A stretch of DNA of 64,000 bases from positions 24,826-88,825 of the forward strand of contig JAJQAK010000167.1 in the NCBI GenBank assembly GCA_021203845.1, read 5' to 3'. The DNA comes from Clostridia bacterium. Its GTDB lineage: Bacteria > Bacillota > Clostridia > Christensenellales > Borkfalkiaceae. Both the position numbers and the translations under genes were made by a program. Positions 1 through 64,000 of the stretch are shown in pieces (position 1 is the stretch's first letter; each line of letters opens with the position of its first letter). The notes under the pieces were generated by a model. That model saw nothing but the letters and a program-made list of their open reading frames with translations. It did not search any database and was not told the origin of the DNA.

Positions 1-20
1 GCTTTGGGACGTCCGATGAC

Positions 21-287
21 ATGTTTGAGGTTTTGGAACCATACATCGGTGTGAACGCACGTTATGTTCGTGACGTCCTGTCCTACCTCGTCGCGGGGAA
101 GTCCGTCAAAGTCAATGTCAGCGGATTTTCGGGCAACGCCGGACCATTCATGTTTGACGACAACTTTCTGACCCTTCTCATTCATTTGGGGTATCTGACG
201 TACAACAGAAACACAAAGAGGGCCAGGGCGTCTGACCGGGAAATGAAGGGCAGACTCAAAGGGTTGATAAACAAAATCGCCGGATGA
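21..287 (+). pseudogene. C-terminal-region fragment of an AAA-ATPase-like/PD-(D/E)XK family protein (may continue off the window's left edge)
   Basis: ORF 'VAGKSVKVNVSGFSGNAGPFMFDDNFLTLLIHLGYLTYN' resembles 'LAGKPVEVKTDKFTNDMVTFRSCDDVLTLLIHLGYLTMF' in the intact ORF at 23870-25477; it stops before the nuclease domain. Confidence 0.6.
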
Positions 288-335
288 CGGCGGAATCGGG
301 TATGTCCCGTTTGTGACATTCAGGGAGGATTTTCT

Positions 336-1547
336 GTGGAAAAGAAATTCGCGCATCTCGCGGCGCACGACGACGACACGGACACAAGGGGGCTCGCCGA
401 GCGCAGCGTCGAGTTGTATAAACACGGGGACGAGGTCAGGGCTCCCTTCGTGAGGGACAGCCACAGAATCCTGCACTCCAACGCCTACAGACGTCTCAAA
501 CATAAGACACAGGTGTTTTTCAACATAGACAACGACCATGTCTGCACGCGTATGGAGCACGTCGCGCACGTGCAGTCGGTGAGTGACACCATAGCCTCGT
601 GTCTCGGGCTCAACACGGACCTCACCAGGGCCATCTCAATGGGGCACGATCTGGGACATGCCCCTTTCGGACACGAGGGCGAGCACGTCCTTTCGGCTCT
701 TTCGGAAAAATATCTTGGGACGCCGTTCTGGCACGAGAGGAACAGTTTGAGGTTCGTGGACCACGTCGAGCTTCTGGCAGACGACAAGGGCATATTCCGC
801 GGGCTGGACCTCACATACGCCGTGAGGGACGGGATTATTTCGCACTGCGGGGAGAGGGACGACAAATCCTACAAACCCAGGGAGGAGAAAATAGACCTCG
901 AGAAGGAGTTTCTGAAGGTCGGTCAGTATGAGCCATACACCTGGGAAGGCTGTATTGTGAAGATATCCGACAGAATCGCCTACGTCGGACGCGACATAGA
1001 GGATGCGCTGTCCCTCGGATTTTTGGACGAGAAGAAAAAGAAAATGCTTTCCGACAGGCTCGGCGAGACGCTCACCACGACGTCCATAATGCGGGTTCTC
1101 ATTGAGGACATCTGCCGTACCAGCACACCGGAGCACGGGATAGGCTTCAGCGACAGGGGTTCCGAGATGCTCAACGCCATAAAAGATTTCAACTACACAT
1201 ATATCTATCTCGACGAAAGGATGGATCATATATCGAAGTACTGCGAACTTGTGCTCAGTGAACTTTTCGACACATTTGACCGCATATATGACGGGGGAAA
1301 CACTATTGAAGCTCTCCTGAAGTCGCATTACGGATACATCGCACCGCCCTTCGCGGAGTATCTCGCGAGATACTGTTTTCCCGACATAGTGCCGGCCGAT
1401 TTGCTGAATGGCCGTGTGTACGACAACGAAAAGATATACGGCGGGCTCGGGGACGTTCGCACGTACCGACAGGCCATAATAGACTATCTTTCCGGAATGA
1501 CGGACAGGTTTTCGGTCGAATCGTTCGACTCGCTTCTTCGTTACTGA
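336..1547 (+). CDS. dgt: dGTPase-like HD-domain triphosphohydrolase
   Basis: 403 aa; 'FVRDSHRILHSNAYRRLKHKTQVF', 'RMEHVAHV', 'GHDLGHAPFGHEGE' HD motifs. Confidence 0.88.
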   Translation: MEKKFAHLAAHDDDTDTRGLAERSVELYKHGDEVRAPFVRDSHRILHSNAYRRLKHKTQVFFNIDNDHVCTRMEHVAHVQSVSDTIASCLGLNTDLTRAISMGHDLGHAPFGHEGEHVLSALSEKYLGTPFWHERNSLRFVDHVELLADDKGIFRGLDLTYAVRDGIISHCGERDDKSYKPREEKIDLEKEFLKVGQYEPYTWEGCIVKISDRIAYVGRDIEDALSLGFLDEKKKKMLSDRLGETLTTTSIMRVLIEDICRTSTPEHGIGFSDRGSEMLNAIKDFNYTYIYLDERMDHISKYCELVLSELFDTFDRIYDGGNTIEALLKSHYGYIAPPFAEYLARYCFPDIVPADLLNGRVYDNEKIYGGLGDVRTYRQAIIDYLSGMTDRFSVESFDSLLRY

Positions 1548-1602
1548 CCGGCTGGCGTCCGGCTTCCGGGCGGAAAACACGAAACAATCGCAAAAAAACA
1601 TC

Positions 1603-1631
1603 TTGACAAGTTTTAAGGTCGGTTATATAAT
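1603..1631 (+). promoter_or_regulatory. sigma70/A-type promoter for the DUF2188 gene
   Basis: TTGACA(1603)-17 nt-TATAAT(1626). Confidence 0.75.
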
Positions 1632-1710
1632 GACTTTACGACAACTGTCGAAAAAAACTGACTAAAACCTTTGCGTTTCCGTCGAAGCGCAGTATGACAG
1701 GGGATTCAAC

Positions 1711-2514
1711 ATGATTACAGCATTATTGTCGTCGTGGAGCGATTTTTGGGACGATGCAGGAGAATATCTCACGAGAGAGTGGGGCGGCCTAACCTACTGG
1801 ATGTGGTTCACAATCGCTATTCTCGTCGTGGTCGCGGTGATTCTCATCGCCGTGTTCGCCGCAAAGGGAAGCAAGAAACGTAAGCTGGCCGAGGAAGATG
1901 TTGCCCAGGCGGAAGAGGAGTTCGTTCCGGAGGAAACTCAGCCCGAGCCCGAAGAAATCCCGTACGTCTACGACAGCGTTCCGGCATATGAAGCCGAGCC
2001 TGAACCTGAACCCGAAACCGTGCCCGAACCCGTTTACGAACAGGAACCCGAGTATGAGCCCGAGCCCGCGTACGAACCCGAACCGAAACCCGTCGAAGAC
2101 GAACGTTCCTGGTACACGAGCTACGTTGACGAGAGCATTTCCGGGGAAGAGGAAGTTCCGGCGGACGAATACGTTCCCCCCGTCGAAGAGAAGCCCGCTT
2201 CCGTCGAAGAAGATGCGTCCGTGCGCGTCTACGTGCAGACGGAGTATGAGCAGAAGCCCGTCGTAGAAAGGACCCGCGAGACATACTATGAGACCCCGAG
2301 AGTCACCGAGAAGGTTTACCACGTCTCCAAGAGACGTCTGGACGGCAAGTGGCAGGTCAAGGCCTCCAAGAGCACCAAGGTTATAAGGCTTTTCGATAAA
2401 TACCGCGACGCCATAGAGTACGCCAAGAAACTCGCCATAAACCAGGGCACGAGAGTCATAATACACAAGGCGGACGGGACGTTCAGCAAAATCTCGTTCG
2501 ACAGCAGACAGTGA
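1711..2514 (+). CDS. single-pass membrane protein with Pro-Glu repeat linker and C-terminal DUF2188-like domain
   Basis: TM segment 'WMWFTIAILVVVAVILIAVFAA', EPEPEPE tract, C-terminus 'KVYHVSKRRLDGKWQVKASKSTKVIRLFDKYRDAIEYAKKLAINQGTRVIIHKADG'. Confidence 0.7.
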   Translation: MITALLSSWSDFWDDAGEYLTREWGGLTYWMWFTIAILVVVAVILIAVFAAKGSKKRKLAEEDVAQAEEEFVPEETQPEPEEIPYVYDSVPAYEAEPEPEPETVPEPVYEQEPEYEPEPAYEPEPKPVEDERSWYTSYVDESISGEEEVPADEYVPPVEEKPASVEEDASVRVYVQTEYEQKPVVERTRETYYETPRVTEKVYHVSKRRLDGKWQVKASKSTKVIRLFDKYRDAIEYAKKLAINQGTRVIIHKADGTFSKISFDSRQ

Positions 2515-2551
2515 TATTAATAAAGTGATATAAAGTATGAAAAAACAGGAT

Positions 2552-2584
2552 AGCGCTCCGTGACGGAGCGCTTTATGTTTTTTG
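2552..2584 (+). terminator. Rho-independent terminator
   Basis: AGCGCTCCG-TGA-CGGAGCGCT followed by a T-rich tract. Confidence 0.8.
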
Positions 2585-2691
2585 CGTTTTTAGCCATGGC
2601 TGTACGGAGAGGGACGTATCCTTAGAACAGTGATTCCCGGTATTGTTTTTTCTGCTTTGTACTGTATAATTGATAGAAAAGAGAAGTCGCC

Positions 2692-3180
2692 ATGAGCAAA
2701 TTTCTGAACCCCGGAAACGAAAAATTTCAGATATCGTTAAATTCCAAGATTTACGTTGATTAAACCGGACTCATAGAATATACTAACGAGTTGATTTCGA
2801 CGGAACAGCGCTTTTTATGTGTGTCATGGCCCAGAAGGTATGGTAATCCATGGCCGCGAATATGCTAGAAGCTTATTATTGCCGTGTATGCGATTCGCAT
2901 GCCCAGTTTGACGGACTCGCAGGGGACTGGTACGACGGATACATCGTGGAGAACACACCGGAGGATCTGCATATTTACAACTCGAACTCCGTCGTGAGTT
3001 CCCTCCTGGAAGACAAGCTGGAAAATACGAAGATCTGAAACAGTACATACAGACGGACATCGGAGGTCTACATGACGTTCTTATCAAACTCATAGGCGGG
3101 AAAGAGTACGATCTCAAGACGGAATCCTTTTCAAACGACATCGTTACAACGGACAAGCTCAGCTCCTCTTTTGATTTTTT
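2692..3180 (+). pseudogene. AAA-ATPase-like/PD-(D/E)XK family pseudogene with stop codons and internal deletion
   Basis: 'MSKFLNPGNEKFQISLNSKIYVD*TGLIEYTNEL...RFLCVSWPRRYG' parallels 'MGIYLNPGNILFRNHVRNKNYVDKSGLIACLNDY...KCVCVSRPRRFG' (23870 ORF); later 'LIGGKEYDLKTESFSNDIVT' parallels 'LLAGKPVEVKTDKFTNDMVT'. Confidence 0.75.
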
Positions 3181-3260
3181 TCCGTCAAAATCGTTTGAAA
3201 TCGGGTTAAACTCGTTATATCATATATGCGTAAACAATACGCTTAAGGAGTTTCTACATT

Positions 3261-4352
3261 ATGACTAAAATAGACATTTTTTCCGGATTCCTGGGAGCCG
3301 GCAAGACCACGCTCATCAAAAAACTCATAAAGGAAGCCTACAAAGGCGAGCAGGTCGTTCTCATCGAGAACGAGTTCGGCGAGATAGGCATTGACGGCGG
3401 ATTTCTGGCGGATGCCGGTATAAAAATCAACGAGCTCAACTCGGGCTGCATCTGCTGCTCGCTTGTCGGCGACTTCGCCAAGGCGCTCAAGCAGGTAAAA
3501 AGTGAGTATTCGCCCGACAGAATAGTCATAGAGCCCTCCGGGGTGGGTAAGCTTTCCGACGTCATCCGCGCAGTGGAAAGAGCAGAGCTCGAGGACTGCG
3601 AGATATCCGGGCTCACGACAGTCGTGGACGCCAACAAGTGCAAACTCTACATGAAGAATTTCGGGGAGTTTTTTTGCGACCAGGTGGAGACCGCGGCGTG
3701 TATAGTGTTCAGCCACGCCGACACTGCGCCCGAGACGAAGCTCGCCGAGGCCGTGAAGCTCGTAAGGGAGCACAACGGCAAGGCCACGACAATAACCACC
3801 CCGCTGGACGAGATAGACGGGAAAGAAATAATGGCTGCGATAGAGCACAGGGACACGCTTTCGGAGGCCCTCGCCCAGTTCGAGGAGGAACACAGAAAGG
3901 AAAGCGAGGAGCACCATCATCACGATGACGACGACGATGACGACGAGTGCTGCGGCCACGACCACGAACATCATCACCATCACCACCATGACGGGGAAGA
4001 TGAGGACGAGGACGACGATGAGAACGAACATCATCACGACCATGACCACGAGCATCACCACCACCATCATGCGGACGAGGTGTTCACGAGCTGGGGCGTG
4101 GAGACGGGGAAGAAATATTCCGCTGAAGAGATCGAAAAGATTCTCACCGCCTTCGACGGGAGCGAGAAATACGGCGTCATACTGAGGGCGAAGGGAATTG
4201 TCCCCTCACCGGACGGCAGGTGGCTCCATTTCGACTACATCCCCGGGGAGACGGACATCCGCGAGGGCGCCGCGGCATACACCGGGAGGGTGTGCGTGAT
4301 AGGCAGCAACATAGACGAGAAGGCGATTGAGGAGCTTTTGGGCGTCGGGTGA
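3261..4352 (+). CDS. CobW/P47K-family GTPase (COG0523) with His/Asp-rich metal-binding segment
   Basis: Walker A 'GFLGAGKTTLIKKL', 'NSGCICCSL' CxCC motif, 'EPSGVGKLSDV', poly-His/Asp stretch. Confidence 0.9.
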   Translation: MTKIDIFSGFLGAGKTTLIKKLIKEAYKGEQVVLIENEFGEIGIDGGFLADAGIKINELNSGCICCSLVGDFAKALKQVKSEYSPDRIVIEPSGVGKLSDVIRAVERAELEDCEISGLTTVVDANKCKLYMKNFGEFFCDQVETAACIVFSHADTAPETKLAEAVKLVREHNGKATTITTPLDEIDGKEIMAAIEHRDTLSEALAQFEEEHRKESEEHHHHDDDDDDDECCGHDHEHHHHHHHDGEDEDEDDDENEHHHDHDHEHHHHHHADEVFTSWGVETGKKYSAEEIEKILTAFDGSEKYGVILRAKGIVPSPDGRWLHFDYIPGETDIREGAAAYTGRVCVIGSNIDEKAIEELLGVG

Positions 4353-4364
4353 CCGGAGGTGTGC

Positions 4365-5318
4365 ATGCCTAAAAAAAGAGATGTGGAAGTTCTTATGATT
4401 CTGGGCTTTCTGGAATCCGGCAAGACGACTTTTTTGCAGGAGACCATGGAGGACCCCAGGACCGACGACGGCGGACGCACGCTCCTTCTCGTATGCGAGG
4501 AGGGGGAGACGGAGTACAATCCCGGAAAGTTCGCGGTGAAAAACCTCGACACCAGGACCCTTTCCGACAAGGAGGGGCTCACCGAGCAGTATCTCACCGC
4601 GCTCGATAAAGAGTGTCAGCCCACGCAGGTGTACGTCGAGTACAACGGGATGTGGGAGCTCCAGAAGTTCTTCGAGGCGATGCCGGAGAACTGGATGATA
4701 GTCAGCGCGATAGTCTTTTTCGATGCGTCCACGTTCCTTTCGTACAACGCCAACATGAGACAGCTCGTTTACGACAAGATTTCCCTGTCGCAGATAGTCG
4801 TCCTAAACAGGTTCAAAAATGAGTACGACAGGCTGGAGTACCACAAGGTCCTCCGCGCCGTGTCGAGGCGCATGGACATAATATACGAGGACGAGAGCGG
4901 GAAGACCGAGAGGGACGACATAGAGGATCCGCTCCCCTACGACATCACCGCGCCCGTCATAGAGATAGAGGACAGGGACTACGCGTACTTTTACAGGGAC
5001 GCCGTGGAGAATCCCGGCAACTACGACGGCAGGACGGTCAAGCTCACCGCCATGGCGGAGGTGAAAAAGGGCTTCCCGCAGGGGATGATCCTCGTCGGAA
5101 GGCACATCATGAACTGCTGCGCCGCGGACATTGCGTACAACCCGTTCGCGCTCAAGGGAAAATCCCTCGGAGACATAAAGGCCCGGGACTGGCTCAAGGT
5201 TACGGCAAAGGTCTCTTACGGGACGTGCCCCCTGTACCGGGGCGACGGACCCATGTTCACGGCCGTGGAGATAACCCCCGCGAGTGAGCCGGAGGAAGTG
5301 GTCGCGACCTTCTACTGA
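4365..5318 (+). CDS. CobW-like GTPase fused to a TIGR03943/DUF1980-like C-terminal domain
   Basis: 'LMILGFLESGKTTFLQETM' P-loop; C-terminal 'NYDGRTVKLTAMAEVKKGFPQGMILVGRHIMNCCAADIA...WLKVTAKV' resembles the YcgQ/TIGR03943 C-terminus. Confidence 0.75.
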   Translation: MPKKRDVEVLMILGFLESGKTTFLQETMEDPRTDDGGRTLLLVCEEGETEYNPGKFAVKNLDTRTLSDKEGLTEQYLTALDKECQPTQVYVEYNGMWELQKFFEAMPENWMIVSAIVFFDASTFLSYNANMRQLVYDKISLSQIVVLNRFKNEYDRLEYHKVLRAVSRRMDIIYEDESGKTERDDIEDPLPYDITAPVIEIEDRDYAYFYRDAVENPGNYDGRTVKLTAMAEVKKGFPQGMILVGRHIMNCCAADIAYNPFALKGKSLGDIKARDWLKVTAKVSYGTCPLYRGDGPMFTAVEITPASEPEEVVATFY

Positions 5319-5335
5319 AAAAAACTGAATCTTCT

Positions 5336-5370
5336 CCGCCGTGCCGAATCTTAAGGCGCGGCGGTTTTTT
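5336..5370 (+). terminator. Rho-independent terminator
   Basis: CCGCCGTGCC / GGCGCGGCGG stem then TTTTTT. Confidence 0.85.
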
Positions 5371-5604
5371 GCGTGTAAAAAAAAAGAAATTTTTCTGCGC
5401 ATGTACCGATATTTGTGAGTTTTTAACATTTTTTTTGTGTTTTGCAGTACAAATTCACAAAACGTTTCGCGGGGAATCAATATCTTGTGGGCTTTGCCTT
5501 TCCGGACACCCAGCCGTCCCGGCGGGAAGAGCGTACAATGGATATGCTCTATTTTTAATTCATTAAACAAACGAAAATTTTGTGAAATTTTCGCGTTCAT
5601 TTGT

Positions 5605-5633
5605 TTGACACGGCAAAATCCCCTATATATAAT
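5605..5633 (+). promoter_or_regulatory. Promoter of the S10 ribosomal protein operon
   Basis: Consensus TTGACA(5605)-17 nt-TATAAT(5628), about 230 nt upstream of rpsJ. Confidence 0.85.
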
Positions 5634-5751
5634 AGACATTGTGTGTCTTTGAACGTGTGTATGGGCTGATGCGTGAAGTTACTTTAAACCGCTTAAAACT
5701 TCGGGCGGAAGATAATTTACGCGGACAAATGTGGGGACGCCGATTCCTGCG

Positions 5752-5824
5752 ACTAACCGTGGCCCGCGAACAAGGCAGTTCAATGCCTTTTTTGTTGCCG
5801 GAGCCGCGATACACACGGTTAAGT
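5752..5824 (+). ncRNA. Candidate structured leader RNA of the S10 operon
   Basis: AACCGTG(5755-5761)/CACGGTT(5814-5820), CGCG(5765-5768)/CGCG(5805-5808), inner AAGGCA-GTTCAA-TGCCTT followed by TTTT. Confidence 0.5.
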
Positions 5825-5865
5825 TGATAGAGCGCGAAACTGTTAGGACAAAGGGAGTTTTCAAA

Positions 5866-6165
5866 ATGGCAAGTCAGAAGATAAGAATTAGGCTTTCCGC
5901 CTACGATCACGAGCTCGTGGACCTCGCCGCGTCGAGGATTGTCGAGACGATGAAAAAGAGCGGCGCACAGATATCGGGGCCCATCCCCCTTCCCACGCAC
6001 CGCGAGGTCGTCACCATCCTCCGTTCGCCTCACAAGCACAAGGATTCCAGAGAGCAGTTCGAGCAGAGGACCTACAAAAGAATCATAGACATCTACACGC
6101 CCAACGCGAGGCTTCTGGACACCGTCCATCTTCCCGCCGGCGTGGACATAAAAATCAAGCTGTAA
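5866..6165 (+). CDS. rpsJ: 30S ribosomal protein S10
   Basis: '[40 protein letters not shown]'. Confidence 0.98.
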
Positions 6166-6242
6166 CAAGCCGGAAAGATACTCTATGCGACCGGCGAGAG
6201 GGAGTAAGGTATCTATAACAACACATCAGGAGGAACTTTATC

Positions 6243-6893
6243 GTGAATAAAGCAATCATCGGACGCAAAGTCGGTATGACGCAGGTTTTCACCCCGGACG
6301 GGAAGGTAATCCCCGTGACGGTGGTCGAGGCCGGCCCCTGCCCCGTCGTTCAGATAAAGACCGTGGAAAAGGACGGCTACTCCGCCGTCAAGCTCGGTTT
6401 TCAGGAGACGACGGAAAAGAAGCTGAACAAACCCGACTACGGGCAGTTCAAAAAAGCCGGAGTCACCCCCTGCAGGGTTCTCAGAGAGTTCAAGCTCGAC
6501 GGGGCCGACGGCTACAGCGTGGGCGACGTCGTAAAGGCGGACGTCTTCAAGGAACAGGACAGGGTCGACGTCCACGGCGTGAGCAAGGGCCACGGATTTT
6601 CCGGAGTCATAAAGAGATGGAACCAGAGAAGGCTCAAGATGTCGCACGGCGTCAGCGCCGTACACAGGGAGCCCGGATCCATGGGAGCGAACAGCTCGCC
6701 CTCCAGGGTGTTTAAGAACAAGCGTCTCCCCGGACATTACGGATGCGAAAAGACGACCGTCCTCAACCTCGAGGTCGTGAGGGTGGACGCGGACAGGAAC
6801 TTCCTTCTCATAAAAGGCGGTCTCCCCGGTCCCGACGGCTCCGTCGTGACCATCACCGACACGGTGAAGGTTCACAAAAAAAAGGAAAAATAG
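6243..6893 (+). CDS. rplC: 50S ribosomal protein L3
   Basis: '[33 protein letters not shown]'; S10 operon order. Confidence 0.98.
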
Positions 6894-6905
6894 GAGGTCT
6901 AGACA

Positions 6906-7532
6906 ATGCCCAGCGTTAAAGTATACAGAATGGACGGCACGGAGTCCGGCACTATCGACCTCAGCGAGAAGGTTTTCGGCGTCGAGTACAACGAGGCCCT
7001 CATCCACCAGGCGGTCGTCACCAGACTCGCCAACGAGAGACAGGGGACCAAGGGTACTCTCACGAGATCGGAAGTCCGCGGCGGCGGAAGGAAGCCCTGG
7101 AGACAGAAAGGCACCGGCAGGGCCCGTCAGGGATCCATACGCGCTCCCCAGTGGACGAAGGGCGGCGTGGTTTTCGCCCCCAAGTCGAGGGACTACTCCA
7201 AGGACATGAACAAGAAGGCCAAAAGAGGCGCGCTTCTTTCCGCGCTTTCCAAGAAGGTGTCCGACGGACAGCTTCTGGTCGTGGAGGAGTTCGCGGTCGA
7301 GAACGGCAAGACGAAGGAGATGGTGGCGTTCAAAAACGCGCTCGGCCTCGACAAGAAGGCGCTCCTCGTCATGGACAACAACGACGAGAAGGTAATCCTC
7401 GCGACGAGGAACATAAAAAGTCTGCAGACGCTCCCCGTACAGCAGATTTCTACGTACGAGGTCGTGTCGAGCGACAAGGTCATCCTGACGCGTGAGGCGG
7501 TCAAAATGCTCGAGGAGGTCTACGGAGAGTAA
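6906..7532 (+). CDS. rplD: 50S ribosomal protein L4
   Basis: 'RSEVRGGGRKPWRQKGTGRARQGSIRAPQW'. Confidence 0.98.
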   Translation: MPSVKVYRMDGTESGTIDLSEKVFGVEYNEALIHQAVVTRLANERQGTKGTLTRSEVRGGGRKPWRQKGTGRARQGSIRAPQWTKGGVVFAPKSRDYSKDMNKKAKRGALLSALSKKVSDGQLLVVEEFAVENGKTKEMVAFKNALGLDKKALLVMDNNDEKVILATRNIKSLQTLPVQQISTYEVVSSDKVILTREAVKMLEEVYGE

Positions 7533-7822
7533 TGAAGGCACAGGACATTATTTTGAAACCCCTCCTCACCGAGAAAGGGTACGACGGCATCACCGACAAG
7601 AGATACACATTCATTGTCGCAAAGAACGCCAACAAGATTCAGATAAAGCAGGCCGTGGAGGAGCTTTTCTCCGTGCAGGTCAAGAGCGTGAACACGCTCG
7701 TATACAAAGGTAAGCCCAAGCGCCAGGGAAGGTCCATGGGATACACGTCCGAATACAAAAAGGCGGTCGTCCAGCTCAGGGACGAGTCGAAGCCCATCGA
7801 GTTCTTCAACTCGCTGTCTTAA
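7532..7822 (+). CDS. rplW: 50S ribosomal protein L23
   Basis: '[40 protein letters not shown]'. Confidence 0.98.
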
Positions 7823-7833
7823 AAGGAGGCATC

Positions 7834-8664
7834 ATGGCAATCAAAAGATATAACCCCACGTCGCCCGCACGCCGTCTCATGACGGTCAGCGCGTGTGACG
7901 ATCTGGACGGCGATCAGACGCCGGTGAAGAGTCTGACGCACGACCTCAGGAAACAGGCCGGAAGGAACAACCAGGGCAAAATTTCCGTCCGTCACCGCGG
8001 CGGCGGATGCAAGAGAAGTTACAGAATCATAGACTTCAAGCGCAACAAGGACGGAATCCCCGCAACGGTCAAGGCCATCCAGTACGATCCCAACCGTTCG
8101 GCGAGAATAGCACTTCTCTGCTACGAGGACGGAGAGAAGAGATACATCCTCGCTCCCCTCGGGCTCAAAGTCGGCGACAAGGTCGTCTCCGGCAAGGGCG
8201 CCGACATAAAGGCGGGAAACACCCTCGAGCTCGCGGACATCCCCGTGGGCACCGTGGTCCACGCGATAGAGATGCAGCCCGGCAAGGGTGCGCAAATAGC
8301 GAGGGCCGCCGGGATGAGCGCGCAGATAATGGCCAAGGAAGGCGCGTACGCCACGATAAGGATGCCGTCCGGCGAGATGAGATACATAAACCTCAAGTGC
8401 AGGGCGACCGTGGGACAGGTCGGAAACCTCGACCACGAGATAATCCGCGTGGGCAAGGCGGGCAAGTCGAGATACCTCGGCATACGCCCCACCGTCAGAG
8501 GTTCTGCGATGAACCCCAACGACCACCCTCACGGCGGCGGCGAAGGGAAACACCCCATAGGGCATCCCGGACCCCAGACTCCCTGGGGAAGACCCGCGCT
8601 CGGTTACAAGACCAGAAAGAAGAAGAATCCCACTTCCAAGTTCATTGTGAAGAGGATAAACTGA
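7834..8664 (+). CDS. rplB: 50S ribosomal protein L2
   Basis: '[27 protein letters not shown]', '[16 protein letters not shown]'-like motif ([16 protein letters not shown]). Confidence 0.98.
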
Positions 8665-8680
8665 CGGAGGAAGAAGACAG

Positions 8681-8959
8681 ATGTCGAGAAGCGTTAAGAA
8701 AGGCCCTTACTGCGAAGAGCGCCTGATGTCGAGAATAGTCAAGATGAACGAGACGGGCGAGAAGAAGGTCATAAAGACATGGTCGCGCGCGTCCACGATA
8801 TTCCCCGTCATGGTCGGACACACGATAGCCGTATACGACGGCAAAAAGCACGTCCCCGTGTACATCACGGAAGACATGGTGGGCTGCAAGCTCGGCGAGT
8901 TCTCCCCCACGAGAACGTTCAAAGGTCATGCGGCGAAGACAGCGAAAGGCAAGAGATAA
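8681..8959 (+). CDS. rpsS: 30S ribosomal protein S19
   Basis: '[10 protein letters not shown]...[31 protein letters not shown]'. Confidence 0.98.
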
Positions 8960-8970
8960 GGGAGTAAGTC

Positions 8971-9363
8971 ATGGCAAAGAACACCAGAGAAAAAGCTGAG
9001 GCCAGGGAAGAGAAGAGAGACACCCGTCCCAGAGCGGTCGCGAGATACGTCAGAGTTTCCCCCTACAAGGTAAGGACGGTCGTGGACCTCATAAGGGGTA
9101 AAAGCGTGGAAGAGGCGGAAGGCATCCTCACGTACTGCAACAAGATGTGCGCCGCCGACGTCAAGAAGGTTCTCCTTTCCGCCGCGGCGAACGCCGAGAA
9201 CAACCTCGGAATGGACAGAGCCGACCTCATCGTGGCCGAGACGTATGTGGACGCCGGGCCGCAGATGAAGAGGATCCGTCCCGTTTCCAAGGGCAGGGCG
9301 CACGCGATTCTCAAGAGGTCGTGTCACATAACCGTCATCCTCGACGTCGCCAAAAGGGCGTGA
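8971..9363 (+). CDS. rplV: 50S ribosomal protein L22
   Basis: '[29 protein letters not shown]'. Confidence 0.97.
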
Positions 9364-9389
9364 TACAAAAGGTGTAAGGAGAAAAGAAC

Positions 9390-10064
9390 ATGGGACAAAA
9401 AGTTAATCCTCACGGTTACAGAGTCGGAGTCACGAAACCCTGGTCCACGCAGTGGTACGCAGAAGGCCCGGATTTCGCCAAATTCATCAAGGAAGACTAC
9501 GACATTCGCACCTTTATTAAAAAGAAGTATTACGAGGCGGCGATAAGCAGCATAACGATAGTCAGGGCCGCGAACAAGGTCGAGGTCGGAATATCCACCG
9601 GACGCCCCGGCGTGCTCATCGGCAAGGGCGGATCCGAGATAGACGTCATAAAAAACGACCTCAAGAAAATCACGAACGGAAAAACCATAATCGTTAACGT
9701 CAAGAAGATAGACAAGGTCGATCAGGATGCGCAGCTCGTCGCCGAGGCGGTCGCCGCCCAGCTCGAAAAGCGTGTGTCTTACAGAAGGGCCATGAAGGCT
9801 CAGCTGTCCAAGGTATCCAAGAGTGGCGTGAAGGGCGTCAAGATCATGGTCAAAGGCCGTCTCGACGGACGTGAGATCTCCGGCAAGGAGGCCTATCACG
9901 AGGGGTCGATCCCCCTTCAGACCATCCGTGCGGACATAGACTACGGTTTCGCGGAAGCGCACACCACGTTCGGCGTGCTTGGCGTGAAGGTCTGGATTTA
10001 CAAGGGCGAGATACTTCAGAGGGACGGAAAGAAACTTATGATTTCCGACGGAGGCGAAGAGTAG
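9390..10064 (+). CDS. rpsC: 30S ribosomal protein S3
   Basis: '[24 protein letters not shown]', KH domain. Confidence 0.98.
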
Positions 10065-10068
10065 AATC

Positions 10069-10494
10069 ATGTTAATGCCTAAAAGAGTAAAAAGAAGAAT
10101 GGTTCACCGCGGCAGAATGAAGGGCACCGCCCACCGCGGAAACAAGGTAGCGTACGGCGATTACGGGCTTGTGGCTCTCGAGTGTTCGTGGGTCACGTCC
10201 AGGCAGATAGAGGCCGCGCGTATCGCGATGACGAGATACGTCAAGCGTGGCGGCAAGGTGTGGATAGACATATTCCCCAATAAGCCCATAACGAAGAAAC
10301 CCGCAGAGACCCGCATGGGCTCCGGAAAGGGTTCCGTGGACTACTGGGTGGCCGTCGTGAAGCCCGGCAGGGTCATGTTCGAGATGGCGGGCGTCACCGA
10401 AGAACAGGCCCGTGAGGCAATGCGTCTCGCGTCGCACAAACTCCCCATAAAGTGCAAGTTTGTCAAGAAAGGCGAGGAGGGCGTAACAGACTAA
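10069..10494 (+). CDS. rplP: 50S ribosomal protein L16
   Basis: '[32 protein letters not shown]'. Confidence 0.98.
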
Positions 10495-10688
10495 TGAAAG
10501 CGAAAGAGATAGTAAACTTAAGCGACGAGCAACTGCAGGTCACGCTCGACGAGCTTAAGACTGAGCTGTTCAATCTGCGCTTCCGTCATGCGAGCGGACA
10601 GCTTGACAACCCTATGCGCATAAACCTCGTGAAGAAGGACATCGCGAGGGTGAACACGGTAATCCGTTCCAGGCAGAACAGGGCATAA
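10494..10688 (+). CDS. rpmC: 50S ribosomal protein L29
   Basis: '[40 protein letters not shown]'; ATG overlaps the rplP stop. Confidence 0.96.
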   Translation: MKAKEIVNLSDEQLQVTLDELKTELFNLRFRHASGQLDNPMRINLVKKDIARVNTVIRSRQNRA

Positions 10689-10697
10689 GGAGAGAAC

Positions 10698-10958
10698 ATG
10701 GCAGAGAGAACGACTCAGAGGAAGGAAAGAGTGGGAATTGTCGTATCCGACAAGATGGACAAAACGGTGGTAGTCGCCGTGACGATCCGTTCGCCCCATC
10801 CCATATATAAAAAGATAGTTAACAAGACGACGAGATTCAAGGCTCACGACGAGAACAACGAGTGCTCCGTGGGCGACAAGGTGAGGATCGTCGAGACGAG
10901 GCACCTTTCCAAGGACAAATACTGGAGAGTAGCCGAGATAATAGAGAAAGCCAAATAG
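10698..10958 (+). CDS. rpsQ: 30S ribosomal protein S17
   Basis: '[21 protein letters not shown]'. Confidence 0.97.
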
Positions 10959-10969
10959 TCGGTCAATTA

Positions 10970-11053
10970 CGGATACGAACGCCGTAAAGGTTTGGGCGTT
11001 CCTCTGTCCGGGGCTGTGTAAGTGTTTAGCATAAATTCAGGAAGGCATCTTCC
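10970..11053 (+). ncRNA. Candidate structured spacer RNA between rpsQ and rplN
   Basis: GAACGCC(10977-10983)/GGCGTTC(10995-11001) stem; GGAAG-GCAT-CTTCC hairpin (11040-11053); 128-nt gap in an otherwise tightly packed operon. Confidence 0.4.
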
Positions 11054-11086
11054 GAAAAAGCGAAAAGTACATTTAGGAGAATTTAT

Positions 11087-11455
11087 ATGATACAGGCTCA
11101 GACAAGGCTTAAAGTCGCCGACAACAGCGGTGCGAAGGAGCTTATGTGCATAAAGGTCCTCGGCGGATCGTTCCACAAGACCGGCAACATAGGCGACGTC
11201 ATCGTGTGCTCCGTGAAGTCGGCAGCACCCGGCGGAGCGGTGAAAAAGAAGGAGATAGTCCGCGCCGTCATAGTCAGGACCAAGAAGGGCGTCAGAAGGA
11301 GCGACGGCACGTACATCCGTTTCGACGACAACGCGGCGGTCATAATAAACAATAACAAGGAACCCAGGGGCACCCGTATCTTTGGACCGATAGCGAGAGA
11401 GCTTCGTGAGAAGAACTACATGAAGATAATCTCGCTCGCACCCGAGGTGTTATAA
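11087..11455 (+). CDS. rplN: 50S ribosomal protein L14
   Basis: '[28 protein letters not shown]'. Confidence 0.98.
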
Positions 11456-11469
11456 TTAGGAGACAGAAG

Positions 11470-11961
11470 ATGAACGTAAAATTGAACGACACGGTACTTG
11501 TCGTGACCGGCAAATACGCGGGCAAGAAGGGCAAAGTTACGGCCACGAAGCCCAAGACCGGCAAGATAATCGTCGAGGGCGTCAACATCCAGAAGAAGAC
11601 CCAGAAGGCCCGCAGGGGCAACGACATCTCCAGGATAATAGAGAGGGAAGGCCCCATCGACGCGTCCAACGTCATGGTCATCTGTCCCGAGTGCTCCGCC
11701 CCCGTGAGAGTGAAGTACGACGTCACGGGAGACAAGAAGGTCAGAGTCTGCAGAAAGTGCGGCGCCGTACTCGACAAGGCTTACGTGAAGAAGAACGCCA
11801 AGGACGCCGCGAAAGAGGCGAAACCCGAGAAACGTGTCAGAAAGAGAGCGAGAAAGGCGGAAGCCGGAGCGGCCGAGGCCGAAGTGAGCGAGACGGAAGA
11901 GATTGCCGGGGAAACTGAAGAGACCCCCGTCGAGGCGGAAGCCGAGAAGGAAGAGGAGTAA
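11470..11961 (+). CDS. rplX: 50S ribosomal protein L24 with long acidic C-terminal extension
   Basis: KOW 'NDTVLVVTGKYAGKKGKVTAT'; 163 aa, tail 'AEAGAAEAEVSETEEIAGETEETPVEAEAEKEEE'. Confidence 0.96.
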   Translation: MNVKLNDTVLVVTGKYAGKKGKVTATKPKTGKIIVEGVNIQKKTQKARRGNDISRIIEREGPIDASNVMVICPECSAPVRVKYDVTGDKKVRVCRKCGAVLDKAYVKKNAKDAAKEAKPEKRVRKRARKAEAGAAEAEVSETEEIAGETEETPVEAEAEKEEE

Positions 11962-11973
11962 GGGAGGCACGAC

Positions 11974-12642
11974 ATGGCAGACAAGAAGAAACAGCAGTCA
12001 AAAAAGCCCGCCGTCAAGCAGATGGGCAAAGCCGTAAAACCCGTCGAGGCTCCCACCAAGGTTTCCACGGGCGTCAAGACGAAGGCCAACATAACCGAAT
12101 CCCCCAACAGGGTGCAGGAAGCCTACAAGAATGAAGTCATCCCCGCACTCATGAAGCAGTTCGGATACAAGAACGTCATGCAGGTGCCCAAGCTTGAGAA
12201 AATAGTCATCAACACGGGGCTCGGCGACATAAAGGACAACGCTAAAGCCATACAGATGTCCATGAACGAGATAAAGCTCATTTCCGGACAGCAGCCCATT
12301 CTCACGAAGGCGAGAAAGTCGGTGGCGAACTTCAAACTTCGTGAAGGCATGACGGTCGGAATAAAGGTGACTCTCCGCGGGAAGAGGATGTATGAGTTTT
12401 ACGACAAGCTCATATCCCTCGCGCTTCCGAGAGTGAGGGACTTCAGGGGGCTCAACCCCGACAGTTTCGACGGGATGGGCAACTATTCGATGGGACTCAA
12501 GGAACAGCTCGTGTTCACGGAGATCACATACGACCAGGTTGAGAAGGTTCGCGGCATGGACATAAGTTTCGTCACCACGGCGAAAAGTGACGAGGAAGGC
12601 AGAGAGCTTCTGAAGGCGCTCGGTATGCCCTTCAGAAAGTGA
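11974..12642 (+). CDS. rplE: 50S ribosomal protein L5 with basic N-terminal extension
   Basis: '[34 protein letters not shown]'; about 45-residue Lys/Pro-rich N-terminal extension. Confidence 0.97.
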
Positions 12643-12652
12643 GGTGTGAGAC

Positions 12653-12838
12653 ATGGCAAAAAAGGCAATGGTAAACAAACAGCAAAGGCCCCCCAAGTAT
12701 TCGACGCGTGCGTACACGAGGTGCAGCATCTGCGGTAGACCCCACGCGGTTCTCCGTAAGTACGGCGTCTGCCGTATCTGCTTCAGAAACCTCGCCTACA
12801 AAGGGGAGATCCCCGGTGTGAGAAAGGCAAGCTGGTAG
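12653..12838 (+). CDS. rpsZ: 30S ribosomal protein S14, zinc (type Z)
   Basis: 61 aa with CxxC...CxxC '[39 protein letters not shown]'. Confidence 0.97.
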
Positions 12839-12849
12839 GAGGAAAGAAG

Positions 12850-13239
12850 ATGACTGATCCTATTGCAGATATGCTCACGCGCATCCGTAACGCGATTACG
12901 GCGAAAAAGGAGACGGTCGAAGTTCCCGTGTCGAACATGAAGAAGGCCATAGCCGACATCCTGCTCGAGGAAGGGTACGTCAAAAACGTCAAGTACGTCC
13001 AGGACGGCGTTTTCGGCACGATGATAATCACGCTCAAATACGTGGACGGGAAGAACGTCATAAGCGGGCTTTCCAGGGTGTCCAAACCCGGTCTCCGCAT
13101 GTATTCCGGCGTCGAGAAAATGCCCAAGGTCCTCGGAGGTCTCGGAATCGCCATACTCTCCACGAACAAAGGGATAATGACCGACCGCAACGCCAGAAAG
13201 GTAAACGTGGGCGGTGAGGTTCTCTGCTACATTTGGTAA
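12850..13239 (+). CDS. rpsH: 30S ribosomal protein S8
   Basis: '[16 protein letters not shown]'. Confidence 0.98.
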
Positions 13240-13251
13240 GGAGGGTGTGAC

Positions 13252-13818
13252 ATGGCGAAGATCGAGAAAGAGTCGAGAATCGGGAAGCTCCCCATCACCC
13301 TGCCCGCCGGCGTCACCGTCGAGTACAAAGACGGTGTCTGCACGGTGAAAGGCCCCAAGGGACAGCTTTCGCAACAGATTACCGGAAATATAGACATAAA
13401 AGTGGAAGGCAGCGAGTGCAAAGTCATAAGATGTGCCGACACGAGAGAGGACATGGCGCTCCACGGACTCTACCGCGCGCTCGTGAACAACATGGTCACG
13501 GGGGTCACGACGGGGTTCGAGAAGAAGCTCAAGATAGCCGGCATGGGCTGGAAGTCCGAGGCCGCGAATGGCAAACTCACGCTCCACGTGGGATATTCGC
13601 ATCCCGTGGTGTTCGAGGCGCCCAAGGGCATATCCATCGTGTGCGAGACGCCCACGCTCATAAAGATATCCGGAATCGACAAGGCCGCGGTCGGACAGGT
13701 CGCCGCCGACATAAGGAAAGTCAGAAAGCCCGAGCCCTATCACGGATTCGGAATCTCGTACGAAGACGAGATCATCCAGCGCAAGGAAGGCAAGACGGGC
13801 GCCAAAGGCAAGAAGTAA
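13252..13818 (+). CDS. rplF: 50S ribosomal protein L6
   Basis: 'SRIGKLPITLPAGVTVEYKDGVCTVKGPKGQL'. Confidence 0.98.
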   Translation: MAKIEKESRIGKLPITLPAGVTVEYKDGVCTVKGPKGQLSQQITGNIDIKVEGSECKVIRCADTREDMALHGLYRALVNNMVTGVTTGFEKKLKIAGMGWKSEAANGKLTLHVGYSHPVVFEAPKGISIVCETPTLIKISGIDKAAVGQVAADIRKVRKPEPYHGFGISYEDEIIQRKEGKTGAKGKK

Positions 13819-13911
13819 TTTCCGGACGAGCGGAAGCGTCCGCCGCGCGAATCTCGGCGCGGGGGTCTGCCCGGAAGAGAATATGCTTGTCTTAATCTTA
13901 AGGAGACACGA

Positions 13912-14280
13912 ATGATAACGAAAATCGACAAGAACGAAGAGAGAAAGCACCGTCACGTTAGAGTGAGAAAGAAGATCTCGGGGACGGCCGAGACTCCCCG
14001 TTTCAGCGTTTACAGGTCATTGAACCACATATACGTGCAGCTGATCGACGACGACGAGGGAAAGACGCTGGCTTCCGCTTCCACGATGGACAAGGCTCTG
14101 AGGGCCGAGGTCGCCGGGAAGACCAAGACGGAAGCGGCCAAGATTGTCGGCAAAGCTGTCGCCGAGAGGGCCATTAAGAAGGGCATCGAGACGGCCGTGT
14201 TCGACAGGGGCGGATACCTTTACACCGGACGCGTTCAGGCTGTGGCGGACGGCGCCAGAGAAGCCGGACTTAAGTTCTAA
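13912..14280 (+). CDS. rplR: 50S ribosomal protein L18
   Basis: '[37 protein letters not shown]'. Confidence 0.98.
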
Positions 14281-14292
14281 GGAGTGAAAACT

Positions 14293-14826
14293 ATGGAAGA
14301 AAAGAAAGACAGGCCCGCAAGAAAAGGCGCAAGACCTCCCCGCAACGAAGACGACGGACTGGTGAAGAAGCTCATACAGGTCAACAGAATCTCCAAAACG
14401 GTCAAAGGCGGCCGTAAAATGCGTTTCGCCGCTCTGATGGTCGTCGGGGACGGAAAGGGCCTCGTAGGATACGGGCTCGGCAAGAGCAAGGAAGTTCCGG
14501 AAGCCATAGACAAGGCCACGGCAAAGGCCAAGAAGAACATGATCAAGGTCAACCTCGCGGGGACGAGCATCCCCCACCAGGTAACCGGGGTGTACAGCAA
14601 GGGACGCGTGCTCCTCATCCCCGCTCAGGAAGGTACCGGCGTCATAGCCGGAGGTCCCGTCCGTGCCGTGATGGAGGCCGTCGGAATAACCGATATCCGC
14701 ACGAAGTCCGTGGGCTCCACGAACCATATCAACTGCGTCAAGGCGGCGGTTCAGGGGTTGTCGCAACTCAAATCTCCGGAAGAGGTCGCCCGTCTTCGCG
14801 GAAAAGACGTCGAGGACCTGACCTAA
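14293..14826 (+). CDS. rpsE: 30S ribosomal protein S5
   Basis: '[43 protein letters not shown]'. Confidence 0.97.
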
Positions 14827-14840
14827 AAAGGAGGCGAGAG

Positions 14841-15014
14841 ATGCTTAAGGTAACATTGATAAAGAGCGTCGCCAACGAGAGGGAGACCATCAAGAAGACG
14901 GTCGAGGCTCTCGGGCTTCGCAAGATAAACTCCACGAAGGTGTTCGAGGACGTGCCCTCCGTGAGAGGCGCGCTCAAGAAAGTCGACTATCTCGTAAAAG
15001 TGGAAGAGGTGTGA
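14841..15014 (+). CDS. rpmD: 50S ribosomal protein L30
   Basis: Below the ORF-track length cutoff; reads MLKVTLIKSVANERETIKKTVEALGLRKINSTKVFEDVPSVRGALKKVDYLVKVEEV*. Confidence 0.96.
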   Translation: MLKVTLIKSVANERETIKKTVEALGLRKINSTKVFEDVPSVRGALKKVDYLVKVEEV

Positions 15015-15015
15015 A

Positions 15016-15585
15016 ATGGCAGAGACAGAAGAAAACGACGTAATGAGAGTTGACACTCTGCACCCCGCGGACGGGTCTTCACACAGAACCAAAAGGGTCG
15101 GCAGAGGTATAGGCTCCGGACTCGGCAAGACGTCGGGCCGCGGGCACAAAGGACAGAAGGCACGTTCCGGCGGGCACGTACGTCCCGGATTCGAAGGCGG
15201 ACAGATGCCTCTCGACAGGCGTGTCCCCAAGCGCGGATTCAACAACAAGTGGCGCGTCATATACATGACCATAAACGTCGGCCAGCTCGCCGAGGTTCCC
15301 GCCGGCACGGTGGTGGACTACGACTATGTGGTCGAGAACGGGCTTGCCAAGAAGGTTCCCGGAAACGTCGGACTCAAAGTCCTCGGAAACGGAGAGCTCA
15401 AGAACGCCATAACCGTGAAGGCGTCCAAGTTCACGGAAAAAGCCAAAGAAATAATCGAGAAGGCCGGCGGAAAGGCGGAAGTCATCCCCGGGAAAAAGAA
15501 GTTCATCAGAGCAAATCTCGAATACAAACTCACGCTCGACGAATATATGGAATCGCGCGGAGAAGGCGGCAGGCAGGACAACTAA
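15016..15585 (+). CDS. rplO: 50S ribosomal protein L15
   Basis: 'KRVGRGIGSGLGKTSGRGHKGQKARSGG'. Confidence 0.98.
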   Translation: MAETEENDVMRVDTLHPADGSSHRTKRVGRGIGSGLGKTSGRGHKGQKARSGGHVRPGFEGGQMPLDRRVPKRGFNNKWRVIYMTINVGQLAEVPAGTVVDYDYVVENGLAKKVPGNVGLKVLGNGELKNAITVKASKFTEKAKEIIEKAGGKAEVIPGKKKFIRANLEYKLTLDEYMESRGEGGRQDN

Positions 15586-15633
15586 TTTGACCGTGTGCGT
15601 TTCCGCTTTGGAAACGCAAGCAGGAGAAAGGCA

Positions 15634-16998
15634 ATGTTTGAAACAATAAAAAATTGTTTTAAGGACAAGGGAATACGAAAGAAGATATGGATAACGCTCC
15701 TTCTTCTCTTCATATTCAGACTGGGCTGCTATATTCCGGTACCCGGGATAATGTCGACGGAGTTCAGCGAGGCCATAACGGGCAACAGCTTTCTGAACCT
15801 CATGAGCTCCATAACGGGCGGATCGCTGGAAAACGCTACGCTCTTCGCACTCGGTATAAGTCCTTACATCAACGCGTCCATAATCATCCAGCTGCTCACG
15901 GTCGCGATCCCCGCGTTGGAGAGGTTGTCCAAAGAGGGCGAAGAAGGAAGAAAGAAGATAGCGACCATAACCCGTTGGGTGACGATAGTTCTCGCTCTCG
16001 CGCAGGCCATAGGCATCATAATCAACTACGGCGGACTTTGGGGTTCGGGGGACAATCTCGCGATAAAGCTCTCGTTCTTCGGTGAGTCTCTCTGGGGTGA
16101 GACGGCGGCTAAATGGGTTGCCGGGATATTCCTCTGCGCCGTTTACACGGCGGGTGCCATGCTCGTCATGTGGATAGGCGAGAGAATAACCGAGTACGGC
16201 GTGAGCAACGGCATATCCATGATCATATTCATAGGTATCCTTTCCACCGCCGGCACGACGCTTCTTTCCAAATTCATTGACGCGTTCACTGGCAGCCCCG
16301 CGGTTCTTTGGGAGATTTTCGGATTCATAATTCTGACCGTACTGGAGTTTGCGGCGATTGTCACAGTCGACCTTTCGGAACGAAACATTCCGGTGCAGTA
16401 CGCGAAACAGGTAAAGGGACGGAAGATGTACGGAGGACAGTCGTCCAAGATCCCGATTAAGATATCGAGTTCCGGCGTCATGCCTCTGATCTTCGCCTTT
16501 GCGATAATCTCGTTTCCCTCGATGCTCGCGGGCCTCTTCTGGCCGGGTTCGAGATTCGACACGGGGTGCACGAACTGGTTCTCGGGTTCCTCCCCGTACT
16601 GGTACGGACAGCTCATCTACATGGTCACGCTGTGCATCCTGATATTCGCTTTCGCGTTCTTCTATTCGGGCATGCAGTTCAATCCTGACGACGTGGCCAA
16701 GACCATTCAGCAGAACGGCGGGTTCATACAGGGCATAAGGCCCGGGCGGCCGACCGCCGACTACCTGAGAAAGATCAACAACCGAATAACGCTCTTTGGG
16801 GCCATATACCTTACTTTGGTCGCTCTGATTCCATCGCTTTTGGGCATAATACTGACCGCCCTGGGAATGTCGGACGTAACGCTGTTGAGCGTTTGGTCGA
16901 CGACGGGAATACTCATAGTCGTGTCCGTTGCCATGGAGCTTAACAAACAGCTTGAATCGCAGCTCATGATGAAGAACTACAAAGGGTTCCTGAAATAA
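15634..16998 (+). CDS. secY: Preprotein translocase subunit SecY
   Basis: Multi-pass; 'RLGCYIPVPGI', 'LGISPYINASIIIQLLTVAIP', 'GVSNGISMIIFIGI'. Confidence 0.98.
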   Translation: MFETIKNCFKDKGIRKKIWITLLLLFIFRLGCYIPVPGIMSTEFSEAITGNSFLNLMSSITGGSLENATLFALGISPYINASIIIQLLTVAIPALERLSKEGEEGRKKIATITRWVTIVLALAQAIGIIINYGGLWGSGDNLAIKLSFFGESLWGETAAKWVAGIFLCAVYTAGAMLVMWIGERITEYGVSNGISMIIFIGILSTAGTTLLSKFIDAFTGSPAVLWEIFGFIILTVLEFAAIVTVDLSERNIPVQYAKQVKGRKMYGGQSSKIPIKISSSGVMPLIFAFAIISFPSMLAGLFWPGSRFDTGCTNWFSGSSPYWYGQLIYMVTLCILIFAFAFFYSGMQFNPDDVAKTIQQNGGFIQGIRPGRPTADYLRKINNRITLFGAIYLTLVALIPSLLGIILTALGMSDVTLLSVWSTTGILIVVSVAMELNKQLESQLMMKNYKGFLK

Positions 16999-17018
16999 TA
17001 AACGACGGGGGAGAAAAT

Positions 17019-17654
17019 ATGAACATAGTGCTTTTGGGAGCACCCGGAGCCGGGAAGGGCACGCAGGCAAGCTTCATAAAGAGAAACTTCGGCCTCATCC
17101 ACATCTCGACGGGCGACATATTCCGTGAAAATCTCAAAAACGGCACGGAGCTCGGCCTCATGGCGAAGAAGTACATGGACGCGGGGCAGCTCGTCCCCGA
17201 CAGCGTCACGTGCGACCTCGTGAAAGACAGACTGCAGGCCGACGACGTCAAGAAACACGGCTGCATGCTCGACGGGTTCCCCCGCAACATATACCAGGCA
17301 GAAGAGCTCGAGAAGTTCTGCAAGGTGGACGCCTGCATAGACCTGGACGTCGCCGTGGACTGTCTCATGGACAGAATCTGCGGAAGGAGGGTCTGCTCCG
17401 CCTGCCGCGAGAATTACCACATAAGCACCCTCGACGGTGTCACAATCTGTCCCAAGTGCGGCGCGCCTCTCATTCAGAGGAACGACGACAACCCCGAGAC
17501 GGTCACGGCGAGACTCGACACGTATTTCTCGCAGACCGCGTACCTTGAGAACTACTACAAGGACAAGGGTAAACTCGTTAAGATACCGTGCGGGGATCTT
17601 TCCCCGGACGAGGTATACCAGAAGATCAAGGCGTATCTTCTCGAGTTGGCATAA
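17019..17654 (+). CDS. adk: Adenylate kinase (zinc-lid type)
   Basis: 'GAPGAGKGTQASFI', lid CxxC 'CSACRENYH...CPKCGAPL'. Confidence 0.98.
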   Translation: MNIVLLGAPGAGKGTQASFIKRNFGLIHISTGDIFRENLKNGTELGLMAKKYMDAGQLVPDSVTCDLVKDRLQADDVKKHGCMLDGFPRNIYQAEELEKFCKVDACIDLDVAVDCLMDRICGRRVCSACRENYHISTLDGVTICPKCGAPLIQRNDDNPETVTARLDTYFSQTAYLENYYKDKGKLVKIPCGDLSPDEVYQKIKAYLLELA

Positions 17655-17655
17655 G

Positions 17656-18402
17656 ATGGTATATCTCAAGACGCCGGAACAGATCGAGACCATGAGAAAA
17701 GTGTGCAAGATTGTGCACGATTCGATTGAGTACGCGGGGGAAAATCTCCGTGCCGGCATGACCACGAGAGAGCTCGACGCTCTCATCCACAAGTACATCG
17801 TCACGTGCGGGGCGAACCCCACGTGTCTCGGATACGAAGGCTATCCCGCCGCGTCGTGCATATCCGTGAACGAGGTCGTGGTCCACGGAATCCCCGGCGA
17901 CAGGGTGATAAAGGACGGCGACATAGTCTCGGTGGACGTCTGTGCGGACAAGTACGGTTTCGTGGGAGACAGCGCGAGAACATTCCTCGTGGGTGACGTC
18001 TCCGAGGACAAAAAGAAACTCGTCAAGGTCGCGGAGGAGTGTTTTTGGAAGGCTCTGGAGGGACTCGGGCCCGGGACGCCGCTTTTCGACATAGGGGCCG
18101 CGGTGCAGGAACACGCGGAGGCCAACGGGTATTCCGTCGTGAGGGCTCTCACGGGGCACGGCATAGGCAGGGAAATGCACGAAGACCCCAACGTTCTGAA
18201 CTACGGCAAGAGGGGCACCGGAATGAGGCTCCGCGCCGGGATGGTCATCTGCATAGAACCCATGATAAACATGGGGACGTACAAGGTGAACTTCGACAAG
18301 CGCGACGGCTGGACGGTAACGACGGCGGACGGAAAACCCTCGGCGCATTACGAGAACACCGTGGCGATAACCGAGGACGGCTACGACATCTTAACGCTTT
18401 GA
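17656..18402 (+). CDS. map: Type I methionyl aminopeptidase
   Basis: 'VVHGIPGDRVIKDGDIVSVDV', 'GHGIGREMHEDPNVLNYG'. Confidence 0.97.
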   Translation: MVYLKTPEQIETMRKVCKIVHDSIEYAGENLRAGMTTRELDALIHKYIVTCGANPTCLGYEGYPAASCISVNEVVVHGIPGDRVIKDGDIVSVDVCADKYGFVGDSARTFLVGDVSEDKKKLVKVAEECFWKALEGLGPGTPLFDIGAAVQEHAEANGYSVVRALTGHGIGREMHEDPNVLNYGKRGTGMRLRAGMVICIEPMINMGTYKVNFDKRDGWTVTTADGKPSAHYENTVAITEDGYDILTL

Positions 18403-18404
18403 GT

Positions 18405-18698
18405 ATGAAAGTGAAAGAGCCGAAAAGAGGCGGGGTGTGTTACAGCCTGCAGGGGAGAGACAAGGGCCGCTGGTACGTGATCCTCAAAGTCGAACCCGGG
18501 TACGTCTTCGTGACGGACGGAAAGGCAGGGGGTGCGAAAAGCCCCAAAAAGAAAAACTTAAAACACGTGTATCTGACGCCACGCGAAGTCGAGCTGCCGG
18601 AAAGGGACGACAAGGTGCGCGACAACGAGATTCACAGGGCACTGAAAAACATACTTGAGACAAAAACGGAGGACGGCGAGTGTCAAAAAACGACGTAA
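18405..18698 (+). CDS. KOW-domain RNA-binding protein (L14e-like), between map and infA
   Basis: Position between map and infA; '[25 protein letters not shown]...[11 protein letters not shown]'. Confidence 0.75.
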
Positions 18699-18901
18699 TA
18701 GAAGCCGAGGGCAAGGTCATAGAGTGTCTGCCGAACGCGATATTCAAGGTGCAGCTCTCCAACGGGCATGTAATCACGGCGTACATTTCGGGAAGACTTC
18801 GCATGAACTACATAAGAATCATCGAAGGTGACAACGTGAAGCTGGAAATGAGCCCGTATGATTTGACCAAAGGCAGAATAACGTGGCGTAGCAAGGGCTG
18901 A
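18680..18901 (+). CDS. infA: Translation initiation factor IF-1
   Basis: '[43 protein letters not shown]'. Confidence 0.98.
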
Positions 18902-18930
18902 CGATGCTTTAAGTTTTGAAAGGAGATATC

Positions 18931-19047
18931 ATGAAAGTAAGACCTTCTGTAAAACCTATGTGCAATTACTGCAAAATCATCAAGAGACACGGGAAAGTCA
19001 TGGTCATCTGTTCCAAGAACAAGAACCACAAACAGCGCCAGGGCTGA
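18931..19047 (+). CDS. rpmJ: 50S ribosomal protein L36
   Basis: Below the ORF-track length cutoff; reads [38 protein letters not shown]. Confidence 0.97.
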
Positions 19048-19066
19048 TTCCGAACGTCTAGGGATG

Positions 19067-19123
19067 CGAAAAAAATTTCGTTTGGGCTCCGTCCGGACAT
19101 TCCGGCGGACGGGGACCGAAGCG
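19067..19123 (+). ncRNA. Candidate structured spacer RNA upstream of rpsM-rpsK-rpsD-rpoA-rplQ
   Basis: CGAAA/TTTCG; CCGTCCG(19089-19095)/CGGACGG(19106-19112); competing inner CCGGA-CAT-TCCGG; outer CGTTTGG/CCGAAGCG partial pairing. Confidence 0.45.
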
Positions 19124-19173
19124 GTGGCATAGATTATCAAACATACATTTAATTAACGGAGGAAATAAATCGT

Positions 19174-19548
19174 ATGGCACGTATTGCCGGTGTAGATTTA
19201 CCCAGAGAAAAGAGAGTAGAAATCGGCCTTACCTATATATACGGCATAGGGCTGAAGACCTCGCAGCAGATTCTTGCGGCGACGGGCGTTAATCCCGATA
19301 CGCGCGTCAAGGATCTCGACGAACAGCAGGTGTCCAAACTTCGTGAGTACATCGACCACAACCTAACCGTGGAAGGTGAACTCCGCACGAAGGTGTCCAT
19401 GGACATCAAGAGACTGAGAGAAATCGGATGCTATCGCGGTATCCGCCATAGAAAAGGACTTCCCGTGCGCGGACAATCCACCAAGACAAATGCAAGGACG
19501 AGGAAGGGTCCCCGTCGTACCGTCGCCAAGAAGAAAGGCGCCAAGTAA
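19174..19548 (+). CDS. rpsM: 30S ribosomal protein S13
   Basis: '[26 protein letters not shown]'. Confidence 0.98.
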
Positions 19549-19568
19549 GGTAAGGGAGGCAGCTTAAA

Positions 19569-19961
19569 GTGGCAGCTACAAAGAGAAGAACCGGAAAGAA
19601 GAAAATACTCAGAAAGGTTGACAGAGGCCAGGTCCATATCCACGCCAGTTTCAACAACACCATAGTCACCGTGACGGACGAAGACGGAAACGCGCTCACG
19701 CAGTGTTCCGCCGGTGCCCTGGGATTCCGCGGAAGCAGAAAGAGCACAGCGTTTGCCGCACAGCAGGCATGCGAGACGGCCGTGAAAGCCGCGCAGGAGT
19801 ACGGAATTCGTTCGGCAGAGGTGTTTGTGAAAGGACCCGGACAGGGACGTGAGGCGGCCATTCGCGCGGTCGCGACGTGCGGTATCGAGATAACCACCAT
19901 ATCCGACGTCACGCCCATAGCGCACAACGGGTGCAGGCCTCCCAAACGCCGCAGAGTATAA
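19569..19961 (+). CDS. rpsK: 30S ribosomal protein S11
   Basis: '[24 protein letters not shown]'. Confidence 0.98.
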
Positions 19962-19976
19962 TCGGAGGGGAAAGAT

Positions 19977-20600
19977 ATGGCAACATACAGAGAAGCGAAA
20001 TGCCGTCTTTGCAGAAGAGAAGGATGCAAGCTCTTTTTGAAGGGTGACAGATGTTACAGCTCTAAGTGCTCGTTCGACAGAAGGCCCACGCCTCCCGGAC
20101 AGCACGGTGCCGGACGTAAGAAGGTTTCCGAATACGGCCAGCAGCTTCGTGAGAAACAAAAGGTCAAGAGAATCTACGGCGTGCAGGAGGGTCAGTTTCG
20201 CATCTATTACCGCAAGGCGGACAAGATGAAGGGTATAACCGGTGAAAACATGCTGTCTCTTCTCGAGAGAAGGCTCGACAACGTCATATACCGCATGGGC
20301 ATAGGCGCAAGCAGGGCGCAGGCCCGTCAGCTCGTCAATCACGGGCACTTCACCGTGAACGGCAAACCCGTGAACATTCCGTCCTACATCGTTAAGGCGG
20401 GGGACATCATAGCAGTTAAAGAGAACAAAACCTCCAACAAATATTTTGAGGCGATTAAGACCATGAAGGTGGCAAACATGCCCAAGTGGCTGGAGTTTGA
20501 CCCGGAAAAACTGACGGGAAAGGTTTTGGCGCTGCCTCAGAGAGACGACATCGACAGCCAGATTTCCGAACATATGATTGTCGAGCTCTACTCGAAGTAA
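19977..20600 (+). CDS. rpsD: 30S ribosomal protein S4 (zinc-containing type)
   Basis: '[36 protein letters not shown]', S4 domain. Confidence 0.98.
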
Positions 20601-20645
20601 TCGTCTGACAAAAAAACTAAATAACTAAGATTTGGGAGGTAGAAT

Positions 20646-21599
20646 ATGATCGAAATGGATATGCCCAGACTCGACGTGGAAGAAAACGAGGACAAATCGT
20701 ACGCGAAGGTCGTCGTGGAGCCTCTTGAAAAGGGATTCGGCCTTACGATAGGCAACTGCCTGAGAAGGATACTTCTGTCCGCGCTTCCCGGAGCCGCGGC
20801 TCAGGGAATCAGATTCATGGACGGAGACGTCAAGCATGAGTTTTCCGCCATCCCCGGAGTCAAAGAGGACGTGACGGAGATAATTCTCAACCTCAAGTCC
20901 CTGGCCATACGCACGGACGTGAACGAGAAGGACTACACGAAGATAGTCAATCTCTATAAGGAAGGGCCCTGCGAAGTGACTGCCGCGGACATCGCGCCGG
21001 ACGCTGAGATAGAGATCATAAACAAAGATCAGCACATATGCTGGATAGACGCAGGCGGCAGGATAAACATGGACATTACCATAGGCCGCGGAAGAGGGTA
21101 CAAGAGTGCCGACCACGCGAAGCGCGAGCTCGTCGATTACATCCCCATCGACTCCATATATACGCCGGTCAAAAAAGTGAACTACACCGTGGAGAGCACC
21201 AGGGTCGGACAGAACACCGATTACGAAAGGCTCATCCTCGAGGTGTCGACGAACGGAGCCTTCAGCGCAAGAGAAATCATATCGCTCGCCGCGAAGATAA
21301 TGCAGGAGCACATAGACCTTTTCGTGGACCTTTCCGATTCCATGAAGGACATCGATGTGCTGGTCAAAACGGAAGGCGACAAGACGCAGAAGATGCTCAA
21401 CAAGACCATCGAAGAGATGGGACTTTCCGTCCGTTCTTACAACTGCCTCATGCGTGCGGGCATCCACACGGTTGAGGATCTGACGAAGAAGACGGAAGAG
21501 GATATGATGAAATGCAGAAACCTCGGCAGGAAATCGCTCGACGAGGTGATACAGAAACTTCACATGTTGGGGCTTTCGCTCGCGACAAAGGAGGACTGA
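20646..21599 (+). CDS. rpoA: RNA polymerase alpha subunit
   Basis: 'FVVEPLEKGFGLTIGNCLRRILLSALPGAA'-type N-terminus and alphaCTD 'LMRAGIHTVEDL'. Confidence 0.98.
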   Translation: MIEMDMPRLDVEENEDKSYAKVVVEPLEKGFGLTIGNCLRRILLSALPGAAAQGIRFMDGDVKHEFSAIPGVKEDVTEIILNLKSLAIRTDVNEKDYTKIVNLYKEGPCEVTAADIAPDAEIEIINKDQHICWIDAGGRINMDITIGRGRGYKSADHAKRELVDYIPIDSIYTPVKKVNYTVESTRVGQNTDYERLILEVSTNGAFSAREIISLAAKIMQEHIDLFVDLSDSMKDIDVLVKTEGDKTQKMLNKTIEEMGLSVRSYNCLMRAGIHTVEDLTKKTEEDMMKCRNLGRKSLDEVIQKLHMLGLSLATKED

Positions 21600-21603
21600 A
21601 AAA

Positions 21604-22107
21604 ATGGGAAGACTCGGAATGCCTGCTAAACAGAGACAGGCAATGCTTAGAAATCAGGCGTCGGAGCTTTTGTGGTACGGTAAGATAAAGACCACCGTGT
21701 CCAGGGCCAAGGCCGTCCAGCGTTATGTGGAGAAAATAATCACGAAGGCCATCAAGGTGTACGACTCCAACATCGAATACGAGACCGTCAAGAAGGACTC
21801 TAAGGGCAGGGAGATAACCGTCAAGGCCATAAGGGATACCCCCGAGAAACTCGCGGTACGCCGCGCCATTATGGGGCAGCTTCGTGACCTTCAGGAGGTC
21901 AAGGCTTTCAACGAGAAGAAGCTCGACTATAAGAACCGTACGAAGGACATCCAGCACCCTCTCATGGAGAAACTCTTCAACGAGATTGCGCCCAAGTACG
22001 CACATCGCGCCGAGGAGACCGGCCAGGGCGGCGGATACACGAGGATTTATCTTCTCGGACCGAGAAGAGGAGATGCCGCGGAAGAGGCAATCATAGAGCT
22101 CGTATAA
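21604..22107 (+). CDS. rplQ: 50S ribosomal protein L17
   Basis: 'LGMPAKQRQAMLRNQASELLWYGKIKTTVSRAKAVQRYVEKIIT'. Confidence 0.98.
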   Translation: MGRLGMPAKQRQAMLRNQASELLWYGKIKTTVSRAKAVQRYVEKIITKAIKVYDSNIEYETVKKDSKGREITVKAIRDTPEKLAVRRAIMGQLRDLQEVKAFNEKKLDYKNRTKDIQHPLMEKLFNEIAPKYAHRAEETGQGGGYTRIYLLGPRRGDAAEEAIIELV

Positions 22108-22123
22108 CGAAAAAAAATCATCG

Positions 22124-22149
22124 CGGGGGTTAGAAATAACTCCCGTTTT
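22124..22149 (+). terminator. Rho-independent terminator ending the ribosomal cluster
   Basis: CGGGGGTTA-GAAA-TAACTCCCG-TTTT. Confidence 0.8.
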
Positions 22150-22162
22150 GCTTGCCCATAAG

Positions 22163-22191
22163 TTGACACGTCGCGCTGTAAGTGGTAAGAT
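22163..22191 (+). promoter_or_regulatory. Promoter for the 22246 membrane-protein gene
   Basis: TTGACA-17 nt-TAAGAT. Confidence 0.55.
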
Positions 22192-22245
22192 TTGTCATAG
22201 AATTTTATTACAAATTGACGATTTGTCATATTTTTTGGAGAGAAT

Positions 22246-23169
22246 ATGAATGCACTTTTGGTCGTTACGCGTGATTTGCCGGAATGGCTCATGTATGACA
22301 GTATATCGCCTACGCGACAGCTCAATCTTCTTTATATAATACTCGATTCGATTTTCATTGTGGCACTCCTCGCGTTCTTCATATGGAAGAAACGCTACAG
22401 AACGCTCATATTCGCGCTCCTGGGCGGCGTCATCTACGTGATAGTGGACTACTGCGGATTCTATCTCGCGAGCCATTCAAGAGAAATTTACATATGGTCC
22501 GAGGAACTTATGGAATGGCAAGAGGCTTCCGGAGGACAGTATTTCTGGATTCTGTTCTGGATGTCCATGAGTTACGGGATAACGAACTTCGCGTTCATGT
22601 GGGTCTGCGTGACGAGGGACAAGCTGTGGAAGTACATATTGTTCTTCATTGTAGTGTGGTGGCTCATGATTCCGTCCATTTCGGAAATCGGTAGCGATGC
22701 AACGATATTGACGTATCGCTCCACGGGCGCATACCACAGCTGGATGGCCGTCGCACTGATAGTGTGCTACTTCGCACTCGCTGTTTATTTTGTCATCAAG
22801 AAGAAGCCAATACGAGAGATTCTGATACTTTTCGTGATAGGTTTCGCGGTGCAGTTCTGCTGGGAGTTCGCGATGCTCATCAACGGAATAAGGCCCATGA
22901 GCTGGGACGGAATGTCTTTAAAGACGCTATTGGTTGACTCCTTGATTGAGACCAACCTCGGAATGCCCGCAGTATGGGTAATCTTCATGGTTTGGGATCA
23001 CTTCATGGACGAGGCCCTGAAGAGACGTCCCGGAAGGCTTCCCGTCGATTTGGAGGCGGAGCAGCTCGTCACCGAGATGAACGCCGACGGCAGCGTTACG
23101 ATTGCTTCCGATGACACAGCCGCGGTTCTTTCTGATGATGCAGGAAACGATGGCGACGGACAGAACTGA
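22246..23169 (+). CDS. Multi-pass membrane protein of unknown function
   Basis: 307 aa with about 7 hydrophobic helices; no family recognised. Confidence 0.75.
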   Translation: MNALLVVTRDLPEWLMYDSISPTRQLNLLYIILDSIFIVALLAFFIWKKRYRTLIFALLGGVIYVIVDYCGFYLASHSREIYIWSEELMEWQEASGGQYFWILFWMSMSYGITNFAFMWVCVTRDKLWKYILFFIVVWWLMIPSISEIGSDATILTYRSTGAYHSWMAVALIVCYFALAVYFVIKKKPIREILILFVIGFAVQFCWEFAMLINGIRPMSWDGMSLKTLLVDSLIETNLGMPAVWVIFMVWDHFMDEALKRRPGRLPVDLEAEQLVTEMNADGSVTIASDDTAAVLSDDAGNDGDGQN

Positions 23170-23303
23170 TAAGTCTTAAAATTATAGGAGCCTCGGATAT
23201 ACCGGGGCTTTTTGGTTGCTGTTTGCGGCTTGCTAAATGTCAGGATTTGGAGTATATTGGTATTGACCGAAGCGGTTCGGAGAAAAACTTTTAGGAGCGG
23301 GAT

Positions 23304-23834
23304 ATGAGATTTTTGATAGCGTCGGACATACACGGGTCCGCAAAGTACTGCAAACTCATGCTAGAGGCCTTCGAGAGGGAGAAAGCGGACAAGATTCTTC
23401 TTTTGGGCGACATACTGTATCACGGTCCCAGAAACGACCTTCCGGAGGGGCACGACCCCAAGAAAGTCGTGGAGCTTTTGGACGCCTATAATGACAAAAT
23501 AATCTGCGTGCGCGGCAACTGCGACGCGGAGATCGACAGGGACGTTCTCACGTTCCCCATGTACAGCGACTACGCATACGTATACGCCGACGGACTCAAC
23601 TTCGTGCTGTCCCACGGACACAGGGACGTGCCGCCCATGGGCCCCAAGGATATATACCTCACAGGTCACACGCACGTGCCTCTCAACGCCTACGGGGGGT
23701 TCTATCATCTCAACCCCGGGTCTGTCGCCCTTCCCAAGGAAGGCAGCGCGCACGGCTACATCCTTTACGCCGACGGGAAGTTCACGTTCAAGGACATGGA
23801 AGGCAATCCGTACGACGAGCTCACGGTAAAATAA
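23304..23834 (+). CDS. yfcE: YfcE-like phosphodiesterase (calcineurin-like metallophosphatase)
   Basis: 'LIASDIHGSAKY', 'LLGDILYHGPRN', 'VRGNCDAE', 'LSHGH', 'YLTGHTHVPL'. Confidence 0.88.
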   Translation: MRFLIASDIHGSAKYCKLMLEAFEREKADKILLLGDILYHGPRNDLPEGHDPKKVVELLDAYNDKIICVRGNCDAEIDRDVLTFPMYSDYAYVYADGLNFVLSHGHRDVPPMGPKDIYLTGHTHVPLNAYGGFYHLNPGSVALPKEGSAHGYILYADGKFTFKDMEGNPYDELTVK

Positions 23835-23869
23835 TATGATATAATCATATAAACAAAAGGAGCTTTGCC

Positions 23870-25477
23870 ATGGGAATTTATCTGAATCCCGGAAACATCC
23901 TTTTTCGGAATCATGTCAGAAATAAAAATTACGTTGACAAGAGCGGTCTTATAGCATGTCTTAATGACTATATGACCAATGAAGACAAGAAATGTGTCTG
24001 TGTTTCACGTCCCAGACGATTCGGGAAATCCTACGCCGCCGACATGGTTACCGCCTATTATGGGCGTGGGTGTGACTCGCATACTCTTTTTGACGCGTCT
24101 GAAATTTCCAAAAGCCCTGATTATGAGACGCACATCAATAAGTATGACGTCGTCTATCTTGACGCCTCAAATTTTTTTCAACAAATGCGTCAGCAACAGG
24201 GACTGACGATTTCGCAGAGTGTGCTTAGGTTCATCGAGTTGTTGACCGATGAAATAATGGACGAATACCCCGATGTATCCAGAGGAAAAGAAGCTTTCAG
24301 CGCATATCTGGCGAAAGTGAGCACGTTTTCGGGTACATCGTTTGTTTTTGTGATAGACGAATGGGACGCCGTCTTCCGTATTTTTAAAGACGACGTCGAG
24401 GGACAGAGGGAGTATCTCGGATTTTTAAACTCGCTGTTCAAACAGCAAAGTTACGTTGCTCTCGCCTACATGACGGGAATTCTTCCAATAAAGAAATACG
24501 GGACGCATTCCGCTCTCAACATGTTCAAGGAAATCTCCATGACGAACGCCGATCCCTTGCAGGAATACATGGGCTTCACGGAAAAAGAGGTGAAGATTCT
24601 TTGTAAACGCGCAAAATGCGGAAGAAGGAAAAAGAACGGAATCAAAGAATGGTACAACGGATACACCGTGAACGGACTTCGCATATACAATCCTTATGCT
24701 GTGGGCGAGGCCATACGCTCGGCGGAACCTCTTCACGGATACTGGACAGCTACCGAGACGTATGAGGCGCTTGAGGTGTATATCTTGACGAACGCCTACG
24801 GAGTTCAGGACAGACTCGTCGACCTTCTCGCAGGTAAACCCGTCGAGGTCAAAACGGACAAATTCACGAACGACATGGTGACGTTCAGGAGCTGCGACGA
24901 CGTTCTCACGCTTCTCATTCATCTCGGGTATCTCACGATGTTCGTAGATGGCGATAAGAAGTATGTCCGCATCCCCAACCGTGAGATAAGGGAGCAGTTT
25001 GTCACGACCATGGTGTCGGACGGTTTCGGCAATTTTGACGAGGCGAGAAAAGATTCGGAGAAAGTCTTCCGGGCGACGCTTGACGGTGACGCGGAGACGG
25101 TCGCGAAATACGTGCAGATAATTCACCGCAGACGGGCCTCCGGCAGGGAATACCATTACGAGCTCTCGCTGAAATACTGTGTGGAGTTCGCATATCTCGC
25201 CGCGGAAGATTTATACAACGTGGTACCCGAGATGCCGGCGGGCGACGGGTTCGCGGACGTCGGATACATACCCGTAAACGGGCTTAACACAAAGTATCCG
25301 CCCATGATAATCGAGCTTAAGGTGAATAAATCCGCGGAAGGCGCCTTGAAACAGGCTTTAGACAAGATGTATCAGCAATTCCTTTCCGCCTATCACGGAC
25401 CCGTCATAGTCGTCGGCATAAATTACGATGAAAAGACAAAAGAGCACACCTGCGAGATAAAAAAAGTCCCGGTGTAG
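23870..25477 (+). CDS. AAA-ATPase-like protein with C-terminal PD-(D/E)XK nuclease domain
   Basis: 'YVDKSGLI...CVSRPRRFGKSYAADMVTAYY' N-terminus, 'FADVGYIPVNGLNTKYPPMIIELKVNKSAEGALKQALDKMY' C-terminus. Confidence 0.85.
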   Translation: MGIYLNPGNILFRNHVRNKNYVDKSGLIACLNDYMTNEDKKCVCVSRPRRFGKSYAADMVTAYYGRGCDSHTLFDASEISKSPDYETHINKYDVVYLDASNFFQQMRQQQGLTISQSVLRFIELLTDEIMDEYPDVSRGKEAFSAYLAKVSTFSGTSFVFVIDEWDAVFRIFKDDVEGQREYLGFLNSLFKQQSYVALAYMTGILPIKKYGTHSALNMFKEISMTNADPLQEYMGFTEKEVKILCKRAKCGRRKKNGIKEWYNGYTVNGLRIYNPYAVGEAIRSAEPLHGYWTATETYEALEVYILTNAYGVQDRLVDLLAGKPVEVKTDKFTNDMVTFRSCDDVLTLLIHLGYLTMFVDGDKKYVRIPNREIREQFVTTMVSDGFGNFDEARKDSEKVFRATLDGDAETVAKYVQIIHRRRASGREYHYELSLKYCVEFAYLAAEDLYNVVPEMPAGDGFADVGYIPVNGLNTKYPPMIIELKVNKSAEGALKQALDKMYQQFLSAYHGPVIVVGINYDEKTKEHTCEIKKVPV

Positions 25478-25566
25478 TTTCCGGGGGAAAGACGAGGCCG
25501 GATTGCACCGTTCGGCTTTTCCCATGTCCGTCGAAATTATATGATATAATTTTAATCACTAAAACA

Positions 25567-25600
25567 GGGGCATCTTCTTTTTTCGGAAGGTGTCCCTTTT
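25567..25600 (+). terminator. Rho-independent terminator
   Basis: GGGGCATCTTC / GAAGGTGTCCC stem (two G-U) followed by TTTT. Confidence 0.7.
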
Positions 25601-25622
25601 ATGTCGTCTATGGCCTTCTGGT

Positions 25623-26543
25623 TTAGTCCGCGGTGGTTTTGAGAAAATCGTGCGTCGCGCTTATGAAATAGTCTTTGTTCCAGGCGTCGAGCTCGTGTTC
25701 GGACCGGATGAAGGGTCTCACGTCGTCTTTCGCCGTATTAAAGCGTATCTCGTTAAATTTCCTGTCGAGAAGCTCCGTAAGCGAGTCTTTCGTAAGTGTC
25801 ATGTCGCCGTTTATGTGGCCTGACGCGCGCAGACTGTTTTCCAGAAGTTCCGTGTTCACGAGCGTTCCGCGGGACAAAAGGAAGATGTAGTCATATAGGT
25901 CTCTTCCCTTGTCGTGGTTTTGGTACCTCTTGAGAGCACCTGTGTCGTCGTCGCCGGTGGACCTTGTCAGTACCGCGGCGATTTTTGTGGCAAAAAGGGA
26001 CGGCGCGTCAAGTATGCGAACGGCGTATATTTCGGGCAGAGGATTTCGTTTCAGCTCGTATCCTGCGCCGGTCGGTGGCTTGACGTTGATTTCGAGCTTG
26101 ACCCTGATTCTTTCGTTGGCCGCGACGAGGCCGCCGAAGCCCTGCGGATAGAACCACAGTATGTGCTCTCTGGCGTTTCCTTTGGCGAAGGCGGTTTTGA
26201 CGTTTCCCTCGTGGGTCTTCTGCTTTTCCTCCATTGTGAAGTTGAAGCCGTACGATTTGAGAAACGACTCCAGCGGGCCGAAATAGTCGGAGAGGGTGAA
26301 CGACATATCCGGAGTGAGAAGGGAAAAGTCAAGGTCTTCGGAAAATCTCGTGAGCCTGTGGAATATGCGAAGGGATGTTCCCCCGCAAAAGGCCGCCCTG
26401 TCGAAGAAATCGGTTTTGGACAGCCCGCAGAGCATAACTTCGTGTATGACCTGGCGCAGGGCGTTCTTTTCGCCTTGCAGGGTGTCGGATGGGTATCCCT
26501 CCAGCATGTCCAGAATGACGCTGTTTGCCATGCCGTCGCTCAT
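25623..26543 (-). CDS. AbiEii/AbiGii-type nucleotidyltransferase toxin
   Basis: 'FFDRAAFCGGTSLRIFHRLTRFSEDLDFSLL' (GG[T/S]...R.SED.DF) motif. Confidence 0.88.
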   Translation of the reverse strand: MSDGMANSVILDMLEGYPSDTLQGEKNALRQVIHEVMLCGLSKTDFFDRAAFCGGTSLRIFHRLTRFSEDLDFSLLTPDMSFTLSDYFGPLESFLKSYGFNFTMEEKQKTHEGNVKTAFAKGNAREHILWFYPQGFGGLVAANERIRVKLEINVKPPTGAGYELKRNPLPEIYAVRILDAPSLFATKIAAVLTRSTGDDDTGALKRYQNHDKGRDLYDYIFLLSRGTLVNTELLENSLRASGHINGDMTLTKDSLTELLDRKFNEIRFNTAKDDVRPFIRSEHELDAWNKDYFISATHDFLKTTAD

Positions 26544-27130
26544 GGCGCCACCTCCTTTTTTATGTATTTTGCGAGATATGTCAGATTGTTGCTGCGGTAT
26601 AGGGGACAGAATTTGAGGATGTCGTCCATAGACAGCGAAAAAAAGTCGTCTTCCTCGATTCTGAGGCTTTCGTACAGCGTGTAACGGATATCCCTTATGC
26701 TTCTTACCGGGGGCATGATGTAGAGTTTGTCACACAGAGCTTTTTCCGCCGTCGCAATCTGGCAGGAGTATTCTCCGCAACGTTCCAGTCTGTATCCCCA
26801 GGGATACGCCGCGTCGGGCACGTCTCTGTAGCTGAAGTTTCCGAAGGCGTTCTCGCAGTATTTTCTCTTTCCCTTGTGAAAGGTCGCCGACGTAAACGTG
26901 TACACGCCTTCCGGGATGAGATCGTACACTCTCAGAGCGTACTCGAACGACAGATATGAGGGGCCGCATATGTATCTCGCGAGGTATTTACCGTCCACGC
27001 ATGAATCGGTCTCGTATATCCCGCGCGTCACGCTTATGATGCTCCCGCTTTTTTCTTCCCTGGCTATTTTGCCGTAGACGTCGGTATAATCTCTGTACTT
27101 TTCTTTAAGTTCTGTCATAAAGAGAAGCAT
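26540..27130 (-). CDS. AbiEi-family antitoxin-like protein
   Basis: Stop overlaps the AbiEii start by 4 nt; 'SVTRGIYETD...GPSYLSFEYALRVYDLIPEGVYTFTSAT...IATAEKALCDKLY'. Confidence 0.82.
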   Translation of the reverse strand: MLLFMTELKEKYRDYTDVYGKIAREEKSGSIISVTRGIYETDSCVDGKYLARYICGPSYLSFEYALRVYDLIPEGVYTFTSATFHKGKRKYCENAFGNFSYRDVPDAAYPWGYRLERCGEYSCQIATAEKALCDKLYIMPPVRSIRDIRYTLYESLRIEEDDFFSLSMDDILKFCPLYRSNNLTYLAKYIKKEVAP

Positions 27131-27567
27131 AACTGCTTATTTCCTCCACTAAATTGTATTTTACACCAGTTTATCTCGTAAATCAACAAAAAAAATATTA
27201 TACGGAGACGGGGCGTATATTTACAAGATAAAAACAAAGGGATATGGAGTGGATTTTGGACAATGATGGCCGATTTGTGGCAAATACATGTATGTGGCCT
27301 TGCGTATATGCGAAAATGACCTTTGGTTCCGTGAAACAGTCCCCATAGCGCACGCGTCGTCGTGGGTACGCGTCAACGATGTTGATGTGGACGTCCGGGC
27401 TTTTGGATCACATTTCAATTGTGACAGGCAACTCCGCCCCGTCGTGTCAATACGGTTGATGCCGAGAAAATCGTCTATGAAACGGCGTTGAAAATCGTAT
27501 ATTCTTATGGTAAAATGCGGTATGCCGTACGGGGTACGACAAAAACATATATGGAGGAATACATATC

Positions 27568-28014
27568 GTGAATGAGGGTTCGACTTTTTATAACATAAGA
27601 ACCGGCAACGCGGTGGCACTTGCCCAGGAATACAGCGAGGCATTGAAAGCGATCAATGGATATTTGCCGATGGACAACTCAGTGGAAGCGTTTCAGGGTT
27701 TTCTGACGGGGAGTTTTTTGGCATCCGTTTCCAACGTATACGCCGTATACCCTGATAATGTCAACAGGGACGAATTTTGTTATCTGTGTCTTTTCCCCCG
27801 ATACGATCGTTACTCACCTATGACCCCGGGGGTTGTCATTGGAGTTGACATCTGTAAGGAAGAGGGCGAAATGGAGAAGACGGCGAGAGCGGCCCTTGAT
27901 AAAATAGACAGATATGGCTGCGATGAATTACTGGAGCATCTCGGAACGCGCCGGATTGACAGATATGGGATGGTTTATTGCAATCGAAACGTTGTTGCCG
28001 TAAAAGGGAATTAG
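27568..28014 (+). CDS. Stand-alone protein resembling the C-terminal PD-(D/E)XK region of AAA-ATPase-like/DUF1703 proteins, catalytic residues apparently lost
   Basis: 'FLASVSNVYAVYPDNVNRDEFCYLCLFPRYDRYSPMTPGVVIGVDICKEEGEMEKTARAALDKID' can be aligned by eye to 'YLAAEDLYNVVPE...FADVGYIPV...PPMIIELKVNKSAEGALKQALDKM'. Confidence 0.45.
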   Translation: MNEGSTFYNIRTGNAVALAQEYSEALKAINGYLPMDNSVEAFQGFLTGSFLASVSNVYAVYPDNVNRDEFCYLCLFPRYDRYSPMTPGVVIGVDICKEEGEMEKTARAALDKIDRYGCDELLEHLGTRRIDRYGMVYCNRNVVAVKGN

Positions 28015-28077
28015 ACGTCGCGGGTCGTTTCGCCGCAAACGTTAATTGACATGCCGTCCGGCTTGGCCGCAGTTATT

Positions 28078-28671
28078 CTACCCTTGTTTTGTTTTTCTTC
28101 TTATAAGGCTTGCGAGACAGTTCAGATTGTTGCTGCGGTAAAGTGGGGCGAGTTCTAAAATGTCATTTAAGGACAGTGCCCAAAAGTCTTCTTCGTATAT
28201 TCTGAGGTTCTCGAACAGCATGTCGGAAATGTCCTTCATGCTTCTTACTGGCGGCATGATGTAGAGTTTGTCGCAAAGAGCCTTTTCCGGAGTGGCAATC
28301 TGATAAGAATATCCCCCTTCGATGTTCAGCGTGACGCCCCAGGGATACGCGTCAAGGGGGACGTCCCTGTAGCTGTAGTTACCCCAGGCATTTTTGTAAA
28401 GGCGCTGTCTGTTTTTCAAAGTCGTGGCCGACGTGAAGCAGAAGACGCCCTCGGGGATGAGGTCGTACATGCTCAGAACATATTCGAAAGACAGGTAGGA
28501 GGGCCCGCAGATGCTGTCGGCCAAATATTTCCCGTCCGTGTGCCTGTCCGTTTCGTACAATCCGCGTGCGACCTTTATGAGGTTTCCCTTTCTGACTTCC
28601 TGAGCCAGTTTTTCTGACAAGTTCGTATAGTCTTTGTACATTTCTTTGAGCTCAAGCATCGTCAGAATCAT
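28078..28671 (-). CDS. Second AbiEi-family antitoxin-like protein (orphan, no adjacent AbiEii)
   Basis: Clear paralogue of the 26540 product along its length ('GPSYLSFEYVLSMYDLIPEGVFCFTSAT', 'SYQIATPEKALCDKLYIMPPVRS'). Confidence 0.8.
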   Translation of the reverse strand: MILTMLELKEMYKDYTNLSEKLAQEVRKGNLIKVARGLYETDRHTDGKYLADSICGPSYLSFEYVLSMYDLIPEGVFCFTSATTLKNRQRLYKNAWGNYSYRDVPLDAYPWGVTLNIEGGYSYQIATPEKALCDKLYIMPPVRSMKDISDMLFENLRIYEEDFWALSLNDILELAPLYRSNNLNCLASLIRRKTKQG

Positions 28672-28864
28672 GTATGCAGGCCTCCGTTAATCTATAGAGC
28701 GGGTTACCAGAGGAAACCTATGCCTATAGCCTTGTTGATTTCCTCGGGATAAATCTATAATATAGCTTTTATTTGCGGAAATCAACAAAAAAATTGGACG
28801 AAGGACATTCCCGCCGTAAGTTCTTCCCCCGTGACTATGCGAAAGGCCAAACACACGCAAAAAA

Positions 28865-28893
28865 TTGCTTTTAACGCTCAAAGAGTGTATAAT
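28865..28893 (+). promoter_or_regulatory. Promoter of the dehydrogenase gene
   Basis: TTGCTT-17 nt-TATAAT(28888-28893), ending 7 nt before the ATG. Confidence 0.6.
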
Positions 28894-28900
28894 GCGGTGC

Positions 28901-29929
28901 ATGGATAATTGGAGTCTAAAAGGGCCGAGGCTTCTCGTGCGGGAGGAGCAGTCCGAGACGGACGTGGCCGACAATCAGATAAAGGTTAAAGTGACCCATT
29001 CGCTGATATCCAACTTCGACGCCGCCGTTTACGCCGGGGACGAAGAGACGAGTTATCCCGTGACGCTCGGAAGGTTCGCCACCGGAATTGTCACGGAGGT
29101 AGGAAAGGGCTGCGTGGGGATAAGGATGAGCGACACGGAACACTGCAGGGTGTATTTGGACGGCGTGAAGGGCTGCGGCAAATGCATCGCGTGCAGAAAG
29201 GGACGACCCGAGGAGTGCCTTTCGCCGCAGGTGGCGGGGAAGGACACGGACGGGTACCTTCGCGACATAGTCGTATGTGAGCCCAAGGATGTCGCGATAC
29301 TGCCCGACAACATAGACAACGCCGACGCCGTGTGCATAGAGTACGTGGCTCTCGCGGAAAGCGTGCTGGACAAGATGGACCTTACCGCCGGCAGCAAGGT
29401 CGCGATACTCGGCTGCGGACTTTTGGGGATGGTCATCTCGCAGGTCGCCCAGTATCACAAGTACATTCCCATTATGATTGACTACAACCCGGAAACACTA
29501 GAGTTCGCGAAAAGATGTGGGATATGTTATGCGTTCGCGGAGGACGACACACTCATGGAGAAGGTGGACGAGGCTACGGTGGGGCAGCTTTGCGACGGGG
29601 CCGTGCTGGTGCTTTCCGACAGGCCCAACCCATTGGACGCCGTCAAAGTTGTGGCGAAAAACAGAGCGGTCGCCTTCGCCGGGTTCGTCGTGCCGTCGGT
29701 GAACTTCGACATGCGTGAGTTCATAACGCGCGGAATAAGGTCGTTTGCCGTGACGAACGGATACGGATACATAGGGAGTGCCCTCAACATCATCGCCAAC
29801 GGCGCCGTGAACATGGATGTGTTCAACAGGGAGATCATATCGGACGCGGACCTTGCGCAGCTTTTCGAGACGAGGGCGGGAGGCACCCGGCCTCCCAGCA
29901 AACTCACGATTTTGAAAATGGTCATGTAA
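28901..29929 (+). CDS. Zinc-type medium-chain alcohol dehydrogenase-like oxidoreductase
   Basis: 'CGKCIACRKGRPEECLSPQ' structural-zinc-type motif, Rossmann 'VAILGCGLLGMVISQVAQ'. Confidence 0.82.
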   Translation: MDNWSLKGPRLLVREEQSETDVADNQIKVKVTHSLISNFDAAVYAGDEETSYPVTLGRFATGIVTEVGKGCVGIRMSDTEHCRVYLDGVKGCGKCIACRKGRPEECLSPQVAGKDTDGYLRDIVVCEPKDVAILPDNIDNADAVCIEYVALAESVLDKMDLTAGSKVAILGCGLLGMVISQVAQYHKYIPIMIDYNPETLEFAKRCGICYAFAEDDTLMEKVDEATVGQLCDGAVLVLSDRPNPLDAVKVVAKNRAVAFAGFVVPSVNFDMREFITRGIRSFAVTNGYGYIGSALNIIANGAVNMDVFNREIISDADLAQLFETRAGGTRPPSKLTILKMVM

Positions 29930-29933
29930 AAAT

Positions 29934-29975
29934 TACGCCCCCGCAGGGTATGTGCTTTGCGGAGGCGTTTTGTTT
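29934..29975 (+). terminator. Rho-independent terminator
   Basis: ACGCCCCCGCA ... TGCGGAGGCGT followed by TTTG TTTTT. Confidence 0.65.
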
Positions 29976-29976
29976 T

Positions 29977-30753
29977 TCAGATCTCGTACCAGGTGTTTCT
30001 CTCGGGGACGAAAGCGCGCATTCCCGGGAAATTCTTTTGGACGGCGGAAAGGAATCTGTCGGTTTTTTTCTCCGTGGTTATCGGAGGATATGCGTCGTCG
30101 AAGTGCGTGAGCATAACGGCCTTGGGGTTCACACGCCTAAGAACGTTCGCTGATTGCTTCGGAAGGTCGGCTCTTCCCTGGTACGCAAGTGCCAAAAGGT
30201 CGGCACCATGGGGATACGATGTTTCCTCATCGAGGTCGCATGAACCGCATACCATTACGGTTTTTTCACTCCCCTGTATCTCGTACACATATATGTCGGA
30301 GGTTATGGGGAACGATTTGTGCGTTCTGAGTATTTTGACGGACCTCGGGAAATGGAAATAGGTTTTCGGGGAGAGGCCCACGCGCAGCGCGTTGGGGATG
30401 TCAAACGACACGTGTTTTCCCTGGTGCACACGTATTCTGAGATTGCCCGTTTCGATTTCGTCGCCGGGCTTCACGGGCACCATGTCGGTTGTGGAAAATC
30501 CGTTTCTGGCCGCGTTGGCGATGCCGTTGCCCGACACGTATATCGGCGTGTCTTCGCTGCCGCGAAAATCGGGAGCGTCCATAAAATGGTCGAAATGGGG
30601 GTGCGTCACGAACACCGCCGAGGCTTTTTTCGCTTCGTCCATCGGAATCGGTTCTTTATATTTCGCGTACGGCATGAGATACGGATCGAAAAGTATCCTC
30701 GTGTCCGCGTTTTCCAGTATGAGGGTCGCCGTGCCCAGCCACATTACACGCAT
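29977..30753 (-). CDS. Metallo-beta-lactamase-fold hydrolase (UlaG-like)
   Basis: 'FVTHPHFDHFMD', 'MVCGSCDLD', 'VMLTHFDDAYPP'. Confidence 0.85.
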   Translation of the reverse strand: MRVMWLGTATLILENADTRILFDPYLMPYAKYKEPIPMDEAKKASAVFVTHPHFDHFMDAPDFRGSEDTPIYVSGNGIANAARNGFSTTDMVPVKPGDEIETGNLRIRVHQGKHVSFDIPNALRVGLSPKTYFHFPRSVKILRTHKSFPITSDIYVYEIQGSEKTVMVCGSCDLDEETSYPHGADLLALAYQGRADLPKQSANVLRRVNPKAVMLTHFDDAYPPITTEKKTDRFLSAVQKNFPGMRAFVPERNTWYEI

Positions 30754-30757
30754 AAGT

Positions 30758-33214
30758 TCACTCCACGCTTTTCAGCGATTCGGTCATGTTTATCTTGGGG
30801 ATTGAGCGGGAGAAGATGAGGTTTATGAGAAACGCCGCCGCGAGAGATATGAGCGCGGCATAGACGTAGGATACGGGTTTTACGAAGTAGATGTAGTTCA
30901 TCAGCTCCACGCTGTTTATGCTCATGACGAGGTACGTCACGGGGTATCCGAGAAAAAGCCCCAGAACCGTCCCTATCACGGCAAGAATCATTATCTCGTA
31001 CAGTAGCGAGAGCGCTATTTTTCGCGAAGATATGCCGAGGACTTTCATCGTCGCGATGTCCCTCGTCCTTTCCTTTATGTTGAGAAGGGAGAGGTTGTAG
31101 ACGACCACGACGGAGAGAAGCACGGCGAAGATCATGAGGGTAATTTCCATCGTGGAAAGAGACGATATCCTGTCGTCTATGTATTCGGAAAGCCCCCTCA
31201 CCGACGACGCCTGCGTCGTGCCTGCGGCTTCGTTTATCTTATCTATGAGCCCGTCCGCGTCCGTGCCATCCGCGACCCTTATGAAGGCCGAGCTCGTCCC
31301 GTACAAGCCTTCAAAGGCGTCCGTCTGCAGGAATATCCCCTGGGTTATGGCTGTCTGTAAAATTTCCGTGACCGTGAACTCGGCACTCTGCCCGCTTCCC
31401 GTGAGCATCACGGTGTCGCCCTCGGAAATTCCCAAGGATTTCGCTATCGACTTCGTCATCACGACGTTCCCGTCGTCCGTGTTGAGGGTCGTCATGGTCA
31501 TGCCCTCGGACATGTTGTAAACCTTTATGTCTTTGGACGCGGTGTCCGTGCGTATGGTCATGTAGTATATCGTGTACGTCTCGACGTCTTCCACGCCGTC
31601 TATCTCGAGTGCTTTTTCGACGAAGTTCTCGTTCGTGTACGATGTGGTTATGTCGTAGGTGAACTGCTCGCCGAGCTCAAGGTCTATAGACCTGTCCACG
31701 GTGTCCCCTATGCCGAACGCGCAGACGCAGAGCGCCACGCAGCCCGTTATCCCTATGACGGTCACGAGCGCCCGCACGGGCTTTATGAGTATGTTTCTCG
31801 ATGCCATCTTGACCGACAGGAAGTTTCCGCCGGAAAAGCCTTTCTCTTTCTTCTTTTTCGCATCGCCACTTTGCGGCTTTTCGGAAGCGAGTGTCACGAC
31901 CGACTGAAGCGATTCCGCCGTGACATACGCAGGGACGGAGGAAGCCTCCTCCTCTTTCGCCGTTTTTTTGCGGCGTCTACCCTCGGGAGGGACGGGCCTC
32001 ATGCTTTCGGCGGGTGACTGCCTCGCGACGTTCATGCACACCGCTATGCTTATGGCGGCGGCGAGGGCCGCTATCACAATCACGGCGAGTATGGTCCCCC
32101 AGACATGGAACGATGGCAGTGCGGGGAACGTCAGACCGTACACCATTTCGTATTTGAACTTCATGACGCTCGGTATGACGAACGGCCCTATCACGGCTCC
32201 GAGGACTCCGCCTATGAGGCAGAGAACCGAGCCCATCGAGGCATAGTGCGTCAGAATCTCCCGTGCGGAAAATCCGAGGCCTTTGAGTGTTCCTATCTCG
32301 GTCCTGTCGTCCAAAATGAGTCTGTTCTCGGTCGTGAGTATGACGAAGACGGACACTATGAGGAAGATTATGGGGAAGACATAGACCATCTTCGTGCTCT
32401 GGGATATTTCGGCATCCAGCATGGCGGGAAGCTCCATGGTGGACCTGTCGTATATGAATATGAGGTTGCCGCTGATACCCTCGTCGCCGTCGTAATGCGA
32501 CTGTATCTCGGATTTGAGCGACGCCGCGTCGTCCGTGCGGTAGAGGGCCTGGTTGTAGAAGGGCTTTACTGTGCCGTCCGGGAACATCGTCTTAATCAGA
32601 TTTTCCGAGACGCCGAAAGCTTCCGCCAGGGCTTCGACGAGGAGCGGTTCCGCGACTTCCTCTTCGATATAAATCGCGGAGGTGTTGGAGTCGGACGAGA
32701 CTTCGCCGAACTCGGCGAAGCCGGAAATCGTCGTGTTGATGACAATCTCCGTCTCCGCGCCGCCGTATTCATAGATTATGGCTATTTTCACCTCGGAACC
32801 TATGTCGAATCTGTCGGCGGTGGACGCTATGAGCGCTCCGGAGCTGTCGCCCTCCGTGATTGTCGGATGCGATATCGTGTCCTCGTCTTCGCAGGCGCCG
32901 CCTATGTAGAGCTTGGTGCCCCCGCCGTTCGCGGTGCCTTCCGAATAGAACCTGTACTGCACGCCGTCGGAGACGCTTTCCAGATATTCCTTCTCTTCGT
33001 CCGAGAATGCGTACGCCTGCACGCACACGTCCGCGAGGTTGTGCTTTTCGTAGAAGCCAGTCACCGCTTGGGAGAGAGTTTTCGTGTTGGACAGAAAGCC
33101 GCAGAAGAGTGTGACGGCCAAAAGGGTTATGACTATCATCGACGCGAACTGCAGCCAGTTGTGTCTTATTTCGCGGAGCGTGAGCCGCTGCATGATAAGA
33201 CGCCTTTCTCTCAC
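30758..33214 (-). CDS. FtsX-like ABC transporter permease
   Basis: 'MQRLTLREIRHNWLQFASMIVITLLAVTLFCGF', two FtsX domains with large extracytoplasmic regions; GTG start overlaps the ATPase stop. Confidence 0.88.
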   Translation of the reverse strand: MRERRLIMQRLTLREIRHNWLQFASMIVITLLAVTLFCGFLSNTKTLSQAVTGFYEKHNLADVCVQAYAFSDEEKEYLESVSDGVQYRFYSEGTANGGGTKLYIGGACEDEDTISHPTITEGDSSGALIASTADRFDIGSEVKIAIIYEYGGAETEIVINTTISGFAEFGEVSSDSNTSAIYIEEEVAEPLLVEALAEAFGVSENLIKTMFPDGTVKPFYNQALYRTDDAASLKSEIQSHYDGDEGISGNLIFIYDRSTMELPAMLDAEISQSTKMVYVFPIIFLIVSVFVILTTENRLILDDRTEIGTLKGLGFSAREILTHYASMGSVLCLIGGVLGAVIGPFVIPSVMKFKYEMVYGLTFPALPSFHVWGTILAVIVIAALAAAISIAVCMNVARQSPAESMRPVPPEGRRRKKTAKEEEASSVPAYVTAESLQSVVTLASEKPQSGDAKKKKEKGFSGGNFLSVKMASRNILIKPVRALVTVIGITGCVALCVCAFGIGDTVDRSIDLELGEQFTYDITTSYTNENFVEKALEIDGVEDVETYTIYYMTIRTDTASKDIKVYNMSEGMTMTTLNTDDGNVVMTKSIAKSLGISEGDTVMLTGSGQSAEFTVTEILQTAITQGIFLQTDAFEGLYGTSSAFIRVADGTDADGLIDKINEAAGTTQASSVRGLSEYIDDRISSLSTMEITLMIFAVLLSVVVVYNLSLLNIKERTRDIATMKVLGISSRKIALSLLYEIMILAVIGTVLGLFLGYPVTYLVMSINSVELMNYIYFVKPVSYVYAALISLAAAFLINLIFSRSIPKINMTESLKSVE

Positions 33215-33909
33215 CAGTCTATCTCCTCCACGGCTTTTGGATTTTCCACTTTCTCGTCGCTTATGATGTGTCCGTCGGAGAGGCGTAGCACCCTGTCGGC
33301 GACCTCGGCGAGTTTTGCGTTGTGGGTCACGACGACGACGGTCTTGTCGTTCATTTTGACGAGAGAGAGGAGAAGCGAGAGTATGGTCTTGCCCGTGGCG
33401 GAGTCGAGGGCCCCCGTCGGCTCGTCGCATAGAAGCAGCCTCGGATTTTTGACGACCGCCCGCGCAATCGCCACCCTCTGCTGTTCGCCGCCGGAAAGCT
33501 GGGCGGGGAATTTTTTCGCGCGCGTTTCGAGCCCCACGAGCTTCAGCGCGTCGGCGGCGGTCATGCCGCCCTCGTCCGCGAGAGCCAGGGACACGTTCTC
33601 GAGAGCCGTGAGGTTCCTCATGAGATTGTAGAACTGGAACACGAAACCTATGTCGTTTTTTCTGTACGAGACGAGCTCTTTTTCCGTGAACTTCACTATG
33701 TCTCGGCCCGCGACGACAACCTCGCCCTCCGTCGCGGTGTCCATGCCTCCGAGGACGTTTAGAAGCGTGCTCTTGCCGCTTCCGGAAGGTCCGAGGACAA
33801 CCGCGAATTCGCCGAGCTCCAGGGAGAACGACACGTCCTCCAGCGCCGTCACGGCGGTGGTGGAATCTCCGTATATCTTTGTAAGGTTCTTTACTTCTAT
33901 GTTTGCCAT
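33211..33909 (-). CDS. MacB/LolD-type ABC transporter ATP-binding protein
   Basis: 'LGPSGSGKSTLLNVLGGMD', 'LSGGEQQRVAIARAVV', 'LLLCDEPTGALDSATG'. Confidence 0.95.
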   Translation of the reverse strand: MANIEVKNLTKIYGDSTTAVTALEDVSFSLELGEFAVVLGPSGSGKSTLLNVLGGMDTATEGEVVVAGRDIVKFTEKELVSYRKNDIGFVFQFYNLMRNLTALENVSLALADEGGMTAADALKLVGLETRAKKFPAQLSGGEQQRVAIARAVVKNPRLLLCDEPTGALDSATGKTILSLLLSLVKMNDKTVVVVTHNAKLAEVADRVLRLSDGHIISDEKVENPKAVEEIDW

Positions 33910-34263
33910 GGCTTCCGCTCCGCCGATTTTTTACCATAACCAATTATAATTCCTTCGACGAAAAAATACAAACCATAGGTGCGCCCGCGGGCAAAAATAA
34001 CCGGAGATGTTCGGGTTGCCGGGAAGCGCATCCCTTAACCCATACGCGCATGAATCGGCACGTTTCCGAAAAAGACGCATTGTTGCTCTCGCGATTTGGC
34101 GGGGAATATAGTCGATTCACGAGTCCCGGTTTCTGTGCCGCGGCGGGGCCTACTGAAAAGAAGGGGGTTTGGACGGTAAGGGTGTTGTCCAGGCGGGGGA
34201 AATTTCGCGTGTCGTGCGGGTGTCCGGACGCCGTAAATTGGCCTTGTATCGTCAAAAAATTGT

Positions 34264-34292
34264 TTGACAGAAAAATAAGCGGAGTTTATAAT
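34264..34292 (+). promoter_or_regulatory. Promoter of rpmE
   Basis: TTGACA-17 nt-TATAAT. Confidence 0.75.
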
Positions 34293-34332
34293 TACTCTTG
34301 CGTTTGGAAAGACAGCAAATGGAGGTTAGAGC

Positions 34333-34536
34333 ATGAGAGATGACATTCACCCCGAATACCACGAGGTAACCGTCGTGTGCGCCTGCGGAGCGACGTTCAA
34401 GACGGGCACGACAAAAAACGTCGAGACGCTCAAAGTGGATATATGCAACAATTGCCATCCGTTCTACACGGGCAAACAGAAGCTTGTGGACACTGGCGGC
34501 CGCGTAGATAAATTCAACAAGAGATACAATCTGTAA
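34333..34536 (+). CDS. rpmE: 50S ribosomal protein L31 (zinc type)
   Basis: '[57 protein letters not shown]'. Confidence 0.97.
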
Positions 34537-34589
34537 TTTACGGCCCCGACTGGTAAGGGGCTTAAATTTTTAAAGAGTACTGACGAAAG

Positions 34590-36404
34590 ATGTCCAAAAA
34601 GACCAAGACGAAGAGAATAACGACCTCCGTGGGCGGCCAGGCCGTCATGGAGGGGGTCATGATGTCGGGCAAGACGGGCTACGCCACGGCGGTCCGCGAT
34701 CCGGACGGCGAAATCCAGATGGAGAGCGTGCGCGTGGAAAGTTCCGTTTCGACGCAAAGGGCGAAGAAGGTCCCCGTGGTGAGGGGAATCGTCGGCCTCT
34801 TTACGTCGTTCGGCAGGGGCATCAAGACGCTCATGCGTTCCGGGGACGTCTACGCCGACGACGACTCGGAACCCGGGAGGGTCGAGAAGTGGTGCGCGGA
34901 AAAGCTACACTGCAACCTCTTCGACATCATAACCTACATATCCGTCGTCATAGGGGTGATTCTCGCCGTTGGGATATTCTACGTCGTGCCCCAGATTCTT
35001 TTCAACTACATCGTCAGGATAAACTGTCACGAGGCGTGGCACTACGTCCTTCTGGGCGTCGTCAAACTTGCGATTTTCCTCATCTATCTCGCGCTCATGC
35101 TCGCCATACCGTCCATGAGGCGGATGTACAAGTACCACGGCGCGGAGCATAAGACGATAAATTGCTACGAGAGCGGGAAGGAGCTAACCGTGGACAACGT
35201 CATGTCGTCCTCGCGCATCCACGACAGATGCGGCACGTCGTTCCTTTTCATCGTGGTGATAGTGAACATAGTCGTCTTCTCCCTCATAAACTGGGGGATA
35301 GGCATACAGAACATAGAAAGCGGCGTTCTGCAGGTGCTCGCGAGGATAGGCGTGGAGATTGTGCTTTTGCCGATTCTCATGGGCTTTGGCTACGAGGTGC
35401 TCAAGCTTCTCGCGCACTTCCACGGGAAATTCGCCGCGATATTCAAATCTCCCGGGGCTCTCATGCAGAAGGTCTTCACGACGAGAGAGCCCGACCCCGA
35501 CATGTGCGAGGTGGCGATAGCCGCGTTCAACGAGGCCATGGCGATGGATGCCGACCCCGCGGTGGAGGAGAAGAAGTTCGTCACGGCGGGACTTCTGCCC
35601 GCGAAACTCGCGGAAACGAAGAAGCTTTTCGCAGAGCACGGTGTGGACGAGAGTGATGCCGAGTGGATATACTCACTGGTTCTTCACGTCAAACGCAGCG
35701 AGTTCTCCAACGACGTCAAGGTAACTCCGCACGACGCCAAGGACATAAACGCCATAGAGAAAAGACGCCTGGCCGGCGAGCCCCTCTGGTACATAATGGG
35801 CAACACGGATTTCTACGGCTGTAAGATAAAGGTCGACGAAAGGGTTCTCATCCCGAGACCTGAAACCGAGCTTTTGGCCGAGTCGGTCGCCCAGCTCGCG
35901 GAAAAGGGCGACAAAATTCTGGACCTTTGCACGGGGAGCGGGTGCATAGCAATCTCCGTGGCGAAGGCGTGCAGGAACAAGAACGTGACGGTGACGGCCG
36001 CGGACATATCCGAGGCGGCGCTCGACCTTGCCAAGGAGAACGCTGACGAGAACAACGTCGTCGTGAACTTCGTCAGAAGCGACATGTTCAGCGATCTGCA
36101 CGGAAGATACAACATAGTAGTCTGCAACCCGCCCTACGTAAAGACGGGCGAGATACAGGACCTTCCGAGGGAGATAAAGGACCACGAGCCCGTCATCGCC
36201 CTGGACGGAGGGGAGGACGGACTGGAGTTTTACAGGAGGCTCTCCAGGGATGTTTACCGCTACATCGCGAAGGGCGGAATGCTTCTTCTCGAGTACGGGG
36301 AGGGACAGCTTGAGCCCATACTCCACCTTTTCCCCAAACGTCAGTACTTCATTCCCGTGAAGGATCTGTCTGGCACGGACAGATTCGTAAGGATAGCGTT
36401 TTAG
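34590..36404 (+). CDS. prmC: DUF1385 membrane protein fused to peptide chain release factor N5-glutamine methyltransferase
   Basis: N-terminus 'TSVGGQAVMEGVMM' DUF1385; C-terminus 'DLCTGSGCIAISVA', 'VVCNPPYV' PrmC motifs, one uninterrupted 604-aa ORF followed by prfA. Confidence 0.9.
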   Translation: MSKKTKTKRITTSVGGQAVMEGVMMSGKTGYATAVRDPDGEIQMESVRVESSVSTQRAKKVPVVRGIVGLFTSFGRGIKTLMRSGDVYADDDSEPGRVEKWCAEKLHCNLFDIITYISVVIGVILAVGIFYVVPQILFNYIVRINCHEAWHYVLLGVVKLAIFLIYLALMLAIPSMRRMYKYHGAEHKTINCYESGKELTVDNVMSSSRIHDRCGTSFLFIVVIVNIVVFSLINWGIGIQNIESGVLQVLARIGVEIVLLPILMGFGYEVLKLLAHFHGKFAAIFKSPGALMQKVFTTREPDPDMCEVAIAAFNEAMAMDADPAVEEKKFVTAGLLPAKLAETKKLFAEHGVDESDAEWIYSLVLHVKRSEFSNDVKVTPHDAKDINAIEKRRLAGEPLWYIMGNTDFYGCKIKVDERVLIPRPETELLAESVAQLAEKGDKILDLCTGSGCIAISVAKACRNKNVTVTAADISEAALDLAKENADENNVVVNFVRSDMFSDLHGRYNIVVCNPPYVKTGEIQDLPREIKDHEPVIALDGGEDGLEFYRRLSRDVYRYIAKGGMLLLEYGEGQLEPILHLFPKRQYFIPVKDLSGTDRFVRIAF

Positions 36405-36467
36405 TCAGCATTTTATCTCGCGCTGCACGATGTGCGGCGTTTTTTACAAAAACGCAGGGAGTTTGGA

Positions 36468-37559
36468 ATGGCAGAAGACAGGATGATACAGAAACTCAAG
36501 ACCGTGTACGACAGATACGAGGCACTCTCCGCGGATCTCATGAAGCCGGAGGTGATATCGGATTCCGCGCTTTTCGCGAAGACCGCTAAGGAGCAGTCGG
36601 ACTGCGAGGAACCCGCGGCCAAATACGCCGAATACGTGGAGGTGGAAAGACAGATGTCGGACGCGGAGGCTGCCGCGAAAAGTGAGACCGACCCCGACAT
36701 GAAGGCCCTTCTCGAAGACGAGGTGCAGGTCTGCAAAAAGAAACTTTCCGACCTTCGCGAGGAGATAAAGATCCTGCTTCTTCCCAAGGACAAGAACGAC
36801 GACAGGGACTGCATAATGGAGATACGCGGAGGCGCCGGAGGAGACGAAGCCGCGCTTTTCGCGTATGACCTTTACAGGATGTACATAAACTACTGCGAGA
36901 GACACCGCCTCAAGATAGAGGACGTCGACAAGAACGAGACCGAGCTCGGCGGGATAAAGGAGGTCGTCGTCAGCATACAGGGCAGGAACGCTTACAAACA
37001 GCTCAAATTTGAAAGCGGCGTGCACAGAGTCCAGAGGGTCCCCGAGACGGAGTCGCAGGGCAGAATACACACGTCCACGGTGACGGTCGCGGTTCTGCCC
37101 GAGGCGGAGGACGTCGACGTCGATATAAAGGACGAGGACATAAGGGTGGATGTGTTCCGTTCCAGCGGCGCGGGCGGGCAAAAGGTCAACAAGACCGAGA
37201 CCGCGATACGCATAACGCATTTCCCCACGGGGATAGTCGTGACGTGTCAGGACGAAAGGTCCCAGCTGAAGAACAAGGAGAAGGCGTTCAAAGTGCTCCG
37301 CACCAGACTGTATGACTACTACAGCTCACAAAGCCAGAGTGCGTACGACGAGCACAGAAAGAGCCTCGTTGGCCGCGGGGACAGGAGCGAGAGAATCCGC
37401 ACGTACAATTTCCCGCAGGGAAGGGTGACGGACCACAGAATAGGGCTTTCCCTCTACGACATAGACAGTTTCATGATGGGGGATTTGGACGAAATGATAG
37501 AGGCGCTCACGATAGCCGACAGGGAGGCCAAACTCATGGGCGAGGACCTCGATTCGTAG
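36468..37559 (+). CDS. prfA: Peptide chain release factor 1
   Basis: '[15 protein letters not shown]', '[23 protein letters not shown]' (GGQ). Confidence 0.98.
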
Positions 37560-37564
37560 GCGGT

Positions 37565-37593
37565 TTGACACGCATCGGATTTCATTGTATAAT
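37565..37593 (+). promoter_or_regulatory. Promoter of the DtxR-family gene
   Basis: TTGACA-17 nt-TATAAT. Confidence 0.75.
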
Positions 37594-37625
37594 TTTTCTT
37601 AAATTAGCGGGGACAGGTGAGCAGG

Positions 37626-38081
37626 ATGCAGGGAAGCAAATCGAGAGAGGACTATTTGGAAGTGATTTTTCTCCTTTCCAAAGACCTCGCCCACGTACAT
37701 CAGATAGACATAGCCCGTTACATGGGCGTGTCCCAGCCCGCCGTGGAGAAAGCGGTGAGGCTTCTTGTGTCCTCGGGCTATCTCAAGATGGACGGACTGC
37801 ACATCATTCTCACGCCGGAGGGAGAGGAGTATGCGTCGAGAATATACGAACGTCACAGCACCATATGCAATTTTCTCGCGATGCACGGGGTGGACGAGGA
37901 CGCCGCTGACAGGGACGCGAGCGAGATAGAACACTTCCTTTCCGACGAATCGTTCGAGATGATGTCCTCGTGGATAAGGGAGAACAAAAAAGAAATCGGC
38001 TGGGTATGTCCCCTCACGGGTCATATATGCGTCAAAGAAGACTGCGACAACCCGGACTGCGAAAACAGAAGAAGAGCATGA
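37626..38081 (+). CDS. DtxR/MntR-family metal-dependent transcriptional regulator with Cys-rich tail
   Basis: 'SREDYLEVIFLLSK...VHQIDIARYMGVSQPAVEKAVRLLVSSGYLKM', 'LTPEGEEYASRIYERHSTICNFL'. Confidence 0.85.
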   Translation: MQGSKSREDYLEVIFLLSKDLAHVHQIDIARYMGVSQPAVEKAVRLLVSSGYLKMDGLHIILTPEGEEYASRIYERHSTICNFLAMHGVDEDAADRDASEIEHFLSDESFEMMSSWIRENKKEIGWVCPLTGHICVKEDCDNPDCENRRRA

Positions 38082-38086
38082 AAAAT

Positions 38087-38112
38087 CCCGCACGTCGTGC
38101 GGGACATTTTTT
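38087..38112 (+). terminator. Rho-independent terminator
   Basis: CCCGCAC-GTC-GTGCGGG then ACATTTTTT. Confidence 0.75.
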
Positions 38113-38123
38113 ACTACGGGTTA

Positions 38124-38318
38124 TCAGCAACCGGGGCATGTCTTGCAGTTTCCGGTGCAGTGCACGGTGCGCTTGCCGGTGGCGGAATACATGGTGCCGC
38201 TCCAGGTTCTTTCCGCGGTGATATTGCAGTTGGGACATATCACTTCGTCCTTGTATGAGGATACGAGTTCCTCGAAGATTTTTCCGCATTTGGGACATTT
38301 ATACTGCAATAAAGGCAT
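38124..38318 (-). CDS. FmdB-type zinc ribbon protein
   Basis: 'MPLLQYKCPKCGKIFEELVSSYKDEVICPNCNITAERTWSG'. Confidence 0.85.
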   Translation of the reverse strand: MPLLQYKCPKCGKIFEELVSSYKDEVICPNCNITAERTWSGTMYSATGKRTVHCTGNCKTCPGC

Positions 38319-38681
38319 GGCACCGCGCTCCTTACGTTTGATGTTTATATTATACCGCGATTTAAAATTATGGCAACAAATTGTCACTGCTCAGTTTGAT
38401 TTGTGCCATGGTTGGGAGAACAGTGTTAAACATAATGTTTTGTACTGGCCCGTATGCAAGCAAAGAATACCAGTTGAACTAGGAGAAAATGTCTGGGAGA
38501 TATTATTTTCGATAACGAACTGCAAAAATTTTTGGTCGAATAGCTGAAGGGAAGGCCGAATCGAATATGAAGTTTCTTCTTTGACGATGTTGTTTTAGTC
38601 ATATACACATAAAAAACACATAGAATATATTGACTTTGGCGTGCGTTTGATTTATTGTATAGAAAAAAAGGAGGTGACATT

Positions 38682-38936
38682 ATGGCACATGTCAATGTTA
38701 CGATAAGAGTTGACCAGGATCTTAAGGAAAAAGCCGATGCGCTGTATTCGGAGTTTGGAATTACCTTCAATGCTGCTGTGAACATGTTCTTGAGCCAGTC
38801 TGTTCGCGAACAACGAATACCTTTTGAAATTAGAAAGACTGTTCCTGTAACTATGATTTCGGACGAGGAGTTGGATAAGATTTCCAAACGGCTTATAGAA
38901 AAGGATGCCGAATCATATAAGGAGCTTGCAAAGTGA
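38682..38936 (+). CDS. RelB/DinJ-family antitoxin
   Basis: 'AHVNVTIRVDQDLKEKADALYSEFGITFNAAVNMFLSQSVREQRIPFEI'. Confidence 0.88.
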   Translation: MAHVNVTIRVDQDLKEKADALYSEFGITFNAAVNMFLSQSVREQRIPFEIRKTVPVTMISDEELDKISKRLIEKDAESYKELAK

Positions 38937-39177
38937 TTTGGGTTGAGAAGGGCCAGATTGTTTCAATGCATAGCGAACTCATCGAAATATTTGGCGGCAT
39001 AGATGGGGTGAGAGATGAACGATTCCTCGATTCCGCCCTTGAGGCACCCTTTCTTACGTTCAATGAACGAGCTGTTTCCTTCGATTATTGAAAAAGCCGC
39101 ACGTCTTGCATATGGACTGACTTATTTTCATCCGTTTATTGACGGAAACAAACGCATAGGTAAACATGCTTTGGTAA

Positions 39178-39209
39178 CCTAAATTCCCGCTCATTTTTTT
39201 AACCTACAG
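39178..39209 (+). repeat. IS left terminal inverted repeat
   Basis: Pairs with 41006-41037. Confidence 0.85.
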
Positions 39210-40848
39210 TCGGTGGGTCAATTGAGAAGTCCTTAAGCAACTTGGCCTGGGCTTTCGACAACGGGTTCAGTAACGTATGCCCGTTATACACGCCGGTTTT
39301 GATTCCGCTTAACACCCAACAAATCTTTTCAAGCGTATAGTTTTTGTGCAGGTGTTTTTCATCCATTATCTTGTCTATCGCACTTTCTATTATAAGGGCT
39401 AGAAAGGCACAGAATATCTTATTCTGAGAACGAACGTCTGTTCTCGCAAAAAGACGGGACAACGCTATAGAGTTCTTCATGCGGTCAAAGCCTTTCTCAA
39501 CGCGATCCTTTGCCCTATAGATGTTGATTGCTTCCTGGGGGTCATCCAGATAATTACTGACAAGCACCATACATCCACAGTATTCCAGTTCCTTCTCAAT
39601 AACGTCCTGTCTTATGTTGACGGTATATCCATTTGGATTTACGGACGATTTCCGTATAATAAGGTATCTGGCGTATTCCTCTTGATTTGCTTTTCCTTCC
39701 GGACTCGATTCGGCCTCCATTTTAAGTCTAGCAACGTACTGATACAATTCGTTTTTTTCTGTTTCCCTAATAGAGGAGTTGAAATAGACGAACGTATGCA
39801 ACTTCTGTTTTATATTCGGCCAACATCTTTCCGCATGAACTCCAAACATTCCGCCGTCTGGCGTTATGATTGTGTTCTCAACGGTCTCAATCGATTTCTT
39901 TGCTTGCAATACCAAGTTTTTGGCGTAGCTGCTTGTAAAGGGGACAGCGATTAAGAAATCATACTGCCATTTGGTTGTTTCACCCTCGGTTATGAGCATG
40001 TCGTTTATGTTTTTGGCACTGTAGAATCCCTTGTCCATTACGATTTTAGGAACCGCATTCGGCCAAAGCACGGAAAACTGTGTCAGCGTGGATGTCAGCG
40101 TTTCTACGTCTCTCAAACTTCCGGAATATGCGACCTCATATAAAGGAAGCCGTGTCTTTTCCCCCATAAGCAAGCAAACGTTTAGCTGCGGCAACTTCTC
40201 CTTGTCTCGATTATATCCATACTCAACACCTTGGGTTTGTTGCGAGTAAGACGAAATGGAGGTTATATCCAAGGCGATAAAACTTTCCTCATTGACACAC
40301 TCTACCCACCCGGTGAAGAAATCGCTTCTCTCCTCACAAGTTATGGACAACATCAACTCCGAAATACGCTGCGAGGCCATATATGATGTAGAGCCCCTCG
40401 TTATTTCCTTCAACCAATCCTCGCAATACATCATAGCATCCCCGCATACTGACATATAGCAAGCGATATTAAACAGGTTTGTCCATTTACTTGGGAACGC
40501 CTGTTGCAGGACGGGAAGCAGGCCGATTTTCTTGGCCATCTCAGTGTAGAAATAATAAGTTCCATAAGAACGGACTGAATCGAGAAGCTTTAGATCCTTC
40601 TCTGGAATCGGATCTTCTTTTATCAAGGCCTCAATCTCTTTTGCAACAGCGTCTATCACGTCAGCCGGTGCGCCGGCAGCCTCCAATTTTTCCCTCCAGT
40701 CGTCATCGTAAATCTTTTTACCCGTCACCGAATCACACTTTCCGATACGTGTTTTATTGTTTCTGGGGTTTCCATCATCATTTCTGTATGATTTTGAATA
40801 GTATATGTAGCAGTATTTCTTCTCCACATTTTGCGATGTGACTGCCAT
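39199..40848 (-). CDS. IS1634-family-like DDE transposase
   Basis: 549 aa; 'LDITSISSYSQQTQGVEYGYNRDKEKLPQLNVCLLMG', 'KIVMDKGFYSAKNI', 'RVEKGFDRMKNS'. Confidence 0.85.
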   Translation of the reverse strand: MAVTSQNVEKKYCYIYYSKSYRNDDGNPRNNKTRIGKCDSVTGKKIYDDDWREKLEAAGAPADVIDAVAKEIEALIKEDPIPEKDLKLLDSVRSYGTYYFYTEMAKKIGLLPVLQQAFPSKWTNLFNIACYMSVCGDAMMYCEDWLKEITRGSTSYMASQRISELMLSITCEERSDFFTGWVECVNEESFIALDITSISSYSQQTQGVEYGYNRDKEKLPQLNVCLLMGEKTRLPLYEVAYSGSLRDVETLTSTLTQFSVLWPNAVPKIVMDKGFYSAKNINDMLITEGETTKWQYDFLIAVPFTSSYAKNLVLQAKKSIETVENTIITPDGGMFGVHAERCWPNIKQKLHTFVYFNSSIRETEKNELYQYVARLKMEAESSPEGKANQEEYARYLIIRKSSVNPNGYTVNIRQDVIEKELEYCGCMVLVSNYLDDPQEAINIYRAKDRVEKGFDRMKNSIALSRLFARTDVRSQNKIFCAFLALIIESAIDKIMDEKHLHKNYTLEKICWVLSGIKTGVYNGHTLLNPLSKAQAKLLKDFSIDPPTVG

Positions 40849-40864
40849 AGTGGACCTCCTTGCC

Positions 40865-40895
40865 TTTGTAGGTTAAAATAATTTTAACCTACAAA
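40865..40895. promoter_or_regulatory. Perfect 31-nt palindrome upstream of the transposase gene (candidate operator or transposase-binding site)
   Basis: TTTGTAGGTTAAAAT-A-ATTTTAACCTACAAA; arms carry the TTTTAACCTACA motif of the IS termini. Confidence 0.7.
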
Positions 40896-41005
40896 AAGGG
40901 ATAAGTCAACAATATATAGCTATGTTTCACACGTAAAAAGGCTATATGTGTGGGTGTTTTAGCGTTTTGAGACATGCAAAAAAACCCTGTAGGGTAAGAT
41001 TTGGG

Positions 41006-41037
41006 CTGTAGGTTAAAAAATTTTTCGGGAGCTTAGG
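41006..41037 (-). repeat. IS right terminal inverted repeat
   Basis: Pairs with 39178-39209. Confidence 0.85.
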
Positions 41038-41550
41038 TTGGTAATCGTTTTGGCGGCCAACGATATCGAACTCACATATACACAAAAAGAGGTTACAGAT
41101 ATTTTTTATTCTGTGGCCTTGGGTGATAAAGGATATAGTGAATTGCTTGAATGGACACGAAATCATATTAGTCCAAATTAGCAAATATAATTTGCTCTTT
41201 TTTGCCGTAGCAATCACTCAAAGACTGATAGACAAATTCGATGACCTTGCCCTGCTGGACAAACATACATACAAGGAAATCATGCACATACTCAAATACG
41301 CTAAAAAGTGAGACAGGATGAGAACGGTGAATGGCTCCTCAGGAAAATCAATCCGGGTCAACTGGGGACACTGTACACTTTGGAGCTTTTGGATCGTCCC
41401 GAGCAGGTCAAGCGTAAGGTGGGGTGTCCTAAAAAATTAGGGCATATAGTTTAACGATTTGGGAAAGTTTATGTTGATTAATTGTGACAGCGTTAAAATT
41501 GTATTGCTATTTACAATACAATTTGATACAATAAAAAGTGGAGGCGAATT

Positions 41551-41850
41551 ATGAGTAATAAGGCAGCGACAATATCTGTCAGAATAGATCCGGAAATAAA
41601 AAAGGAGGCAGAGGGCATACTGGAAGAACTTGGACTCTCAATGTCCGTAGCCATAGATACATTCTGTCGGCAGATTGTGTTAACAAAGGGGTTACCGTAT
41701 AAAGTATCTCTTCCCACATTACCGTCATTAGATGAAATAACGAAGGAAGAGTTTGACGAAACAATGGCCAAATCACATCAAGAAATTTTGGATGGGAAAG
41801 GAATAGAACTTAGTGAGGCGTTCAATCAAATTCTTGAAGGATTGAAGTAA
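41551..41850 (+). CDS. RelB/DinJ-family antitoxin
   Basis: 'ATISVRIDPEIKKEAEGILEELGLSMSVAIDTFCRQIVLTKGLPY'. Confidence 0.88.
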   Translation: MSNKAATISVRIDPEIKKEAEGILEELGLSMSVAIDTFCRQIVLTKGLPYKVSLPTLPSLDEITKEEFDETMAKSHQEILDGKGIELSEAFNQILEGLK

Positions 41851-42194
41851 TGGAATATCTTGTAGTTTTATCCCCTATCGCAAAATCTCAAATTGACGAC
41901 ATAGTCAAATATATTTCTATTACAAAAAAATCACCATATACCGCAGCCGTATATGCAAAACGGCTTGAAACAGAAATATCCTACTTGGGTTCGCTTCCTA
42001 AAAGAAATCCTTTAACGGATATGGAGCCATGGAGGTCCAATGGATACAGAAGGATGGTTTATAAAAACCTTCTTGTGTATTATTGCGCAAAAGATGAAGA
42101 GAAGGTTGTTTCGGTTGAATATGTCATCAATGCGAGACGCAATCAGATTGATGCACTGGGAGATACAGAGGGATTGGATTCACCAAAAGACTAA
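41850..42194 (+). CDS. RelE/ParE-family toxin
   Basis: Overlaps the antitoxin stop; 'YLVVLSPIAKSQIDDIVKYISITKKSPYTAAVYAKRLETEI...YRRMVYKNLLVYY'. Confidence 0.88.
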   Translation: MEYLVVLSPIAKSQIDDIVKYISITKKSPYTAAVYAKRLETEISYLGSLPKRNPLTDMEPWRSNGYRRMVYKNLLVYYCAKDEEKVVSVEYVINARRNQIDALGDTEGLDSPKD

Positions 42195-42271
42195 CCTAAA
42201 GGAGTAATAAAATTAATGAGCCAGTCACTCTGTTGCGTGGATATGGCTGGTATAGCCATAGACTCGAGCGT

Positions 42272-42300
42272 TTGACTTTGATGTGGCGGGGTCGTATAAT
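42272..42300 (+). promoter_or_regulatory. Promoter of the yicC-gmk-rpoZ-priA cluster
   Basis: TTGACT-17 nt-TATAAT. Confidence 0.7.
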
Positions 42301-42335
42301 CTTATCGAGAAAACCAAGAGACAAGGAAACCGCGT

Positions 42336-43211
42336 ATGCTGAGCATGACCGGATACGGCAGAGGGGACTTCTCTTCCGACGGAATAGACATATCAGTGGA
42401 GATACGGACGGTGAACAACCGTTATTTCGACATAAACGTTAAGGGGCCCAGGCTGTTCGTCCAGTACGAGGACTCAATCCGGACCCGCATACGCGACACG
42501 TTCTCGAGAGGCCACGCCGACGTCTTCATAACCCTCTGCGATAGAAGGGCCAAGCAGGGTGCGCTGTACCTAGACGAGTCCATGGCGGACGCCTACATAA
42601 AGGCGGCGGGAAGGCTACACGAGCTTCATCCCGAGCTTCCCTACGATGTTACGGTGTTTTCCGTGCTGAGATACCCCGACATTCTTAAGACGGAGGACAC
42701 GGCGGGCGCGGACGACGAGATTCTGGCCGCGCTTTACAAAGCGACGGACGAGGCACTCGCGCGTCTCAACGAGATGAGGGTGAGAGAGGGGAGGAAGCTT
42801 GCCGAAGACATGCTCTCGCGCGTGGACGTCATAGAAGGATTCGTGAACAAGATCTGCGAAAGGGCGCCCCTCGTCACGGCGGACTACAACAAAAGGCTCA
42901 CCGAGAAGGTGAGACAGCTTCTGGAGGATACCGAGATAGACGAGGCGAGGATTCTCAACGAGACCGCCGTCTTCGCGGACAAGTGCAACATAGACGAGGA
43001 GCTCACGAGACTCAAGTCCCACATAGAGCAGTTCCGCGAAATCTGCAAAGGCGAGAAGGTCGGCAAACAGCTCGACTTTCTTATCCAGGAGTTCAACAGG
43101 GAGAGCAACACGATCTGTTCCAAGAGCAACGACATTGAGGTCACGAGACTGGGACTTCTGCTCAAGAACGAGATAGAGAAGATAAGGGAACAGGTTCAGA
43201 ACGTCGAATGA
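42336..43211 (+). CDS. yicC: YicC/YloC-family endoribonuclease
   Basis: 'SMTGYGRGDFSSDGIDISVEIRTVNNRYFDINVKGPR', C-terminus 'NRESNTICSKSNDIEVTRLGLLLKNEIEKIREQVQN'. Confidence 0.95.
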   Translation: MLSMTGYGRGDFSSDGIDISVEIRTVNNRYFDINVKGPRLFVQYEDSIRTRIRDTFSRGHADVFITLCDRRAKQGALYLDESMADAYIKAAGRLHELHPELPYDVTVFSVLRYPDILKTEDTAGADDEILAALYKATDEALARLNEMRVREGRKLAEDMLSRVDVIEGFVNKICERAPLVTADYNKRLTEKVRQLLEDTEIDEARILNETAVFADKCNIDEELTRLKSHIEQFREICKGEKVGKQLDFLIQEFNRESNTICSKSNDIEVTRLGLLLKNEIEKIREQVQNVE

Positions 43212-43780
43212 TGGCCAACTTGCTTGTCGTGATATCCGGTCCCGCGGGAGTCGGGAAGGGTACGATAGTTAAGGAAATAATAAGGGGCGACTCCTCGAGA
43301 TCGCTCAGCGTATCGTGCACGACGAGAAGTCCGAGGGAAGGGGAAGAGGAAGGCGTGAGCTACTTCTTCACGACCAAGGAGAAGTTTTCCGAGACGGCAG
43401 AGGCCGGCGGGTTTTTGGAATACAGCGAACACTTCGGAAACTTCTACGGTACGCCGAGGGCGTTCGTCGAGGAAAGGCTCAAGACCGGGGACGTCATTCT
43501 GGAGATAGACGTGAACGGGGCTCTGCAGATAAAGGCGGCGTATCCCGACGCACTCCTCATAATGATAGTCCCTCCGAGCATAGACGTGCTTAAGGAGAGG
43601 ATACTCGGGAGGAAGAACGACGCGGGATTCAATCTGGAGGACAGGCTCAGCCGCGTGGACTTCGAGCTTTCGCAAAGAGACAAATACGATGCGACCGTGA
43701 TAAACGACGATTTAACGGTTGCGGTGAACGAAGTTTTGAGTATAATAGAAGACAAAAAGAAGGAGATGGAACATGATTAA
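43208..43780 (+). CDS. gmk: Guanylate kinase
   Basis: 'VVISGPAGVGKGTIVKEI', 'SVSCTTRSPREGEEEGVSYFF'. Confidence 0.96.
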   Translation: MMANLLVVISGPAGVGKGTIVKEIIRGDSSRSLSVSCTTRSPREGEEEGVSYFFTTKEKFSETAEAGGFLEYSEHFGNFYGTPRAFVEERLKTGDVILEIDVNGALQIKAAYPDALLIMIVPPSIDVLKERILGRKNDAGFNLEDRLSRVDFELSQRDKYDATVINDDLTVAVNEVLSIIEDKKKEMEHD

Positions 43781-43985
43781 CAAGCCCCCCGTAGACGAGA
43801 TGATAAACAAACTGAGCGATGACGGAGAACCCGTGTCGCGCTACGCCCTCTGCGTAATCGCGGCCAAGAGAGCGCGTCAGATAATGGACAGAAGCTATCA
43901 GAGAGAGGCGACGGGGAGCGTGAAAGAGCTCACCCAGGCCTGCGAAGAGATTGCCGAAGGAAAGATAAAGGCAGTAAAAGACTAA
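43773..43985 (+). CDS. rpoZ: RNA polymerase omega subunit
   Basis: 'SRYALCVIAAKRARQIMD'; position after gmk. Confidence 0.9.
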   Translation: MINKPPVDEMINKLSDDGEPVSRYALCVIAAKRARQIMDRSYQREATGSVKELTQACEEIAEGKIKAVKD

Positions 43986-44055
43986 AATTCAGAGAAGTTT
44001 TGCAGCCGCAGAAGAATAGAGAGAAATTGCGCACTTTTGCATATGCATTGCGAAG

Positions 44056-46251
44056 GTGCCGTTTTATTTGAAAGGTGTCATATTGTACGCGCATGTGATC
44101 GTTGACATAGCCAATTCCCAGACGGACAGGATATACGACTATTCCTGCCCGGACACGCTCGTACCCGGCTCTCGGGTAAAGGTGCCGTTCAACGGAAGAA
44201 TAGTGGAGGGCTTCGTCACGGGCGTCGCCGACGACACCGAATATCCCAAGGAGAAGGTGAAGGCCGTCTTTTCCGTGTACGACGAGCTCCCGGCTCTCGT
44301 GCCGGAGTGCTTCTCGCTCATGGAGTACATCTCCAAAAGGTACCGCGTGCCGTACGCACTGGCACTCCGACTCTTTCTCCCTTCCGAAATGAGGAGAGGG
44401 AGCGTGAGGGAGAAGACCGTGTCGTACCTGTCCGTGGAGGCGGAGCTTCCTGAAGGGAAAGGAACCGAGCTGCAGAGAAAGACCATGGATTTTGTCCGCG
44501 AAAGGGGCGAGGCCGCCGCCACCGAGGTGTACGGAGTGTCCAGTTCCAATGTTGTGAGAAACCTCATAAAAGGCGGATACCTTCGCAGGTTCGACAAAAA
44601 GGTGGAGCGCACCCCCATGAAGGGAAACGCGGGGGAGACCGCCGCGAAGGTGCTCACTCCCGCACAGGTCGCGGCCTTAAAATCCATGGACGAGTGCCCG
44701 CAGACAGTGACGCTCATTCACGGCGTCACGGGGAGCGGGAAGACTGAGATATATCTCAATCGCATCGCCAAGGTCGTGGAGGAGGGGAAGACCGCGATAT
44801 TCCTGGTCCCGGAGATCTCCCTCACGCCGCAGATGCTCGCGCAGTTCAGACAGAGGTTCGGCGACAGGGCGGCGATAATACACAGCGGCTTATCCTCCGG
44901 GGAGAGGTTCGATGAGTGGTGGCGGCTCCGCACCGGTGCCGCGACGATAGCGATAGGCGCGAGAAGCGCGATATTCGCCCCGTTGCAGAACATCGGCGCG
45001 ATAATAATAGACGAAGAGCACGACTCATCGTATTTCAGCGAGACGGCGCCGAGATATTCCACGCTCGACATCGCAAAAAGGCGCGCCGAGTACAACGGAT
45101 GCAAGCTTGTCCTCGGCAGCGCGACGCCGTCCATAGAGACGTACATAGAGGCGGACGAGGGGAGATACAACCTCATAAAGCTTCCGGAGCGCATAAACGG
45201 GAGACCCATGCCGGACATTTACACCGCGGACATGAAGCGGGAGGCACAGAGGGGGAACTTCTCGGGATTTTCGACCCTTCTAAAGGACGAGCTCGCGGAG
45301 ACGCTGAAAAACGGCCGGCAGGCGATGCTCTTCATGAACAGACGCGGCTTCTCTTCCTCCGTCACTTGCATGGAGTGCGGGTACGTCGCGAGATGCGAGC
45401 AGTGCGACGTGTCCCTCACGTATCACAAGGAGGACAACTGTCTAAAGTGCCACTACTGCGGAGCCACGTACCGCATGCTTACCTCCTGCCCCACGTGCGG
45501 AAGCGTGCATCTCAAATACGGCGGCACGGGGACGCAGAGGATAACTTTCGAGCTCAAAAACATGTTCCCCGAGGCGAGGGTCATAAGGATGGACTACGAC
45601 ACTGTCTCGGGAAAGGACGGACACTACAACATACTCAAAAAATTCGCGAACCGCGAGGCCGACATCCTCGTGGGAACGCAGATGATAGCGAAGGGCCACG
45701 ATTTCCCCGCCGTGACGCTTGTGGGCGTCATGGACGCGGACATGAGTCTCCACTTCACGGACTTTAGGGCGGGGGAGAGGACTTTCCAGCTCATAACCCA
45801 GGTCGCGGGGAGAAGCGGCAGGGCCGACGACAGGGGCAAGGTCATAGTCCAAAGCTACTGCCCCGAGAACTACATTCTCCGATACGTCGTCGCATACGAC
45901 TACAAGGGGTTTTTCGAGAACGAGAAGGCGGTGAGAAAGATTTCTCTGTATCCCCCGTACGCGCAGATAGTTCGCATAATGGTGACGGGCGAGGACAACG
46001 ACGCGGCGCTGGAGGCCCTCAAAAACGTCTTCTTCGCGGTCCAGGCGCTCAGGGACGAAAACCCGGACGACTTCATCTTCTTCAACAGAATGCATTCCCC
46101 TGTGAAAAAGATTGAGGGAAAATACAGATATCAGGTGCTTTGCCGTCTCAGGGACGACAGACTTTTCGACAGGATATACGAGATAGCGGGAAAATACGGG
46201 ACGCCGAAAACGCTCGTCTACGTTGAAGAGAACCCTTCCAACCTGTCATAA
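44056..46251 (+). CDS. priA: Primosomal protein N' (replication restart helicase PriA)
   Basis: 'LIHGVTGSGKTEIYL', 'IIIDEEHDSSY', Cys-rich zinc region; exact start uncertain. Confidence 0.96.
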   Translation: MPFYLKGVILYAHVIVDIANSQTDRIYDYSCPDTLVPGSRVKVPFNGRIVEGFVTGVADDTEYPKEKVKAVFSVYDELPALVPECFSLMEYISKRYRVPYALALRLFLPSEMRRGSVREKTVSYLSVEAELPEGKGTELQRKTMDFVRERGEAAATEVYGVSSSNVVRNLIKGGYLRRFDKKVERTPMKGNAGETAAKVLTPAQVAALKSMDECPQTVTLIHGVTGSGKTEIYLNRIAKVVEEGKTAIFLVPEISLTPQMLAQFRQRFGDRAAIIHSGLSSGERFDEWWRLRTGAATIAIGARSAIFAPLQNIGAIIIDEEHDSSYFSETAPRYSTLDIAKRRAEYNGCKLVLGSATPSIETYIEADEGRYNLIKLPERINGRPMPDIYTADMKREAQRGNFSGFSTLLKDELAETLKNGRQAMLFMNRRGFSSSVTCMECGYVARCEQCDVSLTYHKEDNCLKCHYCGATYRMLTSCPTCGSVHLKYGGTGTQRITFELKNMFPEARVIRMDYDTVSGKDGHYNILKKFANREADILVGTQMIAKGHDFPAVTLVGVMDADMSLHFTDFRAGERTFQLITQVAGRSGRADDRGKVIVQSYCPENYILRYVVAYDYKGFFENEKAVRKISLYPPYAQIVRIMVTGEDNDAALEALKNVFFAVQALRDENPDDFIFFNRMHSPVKKIEGKYRYQVLCRLRDDRLFDRIYEIAGKYGTPKTLVYVEENPSNLS

Positions 46252-46285
46252 ATTCAAACGGACGCACATGCGTCATGGAGTCGGT

Positions 46286-46756
46286 ATGGCTGTAAAACCT
46301 GTTGTGCAGACGGGGGACGAGGTCCTTCGTCAGAAATGTAAGGCGGTGACGAAGTTTGACGCGTCGCTCGAGGCTCTTCTCAGGGACCTCAAGGACACGG
46401 TCAAGGCGGAGAACGGGGCGGGGCTCGCGGCCCCGCAGATAGGAGTGACGCTCCGCGTGTGCGTCGTGGACGTGGACGAGGGTTTCTACGAGTTCGTGAA
46501 CCCCGTCATCGTGCACGCCAAAGGAGAGCAGACCGGAGCGGAAGGGTGTCTGTCCGTCCGTGGCAAGCAGGGCACGGTCACGCGCCCGCAGAAGGTCAAG
46601 GTGGAGTTTCGGGACAGGCACGGGAGAAAGCACGTCGTCACGGCGGAAGGGTTCTTCGCGAGGGCTTGCTGCCACGAGATAGACCATCTGGACGGGATTC
46701 TGTACACCGACATCGCGACGGACGTGTACGACCTCAAGGACGAGGGCGAGGAATGA
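46286..46756 (+). CDS. def: Peptide deformylase
   Basis: 'GAGLAAPQIGV', 'EGCLSV', 'CCHEIDHLDGIL'. Confidence 0.96.
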   Translation: MAVKPVVQTGDEVLRQKCKAVTKFDASLEALLRDLKDTVKAENGAGLAAPQIGVTLRVCVVDVDEGFYEFVNPVIVHAKGEQTGAEGCLSVRGKQGTVTRPQKVKVEFRDRHGRKHVVTAEGFFARACCHEIDHLDGILYTDIATDVYDLKDEGEE

Positions 46757-47676
46757 GAATAATTTACGCCGGGACCCCGGAATACGCGGTGAAGCCTCTG
46801 GAGGCTCTTCGGGGGGCAGGATACGAGATAGCGGCGGTCGTGACGGCCCCGGACAAGCCGCAGGGCAGGCGTGGGATTGTGACTCCCCCGCCCGTAAAAC
46901 TTTGCGCGGAAAGGTTCGGCCTTCCCGTGAGACAGTATGAAAAAATAAGTGATAATGTGGACGACCTCAAAGCCTTCGGCGCGGACCTCATGGTGACGTG
47001 CGCGTACGGACAGATCTTAAGCGACGAAGTGCTCTCCGCATTTCCAAAAGGGGTGTGGAACCTCCACGCTTCGCTCCTTCCGAAGTTCAGGGGCGCGTCC
47101 CCGATACAGTCCGCCATTTTAGCGGGCGAGGAGTATACCGGCGTCACCGTCATGAAAACGGAAAGGGAGCTCGACGCGGGCGACATACTTCTCGTGAAGC
47201 GCTGCGAGGTCGGCGACAAAACGTACGGAGAGCTGGAGGATGAGCTTTCAGAGCTCTCCGCGCTCGCCGTGATAGAGGCCATGTTCTTCATAGAGGTGGG
47301 AGTGCCGCAGCTTCTTTTGCAGGACAAGGCGAAGGCTACGTTTTGCAAAAAAATTCAGAAGAGCGATGCGAGGCTTGATTTCTCCCTTTCCGCGAAAAGC
47401 CTTTGCCGACTCGTCAACGCGATGAATCCCGCGCCTCTCGCGTACTGCAAGGCGGGCGGAAGCGTGATGAACGTCTACAGGGCGGAAGAGTGCGTCTGCG
47501 ATGAGGACGTCGTGCCCGGGACGGTCGTCAAGGCGGACAGAAAAGAAGGTATAGTCGTGAAATGCGGCGAGGGTGGCATAAAGATTCTGACCGCCCAGAT
47601 GTCCGGCGGGAAACCCCTTCCCGCGAAAGACCTCGTGAACGGCAGAAAAATAGCCGCGGGTGACAGACTTGACTAA
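46753..47676 (+). CDS. fmt: Methionyl-tRNA formyltransferase
   Basis: 'RIIYAGTPEYAV', 'VTAPDKPQGR', 'NLHASLLPKFRGASPIQ'. Confidence 0.97.
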   Translation: MRIIYAGTPEYAVKPLEALRGAGYEIAAVVTAPDKPQGRRGIVTPPPVKLCAERFGLPVRQYEKISDNVDDLKAFGADLMVTCAYGQILSDEVLSAFPKGVWNLHASLLPKFRGASPIQSAILAGEEYTGVTVMKTERELDAGDILLVKRCEVGDKTYGELEDELSELSALAVIEAMFFIEVGVPQLLLQDKAKATFCKKIQKSDARLDFSLSAKSLCRLVNAMNPAPLAYCKAGGSVMNVYRAEECVCDEDVVPGTVVKADRKEGIVVKCGEGGIKILTAQMSGGKPLPAKDLVNGRKIAAGDRLD

Positions 47677-48919
47677 TCCTCTCGTGGACCCGTATCTCGT
47701 GCTCAGCAAGGTGTATTCCGGCGGAAAATACCTCAAGCAGGCCCTGAGCGAAACGCAGGTGGACCCGCAGGGCAGGGCGAGGACCGCCAGAATCTGCTAC
47801 GGCACGGTGGAAAAGAGTATATACCTCGACTACGTGATAGACTTCAACGTCGAGAAAAGCCCCAAAAAGCCCGTGAGGCTTGTTTTGAAGATAGCTTTGT
47901 ACATGCTCGAGTTCATGGGCAAGCACGACTACATGGTCGTGAACGGCGCCGTGGAGCTCGTGAAAAAGACCGGCAAAGGCGGCGCGGCTGGGTTCGTGAA
48001 CGCGTTTTTGCGCTCCTATAAGATCCCCGACATGCCGAAAGATCCGGACGAGAGACTTTCTTTGGAGACGAGCGCGCCGCTTTGGCTCGCGAAGAGAATG
48101 AGGGAAGTTTACGGCGAAAGGGCGGAAGGCATTTTAAACGCGAAGTCTTTGGGCCTTTGCGTGCGGTTCGAGGTGGCCGCGGAAGAGTATCTTTCCCGTG
48201 AGCACATCGAAACGCCCTTCGAGGGTGTGTACATATATCCCAATTTTGTGAGAGATGAGAAGTTTTTCGACGGATTTTACACGTTTCAGTCTGTGGGTTC
48301 CGTCGCGATATGCGACATCGTGTCCCCGTGCGAAAGTCTTCTGGACGCGTGCGCGGCCCCGGGCGGCAAGAGCGTCCTTTTATCCAAAAAGTGCGCCTTT
48401 GTCGTTGCGCAGGACGTGTATCCCCACAGGGTCGAGCTCATAAAGTCATACGTGGGGAGGATGCGAGCCGAAAACGTTGAGCCCGTGTGTGCCGACGCCA
48501 CGGTTTTCAACGCCGGGTGGGCGGAAAAGTTCGACGCGGTGCTCTGCGACGTGCCGTGCACCGGCACGGGGGTCATATCTGAAAACCCCGACATAAAGAT
48601 TTTCCGTAAAGAGGAGGACGTCGAAAGCATAGTCGCGGTCCAAAAAATGATTATCGGAAACTGCGCGAAATACGTGAAGCCGGGCGGAGCCCTTTATTAT
48701 TCCACATGCTCGTGCCTTCCCGAGGAGGGCGACGGCGTCGTGGGAGAGTTTCTGAGGACAACCCCCGGGTTTGTTGCCGAAAAGATTTCGTCACCGCTCG
48801 TAAGCGAGAGGACGAAATACGGGCTGCAGTTTTTGCCGGACATATCCCTCGGTGCGGGGTTCTACGTCGCGAAACTTGTGAAAAGACATGAAGAAGATAT
48901 TGCAGGATCTGAACTTTGA
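47660..48919 (+). CDS. rsmB: 16S rRNA (cytosine-C5) methyltransferase RsmB
   Basis: NusB-like N-terminus; 'LLDACAAPGGKSVLLS', 'LCDVPCTGTGVI', 'YYSTCSCLPEEGD'. Confidence 0.94.
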   Translation: MTDLTNPLVDPYLVLSKVYSGGKYLKQALSETQVDPQGRARTARICYGTVEKSIYLDYVIDFNVEKSPKKPVRLVLKIALYMLEFMGKHDYMVVNGAVELVKKTGKGGAAGFVNAFLRSYKIPDMPKDPDERLSLETSAPLWLAKRMREVYGERAEGILNAKSLGLCVRFEVAAEEYLSREHIETPFEGVYIYPNFVRDEKFFDGFYTFQSVGSVAICDIVSPCESLLDACAAPGGKSVLLSKKCAFVVAQDVYPHRVELIKSYVGRMRAENVEPVCADATVFNAGWAEKFDAVLCDVPCTGTGVISENPDIKIFRKEEDVESIVAVQKMIIGNCAKYVKPGGALYYSTCSCLPEEGDGVVGEFLRTTPGFVAEKISSPLVSERTKYGLQFLPDISLGAGFYVAKLVKRHEEDIAGSEL

Positions 48920-49931
48920 TGAACTGAACGCTCTCTGCGACGAGCTCAGAGAAAAAAAATACAGGGCGGAGCAGATATACCACGCCCTTATGCTGGGTAA
49001 AAAGATTTCGGAAACGACGACGCTTCCCTCGTCCCTCAAGGATAAACTTCTTGAGGAATACGAGGACGAGCCGGTAAAAATAATAAAGACGCAGCTTTCT
49101 TCCGACGGCACTGAGAAATATCTTTTCTCCCTTTCCGACGGCGGCCTCATAGAGGGCGTATTCATGCGATACAAATACGGCAACACGATGTGTGTCTCCA
49201 CGCAGGTCGGCTGCAGGATGGGTTGCCGTTTTTGCGCGAGCACGATAGGCGGGCTCAAGAGAAATCTCACCTCCGGGGAGATTTTGTCCGAGGTGCTCAC
49301 GGTGAACGCCCTTCACGGCGGGGATCTCAAAAAAAGAGAGGTCACGAACATAGTCCTCATGGGTTGCGGGGAGCCTTTGGACAACTACGGCGAAGTCGTG
49401 AAGTTTTTGAGATGCGTCAGCGCGGAAGGCGGCATCTGTATATCTCCGAGGAACATATCGCTTTCCACCTGCGGACTGGTTCCCCAAATGTATGCGCTTG
49501 CGGACGAGGGGATCCCCGTGAACCTCACGGTGTCGCTGCACGCCCCGGACGACGAGAGCAGAAGGGAGATCATGCCTGTCGCGAAAAAATACTCCATAGC
49601 GGAGATTCTTAAGGCCTGCTCGTACTATTTTGACAAGACGGGCAGAAGATACATCTTTGAGTATTCGCTCGTGAGCGGAGTGAACTGCGACGACGGACAC
49701 GCGAAAAAGCTCGTAAAGCTTCTCTCTGGACGTCCCTGCCACGTCAATCTCATTCGCCTGAACGAGGTGAGGGAGACGAAGCTTTATGCGGCGGAGGAGA
49801 AGGAGGCGCAGAACTTTTTGAAAAAACTCACGGACGGCGGGCTTTCCGCGACGCTGAGACGACGCCTCGGCACGGACATCGCCGGAGCCTGCGGACAGCT
49901 GAGAGCGGGGTACACAGAGGGGCTGGAATGA
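48888..49931 (+). CDS. rlmN: 23S rRNA/tRNA A2 methyltransferase RlmN
   Basis: Radical SAM 'CRMGCRFCAS', 'VLMGCGEPLDNY'. Confidence 0.96.
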   Translation: MKKILQDLNFDELNALCDELREKKYRAEQIYHALMLGKKISETTTLPSSLKDKLLEEYEDEPVKIIKTQLSSDGTEKYLFSLSDGGLIEGVFMRYKYGNTMCVSTQVGCRMGCRFCASTIGGLKRNLTSGEILSEVLTVNALHGGDLKKREVTNIVLMGCGEPLDNYGEVVKFLRCVSAEGGICISPRNISLSTCGLVPQMYALADEGIPVNLTVSLHAPDDESRREIMPVAKKYSIAEILKACSYYFDKTGRRYIFEYSLVSGVNCDDGHAKKLVKLLSGRPCHVNLIRLNEVRETKLYAAEEKEAQNFLKKLTDGGLSATLRRRLGTDIAGACGQLRAGYTEGLE

Positions 49932-49982
49932 AACCACGAAAAAAGAGCAGACGGGCGTCTGCTTTTTGTTTTGACGGAAAGG

Positions 49983-50489
49983 CTATTCCTTGAGCGTCGC
50001 GAGCATGGCCTCCACGGTGCCGTCCACGGATATGTCGCTGCAGTCTATCGTTATGTCCGCGTATTTTTCGTAGAGGGGGCATCTTTCTTTGTAGAGGTCC
50101 TCTATCGTCTCGCAGTTTCCGCGCATGACCACGCCGCGAAGGAAAAGGTCCTCCCCGTGAACGCGCTCGATTATCTTTTCCAGGGAGACTTTAAGGTATA
50201 TTATCCTGCCCAGCTGTCCGAAATGCGCCATGGCGGCGGGAGAGTATATCGCGCTTCCCCCGGTGGAGATGACGCTTCTGTCAGGACTCAGGGAGAGATT
50301 CACGAATTCCTCCGTTTTAATGAATCCCTCGTTTCCGATTCTGGCGATGGTTTCATGCAGAAGCTCTCCCGTCTTGCCCTGAATGGCGAGGTCGCAGTCC
50401 AGAAAATTGTAACCGAGATGCTTCGCGAGAATTACGCCCGCCGTGCTTTTGCCGGAAGCGGGCATTCCGATGAGAATTACGTTTGCCAT
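49983..50489 (-). CDS. aroK: Shikimate kinase-like protein
   Basis: 'NVILIGMPASGKSTAGVILAKHLGYNFLDCDLAIQ', 'VISTGGSAIYS'. Confidence 0.82.
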   Translation of the reverse strand: MANVILIGMPASGKSTAGVILAKHLGYNFLDCDLAIQGKTGELLHETIARIGNEGFIKTEEFVNLSLSPDRSVISTGGSAIYSPAAMAHFGQLGRIIYLKVSLEKIIERVHGEDLFLRGVVMRGNCETIEDLYKERCPLYEKYADITIDCSDISVDGTVEAMLATLKE

Positions 50490-50532
50490 ATGTTGTCCAT
50501 CCTTGACTGCCTTTTGTCGCGCCGGGATTGAT

Positions 50533-50829
50533 TCACATGCCTTTTCTGGGCATGAACTGAAACTTAAACTCGCAGCCCATCGCATCGGCAAGTCTTACGA
50601 TTGTTTTTAATGAGGGATCGGCGTTTCCGTTTTCTATCCGGTCGATATCCGCTTGATCTATGCCGGAAATTTTCGCGAGTTATTTTTGGGTGAGACTCCT
50701 GTTTTTTCTTGCTGCCTGCAATGCCTGACCTAGGGCATAGTCGGATAAGAGAGAATCGAATTCCGCCTTGAATCTCGGACCCTTTATTTTTTTGTTAAGA
50801 ATGTCTCTGACTCTGATTCCGTTTTCCAT
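50533..50829 (-). pseudogene. XRE-family helix-turn-helix regulator (HigA-like) with one in-frame TAA
   Basis: MENGIRVRDILNKKIKGPRFKAEFDSLLSDYALGQALQAARKNRSLTQK*LAKISGIDQADIDRIENGNADPSLKTIVRLADAMGCEFKFQFMPRKGM*; TAA at 50680-50682. Confidence 0.85.
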
Positions 50830-50919
50830 ACCGTGTGCCGCCTTATAAACGCCGAATTATGTTTATTCCCCATATCGTTAACTTGTTTCTTGAGACAGAT
50901 GTCGGGACATTTTTTTCTG

Positions 50920-50969
50920 AAACGACGATTTGCAAATTTTTTTCCGAGGGTAAAACGACGATTTGCAAA
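50920..50969. repeat. Direct repeat of 17 bp, AAACGACGATTTGCAAA x2 (50920-50936, 50953-50969)
   Basis: Identical 17-mers, 33 bp start-to-start. Confidence 0.9.
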
Positions 50970-51020
50970 CTTTTCAAGAACGAAATGTTCTCATAAACTC
51001 GATTGAATTGACAAAGTTTA

Positions 51021-51049
51021 TTGTCTAACCTGTCAGAGGGTGCTATAAT
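51021..51049 (+). promoter_or_regulatory. Promoter of rpe-thiN-nadA
   Basis: TTGTCT-17 nt-TATAAT. Confidence 0.6.
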
Positions 51050-51082
51050 TTCAACATACAAAGAACAAGGACGGAGTTTCTC

Positions 51083-51754
51083 ATGGAGATAAAAGTTGCA
51101 CCCTCCATACTTTCGGCAAACTTCTCCGCCATGGGGGAAGCCGTAAAAAACTGCAAGATCTGGGGCGCTGACCTCATTCACTGCGACGTCATGGACGGCA
51201 CGTTTGTGGGGCCCATAACGTTCGGGGGGCAGATGGTGCAGAACATAAGGCCCCTCACGGATTTGGAACTCGACTGCCATCTCATGATAGAGCATCCCCA
51301 GACGCAAGTCAAATTTTTCGCGGACGCCGGGGCGGACTACATAACCGTGCATTATCAGCCATGCGTGCGCATTTCACCGAGCTATCTTGTCGACACGCTG
51401 CAGATGATAAAGGGGATGGGGGTAAAATGCGGTGCCGTGGTGAATCCCGACATTGACGTGGAGAAGATTTTCGACGTCTTCCCGCTCTGCGACATGGTGC
51501 TTCTCATGTCCGTGTTCCCGGGATACGGGGGACAGAAGTTCATCCCGTCCGTTCTCGACAAGATAAAAAAGGCCCGCTCGTACGCCGAGAAGATAGGAAG
51601 ACCCGACCTCGACATCGAGATAGACGGGGGAGTCACCTGTGAAAACGCGAAGGACATAATCGACGCGGGGGCCAACATACTCGTGGCGGGTTCGGCCGTA
51701 TTCGGGGCGAAAGACCCCGCGGGCGCGATTAAGGCGATAAGGGGCAGGTCATGA
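51083..51754 (+). CDS. rpe: Ribulose-phosphate 3-epimerase
   Basis: 'VAPSILSANFSAMGEAV', 'HCDVMDGTFVGPITFG', 'MSVFPGYGGQKFIP'. Confidence 0.96.
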   Translation: MEIKVAPSILSANFSAMGEAVKNCKIWGADLIHCDVMDGTFVGPITFGGQMVQNIRPLTDLELDCHLMIEHPQTQVKFFADAGADYITVHYQPCVRISPSYLVDTLQMIKGMGVKCGAVVNPDIDVEKIFDVFPLCDMVLLMSVFPGYGGQKFIPSVLDKIKKARSYAEKIGRPDLDIEIDGGVTCENAKDIIDAGANILVAGSAVFGAKDPAGAIKAIRGRS

Positions 51755-52362
51755 AGGGGATACTTCTTCTGAACGGGGATCCGCCCAAAACCGACATAGA
51801 CACGGAAGAAGCGACGGTGTACTGTTGCGACGGCGCATACGCCTGGGCCAAAGACAAATACAGAATAGACAAGAACGTCGGCGATTTCGACTCGCTCGGA
51901 TACATTCCGGAGCCGAAGCCGGAAAAGATATATCCTTCCGAAAAGGATTTCACCGACGGAGAGATAGCGATAAGCGACATGGCGCGGGACGGGATGGACG
52001 TCATAGAGATATACGGCGCCGGCGGCGGAAGGGTTGACCATTTCGCGGGAAACCTCCATCTTCTGTACAAATGCCGCGAACTCGGGATAAAGGCCCTCAT
52101 GCACCTCGACGACTGTGTCGTTTTCGTATCCGGAGGACTCATAAAATTTCCGCACGCCGCGGGAAGACTCGTGTCTGTTCTGCCGTTCAGGGGAGACGCC
52201 CGTATAAAGGGAAGCTTCGGGCTCAAGTACGAATATCCGGACTGTCTCAAATACGGAACCTGCCGCGGAATATCCAACGTCGTCACCGACGACGACGCGT
52301 ATCTCAAGGTCGACGAAAGGGACAGCGTGCTCGTCGTGCTCTATGACGGGCCGGGGGAGTGA
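51751..52362 (+). CDS. thiN: Thiamine pyrophosphokinase
   Basis: 'CCDGAYAWAKD', 'VGDFDSLGY', 'SEKDFTDGEIAI', 'GGGRVDHFAGNLHLL'. Confidence 0.92.
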   Translation: MKGILLLNGDPPKTDIDTEEATVYCCDGAYAWAKDKYRIDKNVGDFDSLGYIPEPKPEKIYPSEKDFTDGEIAISDMARDGMDVIEIYGAGGGRVDHFAGNLHLLYKCRELGIKALMHLDDCVVFVSGGLIKFPHAAGRLVSVLPFRGDARIKGSFGLKYEYPDCLKYGTCRGISNVVTDDDAYLKVDERDSVLVVLYDGPGE

Positions 52363-52367
52363 AAAAA

Positions 52368-53282
52368 ATGCTCAGGGACATTCAGGACGAGATCATACGT
52401 CTCAAAAAAGAGAAGGGAATATACATTCTTGCGCACAGCTACATGAGGGAGGAGATCTGCGAGATAGCGGATTTCACGGGCGACAGCTACGCACTTTCCG
52501 TCAAGGCGAAATCGGCGGAAGAGGACACGATAATCATGTGCGGCGTGCGATTCATGGCGGAGACCTGCAAGATACTTTCCCCGCAAAAGAAGGTGATTCT
52601 GTCCCACCCCATGGCGGGGTGTCCTATGGCCGAGCAGATGAGCCCAGAATACATCCTGGAAAAGAAGAAGGAGTATCTGGGATACGCCGTAGTGTCCTAT
52701 GTGAACACCACCGCTGCGCTCAAGGCGATATCCGACGTGTGCGTGACTTCCTCTAGCGCCGTCAAGATATGCAGGGCCATGCCGGAGAAAAATATTCTGT
52801 TCATACCCGACACTAACCTCGGAACGTATGTCAAAGAACATGTTCCGGAGAAGAACGTCGCGCTTCTGAACGGCGGATGTCCCATACACGCCGCGATGAC
52901 TGAAAAGGACGTCCTCGACGCGAAGACAGCCCATCCGGACGCCTTGTTCCTCGTGCATCCCGAGTGCAGGCCCGAGGTCACGAAGCATGCCGACTACATT
53001 GGCTCCACCGCGGGGATAATGAAGTACGCCGAGGAGTCAGACAAAAAGGAGTTCATAATCGGCACCGAGAACACGATAGCCGAGCACCTTCAGATTATGT
53101 GTCCTGGCAAGAAGTTCTACGTTTTGTCGAAGGACATGGTCTGCCGCAACATGAAGCTTACCACGCTCACGGACGTCTACAACTGCGTTCTCGGCAGGGG
53201 CGGGGAGGAAATAGAGATAGATGAGGACACGCGCAGGGCGGCGCTCAAATCCATCGAGAAAATGATAGAGTACGGGGGATGA
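52368..53282 (+). CDS. nadA: Quinolinate synthase
   Basis: 'DEIIRLKKEKGIYILAHSYMREEICEIADFTGDSYALS', 'MCGVRFMAETCKILSP', 'VHPECRPEV'. Confidence 0.96.
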   Translation: MLRDIQDEIIRLKKEKGIYILAHSYMREEICEIADFTGDSYALSVKAKSAEEDTIIMCGVRFMAETCKILSPQKKVILSHPMAGCPMAEQMSPEYILEKKKEYLGYAVVSYVNTTAALKAISDVCVTSSSAVKICRAMPEKNILFIPDTNLGTYVKEHVPEKNVALLNGGCPIHAAMTEKDVLDAKTAHPDALFLVHPECRPEVTKHADYIGSTAGIMKYAEESDKKEFIIGTENTIAEHLQIMCPGKKFYVLSKDMVCRNMKLTTLTDVYNCVLGRGGEEIEIDEDTRRAALKSIEKMIEYGG

Positions 53283-53289
53283 CACTATT

Positions 53290-53688
53290 ATGATGATAAC
53301 GACCAAGGGCAGGAACGCCCTGAACGTGATGATAGATCTCGCCCAGCACCGCGAGGACGGATATGTGTCCGTCGCGGATCTTTCCGCGAGGATATTGGAG
53401 TCTCAGAAGTATCTTGAGGCCGCCATGGCGTCGCTTATGTCGGCGGGACTCGTCGTGTCCCTTCGCGGGAAAAGCGGCGGATATATGCTCGCGAGAGGCC
53501 CGGAAGATATAAATGTCGCGGAGATACTGCAGTGTTCGGAAACCACGATAGCCCCCGTGTCGTGCCTCTATGCGGAAAATCCATGCGAACGAGCCGACAT
53601 ATGTCTTTCGCTGCCCCTCTGGAAGGAGCTTGACGACGTTATAATGACTTTTTTGAGTAATAAGACTTTGGCTGAATTGTTAAAATAG
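53290..53688 (+). CDS. Rrf2-family transcriptional regulator
   Basis: 'MITTKGRNALNVMIDLAQHREDGYVSVADLSARILESQKYLEAAMASLMSAGLVVSLRGKSGGYMLAR', three C-terminal Cys. Confidence 0.9.
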   Translation: MMITTKGRNALNVMIDLAQHREDGYVSVADLSARILESQKYLEAAMASLMSAGLVVSLRGKSGGYMLARGPEDINVAEILQCSETTIAPVSCLYAENPCERADICLSLPLWKELDDVIMTFLSNKTLAELLK

Positions 53689-53779
53689 GTAGACATATAC
53701 TGCCGTGATGTTTTCTGTAATATCGTGAAAAGCCCTCCTGAATCGGAAGGCCCTTTGTTTTTGATGGAGTAATTTTTAC

Positions 53780-54055
53780 TTAGAATCCTAAATCCGAGTG
53801 GGTTCCTGTTTCCGCCAAAGTAAGAATGAGCAAGTCTCCTTCCACGCAGTAAACAAGAAGCCAATCAGGTCTGACGTGGCATTCACGATATCCGATTCGA
53901 TTACCGGTTAGCGCATGGTCGTGGTACTTTTCGGGAAGAGATTCTTCCTTTTGAAGTATATCTATGACGTCAATCATGAGTTGTAAATCATATCCGCGTT
54001 TTTTGATGCGCTTTACGTCTTTCTTAAATTTAGTCGTCGGAATCGCTTTCAACAT
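53780..54055 (-). CDS. YafQ/RelE-family toxin
   Basis: 'AIPTTKFKKDVKRIKKRGYDLQLMIDVIDIL...YHDHALTGNRIGYRECHVRPDWLLVYCVEGDLLILTLAETGTHSDLF'-like. Confidence 0.9.
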   Translation of the reverse strand: MLKAIPTTKFKKDVKRIKKRGYDLQLMIDVIDILQKEESLPEKYHDHALTGNRIGYRECHVRPDWLLVYCVEGDLLILTLAETGTHSDLGF

Positions 54056-54329
54056 CGGCAAGTATCTCACTTATAAGTTCCTTACCGGAAGTGTACTGTT
54101 TATAATTTTCTGGATGTGCTTTAATGTCTTGAACTTCGTTCATCATTTCGATTTCTTCAGCGTTGGGTTTGTCTCGAACAACCGGGAAAGGTAATCCCTG
54201 TACACGAAGAGATTGTTTGATGAAAAGGGTTACTGCCGTCGTTAAGTCCAACCCGAGGTCAGAAAACAGTTCCTGGCCTTCTTTTTTTAGAGTTGGATCC
54301 AAACTTATGTTTGTACTTATTTTAGACAT
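54030..54329 (-). CDS. RelB/DinJ-family antitoxin
   Basis: 'NISLDPTLKKEGQELFSDLGLDLTTAVTLFIKQSLRVQGLPFPV'. Confidence 0.9.
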   Translation of the reverse strand: MSKISTNISLDPTLKKEGQELFSDLGLDLTTAVTLFIKQSLRVQGLPFPVVRDKPNAEEIEMMNEVQDIKAHPENYKQYTSGKELISEILADVESDSDD

Positions 54330-54504
54330 TGTTCTTTACCTCATTAAGAAGTTTGTATGTAAATTGTAGTCCGTTATATGCTTATTGTCAACATGAAATG
54401 TGTATATTTAGCGTAAATTTACAATTTAAGAAGCATTATCCTTGAACTTTTTGTCATATACTGATTTTGTGGATTCTTATTACATGAAGCATATGATACA
54501 TGTG

Positions 54505-54534
54505 TTGACATTTTTTTTGTTTTTTGAGTATAAT
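54505..54534 (+). promoter_or_regulatory. Promoter of the TtcA-family gene
   Basis: TTGACA-18 nt-TATAAT. Confidence 0.6.
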
Positions 54535-54555
54535 TCACCTGTTAAGGACAGAAAA

Positions 54556-55434
54556 ATGGCAAGACAGCTTTCCGATACCGCTCTCATCGAGCAGTCGATC
54601 GTAAAAAAATTCCGAGCGGACCTTTACTCAAAGTTTTTGAAGGCCGTGGAAGATTACAGCCTGGTGTCGCCCGGCGACAAAATAGCCGTCTGTATTTCGG
54701 GAGGAAAGGATTCTTTCCTCCTTGCGAAGCTTATGCAGGAGCTGCAGAGACACGGAGACTACGCGGGCACCTTCGAGTTGGAATTTGTCGTCATGAACCC
54801 CGGTTACAACGAGGCGAACAGTAAGAAGATAGAGGAAAACGCCGAAAAGCTCGGTATTCCCATCAAGGTTTTCGACTCGGACATCTTCAGGGTGTCATAT
54901 AATCTGGACAACCAGCACCCGTGTTATCTCTGCGCCCGAATGCGGAGGGGCTTTCTGTATGCCAGGGCGGAAGAGCTCGGATGCAACAAGATAGCGCTCG
55001 GTCACCACAAGGACGACGTCATAGAGACGACGCTCATAGGGATGTTTTTCGGCGGGCAGATTCAGGGTATGATGCCCAAGGTAAAGAGCACCAATTTCGA
55101 AGGCATGGAGCTTATCCGTCCGATGTATTGTATTTCGGAGCGGGATATTTTAGGGTGGGTAAACTTTAACGGGCTGCAGTTCATCAACTGTGCCTGCAAG
55201 TTCACGGAGGAAGTGAGAGGGGGAGCAAACTCGGCGAGAAAGGACGTCAAGAACATCATAAGGGAGCTTAGAACCCGGAACCCCGACGTGGACGACAGTA
55301 TTTTCAAAAGCATTCACAACGTGGATCTCGACACGCTGCCGTCTTTCAAGTTCAGAGACATGAGTTTTTCCTTCGGGGAAAAGTACGACGACGAACTCAT
55401 AATAGACAGAAAACCGAAAAACGAAAAGGAATAA
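54556..55434 (+). CDS. PP-loop ATPase, TtcA-like tRNA thiolation protein
   Basis: 'IAVCISGGKDSFLLAKLM' PP-loop, 'PCYLCARMRRGFLYARAEELGCNKIALGHHKDDVIETTLIGMFF'. Confidence 0.88.
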   Translation: MARQLSDTALIEQSIVKKFRADLYSKFLKAVEDYSLVSPGDKIAVCISGGKDSFLLAKLMQELQRHGDYAGTFELEFVVMNPGYNEANSKKIEENAEKLGIPIKVFDSDIFRVSYNLDNQHPCYLCARMRRGFLYARAEELGCNKIALGHHKDDVIETTLIGMFFGGQIQGMMPKVKSTNFEGMELIRPMYCISERDILGWVNFNGLQFINCACKFTEEVRGGANSARKDVKNIIRELRTRNPDVDDSIFKSIHNVDLDTLPSFKFRDMSFSFGEKYDDELIIDRKPKNEKE

Positions 55435-55439
55435 AAATC

Positions 55440-56723
55440 ATGAACAACAAATACAGAATAGAGACTTTGGCCATACACGCGGGCCAGGAAGAGCCGGACA
55501 AGGCCTTCGGCGCGAGAGCCGTGCCCATCTACATGACGACCTCCTACGTCTTTGAAGACTGCGGGCAGGCAGCGGCGCGTTTCGCTCTGGAAGAGGAGGG
55601 AAACATCTACACGAGACTGACGAACCCCACGACCTCGGCGTTCGAGGCGAGGGTTGCCGCTTTGGAGGGAGGCGCAGACGCCATAGCCCTCGCGAGTGGG
55701 GCGGCGGCCATCACCGCGGCCATACAGAACATCGTCAAGGCGGGGCAGCACATAGTCTCCGCGCCCAATCTCTACGGCGGGACATACAACCTCTTCGCGA
55801 GCACCCTTCCGGAACAGGGGATAACCACGACGTTCGTGGACCAGACGGACCCGCAGAGTTTCGCGAGGGCAATTCGTCCCGAGACGAGGCTCATCTACGC
55901 CGAGGTTCTCGGGAACCCCAACTCGGACCTTGTGGACCTTGAGGCGATAGCCAAAATCGCGCACGACAACGGGATAGTCTTCATGGTGGACTCCACATTC
56001 GCCACCCCGATTCTCATTCGTCCCATAGAGCACGGCGCGGACATAGTCGTGCATTCCGCCACGAAGTTCATGGGCGGGCACGGCGTCGCAATGGGTGGCG
56101 TGGTCGTTGACTCGGGGAAGTTCGACTGGAAAAATAGCGGGAAATATCCGCAGATAACCGAGCCCAACGATTCGTACCACGGCGTGGTGTTCGGAGACGC
56201 CCCGGTGAAGAGCGCATACGTCACGAAACTTAGGTGCACGATTCTTCGCGACGAGGGAGCGGTGCTGTCCCCCATGAACGCGTTCATGCTGCTGCAGGGG
56301 CTGGAAACCCTTCCCCTCCGCGTGGAAAGGCACACCGAGAACGCGCTTAAAGTCGTGGAATATCTTAAGAAGAACCCCAAGGTAGAGAAGGTGAACCACC
56401 CCTCGCTCGCGACGGGTCGCCAGGCGGAGCTCTACAAAAAATACCTGCCTCACGGCGGCGGGGCCATATTCACGATAGACCTCAAGGGCGGAAAGGAGAA
56501 GGCGGTGAAGTTCACCGAGAGCCTCAAGCTTTTCTCACTTCTCGCGAACGTCGCGGACGTGAAGTCGCTGGTAATCCATCCGGCGTCCACGACCCACGCT
56601 CAGCTCGATGAGGAGGGACTCAAGGCCTGCGGCATATCGCCGTCCACAGTGAGACTTTCCGTAGGGTGCGAAAACATTGAGGACATCCTGGAGGATCTGG
56701 AACAGGCTTTCGCGAAGATCTGA
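55440..56723 (+). CDS. metY: O-acetylhomoserine aminocarboxypropyltransferase/sulfhydrylase
   Basis: 'TLAIHAGQEEPDKAFGARAVPIYMTTSYVF', 'HSATKFMGGHGVAMGGVVVDSG'. Confidence 0.93.
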   Translation: MNNKYRIETLAIHAGQEEPDKAFGARAVPIYMTTSYVFEDCGQAAARFALEEEGNIYTRLTNPTTSAFEARVAALEGGADAIALASGAAAITAAIQNIVKAGQHIVSAPNLYGGTYNLFASTLPEQGITTTFVDQTDPQSFARAIRPETRLIYAEVLGNPNSDLVDLEAIAKIAHDNGIVFMVDSTFATPILIRPIEHGADIVVHSATKFMGGHGVAMGGVVVDSGKFDWKNSGKYPQITEPNDSYHGVVFGDAPVKSAYVTKLRCTILRDEGAVLSPMNAFMLLQGLETLPLRVERHTENALKVVEYLKKNPKVEKVNHPSLATGRQAELYKKYLPHGGGAIFTIDLKGGKEKAVKFTESLKLFSLLANVADVKSLVIHPASTTHAQLDEEGLKACGISPSTVRLSVGCENIEDILEDLEQAFAKI

Positions 56724-56746
56724 CACGAAACGCGATAATTTTTATG

Positions 56747-56774
56747 ACCCGCGGCACGTCCCGCGGGTTTTTTA
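56747..56774 (+). terminator. Rho-independent terminator
   Basis: ACCCGCGG-N6-CCGCGGGT then TTTTT. Confidence 0.85.
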
Positions 56775-56986
56775 GGCGCAAATTTCGTCGCCGGACGCGG
56801 AAAACGCCGAAATCAGGAAATCGGCGCGAAATTTTGTTTGCCTATGTAAATGTATTATGGTAAAATTTTTTTTGCTGTAAAAATTCACACCCGCGGGGCG
56901 GGCGTTCCGTGGCGGCAAAATCTTCACGTGCCGTCGTAAGCGCCTTAAAAACCGTGGCCTGCGGGGAGGTTAACGGAGGAATTGAA

Positions 56987-57829
56987 ATGGCGGTTATCAC
57001 AATGAAGCAGTTGCTCGAAGCCGGCGTCCACTTCGGTCATCAGACGAGGAAGTGGAATCCCAAGATGGCGAAGTACATCTACGCTTCGAGGAACGACATT
57101 CACATCATCGATTTGCAGATTACGGTGGCCAAAGTCGAGGAGGCCTACAAGTTCGTGGTGGAGACCGTGAAGGAAGGCAAGTCGGTACTTTTCGTCGGGA
57201 CCAAGAAACAGGCCCAGGAAGCCGTGAAGGAAGAGGCCGGGCGCTGCGGGATGTTCTACGTGAACGCAAGATGGCTCGGCGGCATGCTCACGAACTTCAA
57301 GACCATCCGCACGAGGGTCGAGCACATGGAGAAACTCGAGAGGATGGAGACGAGCGGGGAACTCGACCTTCTCCCCAAGAAGGAAGTCGCGAAAATCAAG
57401 AAAGAGCTCGCGAAACTCCAGACCAATCTGGAAGGCATACGCAACATGACGAAACTTCCCGGGGTCGTCTACATCGTGGACCCTCACGGAGAGGACATAG
57501 CAGTTGCGGAAGCGCGCAAGCTCGGCATTCCCATCGTGGCGATAACGGACACGAACTGCGACCCTGATCTCATCGACTACGTCATTCCCGGAAACGACGA
57601 CGCAATTCGTGCTATAAAGCTCATATCTTCGACGATAGCGAGCGCTGTGATAGAGGCTAACCAGGGCGAGGCGTACTCCGTGCCCGAGGAAAGCGAGGCG
57701 ACGAGTGCAGGCGCGGCCGAGGAGGCTCCCGAGGAAGAGGTCAAAGAAAAGGCCGTTCCCGAGGCTGAGACGAAAGATGCGCTCGCCACAGAGGAAGAGA
57801 CCGCTGGGGAAACGAAAGAAGAAGAGTGA
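56987..57829 (+). CDS. rpsB: 30S ribosomal protein S2 with acidic C-terminal extension
   Basis: '[27 protein letters not shown]'; tail '[45 protein letters not shown]'. Confidence 0.97.
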
Positions 57830-57841
57830 GGATACGGTAAA

Positions 57842-58738
57842 ATGGCAGAAGTTACTGGAAAGATGGTTATGGATCTCCGTCAGCAGAGCGGGGCGGGAAT
57901 AATGGACTGCAAGAAGGCCCTCGTGGACGCCGACGGCGACATGGAGAAAGCCTCCGAGCTTTTGAGAGAGCGCGGGATAGTCAAGGCGGTCAAGAAAGAA
58001 TCGAGAATCGCGGCCGAGGGCGCGATAGGCGCGTACGTGGAAGGCGGCGTCGGCGTGCTCGTCGAGGTCAACTGCGAGACCGACTTCGTCGCGAGAACCG
58101 ACAAGTTTCTCGCTGCCGTGAACACGATAGCGAAGACAATAGCATCCGCGAAGCCCGCGGACGTCGACGCGCTTTTAGAGTGCACGCTCGAAGGCGACAC
58201 CGTCAAAAATTATCTCACGAACCAGACGGCCGTGATAGGGGAGAAAATCTCCGTCCGCAGGTTCGCCGTGTACGAGACGGCGGGCAAAATCGAGACGTAC
58301 ATCCACATGCTCGGGAAAGTCGGCGTCATGGTCGAAGCAAGCCCCTTCACGGAAGGGGAGGAGACGCTCCACGACGTTGCCCTTCAGATAGCGGCCGCGA
58401 AGCCCTCCTACGTGAACAAGTCCGAGGTCACGCAGGACGTCCTCGACAAGGAGAAGGAGATAATGGTCGCCCAGATGCAGAACGACGAAAAATACGCCAA
58501 CAAGCCCGCGGAGGTTCTCGAAAAAATAGTCATGGGCAAGATGGGCAAGTTTTATTCGGACAACTGCCTTCTCAACCAGGCGTTCGTAAAGGACGATTCA
58601 CAGACCGTCGAGCAGGTTATAGGAAAGAAGTTCACCGTGGCAAGATTTGTTCGCTGGGAGACGGGTGAAGGACTCGAGAAGAAGACCAACGACCTCAACG
58701 CGGACATCGCCGAGCAGGTCGCCAACATGAAGAAGTGA
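57842..58738 (+). CDS. tsf: Elongation factor Ts
   Basis: 'MVMDLRQQSGAGIMDCKKALVDADGDMEKASELLRERGI'. Confidence 0.97.
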   Translation: MAEVTGKMVMDLRQQSGAGIMDCKKALVDADGDMEKASELLRERGIVKAVKKESRIAAEGAIGAYVEGGVGVLVEVNCETDFVARTDKFLAAVNTIAKTIASAKPADVDALLECTLEGDTVKNYLTNQTAVIGEKISVRRFAVYETAGKIETYIHMLGKVGVMVEASPFTEGEETLHDVALQIAAAKPSYVNKSEVTQDVLDKEKEIMVAQMQNDEKYANKPAEVLEKIVMGKMGKFYSDNCLLNQAFVKDDSQTVEQVIGKKFTVARFVRWETGEGLEKKTNDLNADIAEQVANMKK

Positions 58739-58749
58739 CAGGGTGAAAT

Positions 58750-59196
58750 ATGAAATACACGTTAAAGGCGATAAACGCCGAGGAGCTCAGCTTCAAAATC
58801 AACAACGTGAGGATCGAGAACGGCGGAAGGATAGAGCTTAACCCCGTGTTCGGTCGTCAGCTGCGCAAGGCCAACAACGACCCCAAGATGAATTTCATAT
58901 GCCTCTCCGTGAAGATAGAGGGGACGGAGTCAGACCCCAAGCCCTTCAACGTGAACGTGTCCATCGTGGGCATATTCGAGGCGGAATACGAGACGAAGGA
59001 GGAGGAAAAACAGTTCCTCGTCCAGGGCACGAGCATAATGTACCCGTATCTCCGTTCGGCCGTGACAAACCTCACGTCGAACACGGGGATGCCCCCCATA
59101 AATCTTCCCGTGATATCCGGACCCATATTCCCGGAAGACAGGGAGGTCTACGGGATAAGCGACGCGCCCGCACCGGGCAACCCGAACCTCAACTGA
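58750..59196 (+). CDS. SecB-like protein-export chaperone
   Basis: 'FNVNVSIVGIFEAEYE...FLVQGTSIMYPYLRSAVTNLTSNTGMPPINLPVI' matches SecB core pattern. Confidence 0.7.
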   Translation: MKYTLKAINAEELSFKINNVRIENGGRIELNPVFGRQLRKANNDPKMNFICLSVKIEGTESDPKPFNVNVSIVGIFEAEYETKEEEKQFLVQGTSIMYPYLRSAVTNLTSNTGMPPINLPVISGPIFPEDREVYGISDAPAPGNPNLN

Positions 59197-59203
59197 AACC
59201 AAT

Positions 59204-59229
59204 GCCCCGTGTAAAGTCGCGGGGCTTTT
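59204..59229 (+). terminator. Rho-independent terminator
   Basis: GCCCCG ... CGGGGC-TTTT. Confidence 0.7.
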
Positions 59230-59275
59230 GATTTGCCGGGATTTCCGCCCCCCCCGCAAAACTTTTTTTTTGCTA

Positions 59276-59304
59276 TTGCAAAGAGCAGAAATCCGTGCTA
59301 TAAT
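59276..59304 (+). promoter_or_regulatory. Promoter of the KDPG aldolase gene
   Basis: TTGCAA-17 nt-TATAAT. Confidence 0.55.
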
Positions 59305-59336
59305 TTTTTCAGAAAATCAAAAAACGGAGGCTAAAA

Positions 59337-59957
59337 ATGGCTCACGAAGAAATGATTGAAAAAATCAAACAAATGAAGGTGGTGCCCGTGGTGGTTCTCA
59401 ACTCCATCGACGAGACAATCCCCAAAATGACGGCACTCGTAAAGGGCGGACTTCCCTGCGCCGAGATTACGTTCAGGACGGCTTGCGCCGCGGACGCCAT
59501 CAAGCTCACGGTGGAGAAATTCCCCGAAATGCTCGTCGGCGCCGGAACGGTCATCAACAGGGAGCAGTGTGAGAAGGCAATCGCAGTCGGCTCCAAGTTC
59601 ATAGTGTCCCCGGGATTCTCGGAAGAGGTCGCAGACTGCTGCGAGGAACACGACATGCTGTATCTCCCCGGCATCATAACGCCCACCGAGATAATGGCAG
59701 CCGTCGCCAAGGGACTCACGACTCTCAAGTTCTTCCCCGCTTCAAACTTCGGGGGACTCGAGACCATCAAGGCGCTTTGCGCTGTGTTCCCGTTCCTTCA
59801 CATCATGCCCACCGGCGGGATTTCCGACAAGAACATCCTCGACTATCTCGCATACGACAAGATCATCGCGTGTGGCGGAAGCTGGATGATGAAGGGCACT
59901 CCCGATGAAATCGAGGCCATGACCAAGAAGGCCGTAGCACTTGTGAACGGCAAATAA
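59337..59957 (+). CDS. eda: Bifunctional KDPG/KHG aldolase
   Basis: 'VVPVVVLNSIDETIPKMTALVKGGLPCAEITFRTACA', 'LPGIITPTEIMAA', 'LKFFPAS', 'MPTGGI'. Confidence 0.93.
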   Translation: MAHEEMIEKIKQMKVVPVVVLNSIDETIPKMTALVKGGLPCAEITFRTACAADAIKLTVEKFPEMLVGAGTVINREQCEKAIAVGSKFIVSPGFSEEVADCCEEHDMLYLPGIITPTEIMAAVAKGLTTLKFFPASNFGGLETIKALCAVFPFLHIMPTGGISDKNILDYLAYDKIIACGGSWMMKGTPDEIEAMTKKAVALVNGK

Positions 59958-60016
59958 AACATAAAAACACGTGCGGCGGAGGCGGGAAACCGTCTCCGTT
60001 TTGTCGGGAGGACGAG

Positions 60017-60226
60017 ATGAGCGGAATTTTGATATCCGAGACGACGCGTGAGGAACGCGAGAAACTTATATCGGAGAGCCTCGGCTGCGGGGCGGGGAAC
60101 TGCGAGTTCTGCTCGTCGTGCGCTCTCGGGGCGGGGAATCCCTTCGACATGTACCAGGACTACATCGACGGAAAGAAGGAGATTGCCGAGATAAACGCGG
60201 AATACAGAGCGGGCTATCTCAGATGA
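60017..60226 (+). CDS. Small Cys-rich protein of unknown function
   Basis: 69 aa 'LGCGAGNCEFCSSCALGAGNPFDMYQDYIDGKKEIAEINAEYRAGYLR'. Confidence 0.65.
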   Translation: MSGILISETTREEREKLISESLGCGAGNCEFCSSCALGAGNPFDMYQDYIDGKKEIAEINAEYRAGYLR

Positions 60227-60243
60227 AATGATGAATACGGAAA

Positions 60244-60277
60244 ACGGCGGGACCTAATGGCTCCGCCGTCTTTGCTA
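60244..60277 (-). terminator. Terminator of cysK (minus strand)
   Basis: ACGGCGG ... CCGCCGT stem, T-rich on the minus-strand side. Confidence 0.5.
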
Positions 60278-60285
60278 CGCGATTT

Positions 60286-61215
60286 TTACGAGAAGAGGTC
60301 CGTTGAAAGGTACCTGTCGCCGAGGTCGGGAAGTAGAACGACGATGTTCTTTCCCTTATTCTCCGGCCTCGTCGCGAGCTTTTTCGCTGCGGCGAGAGCG
60401 GCACCCGAGGATATGCCCACGAGGAATCCCTCGCTTCTCGCGAAAAGTTTCCCCTCAGCGAAGGCGTCCTCGTTGGAGATCGCCAGAACTTCGTCGTATA
60501 CCGATGTGTCGAGCGTGTCGGGGACGAATCCCGCTCCTATTCCCTGTATTTTATGCGGTCCCGCGTGTCCCTCCGTCAGCACGGGCGACGCGGCGGGCTC
60601 CACCGCCACGACTTTGACATCGGGGTTCTTTTCCTTGAGGTATTTTCCCACGCCGGAGACCGTGCCGCCGGTGCCCACGCCCGCGACGAACACGTCCACA
60701 TTGCCGTCCGTCTGCTCCCAGATTTCCGGACCCGTGGTCATGTAATGCGCCTCGGGGTTGGCGGGGTTCTCGAACTGCCCCAAAATGACGGAGCCCTCGA
60801 TTTCATCTTTGAGCTCGTTCGCCTTTTCTATCGCACCCTTCATTCCTTTCGCGCCTTCGGTGAGCACGAGCTCCGCCCCGTAGGCTTTAAGAAGGTTTCT
60901 TCTTTCAACGCTCATGGTCTCGGGGAGGGTTAATATCACCCTGTATCCCTTTGCGGCCGCGATACAGGCAAGGCCGATCCCCGTGTTGCCGGAAGTGGGC
61001 TCTATTATCGTCGTCTCGGACTTGACGAGTCCCTTTTCCTCCGCATCTTTAATCATGTTCATTGCGATTCTGTCCTTCACGGAGCCCGCGGGGTTGAGCC
61101 CTTCGAGCTTTGCTAAGATGGTCGCGTCTTTCACCCCCGTCGCCTTGCCGTATCTTGCGGCTAAAAGCAGAGGGGTGTTGCCGATGAGATCCAAAACACT
61201 TTGAGCAATCTGCAT
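60286..61215 (-). CDS. cysK: Cysteine synthase A
   Basis: '[14 protein letters not shown]', '[15 protein letters not shown]', '[12 protein letters not shown]', '[15 protein letters not shown]'. Confidence 0.96.
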
Positions 61216-61360
61216 TTGATGACCCTCCTTTTGATTTTTTATACGTTGATTATACAAAAAGGCGTGGGGTTACGTCAACAAAAAGATATTCATCGGTTGA
61301 CGAATTGTGCATTATTTCTAACCGTATATAATCCATACGGGACAGATTGCCGCGCGTGCG

Positions 61361-61389
61361 TTGACATATTCCGGTTTTTAATTTATGAT
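61361..61389 (+). promoter_or_regulatory. Promoter of the GH3 gene
   Basis: TTGACA-17 nt-TATGAT. Confidence 0.65.
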
Positions 61390-61425
61390 TGTTTGCGTCG
61401 ATACGGACACGGAGAAGAATATATT

Positions 61426-63849
61426 ATGGGTAAAAAGGGAAAAATGGCAGGCGAGGTACAGCTGAGCGCGGAGAAAAAAGAGAAAATCGCCGTCATGACG
61501 GCGGAAGAGGCCGTGGGCACGATGACGTTCGGCGAGAAGATAAGGCTTTGCAGCGGGAAAAACTGCTGGGAGACGAAGGATTATCCCGCGCTGGGCCTGC
61601 CGTCTGTTTTTATGTCGGACGGCCCTAACGGGCTTCGCAAGCAGGAGGCCACCGGGGACATGCTCGGCATAAACAGGTCAGTGCCGAGCACGTGCTTTCC
61701 CGCGTCGTCGCTTTCCGCGTGCAGCTGGGACCCGGAGCTCATGTCAGAGATGGGTGCGGCCATAGGTGAAGAGGCCAGAAAGGAGAAGGTGTCCATGGTG
61801 CTCGGGCCGGGACTCAACATAAAGAGGAACCCGCTTTGCGGGAGAAACTTTGAGTATCTTTCCGAGGACCCTTATCTCGCGGGTAAGATGGCGGCAGGGT
61901 ATATTCAGGGCATGCAGTCGAAGGGTGTGAAGTCCTGCGTGAAGCATTTCGCCGCGAACAGCCAGGAATACAAGAGGTTCAGCTCGGACAGCGTGATGGA
62001 CGAAAGGACCATGCGCGAGATTTATCTTGCGGGCTTCGAGACCGCAGTCAGGGAGGGGAAGCCCGGGGCCGTGATGAGCGCGTACAACATGCTCAACGGC
62101 GAGCACTGCAGCTGCAGCAAGGTTCTTCTTAACGACATCCTTAGAAAGGACTGGGGTTTCGAGGGCATCGTGGTGACCGACTGGGGCGCGATATTCGACA
62201 GGGTCGAGGGCTTCAGGGCGGGGTGCGACCTCTCTATGCCGGGCGGGAACGCATTCATGGAGCCCGAGGTCGCTAAAGCCGTGAAGGAGGGAAGGCTCGA
62301 TGAGGCGGACGTAACGAGGTGCGCGGAGAGGGTGTATAGGTTTGTCCGCGAGGCGGAAAAAACTTCGCCTGAGCCCTGCGATTATGAAGCGCATCACGAA
62401 ATTGCCCGTCGCGTCGCGACGGAGAGCGCGGTACTTCTCAAAAACGACGGGATTCTTCCTCTCAGGGACGCCGACGGCGTCGTAATCATAGGCGACATGG
62501 CGAGGGAGCCGAGATATCAGGGCACGGGGTCGAGCCACATAAACCCCGTGAACCTCGTTTCAATGACGGACATCATGCCGGATGCGCCGTTCGCGCCGGG
62601 ATACGACAGAAAGGGGAACACGACGGACGAGCTCGTGGCCGAGGCTGTAAAGCTCGCGGAAGGAGCGAAGAAGGTGATTTTGGTCTGCGGACTTCCGTAC
62701 AACTTCGAGGCCGAGGGCTTCGACAGGGACGACATGAAGATGCCGGAGGGGTATCTCCGTGTTCTGGACGCCGTCACCGCCGTGAACCAAAACGTCGTCG
62801 TCGTGCTCATCTGCGGGTGCGCCGTGGAGGTTCCCTGGGACGAAAAGGTGAGGGCGATACTCTACGCGGGGCTTCCCGGTGAGGCGGGCGTTAAGGCCGT
62901 CTACGACCTTCTTTTCGGCATAAAGAACCCGAGCGGAAAACTCGCCGAGAGCTGGCCCGTGAAGTACGGAGACTGCGTCACCGCGCCGTATTACGGCGAA
63001 AAGGACGCGCACTACATGGAGGGTCTGTACGTGGGATACAGGTATTACGATTCGGCAAATGTCCCCGTGAAGTATCCCTTCGGCTACGGCTTAAGCTACA
63101 CGACGTTCGAATACGGCGAAATGGTCTGCGACGAAAAGCGCGTGTCCGTGAAGGTCACGAACACCGGGAGCGTGAGCGGCGGGGAGGTCGTGCAGCTCTA
63201 CGTCTCGGCGAAGGATTCGCCCCTGTACCGCCCGGAAAAGGAGCTCAAGGGCTTCAAAAAAGTCTGGCTGGAGCCCGGCGAGAGCGCGGAAGTTACGTTC
63301 GAGCTCGACGACAGGAGTTTCGCCGTCTGGGACGGCGGCTGGAAGGTTCTGAAGGGCACATATTCTCTCAAGGTTGGCTCGTCCAGCCGGGACATAAGGT
63401 GCGAGGCGGAAATAGAGCTTGCCGGCGAGACCGTGGAGACGCCCTCGTGGCAGACGGGAAGCTGGTACGAGACCCTCAAGGGCCTGCCGTCCAAGTCCGA
63501 GTGGGAAAGGATGCTCGGCCGCTCCGTCACGCCCGCCCCTGTAAAGAGGGGGAAATATACCATGAACAACACCGTCATCGAGATGAAAAAGACCTCCCTC
63601 ATCATGAAGATCATGTATATGGTCATGATAAGGATGTTCACGAAGCAGTGCTGCGAAGGAAAAAAGCCCGACTTCGCGGTGCCCGAGTTCAGAATGATGG
63701 TCGCGTCCGGCGCGGACAGCAACATAAGCTGTATGGTCGTCAACTCGGGATTCAAAAACTACGTGATCCAGGGGATGCTCGAGATTGCAAACGGACACCC
63801 GTTCAAAGGATTCGCACTCATGATGAAAAAGCTCCGCGACCCCGAGTAG
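61426..63849 (+). CDS. Glycoside hydrolase family 3 (beta-glucosidase-like)
   Basis: 'VMSAYNMLNGEHCSCSKVLLNDILRKDWGFEGIVVTDWGA' catalytic Asp region, fibronectin-III-like C-terminus. Confidence 0.93.
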   Translation: MGKKGKMAGEVQLSAEKKEKIAVMTAEEAVGTMTFGEKIRLCSGKNCWETKDYPALGLPSVFMSDGPNGLRKQEATGDMLGINRSVPSTCFPASSLSACSWDPELMSEMGAAIGEEARKEKVSMVLGPGLNIKRNPLCGRNFEYLSEDPYLAGKMAAGYIQGMQSKGVKSCVKHFAANSQEYKRFSSDSVMDERTMREIYLAGFETAVREGKPGAVMSAYNMLNGEHCSCSKVLLNDILRKDWGFEGIVVTDWGAIFDRVEGFRAGCDLSMPGGNAFMEPEVAKAVKEGRLDEADVTRCAERVYRFVREAEKTSPEPCDYEAHHEIARRVATESAVLLKNDGILPLRDADGVVIIGDMAREPRYQGTGSSHINPVNLVSMTDIMPDAPFAPGYDRKGNTTDELVAEAVKLAEGAKKVILVCGLPYNFEAEGFDRDDMKMPEGYLRVLDAVTAVNQNVVVVLICGCAVEVPWDEKVRAILYAGLPGEAGVKAVYDLLFGIKNPSGKLAESWPVKYGDCVTAPYYGEKDAHYMEGLYVGYRYYDSANVPVKYPFGYGLSYTTFEYGEMVCDEKRVSVKVTNTGSVSGGEVVQLYVSAKDSPLYRPEKELKGFKKVWLEPGESAEVTFELDDRSFAVWDGGWKVLKGTYSLKVGSSSRDIRCEAEIELAGETVETPSWQTGSWYETLKGLPSKSEWERMLGRSVTPAPVKRGKYTMNNTVIEMKKTSLIMKIMYMVMIRMFTKQCCEGKKPDFAVPEFRMMVASGADSNISCMVVNSGFKNYVIQGMLEIANGHPFKGFALMMKKLRDPE

Positions 63850-63860
63850 GCGACGTTTGT

Positions 63861-63889
63861 TTGACAGCTTTTGGGAGAGCTTTTATAAT
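63861..63889 (+). promoter_or_regulatory. Promoter upstream of the tRNA-Leu 5' half
   Basis: TTGACA-17 nt-TATAAT consensus. Confidence 0.75.
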
Positions 63890-63913
63890 GGACATTGTTT
63901 GTTGACTTGGTAT

Positions 63914-63952
63914 GCGGCCATGGCGGAATCGGCAGACGCTCTGGATTTAGGA
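63914..63952 (+). tRNA. tRNA-Leu 5' half (acceptor, D-arm, anticodon 5' stem and loop); 3' part not visible
   Basis: GCGGCCA-TG-GCGG-AATCGGCAGA-CGCT-CTGGA-TTTAGGA; expected TCCAG stem is replaced by TTAAA. Confidence 0.6.
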
Positions 63953-64000
63953 TTAAAGGCAAGTGCCGAAATTAACAAAAAACTGTTATATTCTCACATA

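Follow-up and report, generated by a model that had tools for sequence, protein, structure and literature searches.

Described relatives and architecture of the fused protein

The membrane pair YcgQ/YcgR of Bacillus subtilis, which is ScfB/ScfA in Streptococcus pyogenes and also SMU.747/SMU.746, consists of a TIGR03943/DUF1980 protein and a DUF318 permease; the pair is widespread among Gram-positive bacteria and matters for host fitness, but has no known function (PMC5584981). The protein described here, encoded in a 64,000-nucleotide stretch of DNA from a Clostridia bacterium (the window), shares the C-terminal domain of YcgQ, including its CC-x-x-D motif, but lacks the membrane anchor and the permease and has a G3E GTPase in front. 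With the COG0523/G3E metallochaperones (CobW, YjiA, ZagA/YciC, ZigA, ZNG1) it has in common the GTPase fold, the P-loop and the ExxG motif, YjiA being the nearest structure, whereas the CxCC motif, the NKxD motif and the CobW_C domain are missing and a DUF1980_C domain is present instead. The nickel G3E GTPases HypB and UreG resemble its N-terminal half in modelled fold, but there is no sequence membership, and the C-terminus and gene context are different. The fusion combines two known families, COG0523 GTPases and YcgQ proteins, in a new way. In its conserved form it has apparently gone undescribed so far, as no description was found in the literature searched, a search that did not extend to subscription papers and hence does not prove absence; within the same literature no mention of TIGR03943 was found, and DUF1980 appears just in a lipoprotein table. 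The features of the fused gene are as follows.

4365-5318, + strand: fused gene of 317 amino acids, G3E GTPase half plus DUF1980_C (YcgQ C-terminal) half (open reading frame and Pfam; orthologues in at least 33 genomes of the genus and in 19 families of the class)
4355-4359, + strand: GGAGG Shine-Dalgarno sequence between the partner gene and the fused gene, 5 nt before the ATG (sequence read directly)
4383-4898, + strand: G3E/CobW-type GTPase half, approximately residues 7-178 (PF02492; hhalign to CobW_C GTPases; Foldseek matches to YjiA, HypB and UreG)
4404-4427, + strand: P-loop GFLESGKT, residues 14-21 (conservation among 48 diverse fused proteins)
4944-5297, + strand: DUF1980_C domain, residues 194-311, an OB-like five-stranded barrel in the model (PF21537; hhalign to YcgQ; AlphaFold2 and Foldseek OB matches)
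5115-5129, + strand: C251-C252-x-x-D255, candidate metal or active site (alignment of fused and membrane-anchored YcgQ proteins)

The open reading frame begins with an ATG at 4365 and its stop codon ends at 5318; 12 nt separate the ATG from the stop codon of the upstream partner gene. The proposal of an earlier note that the N-terminal half is a COG0523-type GTPase is borne out by a Pfam match to cobW (PF02492, 25.7 bits over residues 9-156; curated cut-off 20.7 bits) and by the P-loop, of which G14, G19 and K20 are invariant and T21 is nearly so among 48 diverse fused proteins. E92, N94 and G95 of the ExxG motif (E92-x-N94-G95) are likewise invariant in these 48 sequences. The metal-binding CxCC motif is absent from the fused protein, the hhalign alignment of the fused family with CobW_C GTPases having a gap at the CICC stretch of the partner, and the canonical guanine-specificity motif NKxD is replaced by N148-R149-F150, in which N148 and R149 are conserved in at least 90% of sequences. 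Because both motifs are missing, the fused GTPase may bind neither metal nor GTP specifically.

The C-terminal half was matched by DUF1980_C (PF21537) with 51.2 bits over residues 194-311 (curated cut-off 25.9 bits), and by the C-terminal part only of the NCBIfam model TIGR03943 with 64.9 bits over residues 183-311, which is below the whole-protein cut-off of 88.8 bits. Profile-profile alignment (hhalign) with clostridial YcgQ proteins extended over 122 columns with a probability of 99.9% and an E value of 5.7e-31, in agreement with the YcgQ/TIGR03943-like domain that had been proposed. C251 and C252 are invariant in 57 of 57 fused and 20 of 20 membrane-anchored YcgQ proteins, and D255 is kept in 56 of the 57 and in all 20. 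Pfam found no match to PF09323, the N-terminal membrane part of YcgQ, and no membrane segment was predicted in the fused protein or in its relatives. That the C-terminus could be the ordinary CobW C-terminal domain, which the earlier note had named as the outcome that would overturn its reading, is ruled out by the absence of a Pfam match to PF07683 (CobW_C), which does match the upstream gene, by the YcgQ profile match, and by the alignment of the CobW_C GTPase profile (hhalign, 99.4%) with residues 8-176 only.

An AlphaFold2 model built from 48 diverse orthologues (mean pLDDT 94.2, pTM 0.73) superseded an earlier model from 18 sequences (pLDDT 84). The solved structures nearest to its N-terminus in Foldseek are the G3E metal GTPases YjiA (the Zn-bound form first), HypB and UreG; a direct PDB sequence search gave only a marginal match to YjiA, with a profile. 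The C-terminus is modelled as an OB-like barrel, for which the best Foldseek match is 8d0b_C (TM-score of 0.63 by target length), and the OB matches (8d0b_C, 3kdf_A, 1quq_D) include TEN1/CST, RPA14 and AspRS.

The gene pair and its permease-containing relatives

The fused gene of the window is the second of a conserved pair. Its partner lies directly upstream and had been overlooked in the earlier note.

3261-4352, + strand: partner gene, a canonical COG0523 GTPase with CobW_C, 363 amino acids (PF02492, 130.6 bits; PF07683, 27.1 bits)
3447-3458, + strand: CxCC motif of the partner gene, C63-I-C-C66 (invariant in 10 partners)
3891-4070, + strand: His/Asp-rich insert of the partner gene (the sequence itself and partner alignment)
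4083-4340, + strand: CobW_C domain of the partner gene, residues 275-360 (PF07683, 27.1 bits)

Among the fetched loci there are 79 unique fused genes, of which four are at contig ends and 75 could be assessed; in 75 of 75, a CxCC-containing CobW_C GTPase gene adjoins the fused gene on the same strand (69 upstream, 6 downstream). No permease gene is located within 5 kb of the fused gene in any of the 79 loci, which extends to the whole set what the earlier note had remarked for the window. Two loci (L102 and L103; L103:4183-6236) have the fused gene first, on the opposite side of the CobW_C gene; thus, gene order can change without breaking up the pair. The His/Asp-rich insert is variable in the partner alignment, and is absent or short in some partners from the permease-containing operons described below. 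Fused proteins of one family (f63) are strongly diverged. The window also encodes, at 1711-2514 on the + strand, a protein with an N-terminal membrane segment, an acidic middle and a conserved basic C-terminus, the tail of which may resemble DUF2188/YegP; its homologues adjoin the GTPase pair in about half of 33 loci compared.

In other Clostridia, profile searches found the two halves in separate proteins, the GTPase half at the N-terminus of a protein of some 530 amino acids and the C-terminal half approximately 1.5 kb away in a protein of 230 to 290 (about 260) amino acids. Twenty such loci (L064-L083) were fetched, and the order of this split operon is a CobW_C GTPase, then a GTPase::permease (DUF318/ArsP_1) protein, then YcgQ; Pfam places cobW and ArsP_1 in one protein, and DUF1980 and DUF1980_C in the next. 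These proteins of about 530 amino acids, in which a G3E GTPase and a DUF318/ArsP_1 permease are fused (for example, L064:2502-4076 on the - strand and L068:2553-4130 on the + strand), are seemingly also undescribed within the literature searched. Three genomes (G446, G274 and G206) have the GTPase and the permease as separate genes without change of order, giving a four-gene form; in three others (G303, G167 and G207) the CobW_C gene is adjacent to the split operon but divergent, and in L077 it does not fall within the fetched stretch.

The split operon resembles the fused pair in its GTPase half, C-terminal domain, partner gene and gene order, and differs in possessing the permease and the membrane part of YcgQ, so that proteins of about 530 and 260 amino acids correspond to one of 317. 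Because the same parts are carried in the same order by these Clostridia, the GTPase half is a regular partner of the DUF318 permease, and the fused protein looks like a stripped-down, permease-free version of the membrane system. The suggestion that the GTPase replaces the usual membrane partner therefore holds insofar as the permease and the YcgQ anchor are missing from the window's protein, but a substitution is not supported, since the GTPase is a normal component of the system in these relatives, fused to the DUF318 permease or encoded directly upstream of it.

Distribution, constraint and origin of the fusion

A match to the fused protein was found in 36 of 61 close relatives. The survey of other genomes that had been called for, a profile search, recovered the full-length fusion in 73 of 393 genomes of the same class, representing 19 families, and the fusion is also present in two genomes (G737 and G765) outside the class but within the phylum. 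Recurrence of the same architecture in so many genomes rules out a chance fusion or an assembly artefact. Ratios of nonsynonymous to synonymous change (dN/dS) between pairs of orthologues are approximately 0.02 to 0.17, with both halves constrained, and the fused gene is under purifying selection. Some genomes (for example, G083, G217, G358 and G387) encode two fused copies, the second being more diverged. In three genomes (G206, G274 and G269) the fused pair is found alongside the split operon with its permease; the two forms are thus compatible within one genome and may differ in their roles.

In the GTPase tree, the fused GTPase halves group in a single clade (SH-aLRT 99), as do the fused OB domains in their own tree (SH-aLRT 94). 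A first reading of the GTPase tree, in which the fused GTPases were nested within the permease-type GTPases, was dropped: with the AU test, a sister-clade relationship between split and fused GTPases is not rejected (p 0.58), and for this reason the tree gives no direction of change. Membrane-anchored YcgQ is also found in Bacilli that have no such GTPase, namely B. subtilis, Streptococcus and Enterococcus (PMC5584981); on that ground, loss of the permease and anchor is the simpler reading. The direction from split to fused is thus the parsimonious one, being based on how widely membrane YcgQ is distributed. Given the colinear gene order, a single in-frame deletion would suffice to convert the split form into the fused one; the fused gene may have arisen once by such a deletion, of approximately 1.4 kb as estimated from the coordinates of L064, that would have taken out the permease and the membrane anchor of YcgQ.

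Metal context, compartment and possible functions

The link to zinc is taken from the split relatives and not from the fused loci. Split operons are located beside genes of ABC-3 and ABC_tran (ABC transporter ATPase) proteins in L080, beside ABC-3 and FUR in L081, and beside FUR in L064, L069 and L082; in seven genomes (G185, G253, G434, G167, G303, G269 and G207), comparison of coordinates placed ABC-3 genes no more than about 4 kb from the split operon. Since ABC-3 transporters variously import Zn, Mn or Fe, zinc is the most likely candidate without being the sole one, and Fur-family regulators are equally varied in their metals. No conserved Zur-type operator was found among 24 upstream regions of the pair in the genus, and the window's genome (92.6% complete) yielded no match to ABC-3, Fur-family or ZIP proteins, nor to PF03773 (DUF318/ArsP_1), the permease that the earlier note had suggested seeking elsewhere in the genome. 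With no operator, Fur, ABC-3 or ZIP found, zinc control of the window's operon is unsupported. A Fur-family gene is present in 26 of 61 genomes of the genus, and ABC-3 (ZnuB/MntB-type) is missing from all seven members of the family in the class sample.

The DUF1980_C domain of the fused protein is predicted to be cytosolic because the protein has no predicted membrane segment. A simple hydropathy count, which is heuristic, gives YcgQ proteins three membrane segments, and the charges put the C-terminal domain outside; the published prediction for ScfB has two segments (PMC5584981), by which the C-terminal domain would be inside. An outside topology, if correct, would mean that the domain has changed compartment.

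The explanation that best accommodates these observations, in which our confidence is middling, is that the two genes encode a conserved, permease-free module for metal handling, with the fused protein as its second subunit, acting most likely on cytosolic zinc; the metal and the biochemistry are what we infer. The CxCC-containing partner GTPase would load zinc and form a complex with the fused GTPase under nucleotide control; the Cys-Cys-Asp site on the OB-like domain might then relay the metal to clients in the cytosol, or from one partner to the other. In the split operon, this handover would be coupled to the permease. The metal-trafficking role put forward in the earlier note is judged likely. 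A bolder form, which we advance tentatively as a possibility, is that a transporter-associated GTPase complex has been made soluble, such that a membrane-anchored domain (outside by the heuristic topology) now operates in the cytosol with two paralogous GTPases, one with CxCC and one without, as a heteromeric zinc relay. Such a soluble relay, if real, would represent a novel class of metallochaperone machine.

Other explanations were weighed against the zinc module. The GTPase pair could instead be a metal-status sensor or assembly factor that delivers another cofactor or metal (cobalt, manganese or iron), as CobW does for cobalamin: members of COG0523 serve differing metals, as in the CobW versus the ZagA/ZNG1 types (PMC7895991, PMC2770081), and the ABC-3 and Fur genes of the split loci do not single out zinc. 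This seems rather doubtful when set against the His/Asp-rich CxCC partners and the ABC-3/Fur context, which are typical of zinc-linked COG0523 genes (PMC2770081), and against an unsystematic scan of open reading frames that saw no cobalamin gene beside 20 wider fused loci. It is improbable that the fused protein docks in trans on an unlinked DUF318 permease as a cytosolic energiser or gate. In split relatives this GTPase half does occur fused to the permease, and 16 of 70 genomes that have only the fused form encode some ArsP_1 protein, but the other 54 and the window's genome have none. The 61 genomes of the genus gave three weak ArsP_1 matches, and in none of the 79 fused loci does a permease gene lie within 5 kb. 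ArsP_1 is less frequent among genomes that have the fusion (19 of 73) than among the others (164 of 320), in counts that ignore kinship. The 54 genomes without ArsP_1, together with the lack of a predicted membrane segment and of a permease within 5 kb, also leave the earlier note's idea of trafficking to the envelope unsupported.

An activity in translation or replication, with the OB-like domain binding RNA or DNA, would suit the Foldseek matches of the C-terminus to nucleic-acid-binding OB folds (TEN1/CST, RPA14, AspRS) and the position of the window's pair beside a ribosomal protein operon. It is nevertheless quite unlikely, in that the OB fold is generic, the kinship in sequence is to YcgQ, a permease-paired membrane protein, and the ribosomal neighbourhood is not conserved at most other loci. 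Least credible of all, and very improbable, is a functionless remnant of the membrane system in the course of decay: the permease and anchor are indeed missing, but conservation across 19 families, dN/dS well below 1 in both halves, linkage to the partner in every assessable locus and an invariant CC motif are opposed to it.

Together, the GTPase-DUF1980_C fusion and the GTPase::permease fusion tie YcgQ/YcgR to a COG0523 metallochaperone GTPase and to ABC-3 and Fur genes. The C-terminal domain of YcgQ can work without a permease or membrane anchor, and the fused form offers a small soluble protein for biochemistry. The main value of the finding is that it links a widespread membrane pair of no known function with a metallochaperone GTPase, and so provides a testable hypothesis for the YcgQ/YcgR family, that of metal handling, with zinc the most likely metal.
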